Positions 1-64,000 of a DNA stretch of 64,000 bases are shown piece by piece. A program made the position numbers and the translations under genes. Source of the stretch: Pseudomonas sp. N3-W (GTDB lineage Bacteria > Pseudomonadota > Gammaproteobacteria > Pseudomonadales > Pseudomonadaceae); contig NZ_CP103965.1 in assembly GCF_024970185.1 (NCBI RefSeq), positions 1,112,001-1,176,000 of the forward strand, given 5' to 3'. Under the pieces are notes generated by a model. The model worked only from the letters and a program-made list of their open reading frames with translations, was not told where the DNA came from and did no database searches. How positions within the stretch are numbered: position 1 is the stretch's first letter; the number at the start of each line of letters is the position of its first letter.

Positions 1-50
1 GTGTCGATTTCCAGCACACTGGAGTTCTGAAGTCAGACCGCGTCATCGTT

Positions 51-136
51 CATCGCGGGCAAGCCCGGCTCCCACAGATGACCGCATTCCTATATGAGAA
101 TGCTGCCCCCTGTGGGAGCGAGCCTGCTCGCGAAGG
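51..136. repeat. REPIN (paired REP hairpin)
   Basis: Two REP units face each other: a left arm reading GCGGGCAAGCCCGGCTCCCA and a right arm reading TGTGGGAGCGAGCCTGCTCG, around about 35 bp of unrelated spacer. It lies downstream of the AraC gene. Bases 1-50 show nothing recognisable. Confidence 0.85.
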
Positions 137-169
137 CGGCATCCCAGACACCGAAAATCTGCGGGTTGA

Positions 170-1045
170 TCAGCGCAAAAACGCCTGCCGATACTCCCCA
201 GGCGTCCCCCCCAACACCTGGCGAAACCGATGGGTGAAATGACTCGCACTGGCAAACCCGCAAGCCAGTGCAATCTCACCCAGCGGCCGCGATGTGGTGC
301 GCAACAACTCCCGCGCCCGACTCAAGCGCCGTGCCAGCACATACTGGTGGGGCGGCAGGCCAAAGCTCTCGCGAAACATCCGCGCAAAGTGATATTCCGA
401 CAGCGCGCACAACGCCGCCAACTGCCCCAGGCTGATGGGTTCGGCCAATTGATAGTCGATGAATTCCACCAGCTGGCGCCGCTGATGTGCCGCCAACCCA
501 CCCCGCAGGCGCAGACCTTCGCGCTTGCCCACCTGACCAAGCAGTGTATGGCTGAGCATTTCGTGGGCCAGGCTGCTGGTTAGCAGGCGTTCGCCGGGCT
601 CGTCCCAGTTCAGCGTGATCAACTGCCGAAAGCGCAACGCCTGCTGTGGATCTTCAAGGAACGTCTGTTCTTGCAGCTGCATTTCCCGCGGCTCGCGATC
701 CAGCAGGGTGATGCAACCCAGGGCAAATTGTTCGGGACTGAAGTAAAGGTGCGCCAGGCGAATCTCGCCGTTGATCACCCAGCCCGACTGATGATCGGCC
801 GGCAGGATGCACAGCTTGTTTGGTGCGCCTTTGCTGTCGGGCTGGCCGCGACGAAAGGTGCCGGTGCCACCGGCGATATAGCAGGACAAGGTGTGGTGTC
901 TTGGCCCTTCGTAGTCCTGGGCGTCGTGGTGGTTGTTCCACAAGGCTGCGGCCATACCGTCACCGAGCTCGGCGCTGTGCTCAAGACGAGCATTGGGCGA
1001 GCGGTTGAGCGCTTGAAAGACTTGCAGGGTTTCCAGTGCGGGCAT
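170..1045 (-). CDS. AraC family transcriptional regulator
   Basis: A 291-residue one-component regulator. The N-terminal ~170 residues look like an effector-binding cupin-type domain. The C-terminal ~100 residues (from about 190) carry the two helix-turn-helix units of AraC/XylS proteins: LGQLAALCALSEYHFARMF, then LGEIALACGFASASHFTHRF followed by the usual GGTPGEYR ending. Length and architecture are normal. The ATG at 1045 is preceded by GAGAG on the minus strand. It is divergent from the EamA exporter starting at 1331 with a REPIN between them, so that exporter is the natural target. This pairing is inferred; the ligand is unknown. Confidence 0.9.
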   Translation of the reverse strand: MPALETLQVFQALNRSPNARLEHSAELGDGMAAALWNNHHDAQDYEGPRHHTLSCYIAGGTGTFRRGQPDSKGAPNKLCILPADHQSGWVINGEIRLAHLYFSPEQFALGCITLLDREPREMQLQEQTFLEDPQQALRFRQLITLNWDEPGERLLTSSLAHEMLSHTLLGQVGKREGLRLRGGLAAHQRRQLVEFIDYQLAEPISLGQLAALCALSEYHFARMFRESFGLPPHQYVLARRLSRARELLRTTSRPLGEIALACGFASASHFTHRFRQVLGGTPGEYRQAFLR

Positions 1046-1181
1046 GATCGGTTCTCTCCAACGCCTTGCATCCTACTCCGTAGACGTTGGCCTGCCAGCC
1101 TGCGGGCCGACAAAAGCGCAAGTTTATGCAAGTGCGCCTCCGATCGGCGCTGCAGACTGATTCCCTGATCAGGCAGTTGCC

Positions 1182-1296
1182 TGTGGTGAGGGAGCTTGCT
1201 CGCGCTTGAGTGCGCAGCACTCACAAAATTGCCATGGTTGGCGAAATTTTGGGGCCGCTTCGCAGCCCGGCGCGAGCAAGCTCGCTCGCCACAAAA
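1182..1296. repeat. REPIN, GTGAGGGAGCTTGCTCGCGC subtype
   Basis: Inverted REP units (TGTGGTGAGGGAGCTTGCTC on the left, GAGCAAGCTCGCTCGCCACA on the right). The centre carries GAGTGCGCAGCACTCACAAAA, shared with the copy at 7327-7440 (positions 1208-1228 here). It occupies most of the AraC/EamA intergenic region and ends about 35 bp before the exporter start, so promoter sequences must lie around it. Confidence 0.85.
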
Positions 1297-1330
1297 GCGA
1301 ACCGAATGGCCCCCTGTTGGAGTTTTTGTC

Positions 1331-2230
1331 ATGAACCTGTTTTTGTACCTGCTGACCGTGCTGATCTGGGGCACCACCTGGATTGCCTTGAAATGGCAAC
1401 TGGGCGTGGTGGCGATTCCCGTCTCCATCGTTTATCGCTTCGGCCTAGCCGCGCTGGTCTTGTTTGTGATGCTGTTGCTCAGCCGTCGCCTGCAGGTGAT
1501 GAACCGCCGTGGGCATCTGATCTGTCTGGCGCAGGGGTTGTGTCTGTTCTGCATCAACTTCATGTGCTTTCTCACCGCCAGTCAGTGGATCCCCAGTGGT
1601 CTGGTGGCGGTGGTGTTTTCCACTGCGACGCTGTGGAACGCCCTGAATGCACGGGTGTTCTTCGGTCAGAAAATTGCTCGCAACGTATTGATGGGCGGCG
1701 CACTGGGCTTGCTGGGGCTGGGTTTGTTGTTCTGGCCGGAGCTCGCCGGTCACACCGCCAGCCCGCAAACCCTGCTCGGGTTGGGTTTGGCGTTGTGCGG
1801 CACCTTGTGTTTCTCGGCGGGCAACCTGTTGTCGAGCCTGCAGCAGAAGGCCGGGCTCAAACCCCTGACCACCAACGCCTGGGGCATGGCGTATGGCGCG
1901 GCGATGTTGTCGGTGTGGTGCCTGGTCAAAGGCATTCCATTCGACATCGAATGGAGCACCCGCTACCTCGGCTCGCTGATGTACCTGGTGATCCCAGGCT
2001 CGGTCATTGGCTTCACCGCTTACCTGACGCTGGTCGGACGGATGGGCCCAGAGCGGGCGGCTTATTGCACCGTGTTATTCCCCGTTGTGGCGCTGAATGT
2101 GTCGGCGTATGCCGAAGGCTATCAATGGACCGCGCCGGCGCTGGCAGGGTTGGTCATGGTGATGCTGGGCAACGTGTTGGTATTTCGCAAGGCGAAGGCG
2201 GGTGTGCGAGGCAACGTCAAACTGGCTTGA
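1331..2230 (+). CDS. EamA/DMT family inner-membrane transporter
   Basis: A 299-residue drug/metabolite transporter with about ten hydrophobic segments arranged as two EamA repeats. It opens with LTVLIWGTTWIALKW, the typical first helix of this family. The reading frame stays open upstream to 1196, but that part is translated REPIN; the ATG at 1331 starts directly at the first membrane helix and was chosen. Such proteins usually export metabolites or amino acids, but the substrate cannot be read from sequence. It is probably controlled by the divergent AraC regulator at 170-1045. Confidence 0.88.
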   Translation: MNLFLYLLTVLIWGTTWIALKWQLGVVAIPVSIVYRFGLAALVLFVMLLLSRRLQVMNRRGHLICLAQGLCLFCINFMCFLTASQWIPSGLVAVVFSTATLWNALNARVFFGQKIARNVLMGGALGLLGLGLLFWPELAGHTASPQTLLGLGLALCGTLCFSAGNLLSSLQQKAGLKPLTTNAWGMAYGAAMLSVWCLVKGIPFDIEWSTRYLGSLMYLVIPGSVIGFTAYLTLVGRMGPERAAYCTVLFPVVALNVSAYAEGYQWTAPALAGLVMVMLGNVLVFRKAKAGVRGNVKLA

Positions 2231-2262
2231 AAAAGAATTTCTTCAGGGTTCGTGCAAGACAC

Positions 2263-2772
2263 TTATCGCTCAATTCTCATCGTCACATAAATCAGTAGCG
2301 CAAATATGAAATCGACAATGTGCCGCGCCCAATCCTTGTAATTCCACTTTTCTGAAAGGTCCATGTTGAACCACTCGACACCAATAACTTGCAGGCAGAC
2401 GTAATAGACAAAAATGGCGATCAACAAACCAATGATCGAGTATTTTTTTGCTTCATGAAACGCCTGGCGGCTACTGTTTATATTTCTAAATAATGACCAG
2501 GCGCCTATCAGGCAAAAGACTGTATAAGTCACTTCGAGTGTCATGATGATCCAGTAGATTCGATGGTGCAGCATGGGGGAGGTAATGGCTCTGTGGCTGT
2601 ACCTGCCAGCGTCGTCAATGGTGTCCATGCTTAATATATGACTGACGTACTCATGGTTGGCGGTGTAGTCGGTAAAATTGCTGTGCATCATGAGCAAGCC
2701 GAATATACAAAAGAACAGCATGAGTGTGGCTTTGCTGGTTCTAATCAATTTGTCGGTGGTGATGTTGTTCAA
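2263..2772 (-). CDS. DUF2165 family small membrane protein
   Basis: A 169-residue integral membrane protein with four predicted helices at about residues 15-33, 73-93, 111-131 and 151-165. The pattern, including HHRIYWIIMTLEVTY and the WARHIVDFIFA end, matches the DUF2165 family of predicted small integral membrane proteins, whose function is unknown. Base composition is visibly more A+T-rich than its neighbours and codon use is less biased, which suggests an accessory gene. It converges with the EamA gene, 32 bp apart, and no partner gene is obvious. Confidence 0.75.
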   Translation of the reverse strand: MNNITTDKLIRTSKATLMLFFCIFGLLMMHSNFTDYTANHEYVSHILSMDTIDDAGRYSHRAITSPMLHHRIYWIIMTLEVTYTVFCLIGAWSLFRNINSSRQAFHEAKKYSIIGLLIAIFVYYVCLQVIGVEWFNMDLSEKWNYKDWARHIVDFIFALLIYVTMRIER

Positions 2773-2909
2773 AGTAGTTGCTCTCCATGTCAGGCTCCGA
2801 ACGTTCGGATAAGTGCGGAGAGTCTATAGGGAGTATGGTTCTTTAGGCGCCAGACTAAGTTTCTGTGTGTGTATAAAAATCGGGACGATCTGATTGAGTT
2901 GGTGAGTGC

Positions 2910-2942
2910 CAACGGGCAGGCATTCACACTGCCTGCCCGTTG
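2910..2942. terminator. 12-bp perfect hairpin after 2-hydroxyacid dehydrogenase gene
   Basis: CAACGGGCAGGC (2910-2921) pairs perfectly with GCCTGCCCGTTG (2931-2942) around a 9-nt loop, 2 bp past the stop codon of the minus-strand gene at 2945. There is no long U tract on either side, so it is a strong stem whose role as terminator is inferred from position. Confidence 0.6.
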
Positions 2943-2944
2943 TT

Positions 2945-3919
2945 TCAGCCCTTCCAGACTTGCGGGTTTACCAGATCCTGCGGGCGTTCACCCGACAAGG
3001 CACTGCGCAAGTTGGCCAGAGCGCGGTTCGCCATCGCTTCGCGGGTTTCGTGGGTGGCCGAGCCGATGTGTGGCAACGTCACGGCGTTCTTCAGTTGAAA
3101 CAACGGCGATTCGGCCAGCGGCTCTTTTTCATAAACATCCAGGCCTGCACCACGAATGCGGTTGTTTTGCAGGGCTTCGATCAGCGCCGGTTCGTCCACT
3201 ACCGGGCCTCTGGCAATGTTGATCAGAATCGCACTCGGTTTCATCAAGGCCAGTTCACGGTGGCTGATCAGGTGTCGGGTCTTGTCGCTGAGTGGCACCA
3301 CCAGGCAGACGAAGTCGGCTTCGGCCAGCAATTGGTCCAGGCTGCGGAACTGTGCGCCGAGTTGCTGTTCAAGGTCGGTCTTGCGGCTGTTGCCGCTGTA
3401 GATCACCGGCATGTTGAAACCCAGGCGCCCCCGGCGGGCGATGGCTGCGCCGATGTTGCCCATGCCGACGATGCCCAGGGTCTTGCCATGTACGTCACAG
3501 CCAAACAGTGGGGCGCCGACGCTGGCTTGCCATTGGCCGGCCTTGGTCCAGGCGTCCAGTTCGGCGACGCGGCGGGCGCTGCTCATCAGCAGGGCGAAGG
3601 CCAGGTCCGCGGTGCTTTCGGTGAGGACGTCGGGGGTGTTGGTGAGGATGATTGCGCGTTCGTTGAAGTAGGCGACGTCGTAGTTGTCGTAGCCGACCGA
3701 GACGCTGGAGACCACTTCGAGTTTGCTGGCGGTCTCGAGTTGGGCGCGGCCCAGTTTGCGGCCGACGCCGATCAGGCCGTGGGCGTGGGGCAGGGCTTCG
3801 TTGAATTGGGTGTTGATGTCGCCGTTTTTTGGGTTCGGTACGATTACGTCGAAGTCTTGTTTGAGTTGTTCGATCATTTCGGGGGGGATGCGGCTGAAGG
3901 CGAGGACGGTTTTTTTCAT
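2945..3919 (-). CDS. D-2-hydroxyacid dehydrogenase (GhrB/TkrA-like)
   Basis: A 324-residue NAD(P)-dependent dehydrogenase of the glyoxylate/hydroxypyruvate/2-ketogluconate reductase group. The Rossmann motif TLGIVGMGNIGAAIARRG sits near residue 150. The catalytic Arg lies in LINIARGPVVDE, the Glu in GLDVYEKEPL and the His in LPHIGSATHETR. The frame continues to 4009, but those residues (poly-basic, no ribosome site) are unlikely to be coding; the ATG at 3919 starts with the family-typical MKKTVLAFSR. No kinase or transporter of gluconate metabolism is adjacent, so the exact substrate (hydroxypyruvate, glyoxylate or 2-ketogluconate) is open. Confidence 0.88.
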   Translation of the reverse strand: MKKTVLAFSRIPPEMIEQLKQDFDVIVPNPKNGDINTQFNEALPHAHGLIGVGRKLGRAQLETASKLEVVSSVSVGYDNYDVAYFNERAIILTNTPDVLTESTADLAFALLMSSARRVAELDAWTKAGQWQASVGAPLFGCDVHGKTLGIVGMGNIGAAIARRGRLGFNMPVIYSGNSRKTDLEQQLGAQFRSLDQLLAEADFVCLVVPLSDKTRHLISHRELALMKPSAILINIARGPVVDEPALIEALQNNRIRGAGLDVYEKEPLAESPLFQLKNAVTLPHIGSATHETREAMANRALANLRSALSGERPQDLVNPQVWKG

Positions 3920-4019
3920 GGGCTCGGGGCTCGGCTTTGGGTGGTTTTTTTTTTGGACGTGGCGGCCTTGGGGCCGACCATGTTCTTTGTTGTTTGTGTG
4001 TATATCCATTTGTGCGGTA

Positions 4020-4330
4020 ACGGCGGCTTATGGTTTCGCCCTTACGGCGAGTCCCTTTTGTCAAACGCCACAAAAGGAACCAAAAAGTCTCGCCCCGAGC
4101 GTACGGCGCCTCGCCAGGGCTCGGCGTTCCCTCGCTCCGGTATTCATCTGGGGGCATCGCCTACGGTCTGCTTCGCGACGACCTCCTCTCGATGTGTGCG
4201 GCTTCGCCGCACGGCGCTACGCGCCCACCCCCAGATAAACACCTCCACTCGGCCTCCCGAAGGGGCGGGTAGATCAAGAGCTGCAGGCGAGCTAACGCTC
4301 GGCCTGTTGAGTGGTGAAGAGCGGGGGGGA
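4020..4330. repeat. Long structured intergenic repeat-like block
   Basis: This part of the 3920-4474 gap has no convincing gene. It is GC-rich, full of short inverted repeats such as TGCGGCTTCGCCGCA (about 4196-4210), and begins with a CGCCCTTACGGCGAGTCCC segment. From memory this resembles an interspersed intergenic element of P. fluorescens-group genomes. All frames through it are low-complexity Arg/Pro/Ser-rich, with no ribosome site or codon bias. Only one copy lies in this window, so repeat status rests on recognition. Confidence 0.5.
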
Positions 4331-4366
4331 GGGATGCGGATCTGCTTCTGTTTTTGCTTCTGCTTT

Positions 4367-4396
4367 CCTGTGGGAGCTGGCTTGCCTGCGAAGCCG
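4367..4396. repeat. Solitary REP unit
   Basis: A single REP (CTGTGGGAGCTGGCTTGCCT) with no matching inverted partner nearby. It lies 80 bp downstream of the LysR stop codon on the minus strand. Confidence 0.7.
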
Positions 4397-4474
4397 CCCA
4401 GCCAGCCAACCAATCCCCGCCAGATGTACACCCCTCTCACAGATACTGACCTACTGAATATCAGAACGGCAAAC

Positions 4475-5443
4475 TCAATTCGCCACTCTCACCCCACCCA
4501 GACTCCCACTCAATTCATAAGCCACCAATTCCGCCTGATGCGCCGCCAATATCTCCGGCAACGACCCACGCAGGTACTCGACCCAGGTCTTGATCTTCGC
4601 GTCCAGGTACTGCCGCGACGGGTAGATCGCATACAGGTTAAGTTCCTGTGAGCGATAGTTGGGCATCATGCGCACCAGCGAGCCATTGCGCAGGCCTTCA
4701 ATCGCCGCATACACCGGCAGCACCCCAACGCCCATGCCGCTGGTGATGGCGGTTTTCATCGCGTCGGCGGAGTTCACCAGGAACGGCGAGCTGTTGATGG
4801 TGACCATTTCCTGGCCTTCCGGGCCGTCGAAGGTCCACTTTTCCAGCGGGATCACCGGGCTCACCAGGCGCAGGCAGGCGTGGTTGAGCAGGTCGCTGGG
4901 TTTGTGTGCGCAGCCGTTGGCTTTCACGTAGGCCGGTGAGGCGCAGACGATGCTGTAGGTGATGCCCAGGCGCTGGGAGACGAAGCCGGAGTCCGGCAGT
5001 TCGCTGGCCAGCACGATGGACACGTCATAGCCCTCATCCAGCAGGTCCGGCACGCGGTTGGCCAGGGTCAGGTCGAAGGTGACGTCCGGGTGGGTCTTGC
5101 GGTAGCGGGCGATGGCGTCGATCACGAAGTGCTGACCGATACCGGTCATGGTGTGCACCTTGAGTTGTCCGGCCGGACGGGCGTGGGCGTCGCTGGCTTC
5201 GGCTTCGGCTTCTTCGACGTAGGCCAGGATCTGTTCGCAGCGCAACAGATAGCGCTTGCCGGCCTCGGTCAGCGCGATGCGCCGGGTGGTGCGGTTGAGC
5301 AGGCGGGTTTGCAGGTGGGCTTCCAGGTTGGAGACCGCGCGCGAGACGTTGGCGGTGGTGGTGTCCAGTTGCACGGCGGCGGCGGTGAAGCTGCCGGCTT
5401 CGGCCACGTAACTGAAGGCGCGCATGTTTTGCAAAGTGTCCAT
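4475..5443 (-). CDS. LysR family transcriptional regulator
   Basis: A 322-residue LysR protein. The winged-helix domain is at the N-terminus (about residues 5-62: FSYVAEAGSFTAAAVQLDTT... VSRAVSNLEAHLQTRLLNRT) and a LysR substrate-binding domain spans about 90-300. The ATG at 5443 has a GGGAGA-like site upstream. It is divergent from the efflux genes beginning at 5788. LysR regulators paired with FUSC/membrane-fusion pumps (as AaeR with AaeXAB in E. coli) usually respond to aromatic acids, so control of the pump is the likely role. The inducer is inferred, not seen. Confidence 0.9.
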   Translation of the reverse strand: MDTLQNMRAFSYVAEAGSFTAAAVQLDTTTANVSRAVSNLEAHLQTRLLNRTTRRIALTEAGKRYLLRCEQILAYVEEAEAEASDAHARPAGQLKVHTMTGIGQHFVIDAIARYRKTHPDVTFDLTLANRVPDLLDEGYDVSIVLASELPDSGFVSQRLGITYSIVCASPAYVKANGCAHKPSDLLNHACLRLVSPVIPLEKWTFDGPEGQEMVTINSSPFLVNSADAMKTAITSGMGVGVLPVYAAIEGLRNGSLVRMMPNYRSQELNLYAIYPSRQYLDAKIKTWVEYLRGSLPEILAAHQAELVAYELSGSLGGVRVAN

Positions 5444-5787
5444 GGGGTGCTCTCAAGGGAGATGGCAAATTGTGACACGAAGCTTCGGGTTCTGAGACCC
5501 CCGACCAAGGGATTATCGCGTTAACGGTAACAAAGATTCACAAGAATCCCAGCTTATCGCCATTCGGGCCGCCCCATAGAATTGCGCCCAGCAGGAGCAG
5601 GCTGGCGATAGAGCCTGTCACGGCGCAAACCCTGTGGGAGCGAGCTTGCTCGCGATGACTGAATATCAGTCGACATGAATGTTGAATGTCAGACCGATAT
5701 CGCGAGCAAGCTCGCTCCCACAGGGTTGCGACGTCCGATCCCACAATTTTCTCACTCCTCCGCCCCCCATTTCAGGAATTCGCAGCA
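5444..5787. promoter_or_regulatory. Divergent LysR / efflux-pump intergenic region
   Basis: This 344-bp stretch has no gene. It holds a perfect 10-bp palindrome CGAAGCTTCG at 5478-5487, about 35 bp from the LysR start, and a REPIN at 5631-5725. Promoters for both directions must lie here; I see no strong sigma-70 box and no clear LysR T-N11-A site that I would defend. Confidence 0.5.
5631..5725. repeat. REPIN
   Basis: Left unit CCTGTGGGAGCGAGCTTGCT and right unit AGCAAGCTCGCTCCCACAGG are near-perfect inverse copies around the loop TGACTGAATATCAGTCGACA. Confidence 0.9.
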
Positions 5788-7299
5788 GTGCCGCGTCGCA
5801 TCAACAGAGCGCTCAAGACGCTCAGTGTTTTGGCTTTAACCCTGGCAATCAGCGGCTGCATCGGTACTGGAGGCATTGCCCCGCAGGGCAAGGCACTGGA
5901 GGCCGACTCCCTGGCCACCGACGAAGCCATCCAGAGTGCCGCCCAGGACGCTCACTGGCCCACTGCGCAATGGTGGCAGGCCTTTGGCGACCCGCAACTG
6001 AACCGCTGGATAGACCTCGCCGTGCAAGGCAGCCCGACCATGGCCATGGCCACTGCCCGTGTGCGTCAGGCCAAGGCCATGGCCGGTATTGCCGAGTCCG
6101 CCGAGTCGTTGCAGATCAATGGCGAGTCCACGCTCAAGCGCCACAATTGGCCCACCGATCAGTTCTATGGGCCGGGCGAGTTGGCCAATACCACCACCTG
6201 GGACAACAACGCCTCGCTCGGCTTGAGCTACGCCCTGGACCTCTGGGGCCGGGAAAGCAGTGCCAGCGAGCGCGCCGTGGACATGGCGCACATGAGCGCC
6301 GCCGAAGCACGGCAGGCCCAGCTCGAATTGCAGAACAACATCGTGCGCGCCTACATCGAGTTGTCGCTGCATTACGCCCAGCGCGACATCGTTGACGCGA
6401 CGTTGAAGCAGCAACAGCAGATTCTCGATCTGGCGCAAAAGCGCCTGAACGGCGGCATCGGTACGCATTTCGAAGTCAGCCAGGCCGAGACGCCGCTGCC
6501 GGAAACCCGTCGTCAGCTCGATGCACTGGGCGAAGAAATCGCCCTGAGCCGCAACCAGCTCGCTGCCTTGGCAGGATTTGGTCCGGGGCAGGGCGCGCAG
6601 TTGCAGCGGCCAACATTGTCGTTGAACGCGGCGCTGAAACTGCCCTCGTCGTTACCCGCACAATTGCTCGGCCAGCGCCCGGACGTGGTTGCCAGCCGTT
6701 GGCAAGTGGCCGCGCAGGCCCGTGGTATCGATGTCGCCCACGCCGGTTTTTATCCCAACGTCGATCTGGTCGGCAGCCTCGGCTACATGGCCACGGGCGG
6801 TGGCGCGCTGGAGTTTCTGACCGGCAAGAAGTTGACCTACAACGTCGGCCCGGCCATCTCGCTGCCGATTTTCGATGGTGGGCGTTTGCGTTCGGAACTG
6901 GGCGAGGCCTCGGCCGGGTATGACATCGCCGTCGCCAGGTACAACCAGACGTTGATCAATGCGCTGAAAAACATCTCCGACCAGTTGATCCGCCGCGAGT
7001 CGATGGACAAGCAGCAGGTGTTTGCCGCCGAGTCCGTGGCCACCGCGCAAAAGACCTACGACATCGCGATGATCGCCTACCAGCGCGGGTTGACCGACTA
7101 CCTCAACGTGCTGAATGCCCAGACGCTGCTGTTCAAACAGCAACAGGTGCAGCAGCAGGTGCAGGCAGCGCGGTTGAGTGCTCATGCGGAACTGGTGACG
7201 GCGCTGGGTGGTGGTCTGGGTGCGGGCAACGACGTGCCGAAAGACAGCCAGACCACTGCACCTGAAACCCCGGCCATTCTCAAGAGCCTCTCCAATTGA
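5788..7299 (+). CDS. RND/MFP-type outer-membrane efflux lipoprotein (NodT family)
   Basis: A 503-residue TolC-like outer-membrane channel protein. The N-terminal signal peptide ends in a lipobox (LAISGC), predicting a lipidated cysteine near residue 22. Two OEP repeats follow, with the LDLWGRESSASERA and AQTLLFKQQQVQQQ coiled-coil helices characteristic of NodT/OprM. I chose the GTG at 5788, because the frame upstream to 5686 is translated REP sequence and the signal peptide begins just after this GTG (VPRRINRALK). It heads the set lipoprotein, FUSC, DUF1656, membrane-fusion protein and would supply the outer-membrane exit duct. Confidence 0.9.
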   Translation: MPRRINRALKTLSVLALTLAISGCIGTGGIAPQGKALEADSLATDEAIQSAAQDAHWPTAQWWQAFGDPQLNRWIDLAVQGSPTMAMATARVRQAKAMAGIAESAESLQINGESTLKRHNWPTDQFYGPGELANTTTWDNNASLGLSYALDLWGRESSASERAVDMAHMSAAEARQAQLELQNNIVRAYIELSLHYAQRDIVDATLKQQQQILDLAQKRLNGGIGTHFEVSQAETPLPETRRQLDALGEEIALSRNQLAALAGFGPGQGAQLQRPTLSLNAALKLPSSLPAQLLGQRPDVVASRWQVAAQARGIDVAHAGFYPNVDLVGSLGYMATGGGALEFLTGKKLTYNVGPAISLPIFDGGRLRSELGEASAGYDIAVARYNQTLINALKNISDQLIRRESMDKQQVFAAESVATAQKTYDIAMIAYQRGLTDYLNVLNAQTLLFKQQQVQQQVQAARLSAHAELVTALGGGLGAGNDVPKDSQTTAPETPAILKSLSN

Positions 7300-7326
7300 A
7301 CACGATGTTCCTGGCAAACCTGCTGT

Positions 7327-7440
7327 TGTGGCGAGCGAGCTTGCTCGCGCTTGAGTGCGCAGCACTCACAAAATGGCTAAGCGGCGCCAGAAGCTGGGGG
7401 GCCCTACGCGGCTCGGCGCGAGCAAGCTCGCTCGCCACAG
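7327..7440. repeat. REPIN, GAGTGCGCAGCACTCAC subtype
   Basis: Same subtype as the copy at 1182-1296: TGTGGCGAGCGAGCTTGCTC then GAGTGCGCAGCACTCACAAAA (positions 7352-7372), and an inverse arm ending GCTCGCTCGCCACAG. It separates the outer-membrane gene from the FUSC gene within one likely transcription unit. Confidence 0.88.
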
Positions 7441-7499
7441 AATCTCGCTCGTCACAAGGCCTTACTCGCCTCATGTCTCTAATAATTGAGCAGGATTAA

Positions 7500-9692
7500 A
7501 TGACTCCCTTGCCCGCACCTCTGCGCTGGCTGTATTCCCTTGAATGGCGCCGGGGTTTCCATGACTGGGCGCGCAGCGATGGCGTGACCTGGGTCTACAT
7601 TTTCAAAGTGCTGACCGCAGCCTTCCTCACGCTGTGGCTGGCCATGCGTCTGGAACTGCCGCAGCCGCGCACGGCGATGATCACCGTGTTTATCGTGATG
7701 CAGCCGCAAAGCGGTCACGTGTTTGCCAAGAGTTTCTACCGCTTCCTCGGCACCCTGGCCGGTTCGACGGTGATGGTCGCGCTGATCGCGCTGTTTGCGC
7801 AAAACACCGAACTGTTCCTCGGGTCGCTGGCGATCTGGGTCGGCATCTGCACGGCCGGCGCGGCGCGTTATCGCAACTTTCGCGCCTACGGTTTTGTGCT
7901 GGCGGGGTACACGGCGGCGATGGTCGGCTTGCCGGCATTGGCGCACCCGGACGGGGCGTTCATGGCGGCGGTGTGGCGGGTGCTTGAAATCTCCCTGGGC
8001 ATTCTTTGCTCGACCCTGGTCAGCGCCGCGATCCTGCCGCAAACCGCCAGCGCCGCGATGCGCAACGCCTTGTACCAGCGCTTCGGCGTGTTCGCGCTGT
8101 TCGTCACCGACGGCTTGCGCGGGCGCAGCCAGCGCGAGGCCTTTGAAGCGAGCAACGTGCGTTTCATCGCCGAGGCGGTCGGGCTGGAAGGGCTGCGCAG
8201 CGTCACCGTGTTTGAAGACCCGCACATGCGTCGGCGCAACGGTCGGCTGAGTCGCTTGAACAGCGAGTTCATGAGCATCACCACCCGCTTCAATGCCTTG
8301 CATCAGTTGCTTGAGCGTTTGCGCAACAGTGAGGCGGATCACGTGGTCGCAGCGATCAAACCGGGCTTGCAGGACCTGGCCGAAGTGCTCGACGGCTTCA
8401 GCGGCCGCGCCCTCACCAGCCCCGATGCGGCACGCCTGGCCACGGCACTCGCCGGCTACAAGGCCGAGTTGCCGGCGCGGGTGCGCAGCCTGCGGGCGAT
8501 CTTCCAGGAGTGGGAGCCGAGCGACGCTGAACAACTGGACTTCCATACGGCTTACGAACTGCTCTATCGCTTTGTCGACGACCTGCACAGTTATGCACAG
8601 ACCCACGCATCGCTGGCCGATCACAGTCACGCCCGGGAGCAGTGGGACGAGCCGTTCACCCCGCAAACCAACTGGCTGGCCTCGGCGGCAGCGGGGATTC
8701 GGGCGGCGTTCATTCTGGTGGTGCTGGGCAGTTACTGGGTGGCGACCGCGTGGCCGAGTGGGGCGACCATGACGTTGATTGCCGCCGCCACGGTTGGCCT
8801 TTCCGCCGCCACGCCGAACCCCAAACGCATGGCGTTTCAGATGGCCTGCGGGACGTTTCTCGGGGCGCTGATCGGCTTCGTCGAGATGTTTTTCATCTTC
8901 CCGTGGATCGACGGTTTCCCGTTGCTGTGTGTGATGCTGGCGCCGGTGATCGTGCTCGGTTCGTTCCTCACTTCGCGCCCGCAGTACGCCGGGATCGGCC
9001 TCGGCTTGCTGATCTTTTTCAGCACCGGTTCGGTGCCGGACAACCTGACGATCTACAACCCCTACACCTTCGTCAACGACTACATCGCCATGGTCATCGG
9101 CATGCTGGTGTGCGCCGCTGCCGGGGCGATCATCTTGCCGCCCAACAGCCGCTGGTTGTGGCGCCGGCTGGAACAGGATCTGCGCGGGCAAGTGGTGTAT
9201 GCCATCAGCGGCAAGCTCAAGGGCCTGGGATCGAGTTTCGAAAGCCGTACCCGCGACCTGCTGCATCAGGCCTATGGGCTGGCGGCCGGGCAACCGCAGG
9301 TGCAGCGTAATTTGCTGCGCTGGATGTTCGTGGTGCTGGAAGTCGGCCACGCGATCATCGAGTTGCGCAAGGAACAGGCGATTTTGCCGGTGCACCCGGC
9401 ATACGCCGAATCCCAGCCGTGGCGCCAGGCGATCCGGGTGATGGGCCGCTCGCTGGTCCGGCTGTTCCTGCAACCAAGCCAGAGCAATCTGGAGCGCGGC
9501 CTGGTCGCCGTCGATCATGCGATCAGCCGCGTACAGGCCACCGACGAACCGTTCGCCCCGCATTTCGACACCTCGGCATTACGCCGGGTGAAGAGTTACC
9601 TGCACTTCATCCGCACTTCATTGCTGGACCCGCAATCGCCGCTCGCCGCCTATACGTCTGCCGCGCCTCAAGGAGTTGAACATGCCGCGTGA
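7500..9692 (+). CDS. FUSC family inner-membrane exporter (AaeB / fusaric acid resistance type)
   Basis: A 730-residue protein with two membrane blocks, at about residues 35-170 and 395-550, each followed by a soluble helical region. This is the pan-FUSC architecture of AaeB p-hydroxybenzoate exporters and fusaric-acid resistance proteins. ITVFIVMQPQSGHVFAKSFYR and the GTLAGS segment in the first block are typical. It overlaps the downstream DUF1656 gene by 11 bp, indicating translational coupling. Likely role: proton-driven export of aromatic carboxylic acids or related toxins across the inner membrane. The substrate is inferred only from the family. Confidence 0.9.
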   Translation: MTPLPAPLRWLYSLEWRRGFHDWARSDGVTWVYIFKVLTAAFLTLWLAMRLELPQPRTAMITVFIVMQPQSGHVFAKSFYRFLGTLAGSTVMVALIALFAQNTELFLGSLAIWVGICTAGAARYRNFRAYGFVLAGYTAAMVGLPALAHPDGAFMAAVWRVLEISLGILCSTLVSAAILPQTASAAMRNALYQRFGVFALFVTDGLRGRSQREAFEASNVRFIAEAVGLEGLRSVTVFEDPHMRRRNGRLSRLNSEFMSITTRFNALHQLLERLRNSEADHVVAAIKPGLQDLAEVLDGFSGRALTSPDAARLATALAGYKAELPARVRSLRAIFQEWEPSDAEQLDFHTAYELLYRFVDDLHSYAQTHASLADHSHAREQWDEPFTPQTNWLASAAAGIRAAFILVVLGSYWVATAWPSGATMTLIAAATVGLSAATPNPKRMAFQMACGTFLGALIGFVEMFFIFPWIDGFPLLCVMLAPVIVLGSFLTSRPQYAGIGLGLLIFFSTGSVPDNLTIYNPYTFVNDYIAMVIGMLVCAAAGAIILPPNSRWLWRRLEQDLRGQVVYAISGKLKGLGSSFESRTRDLLHQAYGLAAGQPQVQRNLLRWMFVVLEVGHAIIELRKEQAILPVHPAYAESQPWRQAIRVMGRSLVRLFLQPSQSNLERGLVAVDHAISRVQATDEPFAPHFDTSALRRVKSYLHFIRTSLLDPQSPLAAYTSAAPQGVEHAA

Positions 9693-9882
9693 AATCGCCT
9701 TCCACGGCGTGTACATGCCGACCATGACGCTGATGTTTTTCATCGCCGCCGCACTGGCCTGGGCGCTGGACCGGTTCTTGTCCGGGTACGACCTGTATCG
9801 TTTTTTCTGGCACCCGGCGTTGCTGCGCCTGAGTCTGTTTACCTGTCTGTTCGGCGCCTTGGCGCTGACTGTTTACCGTTGA
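9682..9882 (+). CDS. DUF1656 small membrane protein (AaeX-like)
   Basis: A 66-residue protein with two membrane helices (about residues 12-32 and 45-63), matching the DUF1656/AaeX family invariably found beside FUSC exporters. The ATG at 9682 has AGGAG at 9671-9675 inside the end of the FUSC gene, which it overlaps by 11 bp. Its biochemical role in the pump is not known; position suggests an accessory subunit. Confidence 0.88.
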   Translation: MPREIAFHGVYMPTMTLMFFIAAALAWALDRFLSGYDLYRFFWHPALLRLSLFTCLFGALALTVYR

Positions 9883-9907
9883 CTTTCTATCTCTGAAGAA
9901 GGCCCTG

Positions 9908-10771
9908 ATGAAAAAGTTTTTCAGCCTGCTCGCCACCTTGCTGGTACTGGCCCTCGCGATGTGGATCGGCCGCACCCTGTGGGTGCATTACATGGACACG
10001 CCCTGGACCCGCGATGGCCGGGTGCGTGCCGACATCATCAACGTCGCCGCTGACGTGACCGGCGAAGTGGTGGACGTGCCGGTGCGCGACAACCAGTTGG
10101 TGAAAAAGGGCGACCTGCTGATGCAGATCGACCCCGAGCACTACCGCATCGCGGTCAAGCAGGCGCAGTCGCTGGTGGCTTCGCGCAAATCAACCTGGGA
10201 GATGCGCAAGGTCAACGCCCACCGCCGCGCCGACATGGACGCGCTGGTGATTTCAAAGGAAAACCGCGACGACGCCAGCAACATCGCCGACTCGGCCCTG
10301 GCCGATTACCAGCATGCGCAAGCTCAACTCGAAGCCGCCGAACTCAACCTCAAACGCACCGAAGTTCGCGCCGCCGTGGACGGCTACGTGACTAACCTCA
10401 ACGTCCATCGCGGCGACTACGCACGCATCGGCGAAGCGAAAATGGCCGTGGTCGACATGAACTCGTTCTGGGTCTACGGCTTCTTCGAAGAAACCAAACT
10501 GCCCCATGTGCGCGTGGGCGATAAAGCCGACATGCAACTGATGAGCGGCGAAGTATTGAAGGGGCATGTGGAGAGTATTTCTCGCGGCATCTACGACCGC
10601 GACAACCCCGAGAGTCGTGAACTGATTGCCGATGTTAACCCGACCTTCAACTGGGTGCGTTTGGCACAACGGGTGCCGGTGCGCATCCACATTGATGAAG
10701 TGCCGGAGGGGGTGCTGTTGGCGGCGGGGATTACCTGTACGGTGGTGGTGAAGCAAAAGCAGGGCGAGTAA
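9908..10771 (+). CDS. HlyD-type membrane fusion protein of the FUSC pump (AaeA/EmrA-like)
   Basis: A 287-residue periplasmic adaptor: an N-terminal membrane anchor (residues 4-24), a split biotinyl-lipoyl domain (DVTGEVVDVPVRDNQLVKKG and VRAAVDGYVTNLNVHRGDYA) flanking a short helical hairpin, then a beta-barrel domain. It would link the FUSC exporter to the outer-membrane lipoprotein encoded at 5788. It starts 25 bp after the DUF1656 stop with a GAAGAAGG-type ribosome site. Family size and order match aaeX-aaeA-aaeB gene sets, here with the outer-membrane component included. Confidence 0.9.
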   Translation: MKKFFSLLATLLVLALAMWIGRTLWVHYMDTPWTRDGRVRADIINVAADVTGEVVDVPVRDNQLVKKGDLLMQIDPEHYRIAVKQAQSLVASRKSTWEMRKVNAHRRADMDALVISKENRDDASNIADSALADYQHAQAQLEAAELNLKRTEVRAAVDGYVTNLNVHRGDYARIGEAKMAVVDMNSFWVYGFFEETKLPHVRVGDKADMQLMSGEVLKGHVESISRGIYDRDNPESRELIADVNPTFNWVRLAQRVPVRIHIDEVPEGVLLAAGITCTVVVKQKQGE

Positions 10772-10773
10772 CC

Positions 10774-10804
10774 CCTGTGGCGCGGGAAAGCCCCTCGCCA
10801 CAGG
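10774..10804. terminator. Bidirectional hairpin between convergent genes
   Basis: CCTGTGGCG (10774-10782) pairs with CGCCACAGG (10796-10804). It sits between the stop codons of the membrane-fusion gene and the convergent delta-60 gene, 40 bp apart. It may derive from a REP unit (GTGGCG...CGCCAC). Confidence 0.65.
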
Positions 10805-10813
10805 CGGCCTGTA

Positions 10814-12085
10814 TTAACTGTGATAGCCGTAAATGTGGCCGAGCGCTCCGCCTATACCCAAGGTATTGGTCGCCAGGAGAATGCGACCGTTTGTTTGCAT
10901 CTGAAGCTCGGCCGGTGGGGCCTTCATCGGTGTGTCTTCCTGGATGCAGCCTTGTTGACCGAAAGTTCGATCAACAGAGCCGTTAGCCAGATAACGAGCC
11001 GTGTAGAGGCGATTGACGCCACCGGCGGCGACGATTTTTCCATCAGCCTGCCGGTACGCGCAGATCCATTCGTTTCCGTGTTCGGCGTTGAATGAAGTCA
11101 GGACGGGTCTGCCGCCATTAAACGTCGGGTATGGGTTGCCGGTAGCATCGACGCCCGCGAGCATGCCCCAGTTTCTCTTGCCGACGCTTGCCAGGCCAAC
11201 ACCGACGAATTTATCTTCGCCCGCGTCGATCAACTCATGAAAGATAATCGTTCCATTGGTTATTTTCAGCGTTGAAAAGCCTGGCGTCTCGGTATCGCCA
11301 AACTCAGTATCAAGTTGACCTGTTTCAGAATAGCGGGCGATATAACCCTGTACTTCCGATGCCGAGTATCGAGCGCCACCGGCCACCAATATGCAACAGC
11401 CAGGTTGCACGGACAGTGCGTTGGCCGATGTTCCGATGAAAGCGGGATGCCGGATTTCCAGTTGTCCGGATTGATTGAAATTATTATCCGGTTCGCCACG
11501 AGCGTTCAATCGAATGATGACGCCGATAGAACTGTCATCAGTCAGGTAAGTTGCACAAACGAGGAGTGTTCCATCCGCGAGTAATTGCAAATCCCCACTG
11601 TCACTTTCCAGTTCTCCCAGATGGCTGTTGTCGATCACTACGCAACCTTGTCGGCCAAAGCTTTGATCAGCGGCACCGTCCTTGTCGAATCGACTGATTA
11701 CCAGACGTTTGGGGCTGTTAATGTCCACTTTTCGGGACCAGCCCAACATGACAATGTGCCCGTCCGCCTGGACCGCGACTTTGCCACCGGCGCAGTCGTA
11801 GCCATCGGCGAAGCTGCCATGAGCCAGTCCCTTCTCGGCGAATGAGGTGTCCACGCTACCGTCAGAATGAAAGCGTGCCAGTCCGAAAAGTCCCCTCAGT
11901 TCATGAGCAAGCCATACACCTGCCAGGATTTTGTCGTCGGCCAGTACTTTGATTCCTTTGATATGCCGGTCGAGATCAAGTGGGTGATCCAGTTCAAATA
12001 GTGTAATGGTGCCTTCATGGCCAAAGCTTTGATCGCGCTCTCCGGTAATAAAGAAGTTAGCTTGGTTGTGGGTAATAATATCCAT
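10814..12085 (-). CDS. Delta-60 repeat beta-propeller-like protein
   Basis: A protein of about 423 residues built from imperfect ~55-60 residue repeats with the signature FD..G..D.SFG: GERDQSFGHEG, HSDGSVDTSFAEKG, DKDGAADQSFGRQG, NARGEPDNNFNQSG, ETGQLDTEFG and NGSVDRTFGQQG, each followed by a QADG.I...G strand. This is the delta-60 repeat family, whose function is unknown. No signal peptide or membrane segment is visible. A GTG at 12130 would add 15 residues; I prefer the ATG at 12085, with a weak GGAT upstream. Upstream DNA is A+T-rich and the gene has no evident partners, so it looks accessory. Confidence 0.75.
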   Translation of the reverse strand: MDIITHNQANFFITGERDQSFGHEGTITLFELDHPLDLDRHIKGIKVLADDKILAGVWLAHELRGLFGLARFHSDGSVDTSFAEKGLAHGSFADGYDCAGGKVAVQADGHIVMLGWSRKVDINSPKRLVISRFDKDGAADQSFGRQGCVVIDNSHLGELESDSGDLQLLADGTLLVCATYLTDDSSIGVIIRLNARGEPDNNFNQSGQLEIRHPAFIGTSANALSVQPGCCILVAGGARYSASEVQGYIARYSETGQLDTEFGDTETPGFSTLKITNGTIIFHELIDAGEDKFVGVGLASVGKRNWGMLAGVDATGNPYPTFNGGRPVLTSFNAEHGNEWICAYRQADGKIVAAGGVNRLYTARYLANGSVDRTFGQQGCIQEDTPMKAPPAELQMQTNGRILLATNTLGIGGALGHIYGYHS

Positions 12086-12293
12086 ATTATTTATATCCGT
12101 TTTCAAGTTGATGGTTGTTCTTCGGCTCACTGCTTGTGAGTGAAGTTGACGTTATAGCGTTGATTGTTATTTGGCGATGGCTGTTGTTTTGATGAGTGTT
12201 TAATGATGTTGCTGATCTGCTGTCGTCAGCTACTTACAATGAGAAGGGGCGAATGATGGAGTCAACGAGTCAGTCTGCGAGTTTTTTACAGTG

Positions 12294-12689
12294 TCAGTCA
12301 CAAAGCGTCTCCTGCAAATGCCGCCAAATCACCTTGCCTGACGCGAGCTTCTCAAACACCACCGTCGAACGCCGGTCCGTCTGAAGTCCGCTGGCATCGC
12401 TCTGCCACTCGCGATAACTCACCGTCGCGCCGCCATCGTGCCGTGCAATTCCCTGCAACTCGCCCAGCTCAATCCTGAAGCCGGGTTTTTTCCCGCCCGC
12501 CATCCGGAACAACGCGCTCAATGCGTCGAAATCCAGCCCCTTGCCCGCTGGCGAAACCATGGAAAACTGCGCTGAAAATCGAGCCAGCAATGCGTTCAGC
12601 GCCGACTCATCGCCGCCTTGGGCGAACCAGTGTTCGATGGCCAAATGAGCCTGAATTACTTCGTTGAAGTAGTCGTTGTAGTCGTTCAT
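12294..12689 (-). CDS. NTF2-like/DUF4440 protein
   Basis: A 131-residue single-domain protein with the alpha+beta-cone pattern of SnoaL/DUF4440 proteins: an N-terminal helix HLAIEHWFAQG, a FSMVSPAGKGLDFDALSALF segment and ending strands STVVFEKL and VIWRHLQETL. No catalytic residues can be named. Its ATG overlaps the stop of the upstream MFS gene by 4 bp (ATGA), so the two are translationally coupled and probably share a physiological role, unknown at present. Confidence 0.75.
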   Translation of the reverse strand: MNDYNDYFNEVIQAHLAIEHWFAQGGDESALNALLARFSAQFSMVSPAGKGLDFDALSALFRMAGGKKPGFRIELGELQGIARHDGGATVSYREWQSDASGLQTDRRSTVVFEKLASGKVIWRHLQETLCD

Positions 12690-13906
12690 GACGTTTGTTC
12701 CTGAGTGGGATTGACGAGAGCCTGTACGCCGGCTGAATCAAAGCGCAATACGGCAAGAATCGGTAGCAGAGAGAGGACTGCTGCAACAAGAAAACACCGT
12801 TCGAACGCATCAGGCGATTGCGGGCCGAGCGCGCCCAGCAACGAACTCAACACCGCCGCGCCGAGGCAGAAACTCAGCTGGCGATTGATGTTCCACAACG
12901 CGCTGGCGTGGTTCATGCGTTCCGGGTGTACATCGACAAAGGCCAGGGTTTGCGCACAGCTGCTGCACAGGCTGCCGCCCAGTCCCATCAGGGCATAGGC
13001 GATGATCGGCAGCCAGCCTTGCGGCTGATCGATCAACACCAGCAAGCCGATGCCAGCGCTTTGTAGCAGCGCGCCGACCAGCAACAATGGCTTGGGGCCC
13101 CAGCGATTGAAACCCCGTTTGCCCATGGCAATCGCCAGCGCCGAACCCAGCGCCCACGGCAACATCAGCGCGCCGATTTGCGCGCTGCCCCAGCCGCGTT
13201 GGTGCAGGTACAGCACGGCAATCAGGCTGGTGCCGATAAACACGCCGGGGATCAGCAAGTACACCAGCATCGCCAGGCGTAACGACGGGCTACGCAGCAG
13301 TTGCAGGTCGAGCAGATTACGCAAAATCAGTGGCGGGCGAATCTTCGGTGGTTCATCGACCTTTAACCACAGTGCGCCGAGCAACAGCGCCAGCAAGGTG
13401 AACGGCACGTTGAGGTAGAACACCCAACGCCAGGACAGTGCCTGCACGATCAACCCGCCCGCCGCTGGCGACAGCGCCGGGACCAGCAACGCAACCGACA
13501 TCACCCAAGTCGTCAAGCTGCTGCGCTGTTCTGCCGGAAATTGTCGAAACGCCAGGCTCTGGCCGATGGGAATCAACAACCCGCCGCTGAGCCCTTGCAC
13601 CAGTCGCCAGCCAATCAGGCTTTCAATCGAGCCGGCACCCGCCACCCATATCGACGCCAGGCCGAACAGCAGCAGTGAGCCCAGAATCAGTCGCCGCTCG
13701 CCGACCCGGGCCGCCAGCCACACGCTCAATGGAATGATCAGTGTGAGCCCGAGCATGTACGCATTGCTGATCCATGCCAGCTCGGTCACTGAGGCGTGCA
13801 ATTGTTGCGCAATGTCGGGGTAGGCGATGCTGGCGACGAACATGTTCAGCAGGTCGAGGGCAAACCCCAACAGATACACCAGCGCGACTTTCCATCGATA
13901 GGCCAT
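12686..13906 (-). CDS. MFS transporter (DHA-type drug/proton antiporter)
   Basis: A 406-residue major facilitator with 12 hydrophobic helices. Loop 2-3 reads WLAARVGERRLILG. The helix-4 RLVQGLSGGLLIPIGQS motif and the helix-5 PALSPAAGG motif are typical of drug/proton antiporters of the QacA/EmrB-like lineage, here in a 12- rather than 14-helix version. The frame is open to 13945, but ATG 13906 follows a GGGAAG site and begins at the cytoplasmic end of helix 1. It is divergent from a LysR gene, with a near-perfect palindrome between them (13982-14002), and coupled to the NTF2-like gene downstream. Confidence 0.87.
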   Translation of the reverse strand: MAYRWKVALVYLLGFALDLLNMFVASIAYPDIAQQLHASVTELAWISNAYMLGLTLIIPLSVWLAARVGERRLILGSLLLFGLASIWVAGAGSIESLIGWRLVQGLSGGLLIPIGQSLAFRQFPAEQRSSLTTWVMSVALLVPALSPAAGGLIVQALSWRWVFYLNVPFTLLALLLGALWLKVDEPPKIRPPLILRNLLDLQLLRSPSLRLAMLVYLLIPGVFIGTSLIAVLYLHQRGWGSAQIGALMLPWALGSALAIAMGKRGFNRWGPKPLLLVGALLQSAGIGLLVLIDQPQGWLPIIAYALMGLGGSLCSSCAQTLAFVDVHPERMNHASALWNINRQLSFCLGAAVLSSLLGALGPQSPDAFERCFLVAAVLSLLPILAVLRFDSAGVQALVNPTQEQTS

Positions 13907-13981
13907 GGGCAACTTCCCGGTAATGAGAAGCGCAGGGTAGGGCACTACAAACGCTGGAGAAACACCGGTTTGGCTGCTAGT

Positions 13982-14002
13982 TTGTCAAAAGTATTTTGAC
14001 AA
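13982..14002. promoter_or_regulatory. Palindromic operator with 9-bp arms between MFS and LysR genes
   Basis: TTGTCAAAA (13982-13990) and TTTTGACAA (13994-14002) are exact inverse complements around GTA. The right arm ends on the first base of the LysR start codon. Each arm contains TTGACA in the outward direction. This is what a LysR autoregulatory/target operator would look like; binding is inferred. Confidence 0.65.
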
Positions 14003-14898
14003 TGAGTGCCACCAACATGGTCAGCCTGGACCGTTTCGATACTTTCAAAGCGGTGGTCGAAGCCGGTTCATTGACCGCCGCGGCCGATCTGTTGGGGCAG
14101 ACGCGTGCGGTGGTCAGCTTCAACCTGAAACGCCTGGAGGCCGAACTGGGTGTGACGCTGCTGACCCGCAGTACGCGCAAACTGGCCCTGACCGATGCTG
14201 GCGAGCGCTTTTATTTGCGCTGCCTGCGTACCCTGGACGAAGCCCGACTGGCGATTGAAGAGGCGCGTTCGGAACACACTCAGCTCAAGGGCACGTTGCG
14301 CATCACCACCACCGTGGAGTTTGCCCTGGCCCAGGTCGTGGCGGCGCTGGAGGTGTTTCGCCAGCAGCATCCGCAGTTGAACGTGCATTTGTCGACGTCC
14401 TCGACCCATGCCGATCTGATTTCCGAGCGGTTCGATGTAGCGATTCGTCTGGGGCGCATGTTGGATTCCAATCTGCGCGCGGTGCAGTTGTCGACCTTCG
14501 AGATTTTTGCGGTGGCAGCGCCGGTGCTGATTGAGCGCCACGGGTCTGCCGCCACGTTGGCGGCGCTGGAGTCGTTACCAACGCTGGGGCACGGGCGGGT
14601 GCCCGAGTTGACGATCAGCGACCCCGAGGGCGTGGAGCGTGTTTATTCGCCCAAGCCCGGGAAAACCGCCATTGTGGCGGACAATTCGGCGACGCTGCGC
14701 GCGTTTGCGTTGTCCGGGCAGGGGGTGGCGATTCTCCCAGAATGGCTGGTGGATGAGGATCTGCAAGCGGGGCGGTTGGTGCGGTTGCTGGCCGATCACC
14801 GGTTTGCCCGGCAGGGGGTTTATGCGTTGTACCCGGATACCCGGCATTTGCCGCTGAAGGTGCGGGCGTTTATTGATTTCATGAAGGGCTGGACCTGA
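14002..14898 (+). CDS. LysR family transcriptional regulator (divergent to MFS gene)
   Basis: A 298-residue LysR regulator. The winged helix occupies about residues 10-65 (FKAVVEAGSLTAAADLLGQT... NLKRLEAELGVTLLTRST), followed by a substrate-binding domain opening with LKGTLRITTTVEFALAQVVA. The ATG at 14002 lies at the edge of the palindrome at 13982-14002 and lacks a clear ribosome site; the ATG at 14017 is an alternative. Divergence from the MFS/NTF2-like pair suggests it regulates them and itself. The inducer is unknown. Confidence 0.88.
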   Translation: MSATNMVSLDRFDTFKAVVEAGSLTAAADLLGQTRAVVSFNLKRLEAELGVTLLTRSTRKLALTDAGERFYLRCLRTLDEARLAIEEARSEHTQLKGTLRITTTVEFALAQVVAALEVFRQQHPQLNVHLSTSSTHADLISERFDVAIRLGRMLDSNLRAVQLSTFEIFAVAAPVLIERHGSAATLAALESLPTLGHGRVPELTISDPEGVERVYSPKPGKTAIVADNSATLRAFALSGQGVAILPEWLVDEDLQAGRLVRLLADHRFARQGVYALYPDTRHLPLKVRAFIDFMKGWT

Positions 14899-14921
14899 AG
14901 TTTAGTGGTGGCCGTTCGGCC

Positions 14922-15013
14922 GCCTTCGCGAGCAGGCAAGCCAGCTCCCACCTTTGATCGCATTCCAGCCACAGAGCGCGGTCGACTGTGGGAGCGTGGC
15001 TTGCCCGCGATGG
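14922..15013. repeat. REPIN
   Basis: CGCCTTCGCGAGCAGGCAAG...AGCTCCCAC on the left and GTGGGAGCGTGGCTTGCCCG on the right, around CTTTGATCGCATTCCAGCCA. It lies between the convergent LysR and SDR genes. Confidence 0.85.
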
Positions 15014-15026
15014 CGTCGCCTCGGTC

Positions 15027-15848
15027 TCAGAGCCTCCCACCCAACCCGAACCGCTTCATCAGTACCGACTCCAGCACCCCTTTAGGCAGCAGCGCCGACA
15101 ACAGCGGCAACGCCCGAGAGCCATTGCCCAGTCGCACCAATCTCGGCGGCTTGCTCTGTTGCACGGCCTTCAACAACCCGGCAGCAAATTCACTGGCCGA
15201 TGTCGGCTTGTCCTGCGAGGCCTTGGCCCGTGCGCGAATGCCTTCACGCAACGGCCACCAGGGCGACTGTTCGCTGATCAGCCGTTCGGCTTCATGGCCG
15301 GCACTCTTGGCAAAATGGGTGTCAATGGCACCGGGCTGGACCTCCATTACCCGTACGCCAAACGGTGCCAGCTCCATGCGCAGCGCATCGCTCAAGGCAT
15401 GTACGGCGGCTTTCGAGGCGCAGTAGGCGCCGGCAAACGGGGTGACCAACACGCCGGACACGCTGCCGATGTTCACCACCAGGCCCTTGTTCCGGCGCAA
15501 TGCCGGGAACAGCGCGCGCGTGACGCCGACCAGCGAAAACACATTGGTTTCGAACTGGCGCTGCATCGCCGGAACACCGCCATCGAGCAACGGCCCCATG
15601 GCACCGTAACCGGCGTTGTTGATCAGTACATCGAGGCCACCCTGCTGCTGAATTCGCTCGCTCAACTGCTCGAGCGCCAGAGCGTCGTTGACGTCCAGTT
15701 GCACGCCAGTAAAACCGGCCGAGGCCAGCGCCGCCACGTCTTCAGTCTTGCGGGCCGTGGCCCAGACGTCGTAACCGGCCTGTTTGAACACATCGGCCAG
15801 GGCGCGGCCAATGCCGCTGGAACAACCGGTAATCAATGCAACGGGCAT
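15027..15848 (-). CDS. SDR family oxidoreductase
   Basis: A 273-residue short-chain dehydrogenase/reductase of the classical type. It has the cofactor motif TGCSSGIG at residues 8-15, NNAG near residue 80, a catalytic Ser in NIGSVSG, and the YCASK motif (catalytic Tyr and Lys) near 150. An acidic residue after the second strand is absent and ATARK is present instead, which suggests NADP(H). I chose the ATG at 15848, preceded by AAGGA. It lies 27 bp downstream of the membrane protein gene 15876-16340, probably in one transcript. The substrate cannot be assigned. Confidence 0.88.
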   Translation of the reverse strand: MPVALITGCSSGIGRALADVFKQAGYDVWATARKTEDVAALASAGFTGVQLDVNDALALEQLSERIQQQGGLDVLINNAGYGAMGPLLDGGVPAMQRQFETNVFSLVGVTRALFPALRRNKGLVVNIGSVSGVLVTPFAGAYCASKAAVHALSDALRMELAPFGVRVMEVQPGAIDTHFAKSAGHEAERLISEQSPWWPLREGIRARAKASQDKPTSASEFAAGLLKAVQQSKPPRLVRLGNGSRALPLLSALLPKGVLESVLMKRFGLGGRL

Positions 15849-15875
15849 GGCGCAATCCTTGTGCAAAAAGGGGAA

Positions 15876-16340
15876 TCAGTCGGAGAAACTACCCTGCAGA
15901 TGCTCGGCGCGAAACTCCAGGGTTTGCGCACGATAACCAGGGCGCAGCGGCGGCATCGGCAGGCAGTCTTCCCAGTTGGCGCCGGCCTGCAATTCGCCGG
16001 GGCCGCGATAGCGTGGGGCAGCGTATTGATTGTCGGCCAGGTTGACCGTATCGCCAGGTGCGTAAGCCGCGATGCGCCAGCGCAGTTCGGTCAGTGGCAC
16101 GGCGTTGCCGTTGTTCATGGTCAGCTGTAACGGACGGTCGGCCGGGCAGCGTTCGGGGGCGTAGGTGATGCGCAACTCCAGACGCGCCAGTTGCTTGACC
16201 TCGCGATTGTCCATCCAGATCACCCATGTTGCCACCAGGCCCAGCCCGACGGCGGCGGCGACCGAAACCGGCAGAGCCTTGGCGGGATAGCGCAGCAACA
16301 GGATCAGCCAGGTGATGACCAGCAGGACGCCGATGAACAT
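15876..16340 (-). CDS. Small membrane-anchored protein of unknown function
   Basis: A 154-residue protein with two N-terminal hydrophobic helices (about residues 2-17 and 23-41) and a C-terminal domain of about 110 residues, probably periplasmic. That domain contains two cysteines (APERCPADRP and WEDCLPMPP) that could form a disulfide. I do not recognise a named domain. It precedes the SDR gene by 27 bp on the same strand. Confidence 0.7.
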   Translation of the reverse strand: MFIGVLLVITWLILLLRYPAKALPVSVAAAVGLGLVATWVIWMDNREVKQLARLELRITYAPERCPADRPLQLTMNNGNAVPLTELRWRIAAYAPGDTVNLADNQYAAPRYRGPGELQAGANWEDCLPMPPLRPGYRAQTLEFRAEHLQGSFSD

Positions 16341-16590
16341 GTCGCGAAACCTCGCAGTCAGAGAAGATCATCCTACCTAAGCCGGGGGGCGGTTGACCAT
16401 CGACTTATAACCCTGGGCAGATTATCTGGAGCCAGGCTTGCCCACGACAGGGGGGCATGTTCAATAATAGATGGTTAATTGTAATTTGATATTTGATTCG
16501 CTACGGTAATGTTCTTGTGTGTTAGGTTTTAGTTGTCGGTTAGTTAATAGTTTATCGTTCAGTTTTTTATTTTTCTAAAAGGATTTAGAA

Positions 16591-17325
16591 ATGGCAAGGA
16601 TCATTGACATAAGAATGGATAACTTGGTTAACGGCATCAAAAAAGGTGTGCCGGTGACATTCAATTTCACCTTGAACAGTGATGGTGCACCGCCTGCGCC
16701 CGGTTCAAGACTGCAGTTCAGGCCAGTGCCAGGCGTCACGTTGCTGCACGCGTCGATACCGGCCAGCGGTGCGCAGATGACCTACGCCGATTTTTGGCGA
16801 TTCAGCACGATCACCATCAACGCAAATCAGACCACAGGGTGGAATGCCCGTCGCACGGTGACCTTGCAGTCCGAGAAAGACCTGCTCCCCTCACAAACGA
16901 TCAACCTGTGCGGTATTGTTTATTATCAACCGGATCATATGCAGGACTTATATTGTCCGGTGTTCGGGGTCGATCTCGAAGAACAGGCGATTGAGACGCG
17001 TCAAGTATTTAAAGGTGCCTGGCAGGATGAAGTTACCAAAGGCTGGATTTGCAGTTACGACGTGGTATTGAAAGCCAGCCGCCAATCGTTTACGCGATGG
17101 AAGTTTTCCAGTGCCGGATTGCCCCAGGGCAGCAGGATTGTCGGTACCCCTTGGCTCGACGTCAGTCATGACGCAACCGAAGGCGTGATGGAACTGGTCG
17201 CACCGGCAGGCGACAAGTACCTGCTGGAGCCGGGGCGGGAACTTGTCGTTTCCGTCCAGCTGCTGTACCCGGCAACGGCTCCGGCGCTGCAAAGTCTGCC
17301 TAACCTGAGTGCCTACTCACTCTGA
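16591..17325 (+). CDS. Hypothetical protein, two beta-rich halves
   Basis: A 244-residue protein I do not recognise. It starts at an ATG with AAAGGA seven bases upstream. It is predicted to be soluble, with no signal peptide or membrane segment. The sequence divides into two beta-rich halves, about 1-135 (PVTFNFTLNSDG, TITINANQTTGWN, TINLCGIVYYQPD) and 136-244 (GWICSYDVVLKASRQSFTRW, LEPGRELVVSVQLLYP). The alternation of aromatic and polar strands recalls a carbohydrate-binding or immunoglobulin-like sandwich, but that is only a resemblance. The upstream 130 bp are very A+T-rich compared with the chromosome, suggesting acquisition by transfer. It is not in an operon with anything visible. Confidence 0.65.
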   Translation: MARIIDIRMDNLVNGIKKGVPVTFNFTLNSDGAPPAPGSRLQFRPVPGVTLLHASIPASGAQMTYADFWRFSTITINANQTTGWNARRTVTLQSEKDLLPSQTINLCGIVYYQPDHMQDLYCPVFGVDLEEQAIETRQVFKGAWQDEVTKGWICSYDVVLKASRQSFTRWKFSSAGLPQGSRIVGTPWLDVSHDATEGVMELVAPAGDKYLLEPGRELVVSVQLLYPATAPALQSLPNLSAYSL

Positions 17326-17361
17326 GTGCAGGGCCGATAAATCTTCACTGGCCATGGGGCC

Positions 17362-17450
17362 TCTTCGCGGGCAAGCCCGCTCCCACAGTGGATCGCATTC
17401 TTCCCGGAGAACGCGCTCCACTGTGGGAGCGAGCCTGCTCGCGAAGGGGC
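17362..17450. repeat. REPIN
   Basis: CTTCGCGGGCAAGCCCGCTC...CCCACAGTGG on the left and CCACTGTGGGAGCGAGCCTG on the right. The inner sequence GATCGCATTC is related to the spacer of the REPIN at 14922. Confidence 0.88.
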
Positions 17451-17505
17451 CCTTTGAATCAGCACAAAAGCCAGAGTTGACCGCGTTTGTCAGGAGGAAT
17501 GCGAT

Positions 17506-17537
17506 CACCTGTGGGAGCGGGCTTGCCCGCGAAGGGG
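17506..17537. repeat. Solitary REP unit
   Basis: ACCTGTGGGAGCGGGCTTGC followed by CCGCGAAGG. It is a third REP unit next to the REPIN at 17362-17450, perhaps a remnant of a second pair. Confidence 0.75.
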
Positions 17538-17563
17538 CCATCAGCATCCCTCAAAAAAACCAG

Positions 17564-17629
17564 AAAAAAAGAAGCCCCCACCCAACTCACTGCGGATAGG
17601 GAACGCAATGAACTGGACGAGGGCTTCTT
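17564..17629 (-). terminator. Rho-independent terminator of the alginate operon
   Basis: Read on the minus strand, AAGAAGCCC (17629-17621) pairs with GGGCTTCTT (17577-17569), directly followed by a run of seven T residues (17570-17564). It begins 15 bp after the algA stop. The loop is long (43 nt), but the stem plus T tract is convincing. Confidence 0.75.
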
Positions 17630-17643
17630 GTTTCAGCGATCAA

Positions 17644-19095
17644 TCACTGCGCAATGGTTTTCACCGAGACGCCGCGTTCAATCGGGGTGGAGCGACCATA
17701 GATATCTTCAAACCGCTCGATATCGTCTTCACCCAGATAACTGCCCGATTGGACTTCGATGATTTCCAGCGCAATCTTGCCCGGGTTGCGCAAGCGGTGG
17801 ACCGAGGCAATCGGGATGTAGGTCGACTGGTTTTCACACAGCAGGAACACGTTTTCGTCGCAGGTCACTTCGGCGGTGCCGCTGACCACGATCCAGTGTT
17901 CGGCGCGGTGGTGGTGCATCTGCAATGACAGGCACGCGCCCGGTTTGACCGAGATGTGCTTGACCTGGAATCGCCCGCCCATGTCCACCGAATCGTAGGA
18001 GCCCCACGGACGATAGACTTCGCAGTGGTTCTGGGTTTCGCTGCGGCCCTGTTCGTTGAGGGTGTTGACCATCTGTTTCACGCCTTGGACCGAATCCTTG
18101 TGGGCGATCATCATGGCGTCCTTGGTTTCGACGACGACAATGTTTTCCAGGCCGATCACCGACACCAGTTTGCCATTGCCGTGGATCATGCAGTTGCGGC
18201 TGTCCTGGATGACCACGTCGCCTTTGGAAACGTTGCCATTGGCGTCTTTCTCATTCACTTCCCACAGCGACGCCCAGCAACCGACATCGCTCCAGCCGGC
18301 GGACAGCGGCACCACGCAGGCGCGCTGGGTTTTTTCCATCACCGAGTAGTCGATGGAGTTGTCCGGGCAGCAGGCGAAGGTGGCTTCGTCGAAAGTGATG
18401 GTGTCGTTGTCGTGCTGGCTGCGTTCCAGGGTCAGCAGGCAGGTGTCGTAGATGTCCGGGTCGTGTTTTTTCAGCTCTTCAAGGAAGCGGCTGGCGCGGA
18501 ACAGGAACATGCCGCTGTTCCAGAAATAACCGCCGGACTCGACGTATTCGGTGGCGCGTTTGACGTCGGGTTTTTCGACGAAGTGCGAGACGCGGCTGAC
18601 GCCTTCGGGCAGCAGCGAATCGTTGGTCGACTTGATGTAGCCGTAGCCGGTTTCCGGTTTGGTGGCCGGTACGCCGAACAGCACCATTTCGCCATTTTCA
18701 GCGGCGACGGTGGCCAGGGCCAAGGCGCGTTGCAGGGCTTTCTGATCTTCCAGCACGTGATCGGCGGGCAGCACCAGCATCAGTTCGTCGCGGCCTTCGT
18801 TGACCAGCATCATCGCGGTCAACGCCACGGCCGGCGCAGTGTTGCGCCCGAACGGTTCCATCAGGATGCGCTGCACTTCGAGTTTGCGGTTGCTCAACTG
18901 CTCGTTGACGATGAAGCGATGGTCCTTGTTGCAGACCACGATCGGGGTGTCCATGCCTTCGAACACCAGGCGTTCCAGGGTTTGCTGGAACAACGTGTGT
19001 TCACCGGTCAGGGCGAGAAATTGCTTGGGGAATTGCTTGCGCGAAAGCGGCCAAAGACGTGAGCCGCTACCACCTGACAAGATCACCGGAATCAT
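17644..19095 (-). CDS. algA: Mannose-1-phosphate guanylyltransferase / mannose-6-phosphate isomerase
   Basis: A 483-residue bifunctional enzyme that makes mannose-6-phosphate and GDP-mannose, the first and third steps towards alginate, in the cytoplasm. The nucleotidyltransferase signature is at the N-terminus (ILSGGSGSRLWPLSRKQFPK, residues 5-24), with FVEKPDVKRA near 170. The C-terminal ~130 residues form the type II isomerase cupin with metal ligands in LQMHHHRAEHWIVVSG. It is the last gene of the operon, separated from algF by 151 bp that hold a compact double REP, and ends just before a terminator. The length is normal. Confidence 0.97.
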   Translation of the reverse strand: MIPVILSGGSGSRLWPLSRKQFPKQFLALTGEHTLFQQTLERLVFEGMDTPIVVCNKDHRFIVNEQLSNRKLEVQRILMEPFGRNTAPAVALTAMMLVNEGRDELMLVLPADHVLEDQKALQRALALATVAAENGEMVLFGVPATKPETGYGYIKSTNDSLLPEGVSRVSHFVEKPDVKRATEYVESGGYFWNSGMFLFRASRFLEELKKHDPDIYDTCLLTLERSQHDNDTITFDEATFACCPDNSIDYSVMEKTQRACVVPLSAGWSDVGCWASLWEVNEKDANGNVSKGDVVIQDSRNCMIHGNGKLVSVIGLENIVVVETKDAMMIAHKDSVQGVKQMVNTLNEQGRSETQNHCEVYRPWGSYDSVDMGGRFQVKHISVKPGACLSLQMHHHRAEHWIVVSGTAEVTCDENVFLLCENQSTYIPIASVHRLRNPGKIALEIIEVQSGSYLGEDDIERFEDIYGRSTPIERGVSVKTIAQ

Positions 19096-19190
19096 ATTGT
19101 TACTCCTTTAAAATCGATTGGTTAGAGCACGAACGTTCTGTCGTTTTCACTCTTGTTTTTGTTTCGTGTCCGGACTGCCACCTCGGTCCC

Positions 19191-19220
19191 TTGTGGGAGC
19201 AGGCAAGCCAGCTCCCACAG
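19191..19220. repeat. Compact head-to-head REP hairpin between algF and algA
   Basis: TTGTGGGAGC...GCTCCCACA within 30 bp, i.e. two REP half-units fused into one hairpin. It lies inside the alginate transcription unit, where such stems are known to pause exonucleases or terminate partially; the effect here is inferred. Confidence 0.75.
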
Positions 19221-19246
19221 GAAAATGGGGCGATCCGGAAAATTTG

Positions 19247-19903
19247 TTAGCGCGTAGAAACCGGGCGCTTCACCCACACTGGCGATAGGTTGCTGCCACT
19301 GCCGGTGACGTACAGCACCGCCGCTTCACCACGCTCCAGGGCAACCGGCTTGACGTCGCCGACTTTGGTCGCGCCGTCGTACAGCGCCAGGCTGACTTTC
19401 ACCGGGTTGATTTCGCGTTCGCCACGCCCCTTGGCAGCCACGTTCGGCACCACTTCGGTCTTGCCGTCGGCGGTTTTCAGGGTCAGGGTCTTGTCGCTGA
19501 GGTTCTGCACGCGCACCAGGGATTTCTGCTTGTTCTTGAACGGCGGTTCTTCGATCAGTTGCGGGGCGCCGCTGGCGTTGTTGACCAGGGTGTAATAGTG
19601 ATCACCGGCCAGCTTGACCGGCAGGGTCTGGCTACCGATCTTGGCGCTGTAATCGCCGCCAGGCATGAAGCTGAAATCACTGCTCGACAGCGGCGCGACG
19701 TCGCTCAGTGCGGTGCTGCCAACGGTGGCGCTGACTTCGGCGTTGCTGGCGTTGTAGATGCGTACGAAGGACGAGCCTTTCGGTGCAGTCGGGCCGTAGA
19801 GCGCGGCGTCGCCACCGGCAAAGGCATTCATCGACAGCACGCTGAAGGTCGCGGCCAAAGCAAAGGTCTTGGCGAGACGACGAGGAGTAGTAGTGAACGT
19901 CAT
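19247..19903 (-). CDS. algF: Alginate O-acetyltransferase complex protein AlgF
   Basis: A 218-residue periplasmic protein with a cleavable signal peptide (KTFALAATFSVLSMNAFAGG, cleavage near residue 30). The mature part has the AlgF pattern: ALYGPTAPKGSSFVRIYNAS, SDFSFMPGGDYSAKIG and the C-terminal ALERGEAAVLYVTGSG. AlgF is required for acetylation of mannuronate residues with AlgI and AlgJ and is thought to bridge or relay acetyl groups. It follows algJ by 17 bp. Confidence 0.95.
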   Translation of the reverse strand: MTFTTTPRRLAKTFALAATFSVLSMNAFAGGDAALYGPTAPKGSSFVRIYNASNAEVSATVGSTALSDVAPLSSSDFSFMPGGDYSAKIGSQTLPVKLAGDHYYTLVNNASGAPQLIEEPPFKNKQKSLVRVQNLSDKTLTLKTADGKTEVVPNVAAKGRGEREINPVKVSLALYDGATKVGDVKPVALERGEAAVLYVTGSGSNLSPVWVKRPVSTR

Positions 19904-19920
19904 GTTGTTACCTCTCTCTT

Positions 19921-21096
19921 TCAGTTTTGCGCCCGGTCGGGCGTCTCGGATTTAATAGTTGCGGCTACGTTTTGTTGGCGAGCGCCGGCTTGTTTGAGCT
20001 CTGCGACCCACTGCGGGTCGGCGTCGCCGATTTCGTTGTTCACAGGCAGATATCGTTCGGGAAACTCCCAGATCAGCACTTGTGGCGGGCTGTTCTTGAA
20101 GGCATCGCTTTTCAGGTAGCTGAGCATCGGCAGGATCGGGCCGTGGCCGTCTTCGGCGTAATTGACCACATCGCTGTGCAGCGCCTGCTTGAGTGCGCCC
20201 ACAAAATTCCAGTTGGGGTTGGCGCTGTAGCTGGTGCCGATCAGCGCTACCGGTACTTCGGTGTTGGCGAACAGCGCGTCGTCACCGGCAGGCGGGTCTT
20301 CAACCGCCACGGTGTTGCGCTTTTGCAGGGGCTCTTGCGCCGGCATCAGGTTTTCGAACAGCGGGTCCAGTGGCAGGAACAGACGCAAGTCGCCCTTGTG
20401 CGTGACTTTCTCCGCTGGCGTGGTGACAAAGCGCTGCGGTTCGCCGCTGAGCGGGAATTTGTCGGCGATGGTCTTGGCCAACTGATTGGCGGCGATTTCC
20501 GCGCCTTCCGGCGTCCAGTGGGTATCGGTGCGCAGGAACACTTGCTGACCGTTCTGCTTGGCCTGCTGGAACGGGCCAAGCAGGTCGGGGGCGAGGATCT
20601 TGTCGGCGGCTACACGGGCATGGAAGTCCTGATAAAGGTTGGCGTGGATGCGCGATGGCTTCACTTCATCCAGGTGTTCCGGGTACAGCCGAACCTTGGC
20701 CGGGACAATCGCCATCACCAGTTTCACGCCCTTGGCTTTGAGCGTCTGACGCACGCCTTGGACCAGCGCGTAGTTGCCTTGCAGGTTCAGCTCTTCGTTG
20801 ACGATGGGGTTGAATTCTTCGTCGCTGTACAGCCACTGATCGCGGCCAAGCACCACGCCCGGACGGCCTTCATTGAACAGTTTGAAATCCAGCGCAGCCC
20901 AGAGATTGGTGCCCAGGCGCTTGATCGGAAACTCGGCGTCGTAGTGCGTCTCCACGGCTTTGGTCCAGCGGCCGTTGAGCACCGTCGCGTCGGCGTTGGT
21001 GCTGAAGCCGAAGAAGCTGCGCGTGGACCACAGGCCCAGCCCCAGCAGCGTCAGCAGGAACAAGGCGATGTAGAAGATGCGTAATGAGCGGGTCAT
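19921..21096 (-). CDS. algJ: Alginate O-acetyltransferase AlgJ
   Basis: A 391-residue periplasmic SGNH-like acetylesterase-fold protein anchored by one N-terminal helix (residues 5-25). The catalytic blocks are visible: Asp and His in FLRTDTHWTPEGAE and the nucleophilic Ser in ALIGTSYSANPNW. It is a paralogue of AlgX without the binding module. It works with AlgI, which moves acetyl groups across the membrane, and AlgF. The start at 21096 directly precedes the membrane anchor; algI ends 11 bp upstream. Confidence 0.95.
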   Translation of the reverse strand: MTRSLRIFYIALFLLTLLGLGLWSTRSFFGFSTNADATVLNGRWTKAVETHYDAEFPIKRLGTNLWAALDFKLFNEGRPGVVLGRDQWLYSDEEFNPIVNEELNLQGNYALVQGVRQTLKAKGVKLVMAIVPAKVRLYPEHLDEVKPSRIHANLYQDFHARVAADKILAPDLLGPFQQAKQNGQQVFLRTDTHWTPEGAEIAANQLAKTIADKFPLSGEPQRFVTTPAEKVTHKGDLRLFLPLDPLFENLMPAQEPLQKRNTVAVEDPPAGDDALFANTEVPVALIGTSYSANPNWNFVGALKQALHSDVVNYAEDGHGPILPMLSYLKSDAFKNSPPQVLIWEFPERYLPVNNEIGDADPQWVAELKQAGARQQNVAATIKSETPDRAQN

Positions 21097-21107
21097 GGTC
21101 AGATCCC

Positions 21108-22673
21108 TCAGAACTGGAAGTAAAGGAACGGCGAAAAGCTTTGCGCCGAGAGTTTGAGAATCGAGGCGATGAACAGCAGCAACACCAGGGCGCGCATCAC
21201 GTAACGCGACCAGTCAGCACTCCAGTAGGCCGGTTGCACCTGGGCTTCGACGCCGACGGTGTAGCCCGGCTCGTGGATGCTGGCGGGGTTGTCGCCAGGC
21301 ACTGCCTTGATCATTCCCGGGGTCATCGCGGCCGGGCCATCGGCCTCGACATTCACCACAGGCTTGGTCTTGACCGGCGGACGGTTGGTGTAGAAATCGC
21401 GGATGCCGAAGAACGCCAGCGTTGCGTAAGCCACCACCAGGGTCGCCACTTGCAGGCCGGTGAGGCTGGCCTGATTGAGCTCCGACAGCGACCACTCGCC
21501 AAAGCTGAACATCGCGCCGTACATGCGCCCGGCGACGTGCAGGTTTTCCGAACGGAAGATCACCCAGCCCATCACCACCAGCAGGAAGGTCAGTGCCCAG
21601 CGGATCGGGTTGATGCTGCGCGGCGAAGTGTTGAGGCCCAGGGCTTTTTCAATCGCCAGCCACATGCCGTGCCACGCCCCCCAGACGATGTAGGTGATGT
21701 TCGCGCCGTGCCACAGACCACCGAGCAGCATGGTCAGGAACAGGTTGCGGTACGTCATCAACGTGCCTTTGCGATTGCCGCCCAGGGTGATGTACAGGTA
21801 GTCACGCAGCCAGGTGGACAGGCTGATGTGCCAGCGGCGCCAGAACTCGGTGATCGACTGGCTGATGTACGGCTGCTTGAAGTTTTCCATGAAGCGGAAA
21901 CCCATCATCAAGCCCAGGCCGATGGCCATGTCGCTGTAGCCGGAAAAGTCGAAATACAGCTGCGCGGTGTAGGCCAGCGCGCCGAGCCAGGCGTCGCCCG
22001 TGGTCGGGTGTTGCAGGGCGAAACAATGGTCGGCGACCACCGCCAGGGTGTCGGCGATGAAGACTTTCTTGATGAAACCCTGCATGAACCGCGTGCAGCC
22101 CTCGGAGAATTTATCGAGGGTGTGGGTGCGGTTGTTGAACTGATCCGCCAGGTCGCGAAAGCGCAATACCGGGCCGGCAATCAGGTGCGGGAAGATCGCG
22201 ACGAAGGCGGCGAAGTCGATCAGGTTGCGCGTTGCCGGGGTGTCGCCACGGTAGACGTCGATGATGTAGCTGATGGACTCGAAGATGTAGAACGAGATCC
22301 CGATCGGCAACAGCACGTGGGTCAGGATGAACGGCTCAAGGCCCACGGACGTCATCATCGCGTTGATGCTGTCGACGCCGAAGTTGGCGTATTTGAAGTA
22401 GCCGAGAATGCACAGGTCGACGGCGACGCCGAGCAGTAGCCAGCGTTGTGCCGGTTTGGTCCTGACCCCGGCGGCACCGACCTTGAGGCCGATCCAGTAA
22501 TTCCACAGCGTGACAGCGGCGAACAGCAGCAGGAAGTCCACCCGCCACCAGGCGTAGAACACGTAGCTGGCAATCAGCAGCAGCAAATTGCGATAGCGTT
22601 GCCCGCTCAAGTAGTACAAGCCGAGAAAGATCGGCAAGAACAAAAACAGGAACACATTGGATGAAAATACCAT
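21108..22673 (-). CDS. algI: MBOAT-family alginate O-acetyltransferase AlgI
   Basis: A 521-residue polytopic inner-membrane O-acyltransferase starting with VFSSNVFLFLFLPIFLGLYY. The MBOAT core has the conserved His in LLGGLWHGANITYIVWGAWH, and TEFWRRWHISLSTWLRDYLY precedes it, typical of AlgI/PatA proteins. It passes acetyl groups from a cytoplasmic donor to the periplasmic transferases AlgJ/AlgX. The frame extends to 22733 without a ribosome site; the ATG at 22673 follows GGAGA. A REPIN separates it from algL. Confidence 0.96.
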   Translation of the reverse strand: MVFSSNVFLFLFLPIFLGLYYLSGQRYRNLLLLIASYVFYAWWRVDFLLLFAAVTLWNYWIGLKVGAAGVRTKPAQRWLLLGVAVDLCILGYFKYANFGVDSINAMMTSVGLEPFILTHVLLPIGISFYIFESISYIIDVYRGDTPATRNLIDFAAFVAIFPHLIAGPVLRFRDLADQFNNRTHTLDKFSEGCTRFMQGFIKKVFIADTLAVVADHCFALQHPTTGDAWLGALAYTAQLYFDFSGYSDMAIGLGLMMGFRFMENFKQPYISQSITEFWRRWHISLSTWLRDYLYITLGGNRKGTLMTYRNLFLTMLLGGLWHGANITYIVWGAWHGMWLAIEKALGLNTSPRSINPIRWALTFLLVVMGWVIFRSENLHVAGRMYGAMFSFGEWSLSELNQASLTGLQVATLVVAYATLAFFGIRDFYTNRPPVKTKPVVNVEADGPAAMTPGMIKAVPGDNPASIHEPGYTVGVEAQVQPAYWSADWSRYVMRALVLLLFIASILKLSAQSFSPFLYFQF

Positions 22674-22781
22674 CCCGATCTCTCCTTGTTTGAACCCACA
22701 GTCAAGGGCCAACGGCCCCCCCAAACCCCCCATGAAAAATCATGCGGGCTGCATTGCATATCACTGTCGGAACCGGGTCAT

Positions 22782-22871
22782 TGTGGGAGCGGGCTTGCCT
22801 GCGATTACGGTCTGACATTCAGCATTGATGTCGACTGATAAATCGCTATCGCAGGCAAGCCAGCTCCCACA
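22782..22871. repeat. REPIN between algL and algI
   Basis: TTGTGGGAGCGGGCTTGCCT on the left and GCAGGCAAGCCAGCTCCCAC on the right, around TCTGACATTCAGCATTGATG. The algL-algI gap is 227 bp, while most other gaps of the operon are under 40 bp. The element therefore interrupts an otherwise compact polycistronic unit. Confidence 0.88.
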
Positions 22872-22900
22872 TTTGACCGAGTTCCGGAGGGGAATCTGTG

Positions 22901-24025
22901 TCAGCTTCCCTTGTTGCCTTTTTCATTGGCCGGGTCATAGACCTTGGTCAGGTCCCCGCCCAGGCGGAAGGTCTTGAACGGCTGCATCCCGTGTTTCTTC
23001 GCCAGTACTTCCGGCGCGCAGGTGTAGAGGGTGCAGAACGGTTCGAGCCAGGCGAATTTCATGTCCTGTTTCAGGTCGCTCATGTCCTGTTCCTTGCCGT
23101 TCTTCTTCTCGAAGATGTCCGGGTCTTTCACCCCGGCCAGCACGTTGTCGGCCAGGCGTTTCAGTGCGCCGTTGTTTTCCTGGCGCAGGTCCACACCATT
23201 GACCTGGGCGAAACTGGCAATCATGGCCAGCGGCGGCAGGGCGTAGTTGTGATAGGCCAGCGCCCGTTGCTGGCGCTTGAGTTCATTGGGCAGGAAGCCG
23301 TTGGCATCGACCTGATTGGCGCCAACCTTGTATTCCTTCACGGCCCAGTCAAACAGGTCGCGGCGATTGGTGGCCACGGACGTCGCCATCACCGACCAGG
23401 CGGCCCAGTACGAGTGGTTGTTGGTCTTGTCGAGCGGCAGGTTGTCCCAGTCGCTGACCACCTGATCGGCCATGCGGTTGAACCAGGCCTCGATCACCTG
23501 GGATTCCTGCTGGTGCGTGGCCAGCGGGTGCGAGTCGGAGAATTTGAGGCGAATATAGGCCGAAGCCATGCTGCCCAGCGCCCATTTGCGCATCGACTTG
23601 CCGGTGTGGTTGAAGTCCTTGGACATCAGCGCATCCGCCTTGGCCCAGGCGGTCAGCCAGTTGAGCGTGCAGTCCAGTTGTTCCGGGCGACCGTCGCGCA
23701 TGAACTGCATGACGCGCTTGCTGGTGCCGCGTTCCAGTTTGGTGATGTCGGCGGTGGTGTCGCGAAAGGCTCTTTCCGACTGCACGTTCAGGGTCGAACG
23801 GGCCTTGTCCGAGCCTTCGTACTTGCTGCGAAATTGCAGCGGGCCGGTGTAGGGCGCAGGCATCGCGTCACAGCCTTCGCTGTTGTCGCCGGTCTTGAAT
23901 TTATCCACAGGCGCGAAGTAGCCCTGCGGCGGTCGCAATGACGCGGCGGCCTGAGTGGCGCCGGCGAACATCGCCAGGCTCAGTAGCGTCGGAGCCAACA
24001 GCTTTTTCAATGTCGGATTTTGCAT
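22901..24025 (-). CDS. algL: Alginate lyase AlgL
   Basis: A 374-residue periplasmic poly(beta-D-mannuronate) lyase of the PL5 family. The signal peptide ends near ATQAAAS (about residue 30). Catalytic residues lie in [12 protein letters not shown] (Asn, His) and in [15 protein letters not shown] (Arg, Tyr). It clears alginate that leaks into the periplasm and is needed for an intact export complex. The ATG at 24025 has GAGG six bases upstream; an ATG at 24037, overlapping the algX stop, would add four residues and is also possible. Confidence 0.95.
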
Positions 24026-24033
24026 GGCAGACC

Positions 24034-25485
24034 TCATTGCCCGGCCTGAGCAGTACGTTGCTCGGCGCTCGGGAATACGTTGCGTTTGCAGATTTTCGCT
24101 TCGACTTTTTGCGGCGCGGCACCTGCTTCAGGCCCCTGGATTTCGACCGCCAGCAAGTTCTGCGAGGCCCAGTCTTCGTCCGTGCGCAACTCAAAGGCGA
24201 AACGACCGTCGGTGTCGGAGGTTTCCGGCTTTTCGATCTTGATGTCCTCGTGGCGACCGTTCATGTACCAGAGGGTGGCTTGCAGGGTTTTCACCGAGGA
24301 GTCGGCGAAGCGGATGTCGACCTGATGCGCGCTGTTTTGCAGGTTCAGGTTTTTGCTGTTGACCAGCAGTTCGTTCTTGCCGGGTTTGAGCGTGGTGCTG
24401 CCGGTCATCTGTGCATCCTTGCCTTCGCAACCGTTGTCCAGCAGCGCCATCATCTGGCGGTAGATGGTTTCCTGATCGAGGCGATAGAGCGGCGAGAATT
24501 CCCAGATGAGAATCTTCGGCGGCTTTTTCTGGAACTCATCGCTGCCCAGGTACTGCAGCATCGAGCCTTCCAGGCCACCGCCGGGGAACGCCACGTTGAG
24601 GATGTCGGCGCCGATGGCCTCTTCGAGGAAACCGGCGAAGTTGTAGTTCTTGCCGCTGTGACTGGTGCCAACCAGGGTGATTTCCGGGTTGCCGGCATCA
24701 CTGAACAGGTCGCCGTCGGCTGCTTCGCCCTTGGGCTCGGTGGTGAATTGATCCATGTACTGGATCGCGTAGCTGGTGCCACAGAGTTGACCGGCCATGT
24801 TGTGCAATGTTCCGGTCTTGCCCATGCGACCCGACTTGTGGCTCTCGAATTCGCGCTTTGGAATGTCGGCGAAGGCCGGCATCTGTTTGATTTTGTCGCC
24901 GACGATTTTCGCTGTGCGCTGGGCGCCATACGGCGTCCAGTGCTGGTCACCACGGAAGTAGAAATCGTGGGCCGGCAGGGTGTCGGGCAGCGTTTCGTTG
25001 GTCAGCGGCGACAGGTCCGGAACCGTGTAGCCCATGGCGGCGAAACGGCCGAGCATGCTCTTGTAATTTTTCAGCGCCTTGTCGAAATCGAATTTGGCTT
25101 TGTCTTCAGGGTTGAGCTTGTTGCGGTTCACCAGGCCACGGGTCGGCTGGTACACGACCACCAGTTCCACGCCTTTGCTCTTGAACGCATCGTGCAGGGC
25201 CTGCATGCGTTTGTAGCCGGCAGGGGAGGTGTCGAATTCAGTGCGCAGGTCTTCCTGGGTACGGAACAGCCAGTCGCCCTGAGCCTGCACCAACGTGGTG
25301 AAATTCTGCTGATAGCGCGTGGTGTAGTTCTTCGCATCATGGGCTTCAGGGCACAGGTTGCAGCACGGCTCGGCGGTGAAGGCCGGCGCCTTGAGTTCGT
25401 CATCGGCACGGGCGCAAGTGCTGGCGGCCATGACGCCCAGGGCCAGAGCCGAGAGGCTGAGTAATCTGATCAAGTGTGGGTGCAT
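24034..25485 (-). CDS. algX: Alginate acetyltransferase/scaffold AlgX
   Basis: A 483-residue periplasmic protein with a signal peptide (cleavage after CARA, about residue 27). The SGNH domain occupies about 40-345 with the catalytic Asp/His in [13 protein letters not shown] and Ser in [13 protein letters not shown], followed by a carbohydrate-binding module (about 350-475). It transfers acetyl groups directly to polymannuronate and links AlgK/AlgE with the synthase. The variant DQHW (DTHW in AlgJ here) keeps both catalytic residues. It ends 9 bp before the chosen algL start. Confidence 0.96.
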
Positions 25486-25495
25486 AAAATTATCC

Positions 25496-27085
25496 TCAGT
25501 CCCGTATTTCGGTCTGGCGTTCGACAGGGTCGATCAGCACGGCTTTCTGCTGGCGCACCAGCAGGTCGAGAATTTCATCCTGGCGCTCGCCGAGAATCCC
25601 GTTGAAGCTGATGCCGCTGGATTTGGTCGGCGCGAGCATCGACACGCGATACAGCTCGACGCTCAGCGGCGAGTCGATCGACAACGGTCCGCTGCCATTG
25701 GCCGCCAGTTCACCGCCGACCACGATCAGCGATACTTCGGCGTCGAACGGATCGAGCTTGATGTCGCGGTCGGTGTCGCTCAGGTCCTTGATGTGGCCGT
25801 AGACGCCGGTCAGGCCGTTGGCCATAGCGATGTTTTCGTAGAGGCGGATGTTCACGCTGTTACGAATGCGGATGCCGTGGCGTTTGTTGCTGAGCACCTT
25901 GTTGCCGTAGATCAGGTTGTCGGCGCTCTCGTAGAGGGTGATGCCGTCGGTGTGGTTCTTGTAGATCTCGTTGTAGGCCACCAGGTTGTTCACGCTGTTA
26001 CGGTCGATCACCAAACCCGAAAGGTGGTTGTCGTAGCTGCGGTTGTTGAAGATGAAGCTGTCGTTGACCTCTCGGGAAATGATGATCCCGTGCTTCTTCT
26101 TCGTGCCGTGCACCGTGTTGTCGGCGATGATCAGGCCGTGTGACCGGTCATGGGGGTCGATGCCGTAGACGATGTTGTCTTTGTAGGTGTTGCCCTTGAC
26201 CACAAAGTCGCGGGTCTCGTAGCAGTAGAAGCCGTACCACATGTCCGAGAACTCGGAGCCGATGATCCAGCCGGTCGGTTCCGCACGCTTGAGCACCTTG
26301 GCCATGTTTGGCGTGTACTGGGAAATACTCACCCCGTACGACTTACTGTTGGAGTAGCCGAAACTGGCCATCTTGCTGTTGACGATGTACGTCTCGGTGC
26401 CGCCCCAGGCCAGCAGGAACGGGCGGAACTCCTTCGGCTCGCGGAAGGTCGCCGGGCCGTTGTTCTTCTCGCTCCAGCCGGTGATCCGGGTGTCACGCAC
26501 AAACAACTGGCCGTCGTTGACCAGGAACGAGCCGGCCTCTTGCGACAGGCGCAATTCCTGCGTCTGTTTATCGATTTCAAGGATGCCCTTGCGCCCGACC
26601 ACGATCGGCAATTTCGCCAGGAACACGCCGGGCGAGGTTTCGCTGATGTACTGCTTGGGCAGCTTGTTCACCAGGTCCTTGAGGTTGATGTAGCCGTCGT
26701 CGATGAAGATCGCCTGCGGAATGCCGTGTTGACGCACCACCCACTCGGCCATCTTGTTATCGCCGCCGATGAAGTCCTTCAGGGCGTCTTCCTGCATCAT
26801 CCGGCGCACGCTGATCTTGCCCGGTTTGCTGCGCACGATTTTCGCGGCGACGGCCTCGGCGGTGTAGCCGCTGAGGTCGGGCAGGGTGGGCGGGGCCATC
26901 TCCAGCGGCGCGGTTGGCGCGCTGTTGACGGTGTAGGTCTTGGCCTGTTGCAGCTCTTTGCCCATGGTCACCTTGCGCTCTTGCTTGACCGGCGCAGCCG
27001 GCTCCACGCTGGCGAAGGCGGCGGCACTGGCCAGCAGCATCGCGCCGGCCAGCAGGCTGATCGAGCCTCTCTTGGCATTGTTCAT
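25496..27085 (-). CDS. algG: Mannuronan C5-epimerase AlgG
   Basis: A 529-residue periplasmic epimerase that converts mannuronate to guluronate in the polymer. The signal peptide (LLAGAMLLASAAAFAS) ends near residue 25. A right-handed parallel beta-helix with NosD/CASH repeats follows (SYDNHLSGLVIDRNSVN, YKNHTDGITLYESADN, SNKRHGIRIRNSVN). The catalytic DPHD motif is present in GIDPHDRSHGLIIADN. The open frame runs far upstream into algE in another phase; ATG 27085 preceded by GGGAGTG is the true start. algE lies 26 bp upstream. Confidence 0.96.
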   Translation of the reverse strand: MNNAKRGSISLLAGAMLLASAAAFASVEPAAPVKQERKVTMGKELQQAKTYTVNSAPTAPLEMAPPTLPDLSGYTAEAVAAKIVRSKPGKISVRRMMQEDALKDFIGGDNKMAEWVVRQHGIPQAIFIDDGYINLKDLVNKLPKQYISETSPGVFLAKLPIVVGRKGILEIDKQTQELRLSQEAGSFLVNDGQLFVRDTRITGWSEKNNGPATFREPKEFRPFLLAWGGTETYIVNSKMASFGYSNSKSYGVSISQYTPNMAKVLKRAEPTGWIIGSEFSDMWYGFYCYETRDFVVKGNTYKDNIVYGIDPHDRSHGLIIADNTVHGTKKKHGIIISREVNDSFIFNNRSYDNHLSGLVIDRNSVNNLVAYNEIYKNHTDGITLYESADNLIYGNKVLSNKRHGIRIRNSVNIRLYENIAMANGLTGVYGHIKDLSDTDRDIKLDPFDAEVSLIVVGGELAANGSGPLSIDSPLSVELYRVSMLAPTKSSGISFNGILGERQDEILDLLVRQQKAVLIDPVERQTEIRD

Positions 27086-27111
27086 GTCGGGCACTCCCTT
27101 CGCGGTTTGCA

Positions 27112-28599
27112 TCAGAAGCGCCAGATCACGTCGATGAACGCGCGGTGCATGTACGAATCGACCTGCTTGCCATAGGCATCGCCGGGCTTGAACACACCGC
27201 CACGCAAACGCACCAGCGCCGACGGCTCGTCGATCGACTGGCTCAACGCCGCAGGCAGCAGGCCTTGTTTGAAGTACTTGGTGACCACCAGGTCCATTTC
27301 CTGACCGAGGTCTTTCTTGCCATCTTCCAGCGGCAACGAGGTGCTGGAGAGGATCGCGCCGGTGCCGTCGTCGGTGTTGTTCTCGACGGCGTTGATGCCG
27401 TTGCTGCCCACTGGCTTGTTGCCGTCCACGCGCCAGAATTTGTGGTAGATCAGGCTGGCGTCGTATTCGTCGTTGAGCATCCACGAACCGAACAGGGTCG
27501 CGGTCTGCATGTTGTTCATTTCGCCACGGAACGCCTCGCCGAAACGGTGCACGCGCGAACGGGTGCCGGTGTAGTTCGAGCGGTTGCTTTCCAGGCCGTT
27601 CTGTTGGTACTCGGCGCTGGCGCGGGCATAGGCGGCACCGACCTGCCATTGCGGATCGAGGCGCAGGCGCACACCGAGATCGGTGGCCCAGCCGTTGAGA
27701 TCGTCACCGCGCTTGGCTTCGGTGGGGCGCGTGCCGTCGGCGTTCAGCGCGTTGACCGTGTCGGTGTCGCCGCGCATGCCGGTAATGCTGCCCCAGTAGT
27801 TGACGGTGTTGGTGTTGCGCCAGTTGTAGGCGTCGCTGTCGGCGGTCAGGCCCAGCCAGCTGATGTCGCCGTTCTGTTTCTTGTCCAGCGAATCGCTGGC
27901 CACGCCCGGTTCCGGGTAGTCGAGTTTGCCGTCATCGTGAGTGTGATGACCGCGAACGCCGACCCAGTTGCCCGGTGACCACTGATACGCGGCATCGGCG
28001 TAGACGTGCAGGCGATCCTTGTCCTGGGGCGACAGCTCTTTCAAATCGGTGCGGTATTCGCTGAAGCGTTCGGCGACACCGGCGTTGGCACGCAACAAGG
28101 TGGTGTCGAAGGTCCAGTTCAGCGCTTCGATATTGGTGTCGCGCCATTGGCCGTCGTCGTTGCGCAGGCGTTGACGACCGAGCTTGAGCATCTCGCCGGG
28201 GTACGGCGTGAGGCCGCTGTAGCCGACCCAGAATTCACGCATGGCCAGGTAGTTTTTCTTGGTCTTGCGATCACCGTTGTCGGTGGTCTGGTTGGCGCTT
28301 TCATCGGACTCTTGCAGGGTGTCGGTTTCGATGATGTCGGTGGACGTCACCGCCTGACCCATGGCATAGGCGCTCCACGCGCCGCTCTCGCCGTAGATCC
28401 AGGGGCGCAGGTCCAGGCCGATGCCATTGACGTCGCCGCCCGGCGCGGTGCCCAGGTCACGGTCGTCTTCGGACTGACCGGTGATTTTCACTTCCAGGCC
28501 GAAGTTCTTGGCTTCGGTGAGTGCCGCCAGGGTCGGACACGACCACATCAGGGCGAACGTGAGGCCAATACCGGCCTTCACAAAGGGGTTCAACTTCAT
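27112..28599 (-). CDS. algE: Alginate export porin AlgE
   Basis: A 495-residue outer-membrane beta-barrel with a signal peptide ([15 protein letters not shown], cleavage near residue 25) and many alternating amphipathic strands ending in the C-terminal aromatic FIDVIWRF. It is the 18-stranded channel that exports alginate, working with the AlgK lipoprotein. Characteristic segments include [20 protein letters not shown] and [20 protein letters not shown]. Its start overlaps the algK stop by 4 bp, consistent with coupled translation. Confidence 0.95.
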
Positions 28600-30134
28600 A
28601 ATGATTCCTCGCCGTCTTCTTCTTGCAGGGCGTGCAGTTGCAGCGTGTTCTGGCTCAAGGCACCGCGAATCGCCTGTTCCTGTTTCAACAGGCGTTGGGC
28701 TTCGGGGAGTTGGGCCGGCGGCAGTTGGGCTTCGAGGGTTTGCGCGAGCTCATTGGCTTGCGGGGTGTCCTGAGCCTTGGCCAACTGGCTGAACACGTAG
28801 GCGTTGAGCGGGTTGGGCTTGGTGCCGCGGCCTTGGGAGAACAGCTGGGCAATGGCGAAGTCGGCGCTGTTCTGGCCGTTGCGCGCAGCGGTCAGCAGGT
28901 GGTCCAGGGCTTTTTGCGAATAGACCTTGCCCAGGTAGCCACGGCGATAAATCTGGCCGAGGTAGTAATCGGCCGCGACTTCTCTGCCGACGGCTTTCTG
29001 AAAATGTTCTTCGGCAACCCTGGCGTCGGCCGGCACCCATTTGCCTTCGTAGTAGAGCTTGCCCAGCAGCAATTCGGCGCGCGGTTGATCGGCGGCGCGA
29101 CCGTTGTCCAGGTACTTCATCATGGTGTCGACGTCGCCCAGTTCCGGGAAGTCGTAGAGCAATTGCGCCAGGCTGACCCAGGACGCCGGGTAGCCGGGGG
29201 CGATGTCTTCGAGCAACGCCTGCGCGGTTTTTTCGTCGGTCTTGCCCAGGGTCGAGTCGCCCAGTACGCGAGCGACGCTGTCGACGCGCTGAGATGAAAC
29301 CGTGCCGCGAGCGTGAGCGGCTTGCATCTGTTTGATCAGCGCCGCCTGCTGCTCGGTCTTGCCTTGTTTCTGATAGACCGTGGCCAGCTCGACGTAGCAG
29401 ATGTCAGTGCTGTTCAGCGCCGCTTTGCAGATGCTTTCCACTTCGTCCAGGTGCTGGTCGTAAGTGCCTTGGGTGCGATAGAGCAGCACCTGGGCCAGGC
29501 CGGCTTCCGGTTTGCCTTCGGCGCGCCATTTGCTGATCTGCTGCTGGGCGTTGATGTTGGGGAAACTGTGCGGGTATTGCAGGTACAGCATGGCCAGCGG
29601 GATCAGGGTATTGCCTTCGCCATTGGCCGAGGCCTTTTTCAGCAGGCCTTCGGCTTCGTGTTGCTCGGCTTCGGTCGAGCCGGGTTTGGCCACCAGCAAA
29701 CGACCCAGACGAGCCTGAGCGCGGGGCGAGGTGTCGGCGGCGGCGCGGTAAGTCGCCTCGGCCTGCCTGATTTGCGCCGGGTCGCGGCTGTCGACCTGAA
29801 TATCCGCCAGCCCGACCTGGGCTTCGGTGTAACCCATGGCCGCCAGTTGCTGGTAATTGTGCTGCGCCAGCGCGGTGTCGCCACGCTTGAGGGCTTCGTT
29901 GGCCAGGCGCTGGTCAGGCAGGCCGGCGCAGCCAGCGAGGCTCACTGCCAATGCCAGCACACAGAATGTCCCTTTGTGGGAGCGAGCCAGTGTGGGAGCC
30001 GGGCTTGCCCGCGATGCAGACGACTCGGTATTACCTGTAGACCGAGGTGATGCTTTCGCGGGCAAGCCCGCTCCCACAAAAGCTCGCTCCCAGAGGGTCG
30101 GCGGTGTGTTGAAAATAGGCGTCGTCACAGGCAT
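28596..30134 (-). CDS. algK: Alginate secretion lipoprotein AlgK with REPIN-derived N-terminal extension
   Basis: A 512-residue outer-membrane lipoprotein with TPR/Sel1-like repeats through most of its length ([40 protein letters not shown]). It localises AlgE and joins the periplasmic complex. The lipobox is SLAGC with [13 protein letters not shown] after it, as usual in AlgK. The lipobox cysteine falls at about residue 68 instead of about 25-30. The extra residues ([16 protein letters not shown] ... [13 protein letters not shown]) are translated REPIN DNA, 29973-30094. A GTG close to the lipobox lacks a charged n-region, so the long form from ATG 30134 is the best reading. The downstream protein is intact. 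Confidence 0.9.
29973..30094. repeat. Nested REPIN inside the algK reading frame
   Basis: An outer REP pair (TTTGTGGGAGCGAGC at 29973-29987; AGCTCGCTCCCAGAGG at its far end) encloses an inner, complete REPIN (GTGTGGGAGCCGGGCTTGCC ... GGGCAAGCCCGCTCCCACAA). The whole block is open in the algK frame on the minus strand. Confidence 0.88.
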
Positions 30135-30143
30135 GTCCTCCGC

Positions 30144-31316
30144 TTAAAGACCGGCGGCCATGGCTTTGTCGATCAGCCAGTTCAGGTTCGGGCCACGGTC
30201 GCTGTTCACTTCCACCGGGCGACCGGCAAGGGTGGTGTCCAGCGGCTCGTCCGGCTTGATCACGACGCGGATGTCGGAAGACAGGTCGGCGCTTTTCAGG
30301 CTGGTGCTGCTGACGATCTTGCCGGTGCGTCTCTGGTCTTCGCCGGCAATCTGGAAGCGCACCTGGGTGCCCGGACGCACGTCGCCGAACTGGCGATAAG
30401 TGAAGCGTGCTTCAACGTTGGCTTCGCTGTTACGCGGCACCAACTGGAAGATCACGTCGCCCTTGCTGGCGTACTGACCGTCGGCGACCAGTTGCTGGGC
30501 CACGGTGCAATCGCATGGCGAGGTCAGGGTGCCGGTCATCTGCTTGCCGAACAGTTCTTCAACCTTGGCCGGTTGCAACTGGTCTTCGTCCAGATGGCCC
30601 TTGAGCACGTCGAGCATGCTGGTGCTGAAGGTCGCCAGCGGTGCGCCTTTGGCGGCGACGCCGTCGGCCTTGACCAGACTCTGCACGGTGCCGTCACGCG
30701 GCATGGTGATGTTCATGCCCGGTACGCTGACCAGGCCGGCCTGGGCGTGGCTGACGAAGTACATGCCGTACACCGATTTGAAAATGAACCCGAACGCCGC
30801 CAGGCCGACGAGGAAAATCGCCAGGCTGAACGTCACCGCTTTTAGGCGACCGAACGGGGTCATGCCGTGGCCGCCATCCTTGACCTTGCGCGCCTTGGTG
30901 AAGTTGTCGCGCTGCAGGGTCGCCAGCACTTCACCCATGCTGACGATGTCGCCGGCCAGGTGCGAGGTGATCAGGTGACGCAGGGTGGAAATATCCTGCG
31001 GTTCGAGGTTCTGGAATTGGCAACCGGTGCGGCCGGTCTGGCGATCGTAGGAGCGGATCTGCAACTCCACGTCCATCGCCAGGCCCAGGTTATCGATGAC
31101 AAATTGCAGGCGGCCCTTGTGCACTTCACCAACGGTCAGGGCTTTCTGGGTGCCGGCGTTGAAGCACAGGCCACCGGCGGACAGGTCTTCGACCCGTGCT
31201 TCGAGCGGTGCGCCCGTGCTGCCGAAAAAGCGCAGTTTGGCGGGGATTTTTACCCGGGCGTGCTGACGCTGGGCTTCGGATTCATGCACTACGTTAGTGT
31301 TCACGGCGGTATTCAT
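30144..31316 (-). CDS. alg44: c-di-GMP-binding alginate co-polymerase Alg44
   Basis: A 390-residue inner-membrane protein. The cytoplasmic PilZ domain (about 14-120) has the c-di-GMP ligands Arg17 and Arg21 (QRQHAR) and Asp44/Ser46 in EDLSAGG. One membrane helix (about 160-185) is followed by a periplasmic HlyD-like adaptor domain (about 200-380). It activates polymerisation by Alg8 when c-di-GMP is bound. All four PilZ ligand positions known from P. aeruginosa are conserved at the same numbers. It lies 9 bp upstream of algK. Confidence 0.97.
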   Translation of the reverse strand: MNTAVNTNVVHESEAQRQHARVKIPAKLRFFGSTGAPLEARVEDLSAGGLCFNAGTQKALTVGEVHKGRLQFVIDNLGLAMDVELQIRSYDRQTGRTGCQFQNLEPQDISTLRHLITSHLAGDIVSMGEVLATLQRDNFTKARKVKDGGHGMTPFGRLKAVTFSLAIFLVGLAAFGFIFKSVYGMYFVSHAQAGLVSVPGMNITMPRDGTVQSLVKADGVAAKGAPLATFSTSMLDVLKGHLDEDQLQPAKVEELFGKQMTGTLTSPCDCTVAQQLVADGQYASKGDVIFQLVPRNSEANVEARFTYRQFGDVRPGTQVRFQIAGEDQRRTGKIVSSTSLKSADLSSDIRVVIKPDEPLDTTLAGRPVEVNSDRGPNLNWLIDKAMAAGL

Positions 31317-31352
31317 AAGGGCTATTTCCTGGCTAATTCAATAAGGGGGCGG

Positions 31353-32834
31353 TCAGACCATCATCAGCAGCACGGCGACGAAAATACTGCCGGCGGAGAA
31401 GGTCATGGTCCGAGACGACCAGGTGTTGAACCAACGTTGAAAGCTGGCGAGATCTCGGGTCAATTTGGTGTCCTGGCGGGTCCAGGATTGTTGGTCGAGG
31501 CGGAAGAACACGTAGATCTTCACCAGCGCGCCGACGATCTGGTTGTAATAGAGAATGGCCGGGTAGGCCGGGCCGATCCGGTGACCGGAGCACGACAGCA
31601 ACAGGGTCAGGATCAGGCGGGTGATGCCGATCCACAGCAGGTAGGCGAGGATGAACGCGCCGCCGTATTTGAAACTGGCGATGATCGCCACGGTCAGGCC
31701 CAGCAAGGACGTCCACATCGATACGCGCTGATCGAACAGCACCACTGAGGTGAACAGGCCAAGGCGTTTCATCCCCAGGCCCAGGGCGCGGGAGTTCTGC
31801 CGAAGGTTGTTGCCGTACCAGCGGAACATCAGTTTGCGGCTGGCCTTGATGAAGCTCTTTTCCGGCGGGTGTTCCACGGTGTGGATCGCCGCGTCGGGCA
31901 CGTAGAAGGTGTCGTAGCCCAGGCGCATCAGGCTGAACCAGCTCGACTTGTCATCACCGGTGAGGAACTTGAAACGGCCCAGGCGCCAGTGTTGCAGTGA
32001 GTCGCTCTCGACGTCGGCGATGAAGTCCGGGTCGGTGACCACGGTGGCGCGGAACACCGACATGCGTCCGGTCATGGTCAGCACGCGTTTGGACAGGGCC
32101 ATGGAGCACATGTTGATGTGGCGCTGGGCGAAACGCAGCTTGTGCCATTCGCTCATGATGTAGCCGCCACGCACTTCGCAGAATTCGTTGGTGGTCAGCC
32201 CGCCGACGTTACCGAACAGCTGGAACCATGGCACGGTCTTGAGCACAACGCCTTCAGCGAGCACGGTGTCGCCATCGATCACGGCAACCACTGCTCGGTC
32301 GTCCGGCAAGTGGCGGGAGATGGCGCGGAAACCGTAGGCCAGGCCGTCGCGTTTGCCGGTGCCGGGAATGCGTACGAAGTCGAGCTTGACCCGGTCCGGC
32401 GGGTTCATCCGCGACCAGAGGCTCTTGACCAGCAGCTCATCGGACATTTCCACGATCGAGCAGACCATGGTGGTCGGCAAGCCGCAGTCGATCGCTTCAC
32501 GAATCACCGAGCTGTAGACCTGGGCCGTGGTCAGCGCATCGATACGAAAACTGGTGACCATCAGGAACACGTGCGACGGATCTGCCGCCTTGCCCAGCTT
32601 GCGCACTTTGCGCCGCAGGTGCGGGTAGACGATGTACAGAAAAATCATGCCGCGCACAAAATGCGTGGCGCCCATCGAGTAGCGCCAGATCCCGATGAAG
32701 CCGATCAGGAAAATGAAGTCCTTCGACTCGGAGTCGAATGTGGACGCCGGCAACGCCATGGCGATGCCCATTAAAATACTGAGGTAAAACAGCCAACCGG
32801 CGGCCTGAAGTAGGCCGTGCTTTAGCCTGTGCAT
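31353..32834 (-). CDS. alg8: Alginate polymerase, GT2 glycosyltransferase Alg8
   Basis: A 493-residue processive family-2 glycosyltransferase that adds mannuronate from GDP-mannuronate. Two N-terminal membrane helices (about 10-60) are followed by the cytoplasmic catalytic domain with [14 protein letters not shown] (DxD metal site) and [12 protein letters not shown] acceptor region, then a [15 protein letters not shown] block equivalent to the QxxRW motif, and C-terminal membrane helices. The start [10 protein letters not shown] at 32834 agrees with my memory of homologues; an ATG three codons upstream (32843) is an alternative. It lies 106 bp after algD, with a stem-loop in the gap. Confidence 0.96.
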
Positions 32835-32902
32835 AATCTGCATCCGTCTCGATCTCGGGCGAGCCTGTTGGGTGGCCCGATGGGGTTAAGGCAGGCGAAA
32901 GT

Positions 32903-32931
32903 CCGGCCGGGGGTTCAAATCCCCCGGCCGG
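32903..32931 (-). other. tRNA-T-arm-like hairpin between algD and alg8
   Basis: CCGGCCGGGGG (32903-32913) and CCCCCGGCCGG (32921-32931) pair perfectly (11 bp) around the loop TTCAAAT. Loop plus closing pairs, GGTTCAAATCC on the plus strand, match the tRNA T-arm consensus. It lies 10 bp past the algD stop. There is no T tract on the operon strand, so full termination is unlikely. No complete tRNA can be folded around it. Confidence 0.75.
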
Positions 32932-32940
32932 CAAACTGAC

Positions 32941-34257
32941 TTACCAGCAGATGCCTTCGGTGCGGCCCGAAACACTGGTGGCTTTGGACATGAAGCCGAC
33001 CAGGTCGACCACTTGCTTGCCGTGTGGAGCGTTCTGCGCCAGGGCGCGGAATTTCTCGTCACGGTTGCCCAGGATGATCACGTCGGAATTGTTGATCACG
33101 TCGTCGAAGTCCGAGTTGAGCAGGGACGACACGTGCGGGATCTTCGACTCGATGTAGTCCTTGTTCGCGCCGTGGACACGGGCGTACTCGACGTTGCTGT
33201 CGTAGATGCTCAGGTCGAAACCCTTGCCGATCAGCATTTCCGCCAGCTCCACCAGCGGGCTTTCGCGCAGGTCATCGGTGCCGGCCTTGAAGCTCAGGCC
33301 GAGCAGGGCGACTTTGCGTTTGTCGTGGCTGGAGACGATGTCGAAGGCGTTCTGCACTTGCGACACGTTACTGCGCATCAGCGAGTTGAGCAGCGGCGCA
33401 TCGACGTCCAGCGAACTGGCGCGGAAGGTCAGGGCACGCACGTCCTTGGGCAGGCACGAGCCGCCGAAGGCAAAGCCTGGACGCATGTAGTACTGCGACA
33501 GGTTGAGGGTCTTGTCCTGGCAGACCACTTCCATCACTTCGCGGCCATCGACGCCGACCGCCTTGGCGATGTTGCCAATCTCGTTGGCGAAGGTGACCTT
33601 GGTGGCGTGCCACACGTTGCAGGTGTACTTGATCATTTCGGCCACGGCGATGTCCTTGCGGATGATCGGCGCGTCGAGCTCTTCGTAGAGCGATTGCAGG
33701 ACGTCGCCCGAGGCGGTGTCGAACTCGCCGATGACGGTCATTGGCGGCTGGTCGTAGTCCTTGATCGCGGTGCTTTCACGCAGGAACTCAGGGTTGACCG
33801 CGACACCGAAATCGACACCGGCCTTCTTGCCGGAGCAGTCTTCGAGAATCGGGATCACCACGTTCGCCACGGTGCCCGGCAATACGGTGCTGCGCACGAC
33901 GATGGTGTGGCGGGTGGTCTTGTCACGCAGGACAAAACCGATCTCGCGGCACACGGCTTCGATGTAGTTGAGTTCCAGGTCACCGTTTTTCTTGCTCGGC
34001 GTACCCACGCAGATCATCGACAGGTCGGTGTCACGAATCGCTTCGGCGAAATCGGTGGTACCGCGCAGACGACCGGTCTCGATCCCTTGCGCCAGAAGTT
34101 CGCCCAGACCCGGTTCAACGATTGGCGATTTGCCTGCGTTGATCATGTCGATCTTGTCTTTGGCGACATCGACGCCAACCACGTCATGGCCTCGTGCAGA
34201 CAGGCAACCGGCACAGACTGCGCCGACGTAACCCAAACCGAATATGCTGATGCGCAT
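32941..34257 (-). CDS. algD: GDP-mannose 6-dehydrogenase
   Basis: A 438-residue NAD-dependent enzyme that oxidises GDP-mannose to GDP-mannuronate, the committed step of alginate synthesis. The Rossmann motif is at the start (ISIFGLGYVGAVCAG). The catalytic Cys lies in AFGGSCLPKDVRAL near residue 268, and NPEFLREST and the C-terminal UDP/GDP-binding domain are present. The frame reaches 34281, but the ATG at 34257 gives the family start MRISIFG. It is the first gene of the operon, behind a ~200-nt leader and an AlgU-type promoter at 34466-34492. Confidence 0.97.
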   Translation of the reverse strand: MRISIFGLGYVGAVCAGCLSARGHDVVGVDVAKDKIDMINAGKSPIVEPGLGELLAQGIETGRLRGTTDFAEAIRDTDLSMICVGTPSKKNGDLELNYIEAVCREIGFVLRDKTTRHTIVVRSTVLPGTVANVVIPILEDCSGKKAGVDFGVAVNPEFLRESTAIKDYDQPPMTVIGEFDTASGDVLQSLYEELDAPIIRKDIAVAEMIKYTCNVWHATKVTFANEIGNIAKAVGVDGREVMEVVCQDKTLNLSQYYMRPGFAFGGSCLPKDVRALTFRASSLDVDAPLLNSLMRSNVSQVQNAFDIVSSHDKRKVALLGLSFKAGTDDLRESPLVELAEMLIGKGFDLSIYDSNVEYARVHGANKDYIESKIPHVSSLLNSDFDDVINNSDVIILGNRDEKFRALAQNAPHGKQVVDLVGFMSKATSVSGRTEGICW

Positions 34258-34465
34258 CGCAATTACCTCTATGTTAATCAAGCCGTTAGATGGCCGGAGT
34301 TAATGGTGTTCAGCGGTCATAGTGCACTCGAAAGTGCGGCTTACAGGCGCCGCAATACCGCGTGCAGGCATAAGTAAGTATCGAGTGTCTAAATAAATGC
34401 ACTCAAGGTGTGCGCAACTAGGCCTTGTTGTTATGACGTGCCCTGTTATGCAGCCGATCCTCTGT

Positions 34466-34492
34466 TCAGAAGACGCTTGTGCAAAGGTGTTC
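34466..34492 (-). promoter_or_regulatory. Predicted AlgU (sigma-22) promoter of algD
   Basis: On the minus strand GAACAC (34492-34487) is followed after 16 bp by TCTGA (34470-34466). The AlgU/RpoE consensus is GAACTT-N16/17-TCTGA, so the -10 is perfect and the -35 matches in four of six positions. It would start transcription about 200 bp before algD. Confidence 0.72.
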
Positions 34493-34882
34493 CGCGCTCG
34501 ATGTCTGGCGTGATACCAGTAAAATCAAGCGTTTCAATGCTCAGATGAGCATTTTTATTGGGGCGCAGCCTTGGCCATGTAGGGGATATCAATGGTGCGT
34601 ATCTCCTGTCCTTTGGATGTTTCTCAAATAAGCGAACCCGCTGCGAAAGTTAATATGACAACTTCGCTACATGGTTCTCTTCTCCGTGTAAGTTATTGCT
34701 TACAAGATCCCGTAAGAATAGTTACCGGTGGTATGAGCAGTGCAATTTGACATAGTTCCTGCCCACTCATCGCGATTTTTGAAATTTCTTGAAATATTGA
34801 AAAAGATGGCACTGTATGCATTTTGATAGCACGGGGCTTTTGGCCCTTTATATACAGGCTAATATTCGGCTTAGATGGTTTT

Positions 34883-34917
34883 GTGCCACTACCCAAAAAA
34901 ATTTTTGGTGCCACTAC
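34883..34917. repeat. Direct repeat GTGCCACTAC upstream of algD
   Basis: The 10-mer occurs at 34883-34892 and 34908-34917, start to start 25 bp, each followed by an A-rich tract. It lies about 430-455 bp upstream of the predicted algD transcription start. Binding by a regulator is a guess. Confidence 0.55.
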
Positions 34918-34925
34918 TGAAAAAA

Positions 34926-34939
34926 TCGACGAATGTCGA
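34926..34939. promoter_or_regulatory. AlgR-like site far upstream of algD
   Basis: The minus strand reads ACATTCGTC, seven of nine matches to the AlgR box CCGTTCGTC, within the dyad TCGAC-GAAT-GTCGA. Its distance of about 470 bp from the predicted start resembles the far AlgR site of P. aeruginosa algD. Inference from similarity only. Confidence 0.4.
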
Positions 34940-35063
34940 GTGAAAGAAAATTTAGAAATGGAGAGGGTGTATTTTTGGCGCCAATAAGTTGGCGAAAAGT
35001 GGGTCGATTGTTTGACGATTGGACCGTGACGTATGTCCGGGAAAAGGGGGCTTGCAAAAATTC

Positions 35064-35154
35064 CCGTGGGAGCGAGCCTGCTCGCGAAAGCAGTGTGTCA
35101 GCGACATTTATGCCGGCTGGCACTCCCTCTTCGCGAGCAGGCTCGCTCCCACGG
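35064..35154. repeat. REPIN
   Basis: CCCGTGGGAGCGAGCCTGCT on the left and AGCAGGCTCGCTCCCACGGG on the right, exact inverse copies, around a spacer containing CAGCGACATTTATGCCGGCT. It lies just downstream of yaaA. Confidence 0.9.
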
Positions 35155-35186
35155 GTTTTGGGCAGGGCACGAGCTGATCGGTTGCT

Positions 35187-35966
35187 TTATTCCGGTGCGT
35201 GGTCGCGCAGGAATACCAGATTGTCCGGTTTCGATTGCTCGGCGCTGTAGCGATAGCCCTGCGCGTCGAACTGCTTGAGGGCGACGGGATCATTGATGCG
35301 TTCTTCAATGACAAAACGGCTCATCATCCCGCGGGCTTTCTTCGCGTAGAAGCTGATGATCTTGTACTGGCCGTTTTTCTGGTCCTTGAACTCGGTATTG
35401 ATGATGCGCGCGTTGAGGGCGTTGCGTTTGACCGCCGAGAAGTACTCGTTGGAGGCCAGGTTCAGCAGCACGTCATCGCCTTGCTCGGCCAGGGCTTCGT
35501 TCAGCCACTCACTGATGCGCGTGCCCCAGAACGCGTACAAGTCCTTGCCTCGGGCATTGGCCAGTTTGGTGCCCATCTCCAGCCGATAGGGTTGCATCAG
35601 GTCCAGCGGGCGCAACAGGCCGTACAGGCCGGACAACATGCGCAGGTGTTGCTGGGCGTAATCGAAGTCGGCTTCGCTGAAAGTCTGGGCGTCGAGGCCG
35701 GTATAGACGTCGCCCTTGAACGCCAGCAGCGCCTGCTTGGCATTGTCGGGGGTGAAGGCGGGCGTCCAGCTGCCGAAACGCGCGGCGTTAAGGCCGCCGA
35801 TCTTGTCGGAGACGTGCATCAGTTCGCTGATTTGCGCCGGTGTCAGGTCGCGCAGCTGCTGGATCAGTTCCTGGGAGTGGTCCAGGTATTGCGGCTGGGT
35901 AAAGCGCTGGGTCGCGGGCGGTGTTTCGTAATCGAGGGTCTTGGCGGGGGAAATCACCATCAGCAT
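35187..35966 (-). CDS. yaaA: Peroxide stress protein YaaA (DUF328)
   Basis: A 259-residue cytoplasmic protein of the YaaA/UPF0246 family, starting [17 protein letters not shown] and containing the conserved [20 protein letters not shown] and [11 protein letters not shown] blocks. In E. coli the protein lowers intracellular free iron and protects DNA during hydrogen peroxide stress. The ATG at 35966 is preceded by AAGGAGACGACTTC, an excellent ribosome site, which excludes the longer upstream frame to 36113. It is a single gene with its own promoter region. Confidence 0.93.
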
Positions 35967-36277
35967 GAAGTCGTCTCCTTTAATCGTGGGGGCGATTCTA
36001 GGGGGTTGTCGGTGTTGACTCCAGCTATCAAGTCCATAGGTGATCGGTGGTTTGGCCATAAGGACTTTTGTGGCGAGGGAGCTTGCTCCCGCTCGAGCGC
36101 GAAGCGGTCGCAAAATCCATGTGCAGGTTCTATCTGGAAAGATGGGCTGCAGCCTTTAGGGCCGCTTCGCAGCCCAGCGGGAGCAAGCTCCCTCGCCACA
36201 ATGAGTTCTGCGCCGCTGCGGGAGTTGGGTCTGGATCAGCTATAGTGCCGCGCGGGTTTTGTTATGGAGACATCCCA
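35967..36277. other. Gap between yaaA and the deacetylase-like gene
   Basis: This 311-bp divergent gap is largely filled by the REPIN at 36068-36201. No gene is supported. Promoters for the two divergent genes must lie in the short flanks (35967-36067 and 36202-36277). Confidence 0.6.
36068..36201. repeat. REPIN, GAGGGAGCTTGCTCCCGC subtype
   Basis: TTTGTGGCGAGGGAGCTTGC on the left and GCAAGCTCCCTCGCCACAA on the right, with inner GCGAAGCGGTCGCAAAAT and GGGCCGCTTCGCAGCCC segments like those of the copies at 1182 and 7327. Longer (134 bp) than the GTGGGAGC class. Confidence 0.85.
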
Positions 36278-37402
36278 TTGCGTATCGTTTTTCTTTTTAT
36301 GGCCGGGTTGCTGAGCTTCGGTGCTGTAGCGGCGCCGGGCGACATTGCGACGCTGGATCGCAGCACCTGGCCCGAACAGCTGAATAATCCGACCCTGTTC
36401 GACGTCGCCTCGCGGGCCGAGATCCTGATGTTCGCCCGCGTCCTGCTGGCCAGCGAGTCCCTCGATGAGCCGGCCCTGGCCGACCGCCTGGGCCTGCGCA
36501 CGATCAATCTGGAGTCGATCAACAACCTGCGCCAGCGCATGTGGCAGCGTTTGCTGGCCAACTACAACTTCGCCCAGCAGAGCTGCGATCAGGACGCGTC
36601 TTTCTGTTTCCTGGTCGAAGACATGCCGACCCTGCGCGAGCAGGCCGCCAAGTTCCAGGTCAGCGACGAGAGCTACTACACCCGATGGGCCGAGCCGAGC
36701 CGCCTGTTCCACGCCCAGTACCTGGACGAACAGATGCGCAAGGCTGCGCTGTCTCCGCAGACCAGCAGCGAAGTCGATCATTTTGGCGACTATGAGCGCA
36801 ACGGCGACGAAATGAACGACCGGCTGTTCCTGCTGAGTTTCGACAGCGCCGCCAACGCCGTTCCCGACAATACCGGCTGGGCGACCGAATACCTGCGCAA
36901 GTCGAACATGAGCGGCACCTTCTTCGTGCTCGGCAAGGACATCCAGAACCGTCTGGCCGAGCGTTCGGTGGCGGGCCTGCAAGCCCTCTATTCCGGGCAG
37001 TGCATTGGTGTCCAGGGCTGGGAGTTCCGCTCCCACAGCCATTGGCAGGACTGGCAGGACTCGGTGCGGCGCAGTGCCGATCTGGTCAAAAGCAAGCTGC
37101 CGGAGAACTACGTACCGCTGTTTCGCCCGCCTGATGGCCAGCGTCGCGCCGACGCCGGCGACTTCTTCAAGTCCCAGGGCTTGCAGGTGGCGCTGTGGGA
37201 CATCGACGCGCAGGACGGCGCCGGCAAGCTCAAGGCCAGCGAGAGCGCGCAGCGGGTGCTGACCCTGATGCTGTTGTGGCGTCACGGGGTGATCAATTTC
37301 AATGTGAAGCAGGACGGGGTGAAAACCTCGATGCCCTGGCTCATCACGCAAACGGCGCAGAGCGGGATCGGTTGGGAAGACTGTCAGGACGCGTTTCGCT
37401 GA
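36278..37402 (+). CDS. Exported polysaccharide-deacetylase-like protein
   Basis: A 374-residue protein starting at a TTG with GGAG ten bases upstream and a signal peptide (IVFLFMAGLLSFGAVAA, cleavage about residue 20). An N-terminal helical region (about 20-180) precedes a NodB-type deacetylase fold (about 190-370). Motif 3, LFRPPDG, is present and motif 2 appears as FRSHSHWQDW. Motif 1, normally TFDDG, reads LLSFDSAAN, so the second (metal-binding) Asp is missing. It could be an inactive or altered deacetylase. Upstream codons to 36068 are translated REPIN and were excluded. The substrate is unknown; no polysaccharide operon is directly attached. Confidence 0.75.
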   Translation: MRIVFLFMAGLLSFGAVAAPGDIATLDRSTWPEQLNNPTLFDVASRAEILMFARVLLASESLDEPALADRLGLRTINLESINNLRQRMWQRLLANYNFAQQSCDQDASFCFLVEDMPTLREQAAKFQVSDESYYTRWAEPSRLFHAQYLDEQMRKAALSPQTSSEVDHFGDYERNGDEMNDRLFLLSFDSAANAVPDNTGWATEYLRKSNMSGTFFVLGKDIQNRLAERSVAGLQALYSGQCIGVQGWEFRSHSHWQDWQDSVRRSADLVKSKLPENYVPLFRPPDGQRRADAGDFFKSQGLQVALWDIDAQDGAGKLKASESAQRVLTLMLLWRHGVINFNVKQDGVKTSMPWLITQTAQSGIGWEDCQDAFR

Positions 37403-37751
37403 AATTGGCGAAAGCCCGTAAACATTGGGGGCGGGGCGATTCGCTGCGGCAAATCGATGCAGGCGGACTTCCGACTTTAACGGCACGCCGCCTGCACGCC
37501 AAGGGCTATTCGTCACTCTGAAAAATAAACTTCAAAAAAACGTCAAAGTGCTTTTTTCTGTCACGGGTTTTGGAGTATTACGAAGACAGACCGCCGAAAC
37601 CTGCAACACAGGTGGCGTCTTCCAAGACTCCTATTGTGTGCAGTTCACTTGCCCCCCTCATCAAGAGCATCGCAGGTGAATTCGGTGGCCACTTCGAGGC
37701 GCAGCACTGTCACGGTATTGCGTCGACTGGCTCCCACAAAGGTGACCGAGT
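37403..37751. promoter_or_regulatory. Structured leader region upstream of phoH
   Basis: A 349-bp gap without a credible gene. It contains a GCAGGCGG/CCGCCTGC stem (37459-37495) and a larger interrupted hairpin (37582-37622). The rest shows no recognised promoter. Either stem could be the terminator of the upstream gene or part of a phoH 5' leader. Confidence 0.45.
37582..37622 (+). other. Interrupted stem-loop in phoH leader
   Basis: GAAGAC (37582-37587) pairs with GTCTTC (37617-37622), GCC (37593-37595) with GGC (37614-37616) and CCTG (37600-37603) with CAGG (37609-37612), loop CAACA. It lies 130 bp upstream of phoH. Function unknown. Confidence 0.5.
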
Positions 37752-39146
37752 ATGGATGATCACGGACGTAGCCCTTCTTCCAACCAGCCAATCCTTTATG
37801 TACTCGATACCAACGTACTGATTCACGATCCCAACGCCCTGCTCAATTTCGAAGAACACCACGTTGCCATCCCGATGACCGTGCTTGAAGAGCTGGACAA
37901 GCTCAAGAGCGGGCATCACAGCGTCGCCGCCGAATGCCGCCAGGCGATTCGCCTGATCGACAAGACCCTGGGCGATGCCAGCCCCGAAGACGTCGAACTG
38001 GGTGTGCCGATCCAGCGCGGCAAGAGTGGGCCCAAGGGGTTGCTGTCAATTCTGATGAGCAAGCGCACCGAGCCGAACATCATTCTGCCGGAGCATCTGA
38101 ACGACAACATCATCATCAACCAGCTGATCGACCTGCACGCGCGTGACGCCGCGCTGCGCCTGGTGCTGGTCACCAAAGACATCAACATGCGCCTCAAGGC
38201 CCGCGCCTGCGGGATTGCGGCCGAGGACTACAGCACCGACCAACTGGTCGACGACGTATCGCTGCTGCCCAACGGTTACCACAACATGACCGGCTCCTTC
38301 TGGGACCTGGTGAGCAAGGTCGAAACCCGCCAGGACCATGGCCGCACCTGGCATCAGGTGAAGCTGATCGACAACCTGCCGGCGGTGCATATCAACGAGT
38401 TCATCATTGATGAACAGGGCTTTGTCGGCTGGATCAAGGAGATTGAAGAGGACCGCTTGCTGATCCTCGACCTGCATCAGGAACCGCTGCTGCATCAGGA
38501 AGCGTGGGGCCTCAAGCCTCGCGACATCTATCAGAGCCTGGCGCTGTACGCCTTGCTCGACCCGGACATCCATCTGGTCAATCTCTCCGGTGCCGCCGGT
38601 TCAGGGAAAACCATTCTGGCGCTGGCCGCTGCCATCGAGCAGACCATGGTCAGCAAACGTTACCGGCGGATCATCGCCACCCGCAGCGTGCAGGGCCTGG
38701 ACCAGGAGATCGGCTTCCTGCCCGGCACCGAAGCGGAAAAAATGGAGCCCTGGCTGGGCGCCATCACCGACAACCTCGAAGCCTTGCACATGGATGACGA
38801 AAACACCCATGGCAGCGTCGACTACATCCTCAGCAAAGTGCCGTTGCAGTTCAAATCCCTCAACTACATTAGGGGTCGCAGCTTCCAGCAGAGTCTGATT
38901 TTGATCGATGAATGCCAGAACCTCACGCCGCACCAGATGAAAACCATCATCACCCGTGCCGGCGCCGGTTCCAAAGTGGTGTGCCTGGGCAACCTGGCAC
39001 AGATCGACACCCCTTACCTGTCCGCGACCAGCTCCGGGCTGACGTACCTGACCGAACGCTTCAAGGATTTCCCCAACGGTGTGCACATCACCCTGCAAGG
39101 GGTGCCTCGCTCGATTCTGGCCGAATACGCGGAATCGCATTTGTAA
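37752..39146 (+). CDS. PhoH family protein with N-terminal PIN domain (PhoH2-like)
   Basis: A 464-residue protein. The N-terminal PIN ribonuclease domain (about 12-135) has acidic residues in YVLDTNVLIHD and LEELDKLK. The C-terminal PhoH ATPase domain (about 230-460) has Walker A GAAGSGKTILALA near residue 280 and Walker B LILIDECQNL. PIN-PhoH fusions act as ATP-dependent RNA helicase/ribonucleases; the cellular targets are unknown. The ATG at 37752 is followed closely by the PIN domain. It is monocistronic, ending at a strong terminator (39158-39187). Confidence 0.92.
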   Translation: MDDHGRSPSSNQPILYVLDTNVLIHDPNALLNFEEHHVAIPMTVLEELDKLKSGHHSVAAECRQAIRLIDKTLGDASPEDVELGVPIQRGKSGPKGLLSILMSKRTEPNIILPEHLNDNIIINQLIDLHARDAALRLVLVTKDINMRLKARACGIAAEDYSTDQLVDDVSLLPNGYHNMTGSFWDLVSKVETRQDHGRTWHQVKLIDNLPAVHINEFIIDEQGFVGWIKEIEEDRLLILDLHQEPLLHQEAWGLKPRDIYQSLALYALLDPDIHLVNLSGAAGSGKTILALAAAIEQTMVSKRYRRIIATRSVQGLDQEIGFLPGTEAEKMEPWLGAITDNLEALHMDDENTHGSVDYILSKVPLQFKSLNYIRGRSFQQSLILIDECQNLTPHQMKTIITRAGAGSKVVCLGNLAQIDTPYLSATSSGLTYLTERFKDFPNGVHITLQGVPRSILAEYAESHL

Positions 39147-39157
39147 CAACCTCACCC

Positions 39158-39187
39158 AAACCGGGCGGCCTGAAAGTCGCCCGGTTT
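39158..39187 (+). terminator. Rho-independent terminator after phoH
   Basis: AAACCGGGCG (39158-39167) pairs perfectly with CGCCCGGTTT (39178-39187) and runs into TTTTTA. It starts 11 bp after the phoH stop. Confidence 0.9.
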
Positions 39188-39209
39188 TTATGTCCGCCAC
39201 AAATCAAAA

Positions 39210-39299
39210 TGTGGGAGCGTGGCTTGCCCGCGATGCAGGCGCTGCGGTTCACTTGTTACACCGCGGTGATGCCATCGCGGGCAAGCCACGCTCCCACAG
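39210..39299. repeat. REPIN
   Basis: TGTGGGAGCGTGGCTTGCCC on the left and GGGCAAGCCACGCTCCCACA on the right, exact inverse copies. It lies between the phoH terminator and moaC. Confidence 0.9.
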
Positions 39300-39382
39300 G
39301 GATTCAACGTGATCTTGCAATCAAACTCGCGATAATCTGACCCGCAGGTTTACAATCGACGCTCCTGATCAGGAGTAACCCC

Positions 39383-39856
39383 GTGCTGACTCATCTCGAT
39401 TCCCAAGGTCGCGCCAACATGGTCGACGTCACTGAAAAAGCCGTGACGTTCCGTGAGGCGACGGCCCAAGCGCTGGTGCGCATGCAGCCACAAACCCTGC
39501 AAATGATCGTCAGCGGCGGTCACCCCAAGGGTGATGTGTTCGCCGTGGCGCGTATTGCCGGTATCCAGGCGGCGAAGAAAACCAGTGATCTGATTCCGCT
39601 GTGCCATCCGCTGATGCTCACCGGGGTCAAGGTCGAGCTCAGTGCCGAAGGCGACGACGCCGTGCGCATCGTGGCGCGCTGCAAATTGTCGGGGCAGACC
39701 GGTGTCGAGATGGAAGCGCTGACCGCCGCCAGCGTCGCCGCGCTGACGATCTACGACATGTGCAAGGCCGTGGACCGCGGCATGATCATCGAAAGCGTGC
39801 GCCTGCTGGAGAAGGTCGGTGGCAAGAGCGGGCATTTCCAGGCGGATCAGCCATGA
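39383..39856 (+). CDS. moaC: Cyclic pyranopterin monophosphate synthase MoaC
   Basis: A 157-residue enzyme of molybdenum cofactor synthesis that, with MoaA, makes cyclic pyranopterin monophosphate. Conserved blocks are [25 protein letters not shown] and [20 protein letters not shown] with the catalytic Lys/Asp. The GTG at 39383 has AGGAG eight bases upstream, giving the family start [15 protein letters not shown]. It overlaps moaD by 4 bp. moaA is not in the window. Confidence 0.96.
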
Positions 39857-40095
39857 ACGTCACCGTGAAGTTTTTTGCCCGTTACCGTGAAGCGTTGGGC
39901 GTGGACTCGGTGCAGGTTGAGGGCGAGTTCGCCACCGTCGATGACGTGCGCGCGCTGTTGGCTCTGCGCGACGGTGCCCAGGTGCTGAGCGAGCAGAACC
40001 TGATGTGTGCCCGCAACGAAGACTTGTGTCAGCTCGACGAACCGCTCAGCGATGGCGATGAAGTTGCGTTTTTTCCAACCGTGACCGGGGGCTGA
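39853..40095 (+). CDS. moaD: Molybdopterin synthase small subunit MoaD
   Basis: An 80-residue ubiquitin-fold sulfur carrier. The C-terminus ends in the required Gly-Gly (FFPTVTGG), which is thiocarboxylated and donates sulfur in the MoaD-MoaE synthase. The ATG at 39853 overlaps the moaC stop (ATGA) and the stop is 2 bp before moaE, so the three are translationally coupled. Confidence 0.95.
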
Positions 40096-40097
40096 GC

Positions 40098-40547
40098 ATG
40101 GCGATTCGCGTGCAGTCCACCGCGTTCGATCCGGGAGCTGAAGTCAATGCCATGCACGCAGCCAACGTTGGCGTCGGTGCGGTGGTGAGTTTTGTTGGCT
40201 ACGTGCGCGATTTCAATGACGGGCTCGACGTGGCCGGGATGTTTCTTGAGCATTATCCGGGCATGACCGAAAAGGCGTTGGGCAAGATAGCCATCGAAGC
40301 CGAGCAACGCTGGCCGCTGTTGAAGCTGGAAGTGCTGCATCGCATCGGCGCCCTGGAGCCGGGTGAGCCGATTGTTTTTGTGGGTGTCGCCAGCGCTCAT
40401 CGTCAGGCTGCGTTTGATGCCTGTGCCTTTGTCATGGACTACCTGAAAACCCGTGCACCGTTCTGGAAGAAGGAAAACACCAGCGACGGGCCGCGATGGG
40501 TTGAGGGACGCGACAGCGATCATGCGGCGGCGGATCGTTGGAAGTAG
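40098..40547 (+). CDS. moaE: Molybdopterin synthase catalytic subunit MoaE
   Basis: A 149-residue protein that converts cyclic pyranopterin monophosphate to molybdopterin using MoaD thiocarboxylate. Typical segments are GAVVSFVGYVRDFNDG, LEHYPGMTEKAL and the catalytic Lys region DYLKTRAPFWKKE. It follows moaD after 2 bp. Length and motifs are normal. Confidence 0.96.
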   Translation: MAIRVQSTAFDPGAEVNAMHAANVGVGAVVSFVGYVRDFNDGLDVAGMFLEHYPGMTEKALGKIAIEAEQRWPLLKLEVLHRIGALEPGEPIVFVGVASAHRQAAFDACAFVMDYLKTRAPFWKKENTSDGPRWVEGRDSDHAAADRWK

Positions 40548-40583
40548 TGATTCAGCTGCATTCTTTGTTGTTCATCAGATAGC

Positions 40584-40679
40584 TATCGCGAGCAAGCTCG
40601 CTCCCACATTTGATCTTCACATGTCACAAAACTTGTGAACGAAGCAGAACCCCTGTGGGAACGAGCTTGCTCGCGATGA
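40584..40679. repeat. REPIN
   Basis: TATCGCGAGCAAGCTCGCTC...CCACA on the left and CCTGTGGGAACGAGCTTGCT on the right; one mismatch (GGGAAC for GGGAGC). It lies 36 bp after moaE. Confidence 0.85.
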
Positions 40680-40767
40680 CACTCTTCGCAACACCTCATT
40701 TCTCCCGGACTTGCCTATCGGCCAGAGGCGCGGCAGATCTGCGCTCGCCCGATTGACGCAAAATACA

Positions 40768-40784
40768 TAAAAGTCCAGTATGGA
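40768..40784 (+). promoter_or_regulatory. Shared 17-bp motif upstream of amino-acid binding protein gene
   Basis: TAAAAGTCCAGTATGGA, identical in 15 of 17 positions to the motif upstream of dauB (44910-44926) and in the same orientation relative to its gene. It is about 77 bp before the start codon. Probably a binding site of one regulator, with DauR the best candidate. Confidence 0.6.
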
Positions 40785-40860
40785 ATTATAAGTACAAAAA
40801 AGCCCCGCATCCCTTTCTTCAATCTTGCCCAAACCAACAACAACCCGCGAGAAACCCACC

Positions 40861-41637
40861 ATGAAGAAACTTCCCCTTATCACCGGTCTGGCCCTGAGCC
40901 TGTTGGCCTCAAGCCACCTGTTCGCCGCCGAGCAGACCTTGCGCATCGGTATCGAAGCGGCTTACCCGCCATTCGCATCGAAAACCGACAAAGGCGAAAT
41001 CGTCGGGTTCGACTACGACATCGGCAATGCCCTGTGCGCGCAGATGAAGGCCAAGTGCGTGTGGGTCGAGGGTGAGTTCGACGGGCTGATTCCTTCGCTG
41101 AAGGTGAAGAAAATCGACATGGCCCTGTCGTCCATGACCATCAATGAAGACCGCAAGAAGTCAGTGGATTTCACTCACAAGTACTACTTCACTTCATCGC
41201 GTCTGGTGATGAAGGACGGCGCGGTGGTGGACGACCAGTACGCCAGCCTCAAGGGCAAGACGATCGGCGTGCAGCGCGCCACGACCACCGACCGCTATGC
41301 CACCGAGGTGTTCGAGCCCAAGGGCATCATCGTCAAGCGCTACGGTAATAACGAAGAAATCTACATGGACCTGGCGGCCGGCCGCCTGGATGCGATCTTT
41401 GCCGACACCATCCCGCTGAATGACTTCCTGTCGATGCCGCGTGGCCAGGGCTACGCCTTTGTCGGGCCGGAGCTCAAGGACCCGAAATACGTGGGTGAGG
41501 GCGCGGGGATCGCGGTGCGCAAGGGCAATGCCGAGTTGGTCAGCGAGCTGAATGCGGCCATCGACGGGATTCGGGCGAGTGGCGAATATCAGAAGATTTC
41601 AGACAAGTATTTCAAGTCCGACATTTACGGTGACTGA
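40861..41637 (+). CDS. ABC transporter substrate-binding protein, basic amino acid type
   Basis: A 258-residue periplasmic binding protein (family 3 solute-binding). Signal peptide [20 protein letters not shown], cleavage near residue 23. The start of the mature domain [15 protein letters not shown], the signature [14 protein letters not shown] and [18 protein letters not shown] are typical of lysine/arginine/ornithine binders. No permease or ATPase is adjacent, so it must use a distant transporter. It is upstream of and convergent with dauR/dauA/dauB and shares a promoter motif with dauB, which supports arginine or ornithine as ligand. The 3' end is repeated twice downstream (41608-41879). 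Confidence 0.9.
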
Positions 41638-41879
41638 TACACCGCCATCGCGAGCAAGCTCGCTCCCACATTGGAATTCATTCTTCTGTGGGAGATCTCA
41701 GGCAGGTATTTCAAGTCCGAGATTTATGGCGACGGATCAGTCGCCATCGCGAGCAAGCTCGCTCCCACATTGGAATTCATTCTTCTGTGGGAGATCTCAG
41801 GCAGGTATTTCAAGTCCGAGATTTATGGCGACGGATCAGCCGCCATCGCGAGCAAGCTCGCTCCCACATTGGACCGTGT
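41608..41879 (+). repeat. 99-bp tandem repeat derived from the 3' end of the binding-protein gene plus a REP
   Basis: TATTTCAAGTCCG begins at 41608, 41707 and 41806, an exact 99-bp period. Each unit holds the last codons of the gene (YFKSDIYGD, altered to YFKSEIYGD in units 2 and 3) followed by one REP and a spacer. Units 2 and 3 are nearly identical and unit 1 is more diverged. The third unit ends at CCCACATTGGA. The repeats stay in the frame of the gene after its stop codon. Confidence 0.92.
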
Positions 41880-41881
41880 TC

Positions 41882-41917
41882 GCAGGACAAATGTGGGAGC
41901 GAGCTTGCTCGCGATGG
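41882..41917. repeat. REP unit closing the tandem array
   Basis: ATGTGGGAGCGAGCTTGCTC, in the opposite orientation to the three REPs of the tandem repeat, forms a REPIN with the last of them (41845-41875). Confidence 0.85.
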
Positions 41918-41947
41918 GGCCCTGTCAGTCAATACAAATCTCAGGGG

Positions 41948-42574
41948 TCAGCCTTTCAACTCTTTCAAATGCTTGTAAACCGTCGCCCGCCCCATGTTCA
42001 GCACATTGGCCACATAGTTCGAAGCGCTTTTGCCCTTGAAAGCCCCTTCGGCATGCAGCGCCAGCACCAGTTCGCGTTTGTGGTCGCGGGTCAGCAGGTT
42101 CAGGCTCAGCTGACGTTCACGCAGCCAGGCGTGCAGGAAGGTGTTGATCCGTTCCTGCCAGTCATCGCGAAACAGTGAGTCCGGTTGCGGGATCAGTTTG
42201 CTTGGCGACAGGAACAGGTCCAGCGCCGCCTTGGCGTTTTCGAACAGTGAAATATTCAGGTTGATGCACAGCACCGCCAACGGGCGACCGTCGCCATCGC
42301 GCAGCACGGTGCTCAGGCTGCGAATCTTCTGGCCGTCCCAATTGAGTTTTTCGTACGGCCCGATGTTGGTTTCGTTGACGTCGCCGCTGAGCAAGTCTTC
42401 CAGCGCCGAGTCGTCACCGAGCTCGCGTTTGGACAGGTTGTTGGCGATGTAATCGACCTTCTGCGTGCGCAAGTCATGCAGCACCACCTCGGCGTGGGGG
42501 AAGAACAGCGTGGCGATCGCGTCGGCGATGGCGCGGAAGTTGTTCAGGGCCGGGTCTTTTTCAGGTGCGTTCAT
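41948..42574 (-). CDS. dauR: DauR-type transcriptional regulator (YheO family)
   Basis: A 208-residue regulator with an N-terminal YheO/PAS-like ligand domain (about 10-120: FFPHAEVVLHDLRTQKVDYI, LCINLNISLF) and a C-terminal helix-turn-helix (about 150-205: GKSASNYVANVLNMGRATVY). Gene order dauB-dauA-dauR on one strand matches the D-arginine catabolic locus of P. aeruginosa, where DauR represses the operon until D-Arg or D-Lys is present. It lies 86 bp after dauA. The assignment rests on synteny plus family. Confidence 0.87.
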   Translation of the reverse strand: MNAPEKDPALNNFRAIADAIATLFFPHAEVVLHDLRTQKVDYIANNLSKRELGDDSALEDLLSGDVNETNIGPYEKLNWDGQKIRSLSTVLRDGDGRPLAVLCINLNISLFENAKAALDLFLSPSKLIPQPDSLFRDDWQERINTFLHAWLRERQLSLNLLTRDHKRELVLALHAEGAFKGKSASNYVANVLNMGRATVYKHLKELKG

Positions 42575-42660
42575 ACAGTGGAACTCCAGGCAGCGTCAGC
42601 GCCCGTAAACAAGGGCGCGGGGAGTTTGCCGCAATCGTGTCGGCACGTCACCTGAGCCGA

Positions 42661-43916
<1,256 letters not shown>

Positions 43917-43927
43917 GAGTGGTGGTG

Positions 43928-44875
43928 TTAGCGCTGCAGTTGGTAGATCGCGTTAGCCAGCGCAATATCCTCCAGCCCCAGACCAATGGAGCGGAAGAAC
44001 ACATGACGCTCATAGTCGGGGCGCTGCACCCGTTCGCTGAGCAACTCCGGCAGGTCGCCGACGATGGCGCGTTTGTCCCAGCCATGCTGTTCACCCGCAA
44101 TCAGCATCTCGCCTGCCGACCCCGGCGTGGTCTGACGATAGTCGCAGAACACCTGCATGTCGTTGAGGCTGTGCGGCGGTACTTCGTGAGCACGCGGGGC
44201 GTTGGTGCTGATGGAGGTGATCAGTGCCGGTTTGCTCAGGCGCGACGGGTCGACGACCGGGCCGGTGGACGAGGTGCACAGCATGATCACGTCAGCGTCC
44301 AGCGTGGCTTCATCGCTGGAACCGGCGATCACCAGTCGTGGGTCGAGGCGCTTGAGCTGGGCCAGTGTCTCGGCCGTGGCGTTGCCCAGGCTCGGCGAAA
44401 ACAGGCTGATGCTCTGCCAGTCCCGCAGGCCTTTCACATGATGCAGGTGCGCCAGGGCGACTTTGCCGCTGCCGATAATGGCCAGGCGTCGAGCTGACTG
44501 CGGGGCGAGGGCATCGACCGCCACGGCCGTGGTCGCAGCGGTACGCGCCGTGGTCAGTTCCCCTGCATCGCAGAGCAGCAGCGGCTGGCCGGTCTGCATC
44601 GACATCAACAGCGTCCACGCCGTTACCAGCGCGCCTTGCTCGCGGACGATGTAGGGCGAGGTCTTGACCCCGTACACGCCATCCTCGGCCAGCACGCCGA
44701 GGTAATTGATGAAATCGCCGGCGCCTTGCGGGAATTCCACCCATTGTTGCGCCGGTTGCACGGCGTGCCCGGCCGCCAGATCGCGGAACAGCTTGCGCAG
44801 GATCTGCGGCACATCAACCTGGGCCAGCCATTCGCGGGCCTGGGCCTGGTTGATCACTTGAGGCGTGCTGGACAT
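43928..44875 (-). CDS. dauB: NAD(P)H-dependent L-arginine dehydrogenase DauB (ornithine cyclodeaminase family)
   Basis: A 315-residue member of the ornithine cyclodeaminase/mu-crystallin family with the nucleotide-binding motif LAIIGSGKVALAHL near residue 125 and SISTNAPRAHEVPP. In P. aeruginosa the enzyme reductively aminates 2-ketoarginine made by DauA to L-arginine, completing racemisation. The ATG at 44875 has CGGAG upstream, which excludes the longer frame to 44914. It is first in dauB-dauA-dauR, behind the 13-bp palindrome at 44909-44921. The neighbour upstream is rhlB, as in P. aeruginosa. Confidence 0.9.
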   Translation of the reverse strand: MSSTPQVINQAQAREWLAQVDVPQILRKLFRDLAAGHAVQPAQQWVEFPQGAGDFINYLGVLAEDGVYGVKTSPYIVREQGALVTAWTLLMSMQTGQPLLLCDAGELTTARTAATTAVAVDALAPQSARRLAIIGSGKVALAHLHHVKGLRDWQSISLFSPSLGNATAETLAQLKRLDPRLVIAGSSDEATLDADVIMLCTSSTGPVVDPSRLSKPALITSISTNAPRAHEVPPHSLNDMQVFCDYRQTTPGSAGEMLIAGEQHGWDKRAIVGDLPELLSERVQRPDYERHVFFRSIGLGLEDIALANAIYQLQR

Positions 44876-44908
44876 AAGCGGCTCCGAAAGCTGAAAGTAA
44901 ACTAATTT

Positions 44909-44926
44909 GTCCATTATGGACTTTTA
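44909..44926 (-). promoter_or_regulatory. Palindromic operator of dauB with shared 17-bp motif
   Basis: GTCCATTATGGAC (44909-44921) is a perfect palindrome about one central T. Read towards dauB, the 44926-44910 stretch is TAAAAGTCCATAATGGA, matching 40768-40784 in 15 of 17 positions. It is about 35 bp before the start codon. Probable DauR operator. Confidence 0.65.
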
Positions 44927-44964
44927 GTTCTGTCGAGCAAGCGCCTGTTGAAAAAAGCAGGACG

Positions 44965-44995
44965 AAAAAAAAGCGCAGTCCGTTTCCGGCTGCGC
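44965..44995 (-). terminator. Rho-independent terminator of rhlB
   Basis: On the minus strand GCGCAG (44995-44990) pairs with CTGCGC (44978-44973) around an 11-nt loop, followed by eight T residues (44972-44965). It starts 21 bp after the rhlB stop. Confidence 0.9.
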
Positions 44996-45015
44996 CTTTC
45001 TCACTGCGACCCGCG

Positions 45016-46503
45016 TTATGGGCGCTTGCGTTCAACCGCTCGCAACAGATGCGTCGGCGGCGTTTCACAACTGATCTTGCGACCCAGCAGCGCCTCGATG
45101 GACGGCAACTGATAGGAGTCGTCTTCACCGGCGAAGCTGATGGACACGCCATCGGCGCCGGCACGCCCGGTACGGCCGATACGGTGCACGTAGTCGTCCG
45201 GCACTTCCGGCAGAGTGAAGTTGATCACGTGGCTGATGCCGTCGATGTGAATGCCGCGACCGGCCACATCGGTTGCCACCAGCACGCGGATCTTGCCTTC
45301 GCGAAAACCTTCGAGGGTCTTGATGCGCTTGTGCTGCGGCACGTCGCCGGACAGCTGCGCGGCGTTGACGCCATCGCGCACCAGACGCTCTTCGATGCGC
45401 CGCACTTCATCCTTGCGGTTGGCAAAAACCATCACCCGCTCCCAACCGTTGTCGTTGACCAGGTTGTAGAGCAGTTTGTATTTGTCGGCACCGGCGACGG
45501 CGTAGATGTGCTGCTCGACGTTTTCGCTGGCCACGTTCTGCGCTTCGATCTCGACGATCGACGGCTCGGTGGTCCATTGCTTGGCGAGGTTCATCACGTC
45601 TTCGGTGAAGGTCGCGGAGAACAGCAGCGTCTGGCGCTCGTTCTTCGGCGGGGTCTGGCGAATGATCTGACGCACTTGCGGGATGAAACCCATGTCGAGC
45701 ATCCGGTCGGCTTCGTCCAGCACCATCACTTCGACCATGTCCAGGTGCACGTCGCCGCGCTGGTTGAAGTCCAGCAGGCGGCCAGGGGTGGCCACGAGGA
45801 TGTCGCAGTGACGGGCTTCGAGGTGTTTGAGCTGCTTGTCGAAGTCCATGCCGCCGACGAACGTCATGACGTTGAGGCCGGTGTACTTGGTCAGGTCAGC
45901 GGCGTCCTTGGCGATCTGCACCACCAGCTCACGGGTTGGCGCGATGATCAGCGCCCTTGGCTCGCCCATGTAGCGTTCTTTGGGCGGCGGGGTTTCCAGC
46001 AACTGGGTGATGATCGAAATCAGGAAGGCGGCGGTTTTGCCGGTGCCGGTCTGGGCGCGACCGATGGCATCTTTGCCGGCCAGGGTGAAGCCAAGTACTT
46101 GTGCCTGGATCGGCGTGCAGTACGGGAAGCCCAGATCCTGGATGGCGTGCATCAGTTCAGGCGCCAGTTTGAAATCGTGGAAGCGGGTTTTGCCTTCCAG
46201 GGGCTCGACGGCGAAGTCTTCGAGTTTCCAGGGAATGACCGGCGCCTTTGGCTTCGGTTCGCGACGCGGTCTTGCAGGTTTCGGTGCTTCGCTGAGCGGT
46301 TGCTCTGCAGCGACAGCTTCGACAGGTTGGGTGGCCGGTGTGGTCACGGGCTCGTGTTTCGGTGCCGCGACAGCTGCGGTCCGGCCAGGCTGATGACCGT
46401 CGGTGCGGTGGCTGGGGGTGTGAGACGGAGCGCTGGCGACTGGCGCGAGCTGCTCAGTCTCGCTTTTACCGAACATTTTTTTGAGTGCTTTGAGCACGGT
46501 CAT
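45016..46503 (-). CDS. rhlB: DEAD-box ATP-dependent RNA helicase RhlB
   Basis: A 495-residue RNA helicase. A low-complexity N-terminal extension (about 1-95, rich in Ala/Pro/Lys) precedes the core: Q motif [11 protein letters not shown], Walker [24 protein letters not shown] box [13 protein letters not shown], and C-terminal [13 protein letters not shown] and [10 protein letters not shown]. RhlB unwinds RNA, often with the RNase E degradosome. The basic N-terminus probably contacts RNA or partners. The adjacency to dauB and the carboxylesterase matches P. aeruginosa. Confidence 0.93.
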
Positions 46504-46599
46504 CTCATCAATTGGTTAAGGAATATACGCCGGCCAGTGTAATGCAAGAATCGGGCGCGGCGTAGCGGGATGATCAAAGGGCTACATAAAGAGCCGCGA

Positions 46600-47725
<1,126 letters not shown>

Positions 47726-48757
47726 ATGAAGATGTTGAAATCCACCCTGGCCATCGTGACTGCTGCAACAGTCCTCGGTGTCAGCGGGTTCGCTCAGGCG
47801 GGTGCAACCCTGGATGCAGTGCAGAAGAAAGGTTTCGTACAGTGCGGCGTCAGCGATGGCTTGCCGGGCTTTTCGGTTCCGGACTCCACCGGCAAGATCC
47901 TCGGGATCGACGCTGACGTCTGCCGCGCTGTTGCCGCTGCCGTATTCGGCGACGCGACCAAGGTCAAGTTCAGCCAGTTGAACGCCAAGGAGCGCTTCAC
48001 CGCGCTGCAATCGGGCGAAATCGACGTGCTGTCGCGTAACACCACCATGACCAGCTCCCGTGACGCGGGCATGGGTCTGAAATTCCCTGGCTTCATCACT
48101 TATTACGACGGCGTGGGCTTCCTGGCCAACAGCAAGCTGGGCGTGAAAAGTGCCAAGGAACTGGACGGCGCAACCATCTGCATCCAGGCCGGTACCACCA
48201 CCGAGCTGAACGTGTCCGACTACTTCCGCGCCAACGGCCTGAAGTACACCCCGATCACTTTCGACACCTCCGATGAAAGCGCCAAGTCGCTGGAATCCGG
48301 TCGTTGCGACGTACTGACTTCCGACAAGTCGCAGCTGTACGCACAGCGCAGCAAACTGGCTTCGCCAAAAGACTACGTGGTCCTGCCGGAAACCATCTCC
48401 AAAGAACCACTGGGCCCGGTCGTGCGTAACGGCGACGACGAGTGGCTGGCGATCGTTCGCTGGGTTGGCTACGCGCTGCTGAACGCAGAAGAAGCCGGTA
48501 TCACTTCGAAAAACGTGCTTGAAGAAGCCAAGTCGACCAAGAACCCGGACGTTGCTCGTCTGCTGGGCGGCGACGGTGAATACGGCAAGGACCTGAAACT
48601 GCCGAAGGACTGGGTCGTCAAGATTGTTTCCCAGGTCGGTAACTACGGCGAAATCTTCGAGAAAAACCTCGGCAAGAGCACTCCGCTGGAAATCGACCGT
48701 GGCCTGAACGCGCTGTGGACCAACGGCGGCATTCAATACGCACCACCAGTGCGCTGA
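47726..48757 (+). CDS. aapJ: General L-amino acid ABC transporter, periplasmic binding protein AapJ
   Basis: A 343-residue periplasmic solute-binding protein. Signal peptide LAIVTAATVLGVSGFAQAG, cleavage near residue 25. Characteristic AapJ/BztA segments are VQCGVSDGLPGFSVPDSTGK, LSRNTTMTSSRDAGMGL and ICIQAGTTTELNVSDYFR. It is longer than ordinary family-3 binders (about 340 versus 250 residues), as usual for Aap. It binds a broad range of L-amino acids and delivers them to AapQ/AapM. First gene of aapJQMP with a GGAGG ribosome site. Confidence 0.95.
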   Translation: MKMLKSTLAIVTAATVLGVSGFAQAGATLDAVQKKGFVQCGVSDGLPGFSVPDSTGKILGIDADVCRAVAAAVFGDATKVKFSQLNAKERFTALQSGEIDVLSRNTTMTSSRDAGMGLKFPGFITYYDGVGFLANSKLGVKSAKELDGATICIQAGTTTELNVSDYFRANGLKYTPITFDTSDESAKSLESGRCDVLTSDKSQLYAQRSKLASPKDYVVLPETISKEPLGPVVRNGDDEWLAIVRWVGYALLNAEEAGITSKNVLEEAKSTKNPDVARLLGGDGEYGKDLKLPKDWVVKIVSQVGNYGEIFEKNLGKSTPLEIDRGLNALWTNGGIQYAPPVR

Positions 48758-48822
48758 TGGTTCTATCACCCGGTGGGCCAACCACCGGGTGATGTTCTGT
48801 TCCATTATTTCCGGGGCACTCC

Positions 48823-50004
48823 ATGCAAAAATCAATCGGCGCACCAAAGCAGAGGCTCAGCCTCAGCGATCCGCGAGTGCGTGCGTGGCTATTCCAGATC
48901 ATCACCATTGTCGCGGTCGTCGCGATGGGCTGGTATCTGTTCAACAATACGCAAACCAACCTGCAACACAGGGGTATTACCTCCGGTTTCGGATTTCTGG
49001 AGCGCAGTGCCGGGTTCGGCATCGCTCAACACCTGATCGACTACACCGAATCGGACAGCTATGCCCGGGTGTTTGTCATCGGTCTGCTCAACACCTTGCT
49101 GGTGACCGTGATCGGCGTGGTACTGGCGACCATCCTCGGTTTCATCGTCGGCGTGGCACGGCTGTCGCCGAACTGGATCATCAGCAAGCTGGCAACGGTG
49201 TACGTGGAAGTTTTCCGCAACATCCCGCCATTGCTGCAAATCCTGTTCTGGTACTTCGCCGTGTTCCTGACCATGCCGGGGCCGCGTGCCAGTCATAACT
49301 TCGGCGACACCTTCTTCGTCAGCAGCCGTGGCCTGAACATGCCGGCCGCGCAAATGGCCAATGGATTCTGGGCGTTTGTGATCAGTGTGGCGGTGTCCAT
49401 CGTCGCCATCGTGCTGATGTGCCGCTGGGCCAACAAGCGTTTCGAAGCCACGGGCGTGCCGTTCCACAAGTTCTGGACCGGTCTTGCGATCATCATCGTG
49501 ATCCCGGCGCTGTGTGCGTTGATCTTCGGCGCACCGCTGCACTGGGAAATGCCCAAGCTGCAAGGCTTCAACTTCGTCGGTGGCTGGGTGCTGATCCCGG
49601 AACTGCTGGCGCTGACCCTGGCCCTGACGGTGTACACCGCGGCGTTTATCGCCGAGATCGTGCGTTCGGGCATCAAGTCGGTCAGTCACGGCCAGACCGA
49701 AGCGGCGCGTTCGCTGGGCCTGCGCAACGGTCCGACCCTGCGCAAGGTGATCATCCCGCAAGCCCTGCGCGTGATCATCCCGCCGCTGACCAGCCAATAC
49801 CTCAACCTGGCGAAGAACTCTTCGCTGGCCGCCGGTATCGGTTATCCGGAAATGGTGTCGTTGTTTGCCGGTACGGTGCTGAACCAGACCGGGCAGGCGA
49901 TCGAGGTCATTGCCATCACCATGAGCGTGTACCTGGCGATCAGCATCAGCATTTCCCTGCTGATGAACTGGTACAACAAGCGCATTGCGCTGATCGAGCG
50001 GTGA
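48823..50004 (+). CDS. aapQ: General L-amino acid ABC transporter permease AapQ
   Basis: A 393-residue inner-membrane permease with an N-terminal helix (about 27-45), a long insertion typical of AapQ between helices, and the EAA loop near the C-terminus (QTEAARSLGLRNGPTLRKVI). It pairs with AapM in the membrane and couples to AapP. It follows aapJ after 65 bp and ends 10 bp before aapM. Confidence 0.95.
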   Translation: MQKSIGAPKQRLSLSDPRVRAWLFQIITIVAVVAMGWYLFNNTQTNLQHRGITSGFGFLERSAGFGIAQHLIDYTESDSYARVFVIGLLNTLLVTVIGVVLATILGFIVGVARLSPNWIISKLATVYVEVFRNIPPLLQILFWYFAVFLTMPGPRASHNFGDTFFVSSRGLNMPAAQMANGFWAFVISVAVSIVAIVLMCRWANKRFEATGVPFHKFWTGLAIIIVIPALCALIFGAPLHWEMPKLQGFNFVGGWVLIPELLALTLALTVYTAAFIAEIVRSGIKSVSHGQTEAARSLGLRNGPTLRKVIIPQALRVIIPPLTSQYLNLAKNSSLAAGIGYPEMVSLFAGTVLNQTGQAIEVIAITMSVYLAISISISLLMNWYNKRIALIER

Positions 50005-50014
50005 GGAAACGCGC

Positions 50015-51112
50015 ATGACTACCCATACTTTCAAACCCGACATGCCACCACCGAGCCGCAGTATTGGCGTGGTGGCGTGGATGCGCGCCAACATGTTCTC
50101 CAGCTGGATCAACACCCTGCTGACCCTGTTCGCGTTCTACCTGATCTACCTGGTGATTCCACCGCTGCTGCACTGGGCGATCCTGGACGCCAACTGGGTC
50201 GGCACCACCCGCGCCGACTGCACCAAGGAAGGCGCCTGCTGGGTGTTCATCCAGCAGCGCTTCGGCCAGTTCATGTACGGCTACTACCCGCCCGAGCTGC
50301 GCTGGCGCGTGGACCTGACCGTGTGGCTGGCGATCATCGGCGTGGCCCCTTTGTTCATCTCGCGTTTCCCGCGTAAAGCGGTCTACGGGCTGAGCTTCCT
50401 GGTGGCGTACCCGATCATTGCCTACTTCCTGCTGCATGGCGGCATCTTCGGCATGACCAACGTGGCGACCAGCCAGTGGGGCGGCCTGATGCTGACCCTG
50501 GTCATTGCCACCGTCGGTATTGCCGGTGCGTTGCCGCTGGGGATTGTGCTGGCGCTGGGTCGTCGTTCGAACATGCCGGCGATTCGTGTGGTCTGCGTGA
50601 CCTTCATCGAGTTCTGGCGCGGCGTGCCGTTGATCACGGTGCTGTTCATGTCCTCGGTGATGCTGCCGCTGTTCCTGCCTGAAGGCATGAACTTCGACAA
50701 ACTGCTGCGGGCGTTGATCGGCGTGATCCTGTTCCAGTCGGCCTACGTGGCCGAAGTGGTGCGCGGTGGTCTGCAAGCGATCCCCAAAGGTCAGTACGAA
50801 GCGGCTGCCGCGATGGGCCTCGGTTACTGGCGCAGCATGGGCCTGGTGATTCTGCCGCAAGCCCTGAAGCTGGTGATTCCAGGCATCGTCAACACCTTCA
50901 TTGCGCTGTTCAAGGACACGAGCCTGGTGATCATCATCGGTTTGTTCGACCTGCTCAACAGCGTCAAGCAAGCTGCTGCCGACCCGAAATGGCTGGGCAT
51001 GGCAACCGAAGGTTATGTGTTTGCGGCCCTGGTGTTCTGGATTTTCTGTTTTGGTATGTCCCGCTACTCCATGCATTTGGAACGTAAGCTGGACACTGGC
51101 CACAAGCGTTAG
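50015..51112 (+). CDS. aapM: General L-amino acid ABC transporter permease AapM
   Basis: A 365-residue inner-membrane permease, partner of AapQ. It has hydrophobic segments from about residue 30, a Cys-containing periplasmic loop (RADCTKEGACWVFIQQ) typical of AapM, and the EAA loop QYEAAAAMGLGYWRSMGLVI. It ends 10 bp before aapP. Length and topology are normal for the family. Confidence 0.95.
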   Translation: MTTHTFKPDMPPPSRSIGVVAWMRANMFSSWINTLLTLFAFYLIYLVIPPLLHWAILDANWVGTTRADCTKEGACWVFIQQRFGQFMYGYYPPELRWRVDLTVWLAIIGVAPLFISRFPRKAVYGLSFLVAYPIIAYFLLHGGIFGMTNVATSQWGGLMLTLVIATVGIAGALPLGIVLALGRRSNMPAIRVVCVTFIEFWRGVPLITVLFMSSVMLPLFLPEGMNFDKLLRALIGVILFQSAYVAEVVRGGLQAIPKGQYEAAAAMGLGYWRSMGLVILPQALKLVIPGIVNTFIALFKDTSLVIIIGLFDLLNSVKQAAADPKWLGMATEGYVFAALVFWIFCFGMSRYSMHLERKLDTGHKR

Positions 51113-51122
51113 GAGTTGACTC

Positions 51123-51887
51123 ATGAGTGAAGCGATCAAACAGCCTGTGAGCCCTGAAGGCATTATTCAGATGCAGGGCGTGAACAAGTGGTACGGCCAG
51201 TTCCACGTGTTGAAAGACATCAACCTGAACGTCAAGCAGGGCGAGCGTATCGTCCTGTGCGGCCCGTCGGGTTCCGGCAAATCCACCACCATCCGTTGCC
51301 TCAACCGTCTGGAAGAACACCAGCAGGGCCGCATCGTGGTCGATGGTGTGGAGCTGACCAACGACCTCAAGCAGATCGAAGCGATCCGCCGTGAAGTCGG
51401 CATGGTGTTCCAGCACTTCAACCTGTTCCCGCACCTGACCATCTTGCAGAACTGCACCCTGGCACCGATGTGGGTGCGCAAGATGCCCAAACGCAAGGCC
51501 GAGGAAATTGCCATGCACTACCTGGAGCGCGTACGCATTCCGGAGCAGGCGCATAAATTCCCGGGGCAACTGTCCGGCGGTCAGCAACAGCGTGTGGCGA
51601 TTGCCCGCGCGCTGTGCATGAAACCGAAAATCATGCTGTTCGACGAACCGACTTCGGCGCTCGACCCCGAGATGGTGAAAGAGGTACTGGATACCATGAT
51701 CGGCCTGGCCGAAGACGGCATGACCATGCTCTGCGTGACCCACGAAATGGGCTTCGCCCGCACCGTGGCCAACCGCGTGATCTTCATGGACAAGGGCGAA
51801 ATCGTCGAACAGGCCGCGCCGAACGACTTCTTCGACAACCCGCAGAACGACCGCACCAAACTGTTCCTGAGCCAGATCCTGCATTGA
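51123..51887 (+). CDS. aapP: General L-amino acid ABC transporter ATP-binding protein AapP
   Basis: A 254-residue ATPase. Walker [14 protein letters not shown] near residue 48, ABC signature [15 protein letters not shown], Walker [15 protein letters not shown] and the switch His in CVTHEMGFA. It energises uptake by AapQM. The last gene of the operon, followed by a strong terminator at 51904-51935. Confidence 0.96.
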
Positions 51888-51903
51888 TCGACGCCAGGCA
51901 CTG

Positions 51904-51935
51904 AAATAAACCCGGACCGTGTTCCGGGTTTATTT
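51904..51935 (+). terminator. Rho-independent terminator of aapJQMP
   Basis: AAACCCGGA (51908-51916) pairs with TCCGGGTTT (51923-51931), and the stem extends outward through A-T pairs, ending in the tract TTTATTTTT. It lies 16 bp after the aapP stop. Confidence 0.92.
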
Positions 51936-51965
51936 TTGCCCGGGATTTAGCCGCCAGACACAAAT

Positions 51966-52017
51966 CCCCCCTGTGGGAGATCCTATGTTGCAGGGCAAGC
52001 CCGCTCCACAGGGGGGA
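51966..52017. repeat. Decayed REP-derived hairpin
   Basis: CCCCCCTGTGG and CCACAGGGGGG form a strong outer stem. The inner arms GGGAGATCC and GCAAGCCCGCT are only partly related to REP units. Probably an eroded REPIN between the aap terminator and the gntR promoter. Confidence 0.65.
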
Positions 52018-52067
52018 TGTGTGTTTGTCACTCCATTTGTCGTGCTGCTTCTCCGAATGGTTGCCCT

Positions 52068-52139
52068 GTCAGACAAAGCTGACTACCATGTCAGAAAATT
52101 CATCCTATGATTGGATGAAAGGGCGAATTCCAATGTCAG
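52068..52139 (+). promoter_or_regulatory. Clustered dyads at the gntR start (operator cluster)
   Basis: Alternating half-sites with 11-bp steps: GTCAG (52068-52072), CTGAC (52079-52083), GTCAG (52090-52094), plus a further GTCAG at 52135 within the start of the gene. A separate dyad TTCATCC/GGATGAA (52099-52105, 52113-52119) encloses TATGATT, a possible -10. This looks like an autoregulatory GntR operator; binding is inferred. Confidence 0.55.
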
Positions 52140-52792
52140 AAATTTCTCCACTCATCAAGCGTTCCCTGGTTGACCAGGCCCTGGATCAATTACGTCTGCG
52201 CATTACCCAAGGTGCATGGGCGGTCGGTGAACGTCTGCCCACCGAGCCTGAGCTGTCCGCCGAGCTGGGTATCAGCCGCAACACTGTGCGTGAAGCCATG
52301 CGCGTGCTGGCGTTTTCCGGGTTGATTGAAATCCGCCAGGGCGACGGCAGTTATCTGCGTGCCGTGATCGATCCGCTCGACACCATGAAAGCGTTGTCGC
52401 GCTGCACCCTCGAACAGGCTCGCGAGACCCGGCACATTCTTGAAGTCGAGGCCATCGGCCTGGCTGCCTTGCGCCGCACCGATGAAGACCTGGTGGCCTT
52501 GCGCGAAGCATTGGGCATCAGTGGCACTCACTACCACGGTGACCTGGAAAGTTTTATTGCCTGCGACCTGGTGTTCCACGGTCGTCTGGTAGACGCCGCC
52601 CACAACCCGACGCTCAGCGAGTTGTACCGCTACTTCTCCAGCATCGTCGGCGCACAGTTGCGCAAAACCCTGAACATCACCCCCCGCCGCCAGGAAGTGT
52701 TCGACTTGCACATCGAGTTGCTCGATGCCGTCGAACAACGCGACCCGGAACGGGCCAAAGCCCTGTCGAGGCAGTTGATCAATGAACCTTGA
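52133..52792 (+). CDS. GntR/FadR-subfamily transcriptional regulator
   Basis: A 219-residue regulator. The winged helix (about 10-75) shows VGERLPTEPELSAELGISRN and VREAMRVLAFSGLIEIRQGD. The C-terminal helical FCD effector domain (about 80-215) follows, with metal/ligand His residues in LVFHGRLVDAAHN and LHIELLDAV. I chose the ATG at 52133; an ATG at 52088 would add 15 residues and begins with the same five codons-like sequence MSE. It overlaps the downstream MFS gene by 11 bp, so the regulator probably controls that transporter. The ligand is unknown. Confidence 0.88.
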   Translation: MSEISPLIKRSLVDQALDQLRLRITQGAWAVGERLPTEPELSAELGISRNTVREAMRVLAFSGLIEIRQGDGSYLRAVIDPLDTMKALSRCTLEQARETRHILEVEAIGLAALRRTDEDLVALREALGISGTHYHGDLESFIACDLVFHGRLVDAAHNPTLSELYRYFSSIVGAQLRKTLNITPRRQEVFDLHIELLDAVEQRDPERAKALSRQLINEP

Positions 52793-54083
52793 AACCGAGA
52801 AAACCATGTCCAGCCCGAACAGTATTCAACCCAAACGCACGGCGGAGCTCGAAGAGCTGTTGATCGATGCCGAGGCCGATGATGAAGTCGTCCAGCAAAG
52901 TCATCCGCTGCTCAAGCGCCCGTGGCTGTTGCTGCTGGGTTTGATCCTGGTGGCACTGAACCTGCGGCCGGCGCTGTCGAGCATGGCGCCGATGCTCAGC
53001 GAGGTGTCGAAATCCCTTGGCCTGTCGGCGGCGCAGGCCGGTTTGCTGACGACGCTGCCGGTGCTGTGCCTCGGTCTGTTCGCACCGCTGGCGCCGATCC
53101 TGGCCCGGCGTTTCGGCGCCGAGCGGGTGGTGCTGGGGATTCTCCTGACCCTGGCCGGCGGGATCATCCTGCGCAGTTCGTTCGGTGAGGTCGGTCTGTT
53201 TGCGGGCAGCGTGCTGGCCGGTGCGAGCATCGGTGTGATCGGCGTGTTGCTACCAGGCATCGTCAAGCGCGACTTCGCCAAACACGCCGGGACCATGACC
53301 GGTGTCTACACCATGGCGTTGTGCCTGGGCGCGGCGATGGCGGCGGGGGCGACCGTGCCGTTGAGCGAACATTTCGATCACAGCTGGACCATGGGGCTGG
53401 GCATCTGGATCGTGCCGGCGCTGGTGGCGGCGATGTTCTGGTTGCCGCAAGTCGGCCAGAAACACGGCGCGCACAACGTGGCCTATCGGGTGCGCGGTCT
53501 GCTGCGAGATCCGCTGGCCTGGCAAGTGACGCTGTACATGGGGCTGCAATCGTCCCTGGCGTACATCGTCTTCGGCTGGTTGCCGTCGATCCTCATCGGC
53601 CGTGGCCTGACGCCGACGCAAGCGGGGCTGGTGCTGTCAGGCTCGGTGATCGTGCAGTTGGCCAGTTCCCTGGCCGCACCGTGGCTGGCGACCCGTGGCA
53701 AGGATCAGCGGCTGGCGATTGTGGTGGTCATGCTGCTGACCCTCGGTGGTCTGTTTGGCTGCCTTTATGCGCCGCTCGACGGCCTATGGGGCTGGGCGAT
53801 TCTGTTGGGTCTGGGGCAGGGCGGTACGTTCAGCCTGGCGCTGACCCTGATCGTGCTGCGCTCACGGGACTCGCATGTTGCGGCCAATCTGTCGAGCATG
53901 GCCCAGGGCTTCGGTTACACCCTGGCATCGATGGGGCCGTTCGCGGTCGGCGTGGTGCATGACTGGACCGGTGGCTGGAACGCCGTGGGCTGGATCTTCG
54001 GTGTGATCGGCCTGGGCGCGATTATCGCGGGCCTTGGGGCGGGACGTTCGTTGTACGTCCAGGTGGTCAGCGAAAAGCTTTAG
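52782..54083 (+). CDS. MFS transporter, CynX/NimT (cyanate/2-nitroimidazole) type
   Basis: A 433-residue major facilitator with about 12 helices after a ~45-residue cytoplasmic N-terminus (rich in Glu/Asp). LVALNLRPALSSMAPMLSEV in helix 1 and PGIVKRDFAKHAGTMTGVYT are hallmarks of the CynX/NimT branch. The first ATG, 52782, overlaps the gntR stop; an ATG at 52806 is an alternative start. The substrate is not known; members are linked to cyanate export and nitroimidazole resistance. Terminates at 54102-54135. Confidence 0.87.
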   Translation: MNLETEKTMSSPNSIQPKRTAELEELLIDAEADDEVVQQSHPLLKRPWLLLLGLILVALNLRPALSSMAPMLSEVSKSLGLSAAQAGLLTTLPVLCLGLFAPLAPILARRFGAERVVLGILLTLAGGIILRSSFGEVGLFAGSVLAGASIGVIGVLLPGIVKRDFAKHAGTMTGVYTMALCLGAAMAAGATVPLSEHFDHSWTMGLGIWIVPALVAAMFWLPQVGQKHGAHNVAYRVRGLLRDPLAWQVTLYMGLQSSLAYIVFGWLPSILIGRGLTPTQAGLVLSGSVIVQLASSLAAPWLATRGKDQRLAIVVVMLLTLGGLFGCLYAPLDGLWGWAILLGLGQGGTFSLALTLIVLRSRDSHVAANLSSMAQGFGYTLASMGPFAVGVVHDWTGGWNAVGWIFGVIGLGAIIAGLGAGRSLYVQVVSEKL

Positions 54084-54101
54084 GTTTCAATCTCCAGGCT
54101 C

Positions 54102-54135
54102 GCGCTCGTGGCACCGATGCCGGTGCCACGAGCGC
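54102..54135. terminator. 14-bp perfect hairpin between convergent MFS and fimbrial genes
   Basis: GCGCTCGTGGCACC (54102-54115) pairs perfectly with GGTGCCACGAGCGC (54122-54135), loop GATGCC. It lies 18 bp after the MFS stop and 12 bp after the stop of the convergent fimbrial gene. No T tract on either side; it probably works in both directions. Confidence 0.75.
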
Positions 54136-54147
54136 AGATTCAGCGAA

Positions 54148-54774
54148 TTACAGGTACGTCATCTCAAGGGTTGCCGAGCCATCAATGGGCACTTCATTGC
54201 TCAGGTCCAGTCCGTCCGCCCGAGCGATAGACGTGCCGATCAGCAGATCCAGCGTCAGGTTCTGAGCGGCAATCGGTTGGCTGACGTTATCCATGGCAGC
54301 CACTGACATGTATTGAGTGGGCCACCAGAACAGATTGTGCTGCCAGTCCGTTTTCCCGTCCGGGGACCTGATTGCCGCGACTTCTACGCCATCCGCAACA
54401 GCATTCATCATCACAATGTTGTAGCCCCCCAGTTTCTGGCTGCCGTTGATCAGCCCCAGGCCGAAGTACAGGCTGCCTGCCTGCGAGGCCGTTCCCGCGC
54501 GATTGTCCGTGGCGAGCAGGGCGAAAGGGATGGCAGAGTCGCAACTCACTTGCAGCGTCAGCGTGTGATCCGGCAGAGGCGTCGAGCCGGTTTGCCGCAG
54601 GTCCTTTGCCGCAATCCTGTCAAAATCGACCACGCCGCCGCCGGACAGGTTCGGCAAACAAGCCGCCGGGGTAATGGCGCCGTTGACCGCCAGGTCGACC
54701 GTAGACGCCGCGAGAGCCTGGGGCATGGCAGCGATCAGCACAGCCGTGGACAGGACCGCAAAACAGTACTTCAT
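54148..54774 (-). CDS. DUF1120 fimbrial subunit-like protein (locus gene 8)
   Basis: A 208-residue exported protein. Signal peptide FAVLSTAVLIAAMPQALA, mature start ASTVDLAVNGAITPAACLP. The DUF1120 core has two Cys (about 39 and 78), an LSGGGVVDFDRI turn and an ending SATLEMTYL with the penultimate Tyr usual for chaperone-usher subunits. The last ~25 residues are nearly the same as those of the gene at 60645-61265, indicating duplication. It is the most distal gene of the operon, so possibly the least expressed. Confidence 0.82.
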   Translation of the reverse strand: MKYCFAVLSTAVLIAAMPQALAASTVDLAVNGAITPAACLPNLSGGGVVDFDRIAAKDLRQTGSTPLPDHTLTLQVSCDSAIPFALLATDNRAGTASQAGSLYFGLGLINGSQKLGGYNIVMMNAVADGVEVAAIRSPDGKTDWQHNLFWWPTQYMSVAAMDNVSQPIAAQNLTLDLLIGTSIARADGLDLSNEVPIDGSATLEMTYL

Positions 54775-54797
54775 TCGGGTGTTTCCTTATTGTGTGG

Positions 54798-55448
54798 TTA
54801 CAGGTATTTGATGTGCAGGCTGCCTGAGCCATCGATGCGCACGTCACTGCTCAGGTCCAGGTTTTTCAGGGCGGCGAGCACCACCTCGATGTTCAACAAG
54901 CTGTTTAGATCCTGGATCGCTGAAGGGCCTGCGGTGCTGCCTTCGATATCGGTGAAGCCCAGGTAGCTGCGTGAACCGATATCGATCGGTCGCAGGTTAG
55001 AGGTGCGCCAGGCGGCGCCGCCGGTGGTGGATTCGGTGCCATAGATTTGCGGCAGGCTGTCGGCCACGGTGAGCTTCGGGTCGAAGCTCACCGAAAACAG
55101 GCCGACCTTGTTGCCTTTGTTGTCGAAGCCCAGCCCGTAGTAAATCTCGCTGTTGACGTTCGCCGAGCCGTCGCGGTTGTCTGTCATGAGCAGGACGAAA
55201 CGGGTGGGGCCGTTACAGCTGATGCCAAGGCTCAACTGGCGCAGCTGCAGCCTCGTGCCGGTCTCGATGTTCAGGTCCTGATGCGAGATCCTGCCCAGGT
55301 CGACCACGCCGCCGCCGGACAGGGTCGGGACGCAGGCCAGTGGCGTAATGCGGCCCTGGACGGTCAACTCGACGGTAGATGCCGCCTGTGCCAACGGCAG
55401 GGTCAGCAAGCCGACCACACTGGAAAATGCAATGCCATAAAGGTTCAT
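54798..55448 (-). CDS. DUF1120 fimbrial subunit-like protein (locus gene 7)
   Basis: A 216-residue exported protein with signal peptide ending in LTLPLAQA and mature start ASTVELTVQGRITPLACVPT. Two Cys, LSGGGVVDLGRIS turn, ending GSLHIKYL. Within the locus it is closest to the C-terminal domain of the adhesin encoded at 55469: both have SYLGFTD near residue 165 and a DRIDGSG/NGSG ending. It may therefore be the subunit that contacts the adhesin. Confidence 0.82.
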   Translation of the reverse strand: MNLYGIAFSSVVGLLTLPLAQAASTVELTVQGRITPLACVPTLSGGGVVDLGRISHQDLNIETGTRLQLRQLSLGISCNGPTRFVLLMTDNRDGSANVNSEIYYGLGFDNKGNKVGLFSVSFDPKLTVADSLPQIYGTESTTGGAAWRTSNLRPIDIGSRSYLGFTDIEGSTAGPSAIQDLNSLLNIEVVLAALKNLDLSSDVRIDGSGSLHIKYL

Positions 55449-55468
55449 CAGTGGTTCCTCGATAGACG

Positions 55469-56608
55469 TTACAGGTAAATGATTTCGATGGTGCCCGAGC
55501 CGTTCAGGCGCACGTCGTTACGCAAATCCAGGGCTTGGGTAGGGGCTACAATCGCCTTGATGTGCAGGCTCCCGGACAGGTTCTGGATCGACACCGGGCC
55601 AGTGCTGTCGCCGACGCTGTCGGTAAACCCCAGATAGCTGTTGGCGCCGATGGGGATCGTCCGGGAGCTGGCGCTGCTCCACGCTCTGCCGGACGTGGTG
55701 GAGTCGGTGCGATAGAGCGTGGCGAGGGTATCGGCGCTGAACTCGGCGGGGTCGACGTTCACGTAGAAGCGACCGATCTTGTTGCCGGTGCCGTCCAGGT
55801 CCAGGCCATAAGACGTTTCATCCGTACCGCCCGTGGCGGAACCGTCGCGGTTGTCCTGCATGCGTACGGCGAACGGGGTGGCGGCGTCACAGGCGACGGA
55901 AAACAGCAGCGTTTTGGTCGGGAGCACGGTTTCCTTGTCGATGTTCAGTTCCTTGACCGACAGCCTGCCGTAATCCACCACGCCGCCGTTGGACAGTGTC
56001 GGGATACAGGACGCCGGAACGACACGGGCGCGCAACGTCAGCTCCCGGGCACGACCGGTGCCAACGGCGTCGATCAGGCCGCTGGCTTCCCAGGTGGTTG
56101 CGTCCTGGACCAACGTGGCGCCCGCGTCGGCCCAGGCGTTGACCGACAGTTGCAGGGCCAGGCTTTTGCCTGATACCACGGCCCCGGCGCGCACCGGTGC
56201 GATGCCGTAGCCAGGAAGCCAGTCGAGCACGGTGGCGTTGTCGGCAGGCGGTTGGCCGACGGCGCTCAACAGTCCCAGTTCGGTGGCCTGGCCATCCACC
56301 ACCGCGTCGCTGACCTGGAGCCGATAGTTGCCGCGTTCGGTAAAGCGCAGCCGTTCGGCGCTGGCCGCCAACCCTCGGTAGAACAGGCTCAAGTCCATGA
56401 CCTGCGGGCAGTTAAGGGTCAGGCTCAGGCGGCGTTCGCCAATTAATTGCTGGCCGGCTTGATGGTGCCGGGCGATGCGGCTCAACTGGCCGAAATCCAG
56501 CACCGTTTCGCTCAGGTTGAGCTGGCACTCTTCCAGCGCCTGAGCGCTGGTGGCTGTGCCGATCAGCAGAAAGATCGCCAGCCGTTGCAGGGTTTTATCC
56601 AGGTTCAT
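55469..56608 (-). CDS. Two-domain DUF1120 protein, probable tip adhesin
   Basis: A 379-residue exported protein, about 1.8 times the size of the other subunits. Signal peptide IFLLIGTATSAQALEE (cleavage about residue 25). The N-terminal domain (about 25-200) contains two Cys (ECQLNLS, LNCPQV) and has no repeat of the DUF1120 signature. The C-terminal domain (about 200-379) is a full DUF1120 pilin domain (LRARVVPASCIPTLSNGGVV ... GTIEIIYL). A receptor-binding lectin domain fused to a pilin domain is the architecture of tip adhesins. It lies 10 bp downstream of the usher gene, a normal position. The ligand is unknown. Confidence 0.78.
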   Translation of the reverse strand: MNLDKTLQRLAIFLLIGTATSAQALEECQLNLSETVLDFGQLSRIARHHQAGQQLIGERRLSLTLNCPQVMDLSLFYRGLAASAERLRFTERGNYRLQVSDAVVDGQATELGLLSAVGQPPADNATVLDWLPGYGIAPVRAGAVVSGKSLALQLSVNAWADAGATLVQDATTWEASGLIDAVGTGRARELTLRARVVPASCIPTLSNGGVVDYGRLSVKELNIDKETVLPTKTLLFSVACDAATPFAVRMQDNRDGSATGGTDETSYGLDLDGTGNKIGRFYVNVDPAEFSADTLATLYRTDSTTSGRAWSSASSRTIPIGANSYLGFTDSVGDSTGPVSIQNLSGSLHIKAIVAPTQALDLRNDVRLNGSGTIEIIYL

Positions 56609-56618
56609 TGCAAAGTCC

Positions 56619-59084
56619 TCAAGGCGTCTGGCAGCGGGCGGGCGCGGTTTCGAAATACACCTGCGGATCAGCCTTTTCCGGCAGTTTGAAGTGCAACTGA
56701 CAGCGACTCATGCCGGGGGCTTTTATCCACAGCGAAGGTTGATCGAGCACGTTGGGCAAGAACACCTGGCTGTTGTCCTGTACCAGGGTCACGAATGCAC
56801 CCTGATCGTCAGTGACCGACGCGCCACGGGGCAGTGGTTGGTCCTGATCGGTGCTGACGGTGAGCAATGCGCGGCGTGTCATCGAGACACCGAAGTCGAT
56901 CCGGTCCACGGCCCCGCGTCCGGCGGAGACCATTGCCAAGCCGTTGCTGATGTCGGCGTTGCGTGGTAGTGAGCGGGTCTGCACCTCCACGGCACTACGT
57001 CCATAGGCCGACACTTGCGGGACCACGGCCTGGCCTTGCCAGTCGGTCCAGACCGGGCCGCTTGGGGTGTTGACCTTGATGCCGGACATGTCGCCGACCG
57101 AGAGCAGGGCGAAGGTGTCGCGCACCGGATAAGGCGAGAACGTAACCCCGCCGGCATGCGCCACGACGCCACCACGCGCGCCCCCCTGATAGCTCGATTG
57201 ATCAGCGTTGGATCGGGTGTAGTTGAAATCGAACTGGCTGTAGCGCGGCAAATAGGAAACACCCAGCGAGCTTTCCACTTCCTGGTCGCGGCTGTCGTGT
57301 TCGGCGGCGACGCGATAGCTGAGCTGGTCGTTGACCTGCTCGTTCAGGCCCAGGCCAGTGCGGTGCTCGCCTCCTGAGTTACGCAGCCAGGAGCGGCCTC
57401 GGCGGTTTTCGCCCAGCGGCACGCTGACGGTGAAGTACAGCGCGTTGTCCTGGAAATTTTCGCCGCCCATTTGCCTTTCGCCACTGGCGGAAACCGACAC
57501 GCCCCTGATGTTGGTGCCCCAGGATGCGAACAGGCGGCTGCTGTCGTCACCGTTGAAGGTCGTGGCGCGCGACGCCCCGCCGCTGAATGCGCCCAGCCAC
57601 GGATGCGTCCAGGACAGCGCCAGGCTTTGCTGGTCGCGATAGCGGTGACGGGTGTTGCGGCGAGTCTCGCGGTCGTTCTGGTAGACCGTTTCTTCCAGCT
57701 CGCGATAGTGAGGCGTGCGATAGGAATTGGCGGCCGTGAACGACCATTGCTCGTCCAGTCGCTGAGTCCAGGACAGGTCGGTTTGCAGTCCGCGCTCAGC
57801 CTCATCGATACGTGCATCGGCGGCCTGGGTCGAGAGCTGGATCTGGCTGTCGGCCCAGGGCAACCAGCCCAGGCTCAAGCCGGCGGAGCGGTAATCACTG
57901 GCAAACAACGTACCGGCGCCCAGGCTCAGTTGCGGGTGCAGCGCGCCGCTCCAGCCGGCACTGACCACCCAGGGGTCGTTGCCATCGGCGTCGCCGATAT
58001 TGCGTACTCGCCCCGCGCCGATTGAATAGCCGGGGGCAGGCAAACCGATGCCGAGCATGGCGGCAGGGACGGTATAGCGCCGTTCGCCGCCCGACGTTTC
58101 CTTGACCGTGACTTCGACATCCGAACGGCTGTTGAGGCGTCGGACGTCGGTCAGGGAAAACGGCCCGGCGGGCACCACCGTCGAGTGGATCAGCGCGCCG
58201 TTCTGGCGAATTTCCACCTGCGCGGGGCTGTTGGCGATGCCGTCGATGGTTGCGCCCTGATGCTGGTCCTGCAACGCCTGTTCAGTGAAGACCTGCACGC
58301 CAGTGATCTGCGCACCGGACAACACCGGGTTGTAGAGGTTGATCTGACCGCCCTGCAGCACCGCCTGATGACTGGCGAAGGTGCGTTGCGCATAGGCTTC
58401 CAGGTGCGTGGTGCTGGAACGGTCGTCTTGCCAGGTCTGCACTTGCCGACTGCGCACGATCCAGTCGCCGGCATTGAACCCGACTTCGGTGTTGGCTGAT
58501 CCGAAGCGGTTGCTGTCATCATTGAAACGGTTGTAGACACCGCTCAAATCGTAATTGAGCAGGGCGGCCACGCCACCGGTCTCGTAGCCGGAAATATCCT
58601 GCTGGGTCGGGCGCAGGGCGGCGGTCGGTACCACCAGCGCGACACTCAGCGTGGCCGGGTCCTGTTCCACCACGGTCTGCGGGTAAGCCTTGATGAAGTC
58701 ATGACAGCGCTGATTGTCATCGGGGACGATCAGTTTGCCCGTGTCGAGTAGCGGGCGATCAAAACACAGCATGCCCTGCTGGTCGAACTGCACGTCGATG
58801 CGTCCCTGCCGCAGGCCGTTGACGCTCAGGCTGACGGCATGGGTGCCGGCGGTAAAGCGCGGGCTCTCCAGCAGCAACCTGGCCAGCGCCGGATCGATCC
58901 CGCGCTGCTGCAAGGTCTGCGCGTCGAACTGGCCCTGATTGTCTGCCCAGGCGGGGGTGAGCCACAGCAGATTGATCAGCGGTAGCGCGGCCCGGCTCAG
59001 GCGTGTTCGCACCAAGGTCCGGCGCGAACCGACGCGCACAGCTGCGCCGTCACGGTAATTCAATACTGTTTTCACGAAGGACAC
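56619..59084 (-). CDS. Outer-membrane usher protein of chaperone-usher fimbriae
   Basis: An 821-residue usher of the FimD/PapC superfamily. A long signal region (about 1-47, ending TPAWA) precedes the N-terminal chaperone-binding domain, the beta-barrel with plug (QVFTEQALQDQHQG, VVPAGPFSLTDVRRLNSRSD), and C-terminal domains with two Cys at the end (RCQLHFKLPEK, PARCQTP). It threads and assembles the DUF1120 subunits and anchors the fibre. The signal peptide is unusually long with many Arg, so a later start is possible. Confidence 0.88.
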   Translation of the reverse strand: MSFVKTVLNYRDGAAVRVGSRRTLVRTRLSRAALPLINLLWLTPAWADNQGQFDAQTLQQRGIDPALARLLLESPRFTAGTHAVSLSVNGLRQGRIDVQFDQQGMLCFDRPLLDTGKLIVPDDNQRCHDFIKAYPQTVVEQDPATLSVALVVPTAALRPTQQDISGYETGGVAALLNYDLSGVYNRFNDDSNRFGSANTEVGFNAGDWIVRSRQVQTWQDDRSSTTHLEAYAQRTFASHQAVLQGGQINLYNPVLSGAQITGVQVFTEQALQDQHQGATIDGIANSPAQVEIRQNGALIHSTVVPAGPFSLTDVRRLNSRSDVEVTVKETSGGERRYTVPAAMLGIGLPAPGYSIGAGRVRNIGDADGNDPWVVSAGWSGALHPQLSLGAGTLFASDYRSAGLSLGWLPWADSQIQLSTQAADARIDEAERGLQTDLSWTQRLDEQWSFTAANSYRTPHYRELEETVYQNDRETRRNTRHRYRDQQSLALSWTHPWLGAFSGGASRATTFNGDDSSRLFASWGTNIRGVSVSASGERQMGGENFQDNALYFTVSVPLGENRRGRSWLRNSGGEHRTGLGLNEQVNDQLSYRVAAEHDSRDQEVESSLGVSYLPRYSQFDFNYTRSNADQSSYQGGARGGVVAHAGGVTFSPYPVRDTFALLSVGDMSGIKVNTPSGPVWTDWQGQAVVPQVSAYGRSAVEVQTRSLPRNADISNGLAMVSAGRGAVDRIDFGVSMTRRALLTVSTDQDQPLPRGASVTDDQGAFVTLVQDNSQVFLPNVLDQPSLWIKAPGMSRCQLHFKLPEKADPQVYFETAPARCQTP

Positions 59085-59138
59085 TCGGTTTGTGGGGGCG
59101 CGCAGGCTTACTGCGCAGCGTTCCCGGGCTGTCGGGTG

Positions 59139-59160
59139 GTGACCGTCATATCGCGGTCAC
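59139..59160 (-). other. Hairpin in the chaperone-usher gap
   Basis: GTGACCG (59139-59145) pairs with CGGTCAC (59154-59160), loop TCATATCG. It lies in the 115-bp gap between chaperone and usher genes, the widest gap of the locus. Might modulate the relative output of subunits/chaperone versus usher. Confidence 0.5.
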
Positions 59161-59199
59161 TTCATTCTTGTTAGGGGCGACTCCTGAAGCGTGAAGGGC

Positions 59200-59916
59200 T
59201 CAGGGGCTGATCGGTGCGTCATAGGCGGCGACTGCGAAGCCGTACACGGTGGCCGGTTGCAGGCGTACGGTGTTGGCGGACTGCGTCGGCACGCCCACCG
59301 TCAGGTGCTCGCCTGGCAGGATGTAGGTGCGCGGCAACATCGCCTTGTCCTTGCCGGGGAGCAGTTGCAGTTCCTGCGCCAGGCGCACCACATAAGGGGT
59401 GTCGTTGAGCACGCTGAGTTCGTTGTTTTTCAGCGACCAGCTCAAGCCGGTCCAGGGCGTGCGATTCGTTGCCAGGCCCTTGGGGTGAATGATTACCGGC
59501 AGGTTCTGCCTGACCGTCACGCCGACCCGGGCATGACCCGCTTCGGTGGCCTCGCGGTCCTGGGGCATGCCTTCGAAAATCGCTCGCTTGAGCCGTTGGG
59601 TCCGCAGCGGCTGCGGATTTTGCAGAATGAAGCGCACCAGTTGCGATGCCGAGGGGTTCACCCTGGCCAGTGGCGGGGTGACGACCAGCAGGCTTTCGGT
59701 GTCTTCGGGCACGTTTTCCAGGGTGACATGCAACAGTGAAACTTTTGCATCGGTGTTGGTGACAGAAACGGCAGCTTCACCCTCTGCCTCGTAGACGATC
59801 ACCACGGACGTTTCCGGCACCATGCCGTCGGCCTGGGCCGAACAGCTCAACACCAGGCTCAACAGGCCCAGGCTCAGGGTGCGTCGCAGATCGTATTTTG
59901 AATATAGCGTGGTCAT
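59200..59916 (-). CDS. Periplasmic fimbrial chaperone (PapD-like)
   Basis: A 238-residue periplasmic chaperone with two immunoglobulin-like domains. Signal peptide ends in LSCSAQADG. The G1-strand region LARVNPSASQLVRFIL with alternating hydrophobics is typical; it completes subunits by donor-strand complementation. The ATG at 59916 begins the n-region YSKYDLRRTL; an ATG at 59940 in frame is an alternative, and neither has a strong ribosome site. It serves the DUF1120 subunits of this operon. Confidence 0.85.
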   Translation of the reverse strand: MTTLYSKYDLRRTLSLGLLSLVLSCSAQADGMVPETSVVIVYEAEGEAAVSVTNTDAKVSLLHVTLENVPEDTESLLVVTPPLARVNPSASQLVRFILQNPQPLRTQRLKRAIFEGMPQDREATEAGHARVGVTVRQNLPVIIHPKGLATNRTPWTGLSWSLKNNELSVLNDTPYVVRLAQELQLLPGKDKAMLPRTYILPGEHLTVGVPTQSANTVRLQPATVYGFAVAAYDAPISP

Positions 59917-59984
59917 GACGTGTCTCGTCAGGTCATTCATGACCCGGCCCCAGGCAAAAGGCCTGAGGTCGGATCGCGAGAACG

Positions 59985-60608
59985 TTAAAGGTATTTGACG
60001 GTTATCGTGGCTGAGCCATCCAGTGGCACTTCGTTATCCAGTGTCAGCTGTCGGGTCGGTGCGATTTCCGCACCGACCCGCACATCGGCCGTCAGGTTGC
60101 GTACGGGAATCGGCACCAGAGAGCCAATATGAGCGACACTGAGAATGTCACCCCGAACAAGATTGGGTTCGGCCCACCATGAACCGCCGCCGTTCGGCGA
60201 AGCGATGGTATGGACCGTTATGCCGTCGGCAACGGGCGAAGAAAATCGCAGATCGAAAGCCCCGAGTTTTTCGCCGCCGTTGATTAACCCCAGGCCGTAA
60301 TACTGGAGATCGTTCCGGTGGTCCGAGCCTTCACGGTTGTCGTTGCCTTGCAAGGCCAGCAACGTGCTGCCCTCGCAGGTGACGGCCAGTTGCAGGTTGA
60401 CGTTGGCCAGGGAGGTGGCGCGGTCGGGCCTCAGGTCCTTGGAGGACATTTTGCCGTAGTCGACCACGCCGCCGCTGGTCAGCGACGGTGTGCAGGAACT
60501 CGGTGTAACCAGCCCCTTGACTGCCAGATCCACGGTCGAAGCCGCGTGAGCACCAAGGGCGCTGCCCAACAGCAGGACGGGCGCGATGGCGCTGAGCATC
60601 TTGTTCAT
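59985..60608 (-). CDS. DUF1120 fimbrial subunit-like protein (locus gene 3)
   Basis: A 207-residue exported protein; signal peptide ends in LGAHA, mature start ASTVDLAVKGLVTPSSCTPS. Two Cys, LTSGGVVDYGKMSSKDLRPD turn, ending SATITVKYL. Located between another subunit gene and the chaperone gene. Belongs to the same subgroup as the genes at 54148, 60645 and 61313. Probably a structural pilin; direct evidence is lacking. Confidence 0.82.
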   Translation of the reverse strand: MNKMLSAIAPVLLLGSALGAHAASTVDLAVKGLVTPSSCTPSLTSGGVVDYGKMSSKDLRPDRATSLANVNLQLAVTCEGSTLLALQGNDNREGSDHRNDLQYYGLGLINGGEKLGAFDLRFSSPVADGITVHTIASPNGGGSWWAEPNLVRGDILSVAHIGSLVPIPVRNLTADVRVGAEIAPTRQLTLDNEVPLDGSATITVKYL

Positions 60609-60644
60609 GGTGAAACGAACTCCTTTTCAGTACAGATCCAGTGG

Positions 60645-61265
60645 TTACAGGTACTTCACTTCCAGTGTGGCCGAACCGTCGATCGGCACTTCATTGCTCA
60701 GGTCCAGGCCGTCGGTGCGGGCGATGACTGTTTGCACTTCCAGGTCCACTGTCAGGTTTTGCATAGGGATCGGTTGCGAGTCATCGCTCATGGCGGCGAC
60801 CGAGGACAGATATTGCGGGTTCCAGAACGCATCGTTCATCCAGGACCGGCCGTTGTCCTCGGTAACGATGGGCTGGACGGCCACGGTGTCAGCGATCGGG
60901 TTGCGCAGGTACAAATAGTAGTAACCCAGCTTCTGATCACCGTTGATCAGGCCCAGCCCCATACCCTGAAGCGTTGCCGAAGAGCCAGAACGATTGTCGA
61001 TTGCCTTGAGGCCAACGAGGATCGGTGCATCGCAACTCACGCTCATTTGCAGGGTTCTCACGCCGATCAAGGTGCTCTGTGTGGTCTTGAGATCTTTCGC
61101 CGAGATCTTGCCGTAGTCGACCTGGCCACCGCCGGACAACAGCGGCGTGCAGGAGTTGGGGGTAATCAGGCCAGTGACCGTCAAGTCCACGGTGGACGCA
61201 GCAAACGCGGCGGGCGCGCAGGCAATCAACAGGGTGCTGGTAACGGTTTTGAGTAGCTTGTTCAC
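60645..61265 (-). CDS. DUF1120 fimbrial subunit-like protein (locus gene 2)
   Basis: A 206-residue exported protein starting at a GTG (61265) with AAGGAAC upstream. The frame continues to 61316 but those codons overlap the preceding gene end and lack a ribosome site. Signal peptide LLIACAPAAFA, mature start ASTVDLTVTGLITPNSCTPL, LSGGGQVDYGKISAKDLKT turn, ending SATLEVKYL. Close relative of the distal gene 54148-54774. Confidence 0.82.
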   Translation of the reverse strand: MNKLLKTVTSTLLIACAPAAFAASTVDLTVTGLITPNSCTPLLSGGGQVDYGKISAKDLKTTQSTLIGVRTLQMSVSCDAPILVGLKAIDNRSGSSATLQGMGLGLINGDQKLGYYYLYLRNPIADTVAVQPIVTEDNGRSWMNDAFWNPQYLSSVAAMSDDSQPIPMQNLTVDLEVQTVIARTDGLDLSNEVPIDGSATLEVKYL

Positions 61266-61312
61266 GGTAGAAAGTTCCTTTGTATAAAGGGTAGGGTGAG
61301 GAATGTTGCGGA

Positions 61313-61924
61313 TCACAGGTATTTCAATTGCAGCGTGACGTGGCCGTCGATGGGCTCCTGATCGATCAGGGTCAAACCGTCGGCCGGAGCGATATTGGTG
61401 GCGACACTCAGGTCGGCATCCAGGTTTTGCACGGCAATGGGGGTAAGCGCACCGTCCATGGACGCGACGGCAGTCAGGGCGGCGTGTCCCAGGTAGGACG
61501 CAGCGACCCAGGTACTTCCGCCATTGAGTGAAAAGATGGCGCGCACCGGCACGGTATCGGCCACGGGGTTCATGAGCCCAAAGGCAGCGCTACCCAGCTT
61601 CTCGTTATTACTGGTCATGCCAAGCCCATGCAGACTCTCGACAGGCGATGTGCCTGGACGGTTGTCGATCATATTCATGGCAAAAAGAATCGCGCCTTCA
61701 CAACGCACGCTCAAACGCAGCGCTTGAGTCGGCAAGGCGGTGTGCTGGTCAGGCTTCAGATCGGCGGCCGCAATCTTGCCCAGATCTACCGACCCGCCGC
61801 TGGATAGCAAGGGCTGGCAGGAGCTGGGAGTGATCGTCCCTGTGACGTTCAGATCAGTAGTGCTGGCAGCCCAGACCGACGATGTCAGTACCGAGGCGAG
61901 GACTGCCGGAACAAGTCGCTTCAT
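61313..61924 (-). CDS. DUF1120 fimbrial subunit-like protein, first gene of locus
   Basis: A 203-residue exported protein; the start MKRLVPAVLA (ATG 61924) has AAAGG nine bases upstream, better than the ATG at 61930. Signal peptide ends in SSVWA, mature start ASTTDLNVTGTITPSSCQPL, SSGGSVDLGKIAAADLKPDQ turn, ending HVTLQLKYL. As first gene it is likely the major subunit, a guess from position. It faces the HPt/response-regulator genes across a 370-bp region with long inverted repeats. Confidence 0.82.
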   Translation of the reverse strand: MKRLVPAVLASVLTSSVWAASTTDLNVTGTITPSSCQPLLSSGGSVDLGKIAAADLKPDQHTALPTQALRLSVRCEGAILFAMNMIDNRPGTSPVESLHGLGMTSNNEKLGSAAFGLMNPVADTVPVRAIFSLNGGSTWVAASYLGHAALTAVASMDGALTPIAVQNLDADLSVATNIAPADGLTLIDQEPIDGHVTLQLKYL

Positions 61925-62294
61925 GTTCATAACCTTTGTGATGGGCCGCCGATGACAGGTGTCTGTTTCACCCTGCCGAAGGGCGGCAAGGGTCAAGCGT
62001 GACCGTTGCCCCAAGTGGGGTGCGGCGCAATCTAACGAACGGTCGGGGTCGGGGAAATACAACTATTACGAGAAGTGCGTGCGGCACCGAAATGACGGAG
62101 TTGGTCATCAGAATCGTCAATTTTTGATGTAGGAAATTATCCTTTTCGTAATTGTTGTATCGCGCCGGGTCGGGTCGCGCGAATAGTCTGCTCGCTCATC
62201 GGAAGCGTTCACGCAACGCGTTCTGTCTTCTCTGGCCGCCGCCCCTTTGAGTGTTCGTTGCCAAGGGGCAGCCCTGACGAGTTTTTCCAGCGGT
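61925..62294. promoter_or_regulatory. Divergent promoter region of fimbrial locus and HPt gene
   Basis: A 370-bp region without a gene. TACAACTATTACGAGAAG (62058-62075) and CTTTTCGTAATTGTTGTA (62142-62159) are inverse copies matching in 16 of 18 positions, separated by 66 bp of A+T-richer DNA. Promoters in both directions should lie here; the repeats are the prime candidates for regulator binding. Confidence 0.6.
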
Positions 62295-62690
62295 ATGAAG
62301 TCTCTAGCCAACATTGGCGCCCGAGGGGCGCAAGACACCCACAACCCCGCTCCCTTTAACGTGCCGTTGCGCCATACCCGTGAAAGTCTGATCCAGCTGT
62401 TTGGTTCTGCGCAGATGGTGGACCGATTGCTGGACACCATGATTCGAGAGGTGAACCAGGACTTGACCGTCCTGCAACGGGCCCAATCGAGCCTGGATGT
62501 AACGGCGGTCGTGGAGCAGTTGCATCGGATTGTGGGCTGCGTCGCCTTTCTGGGCGCGACCGAATCCGAAACTCAGGGGGCGCGATTGATTGCTGCCGTG
62601 CGCCAACGAGGGGTTGTGATCAATCAGCCGCTTTTGGAGGATTTTCACAAGAGGATGCTGGCCTACCTCAACGATCTTAAAAATCTGTGA
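62295..62690 (+). CDS. Stand-alone histidine phosphotransfer (HPt) protein
   Basis: A 131-residue protein with a C-terminal HPt four-helix bundle (about 35-130). The phospho-acceptor is His77 in VEQLHRIVGCVAFLGAT, matching the HxxxG...G pattern of HPt domains, with Lys of the usual HxLKG replaced by Val. There is no kinase or receiver domain. The ATG at 62295 is preferred; an in-frame GTG at 62247 would add 16 residues. It probably relays phosphate from an unlinked hybrid kinase to the response regulator next door. Confidence 0.78.
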   Translation: MKSLANIGARGAQDTHNPAPFNVPLRHTRESLIQLFGSAQMVDRLLDTMIREVNQDLTVLQRAQSSLDVTAVVEQLHRIVGCVAFLGATESETQGARLIAAVRQRGVVINQPLLEDFHKRMLAYLNDLKNL

Positions 62691-62897
62691 GGCGCCGTGA
62701 TACAGCGCCGTATCTGTCAGCCTATATCCGTGGTGGTGTAGGTTTGTTTCGTAGGTTTTTTCTGTTTTTGTTGTGGGCATGTGGCCTGCTTCAACAGGCA
62801 TGGGCAACCCGGAAATGAGGGCACTGATTGGCAGTTGTGGGACGTGTGAAGCGGGGGTATTTTGCGCGAGTCCAGATTGTCATCACGAGTAGGTCCA

Positions 62898-63533
62898 ATG
62901 CTCCGCGTAATTATTGCTGACGATCATCCACTGGTACGCATCGGGCAAAAAGTGGTTATCGAGGCGAATGGCCGATGCGAGGTTGTGGGGGAGGCTGACG
63001 GGCCTGACGAGCTGCTGGCCCTGCTGGCCACTGTGCCGTGTGACTTGCTGGTGACCGACTTTGCCATGCCGGGTAACCAGCACACGGACGGCTATGGCCT
63101 GTTGTGCCTGCTGCAACGCAAGTATCCGCAATTGCCGGTGATTCTGGTGACCATGTTCGCCAATGTCGCCACGTTGCGGGCATCGTTTGCCCGAGGTGCG
63201 CGAGCGGTCGTGGCCAAAAGCGCGTCCGCCCGCGAGTTGCCGCTTGCAATCGATGCAGTCAGCAAGGGCCAGACCTTTATTACCGAGCATTTGCGCATGC
63301 AACTGATGGAGGCGGGGACGCAGGATCCTGCGCACGAACCACAGTTGTCGCGCAAGGAACACGAAGTGGTGCGCATGCTTGCTACCGGCATGACCGTCAG
63401 TGAGATTGCCGCTCACGTCAATCGCAGTATTTCGACGATCAGCAAACAGAAAAGCACCGCAATGAACCGGCTCAGCATTTCGACCGACGTGGATTTGTTC
63501 GCGTATGCCCGGCGTAGCGGCATGGTGCCTTAG
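62898..63533 (+). CDS. NarL/FixJ-type response regulator (RcsB/BvgA-like)
   Basis: A 211-residue response regulator. The receiver domain (1-120) has the acidic pair Asp8/Asp9, phospho-acceptor Asp54 (LLVTDFAMPG) and the Lys near 108 (AVVAKSASAREL). The LuxR-type helix-turn-helix (about 145-205) reads LSRKEHEVVRMLATGMTVSE and RSISTISKQKSTAM. The ATG at 62898 follows AGG. Its resemblance to RcsB/BvgA-type regulators and its position beside an HPt gene and a fimbrial operon suggest control of those fimbriae. It lies 207 bp after the HPt gene. Confidence 0.88.
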   Translation: MLRVIIADDHPLVRIGQKVVIEANGRCEVVGEADGPDELLALLATVPCDLLVTDFAMPGNQHTDGYGLLCLLQRKYPQLPVILVTMFANVATLRASFARGARAVVAKSASARELPLAIDAVSKGQTFITEHLRMQLMEAGTQDPAHEPQLSRKEHEVVRMLATGMTVSEIAAHVNRSISTISKQKSTAMNRLSISTDVDLFAYARRSGMVP

Positions 63534-63561
63534 TGCGCGATGCCAGTCAGTTGCGAAACCT

Positions 63562-63650
63562 GAGGGCGCGGGCTTGCTCGCGAAGGCAGTGTGTCATTCA
63601 ACATTGAGATTGGCTGACACGGTCTCTTCGCGAGCAAGCCCGCCCCCACA
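63562..63650. repeat. REPIN
   Basis: GAGGGCGCGGGCTTGCTCGC on the left and GCGAGCAAGCCCGCCCCCAC on the right, around GTGTGTCATTCAACATTGAG. Right after the response-regulator gene, where it may act as its transcript end. Confidence 0.85.
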
Positions 63651-63761
63651 AGGTTTAATGTCACGCCATATCCTGGGCATTCTCATCATTGATGAACATG
63701 GTTTTATCCGTGTCGGCAGACTATCGTGCAAAGCCTGCCCACCCCATCACGGAGCCTGTCC

Positions 63762-64000
63762 ATGAGTGACGCCCATAGCGCTTTGATCACTGAGTTCTAC
63801 AAGGCCTTCCAGCGCCTGGATGCCGAAGCCATGAGCGCCTGCTACACCGAGGACGTGGTGTTCAGTGACCCGGCATTCGGCGAGCTGCGTGGCCGCGATG
63901 CCGGTGACATGTGGCGCATGCTCACTACTCGCGCCAAGGACTTCTCCCTGACCTTCGACAACGTGCGCAGCGATGAGCGTACCGGTGGCGCCCATTGGGT
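63762..64000 (+). CDS. NTF2-like / SnoaL-domain protein, partial (runs off window)
   Basis: The first 79 residues of a protein starting MSDAHSALITEFYKAFQRLD at an ATG with GGAG nearby. The helix-strand start followed by MSACYTEDVVFSDPAFGELR is the usual opening of SnoaL-like/NTF2 small-molecule binding or isomerase-fold proteins. The 3' end lies beyond base 64000. Function cannot be assigned. Confidence 0.75.
   Translation, partial: MSDAHSALITEFYKAFQRLDAEAMSACYTEDVVFSDPAFGELRGRDAGDMWRMLTTRAKDFSLTFDNVRSDERTGGAHW

Follow-up and report, generated by a model that had tools for sequence, protein, structure and literature searches.

The closest described precedent is the survey deposited as PMC3733652, which we take to be the study of Di Nocera and colleagues (2013). 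In the parts of it considered here, intragenic dimers of REPs of the GTAG and CGTC families were described that code for 20-30 amino acids in several species; intragenic REPs were more numerous near the N-terminus than near the C-terminus of the protein, and in recB of two Xanthomonas species they occupied about the same site (PMC3733652). The same source cautions that, in P. putida, C. koseri and S. maltophilia, REPs placed at the 5' end of ORFs may for the most part be non-coding, the starts being wrongly annotated (PMC3733652). AlgK does not occur by name in the main text of that paper, and no report of REPs in algK was found in the literature searched, most subscription journals being outside its coverage. 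Excerpts from two other studies are relevant. In Pseudomonas fluorescens SBW25 the REPINs are essentially extragenic, genes being overlapped at only 14 of the 1,067 sites where the three top 16-mers occur (PMC3116915). The Rickettsia palindromic elements (RPEs) are found in frame in unrelated protein genes and code for a conserved peptide (PMC10969869).

In algK of Pseudomonas sp. N3-W, which lies in the window (the whole 64-kb stretch of DNA analysed), an 88-nt REP doublet is nested between the heads of another REP pair of class A (Table 1). The first-pass annotation had proposed a nested REPIN in the algK frame that lengthens the signal region, and the element and its outer heads were indeed found where it had placed them. 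The doublet consists of two inverted REPs with a short spacer, which is the structure of a REPIN, and the stem of one arm is 1 base pair shorter than the stem of the other. A 301-nt region including the element reached a folding energy of -151.4 kcal/mol compared with -116.7 kcal/mol (sd 5.6) in 100 shuffles (z = -6.2), none of which was as stable as the native region.

Table 1. Features of the algK locus in the window.
Feature	Position	Strand	Evidence
algK coding sequence, REP-derived segment included	28596..30134	minus	512-aa ORF; NCBIfam NF038194; PDB matches
Shine-Dalgarno GGAGG ahead of the upstream ATG of algK	30137..30141	minus	sequence
algK start codon ATG (MPVTTP...)	30132..30134	minus	MPV-type start common among REP-free relatives too
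Outer REP head, 5' side within algK, 13 nt, TGGGAGCGAGCTT; codes WERAF	30080..30092	minus	sequence, relatives
Inner REPIN, 88 nt, class C stem GCGGGC-TT-GCCCGC; codes ...SRASPAPT	29991..30078	minus	sequence, genome matches, relatives
Outer REP head, 3' side within algK, 17 nt, TGGCTCGCTCCCACAAA; codes LARSHK before the hydrophobic core	29973..29989	minus	sequence, relatives
Hydrophobic core and lipobox; Cys codon 29928-29930	29928..29969	minus	ORF; pN/pS 0.16 across relatives
Upstream gene (presumably alg44, from the operon context)	30144..31316	minus	ORF

The algK element resembles the intragenic REPs described earlier in being a REP dimer inside an ORF with an N-terminal placement, and differs from the N-terminal REPs suspected to be non-coding in that many species conserve the frame, with several REP classes and every codon phase represented among them (sections of PMC3733652). 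With the REPINs of SBW25 it shares the inverted doublet, the palindromic cores, the spacing, the high copy number and the presence of Y1 transposase genes, but those elements are essentially extragenic whereas this one is situated inside a coding sequence (sections of PMC3116915). Being intragenic it thus departs from the usual extragenic placement, which is a habit of REPINs and not part of the doublet structure. It is comparable to the RPEs as a palindromic mobile element in frame within a protein gene; the RPEs, in contrast, are found in unrelated genes with a conserved peptide, whereas in algK one position is shared by different REP classes, which use three phases and encode no conserved peptide (sections of PMC10969869). 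Since intragenic REPs are already known, what appears to be new is that one position is reoccupied across the genus and that comparison provides evidence of translation. The algK case argues against misannotation as the explanation for N-terminal REPs. A single coding position takes REPs of different classes, in every frame and in many species, while a gene for alginate export remains unbroken. This makes the site a natural experiment on the conversion of mobile hairpins into protein and on the freedom of signal-peptide n-regions, and one where insertion, exchange and decay of REPINs can be tracked against fixed flanking genes.

The protein is identified as AlgK by its match to the NCBIfam equivalog NF038194 at 811.6 bits (cut-off 700), and this profile match starts only at residue 56. 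The alignments with the AlgK structures 3e4b and 7ula (PDB) run from residues 70 and 69 onward, respectively. The ATG at 30134 is 9 bases after the stop codon of the upstream gene (30144-30146). Counted from this ATG the last residue of the lipobox LAGC is codon 69 (Cys), which bears out the earlier remark that the lipobox is unusually far from the start. Of the 155 REP carriers classified in the survey described below, 149 have a Shine-Dalgarno (SD)-like motif ahead of the start. Autotransporters with extended signal peptides (ESPR) also combine an ordinary hydrophobic core with an n-region of unusual length in front of it. AlgK is like them in these two respects and unlike them in that its N-terminus has no Pfam match. 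When other genes with similar N-termini were searched for among proteins that were close in length and had short words in common, 57 of 58 rows belonged to PF27483 and the remaining one was named AlgK; a second search, restricted to the same kind of candidates, gave 15 of 16 rows in PF27483 and one hypothetical REP array (P0064).

With N3-W AlgK as query 394 of the 398 genomes of the genus were matched at E <= 0.001, some of them weakly and by proteins other than AlgK. The survey comprised 220 loci, one per species and N3-W included: the 150 best matches and 70 loci from 80 further chosen genomes. Because the query itself contains the insert, the first 150 are skewed toward REP carriers. Classification by regular expressions covered 218 loci and assigned REP material at the algK site to 155 of them (63 REP-free); the other two were judged by eye, L245 as a carrier and L262 as REP-free, which brings the count to 156 out of 220. 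Among the 80 named records 73 were carriers and 7 were not, the latter including L060, which is N-filled. The 155 carriers were divided into 73 A-A, 18 B-B, 16 C1, 11 nested, 9 tail-to-tail, 8 A-B', 4 C0-C0, 4 B-A, 3 D, 3 A-C0 and 3 half A, with one each of B-B', B-C0 and half C0. Comparison of relatives thus shows both the presence and the recurrence of REP material at this site. An insertion that is specific for the strain or rare at this site, as first envisaged, is therefore rejected: REP material is present there in 156 of the 220 fetched loci, a draw that favours carriers, and even the nested layout is common to P. mandelii RIT-562 (L009), L010, L116 and L117. A long N-terminus of unrelated sequence in all relatives, which would have spoken against the first-pass reading, was not observed; the length of most long relatives is likewise due to REP elements. 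In 46 of the 63 REP-free loci 20-27 residues were counted up to the Cys (e.g. MPVTSPLRILPVPLTLAMAIALAGC), some of the remaining ones being badly parsed.

Apart from these classes, three AlgK N-termini of 60-63 codons (L164, L171 and L187) are without a recognisable REP and perhaps represent old decayed insertions or another element. L297 (G024), with a 60-codon N-terminus and classed as REP-free, has a lone TAGGAGCG some 89 nt upstream of the lipobox Cys, which may represent a degenerate REP. A 15-base in-frame addition resembling GTCGGATCGCCGCAC was seen in the right REP arm of L119, L120, L151 and L211, in the backgrounds A and C0.

All 156 carriers (the 155 classified ones and L245) keep one frame, uninterrupted by a stop, from the start to the lipobox, at 21 different lengths ranging from 41 to 71 codons. 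The classification had read only the lipobox frame, and therefore every frame of 70 REP-free loci (7 named records and 63 others) was scanned over as much as 330 nt ahead of the Cys. Core-like hits were obtained in only three of them, namely L264 (half a REP, in frame), L289 and L297 (both short and weak), so that no clear case of a frame-broken REP was seen among these 70 loci within that distance. As a control for chance, 21 other REPINs of N3-W were read in both orientations and all frames: 64 of the 126 readings were open and 2 of the 21 lengths were divisible by three, so that these other copies would in many cases not be accommodated. The chance that a random insertion is open and in frame is roughly one in six, and the number of independent insertion events at algK is estimated, without proof, at eight or more. 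The stops seen in some distant genomes fit alignments extending upstream past the start, and the open frames of L269-L274 begin inside those alignments, L270-L274 being without a REP core.

REPs of classes A, B and C, chimeras, tail-to-tail and nested forms are all found at the site, and their heads use all three codon phases (0, 1 and 2), of which phase 0 is limited to two loci. Compared with the simple loci L014 and L103, the nested ones (N3-W, L010, L009 and L116) have 16 nt more on the left and 17 nt more on the right. Each addition alone would break the gene, and together they amount to 11 codons, so that the inner REPIN is shifted in frame while the start and the hydrophobic core remain in frame with each other. 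In this inner REPIN other peptides replace the ERACSR...REQARSH type of the simple relatives. A conserved peptide, as expected of an RPE-like coding palindrome, is thus absent from the algK REP, given its three codon phases and a pN/pS of 0.62. What is conserved is the continuity from the start to the hydrophobic core and not the peptide; this continuity would be the mark of translation through the element.

From 194 distinct carrier N-termini, 123 nearest pairs, which are not independent of each other, were used to estimate the constraint on the sequence. The pN/pS was 0.62 in the REPIN and 0.61 before it, compared with 0.16 over the last 14 codons up to and including the Cys and 0.02 over the first 16 codons of the mature protein. 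On this comparison the AlgK n-region appears to be weakly constrained, for which a pN/pS near 0.6 is modest evidence, and constraint on the hairpin could mimic part of the signal. The mean net charge of the n-region was +3.1 in carriers versus +1.3 in REP-free loci, and a charge of at least +1 adjoining the core was present in 144 of 154 carriers and 53 of 57 REP-free loci.

The explanation that we consider quite probable is that AlgK starts at the ATG at 30134 and that read-through of the REPIN produces a signal-peptide n-region which is positively charged and under weak constraint, at a site where REPINs land repeatedly. Translation would begin at this ancestral ATG and pass through the hairpin, and the REPIN would become the long, arginine-containing n-region of a lipoprotein signal peptide. 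Signal peptidase II would then cleave before Cys69, giving a normal mature AlgK. The site would act as a recurrent landing and turnover site where REPINs insert, swap, nest and decay, and selection would retain those variants in which the start codon and the hydrophobic core are in one open frame. The REPIN is presumably translated and the precursor cleaved at the lipobox; the insertion itself would be due to a RAYT transposase or to recombination, and the insert is probably tolerated instead of useful. The form with the long n-region, one of two products proposed in the first-pass annotation, is accordingly taken as the likely one.

The other proposed product would result from translation restarting inside algK, downstream of the REPIN and ahead of the lipobox; the element would then be in effect an untranslated or separately translated leader. 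We regard this as improbable. An in-frame ATG is present 12-25 codons before the Cys in 65 of 154 carriers versus 2 of 57 REP-free loci, often in an 'SHMG' at the end of the REP, and it is in line with such a restart that most N-terminal REPs in some species were suggested to be non-coding (sections of PMC3733652). However, an internal start combined with an SD-like motif at this distance was found in only 20 of the 154 carriers, which rules out a conserved internal start. The GTG originally proposed in N3-W (codon 59) is preceded by AAAGGGA, but it lies only 10 codons before the Cys, outside the 12-25 rule, and the short AlgK starting there would have 10 residues before the Cys without any Lys or Arg. 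Moreover, a leader needs no open frame, yet all 156 carriers are open, and REP-free relatives start at the same upstream MPV. That a hairpin near the start slows initiation, as also suggested at first, did not hold for the predicted structures: the openness of the SD/AUG region was 0.46 with and 0.47 without the REP (p = 0.75), so that occlusion of the ribosome binding site could be discarded.

A use for the hairpin is somewhat less improbable than an internal restart, and still unlikely in our opinion. The mRNA structure would then tune the translation of algK, pausing or mRNA stability inside the alginate operon, and the frame would be kept because the element has to be translated. When the stems were scored by a single rule, 109 of 155 carriers had both REP stems recognisable, 36 had one and 10 had none; the mean minimum free energy of the start region is -140 kcal/mol in carriers versus -121 kcal/mol in REP-free loci, and several REP classes occupy one place in algK. 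Yet 63 of 218 loci do without the element, the predicted openness at the SD/AUG is unchanged, recognisable stems are also explained by recent insertion of hairpin elements, and in L247, L250, L258 and L264 the element is only partly kept. A related proposal, to which we likewise attach a low probability, is that of an exapted niche, where a hairpin renewed from the species' own REPINs would serve as a module for both a charged n-region and translational pausing or mRNA stability, thereby tuning AlgK export, and selection would retain REPINs at the site. That the repeats are due to chance or to an assembly artefact is hardly conceivable. Hairpins can be misassembled, as L060 with its Ns and a collapse at the site illustrates, but 156 of the 220 loci have REP material at this very position, the same cores are present in many copies across most of the counted carrier genomes, and many of the surveyed genomes are single closed contigs.

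The turnover that forms part of the preferred explanation, read-through at a recurrent REPIN site, was followed on a FastTree tree of the flanking DNA (the end of the upstream gene and mature algK; 122 distinct rows). The REP class required at least 46 changes on this tree, a count that recombination may inflate by disturbing the tree, compared with 59-68 in 100 shuffles, and presence or absence of a REP required 13 changes compared with 16-20. Because the 46 changes are to be set against 59-68 in the shuffles, the class at algK appears to be inherited to some extent and exchanged to a large extent. The insertions in other N-terminal surroundings (e.g. L294/L295, L287, L288 and L280/L281) look independent, judging from their sequence. 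Partial elements, as in L247, L250, L258, L264 and L141, suggest decay by in-frame deletion. In a comparison with the REPs of the own genome, 31 of 54 counted genomes were given a single algK class, and with statistics that ignore kinship this class was more abundant in its own genome than in others for B (p = 1e-5; when the tail-to-tail loci G007 and G009 are left out, p = 5e-5), C1 (p = 4e-5), A (p = 0.006) and C0 (p = 0.03). Among the four counted classes it ranked first in only 19 of the 31 genomes. A nearly identical REP-free N-terminus, MPVTSP.RILPVPL, is shared by L043, L056, L066, L072, L075, L249 and L251, which are scattered on the flanking tree. The N-termini of L251 and L249 differ from those of L082 and L061 despite flanks that are 94-95% identical, hinting at local recombination at the algK N-terminus.

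The algK region gave 273 matches in the genome of N3-W, itself included, and exact REP cores numbered 735 for class A, 1 for class B, 222 for class C and 166 for class C1. Palindromic cores of high copy number, as expected for REPINs, are thus provided by A, C and C1, and the abundant classes A and C are those of the outer and inner parts of the algK element. Two Y1_Tnp genes (PF01797 matches above the cut-off), as expected for RAYTs, are encoded. In a census based on pattern counts and 20 genome stretches, 14 of the 19 other REPINs checked were not spanned by any ORF of at least 100 aa. The other five were located inside such ORFs (L313, L314, L315, L324 and window 38912-39337), which are likely over-extended since they have no Pfam or NCBIfam match. 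In the window, further REPINs at 5633-5722 and 22782-22871 have no spanning ORF of at least 100 aa, and one at 39210-39298 is within a 142-aa ORF without a family match. Elsewhere in this genome (G000), dense REP matches at fairly even intervals of roughly 130-200 bases near 4.334, 4.099, 4.054, 3.766, 3.740, 3.029 and 2.712 Mb look like tandem REP arrays.
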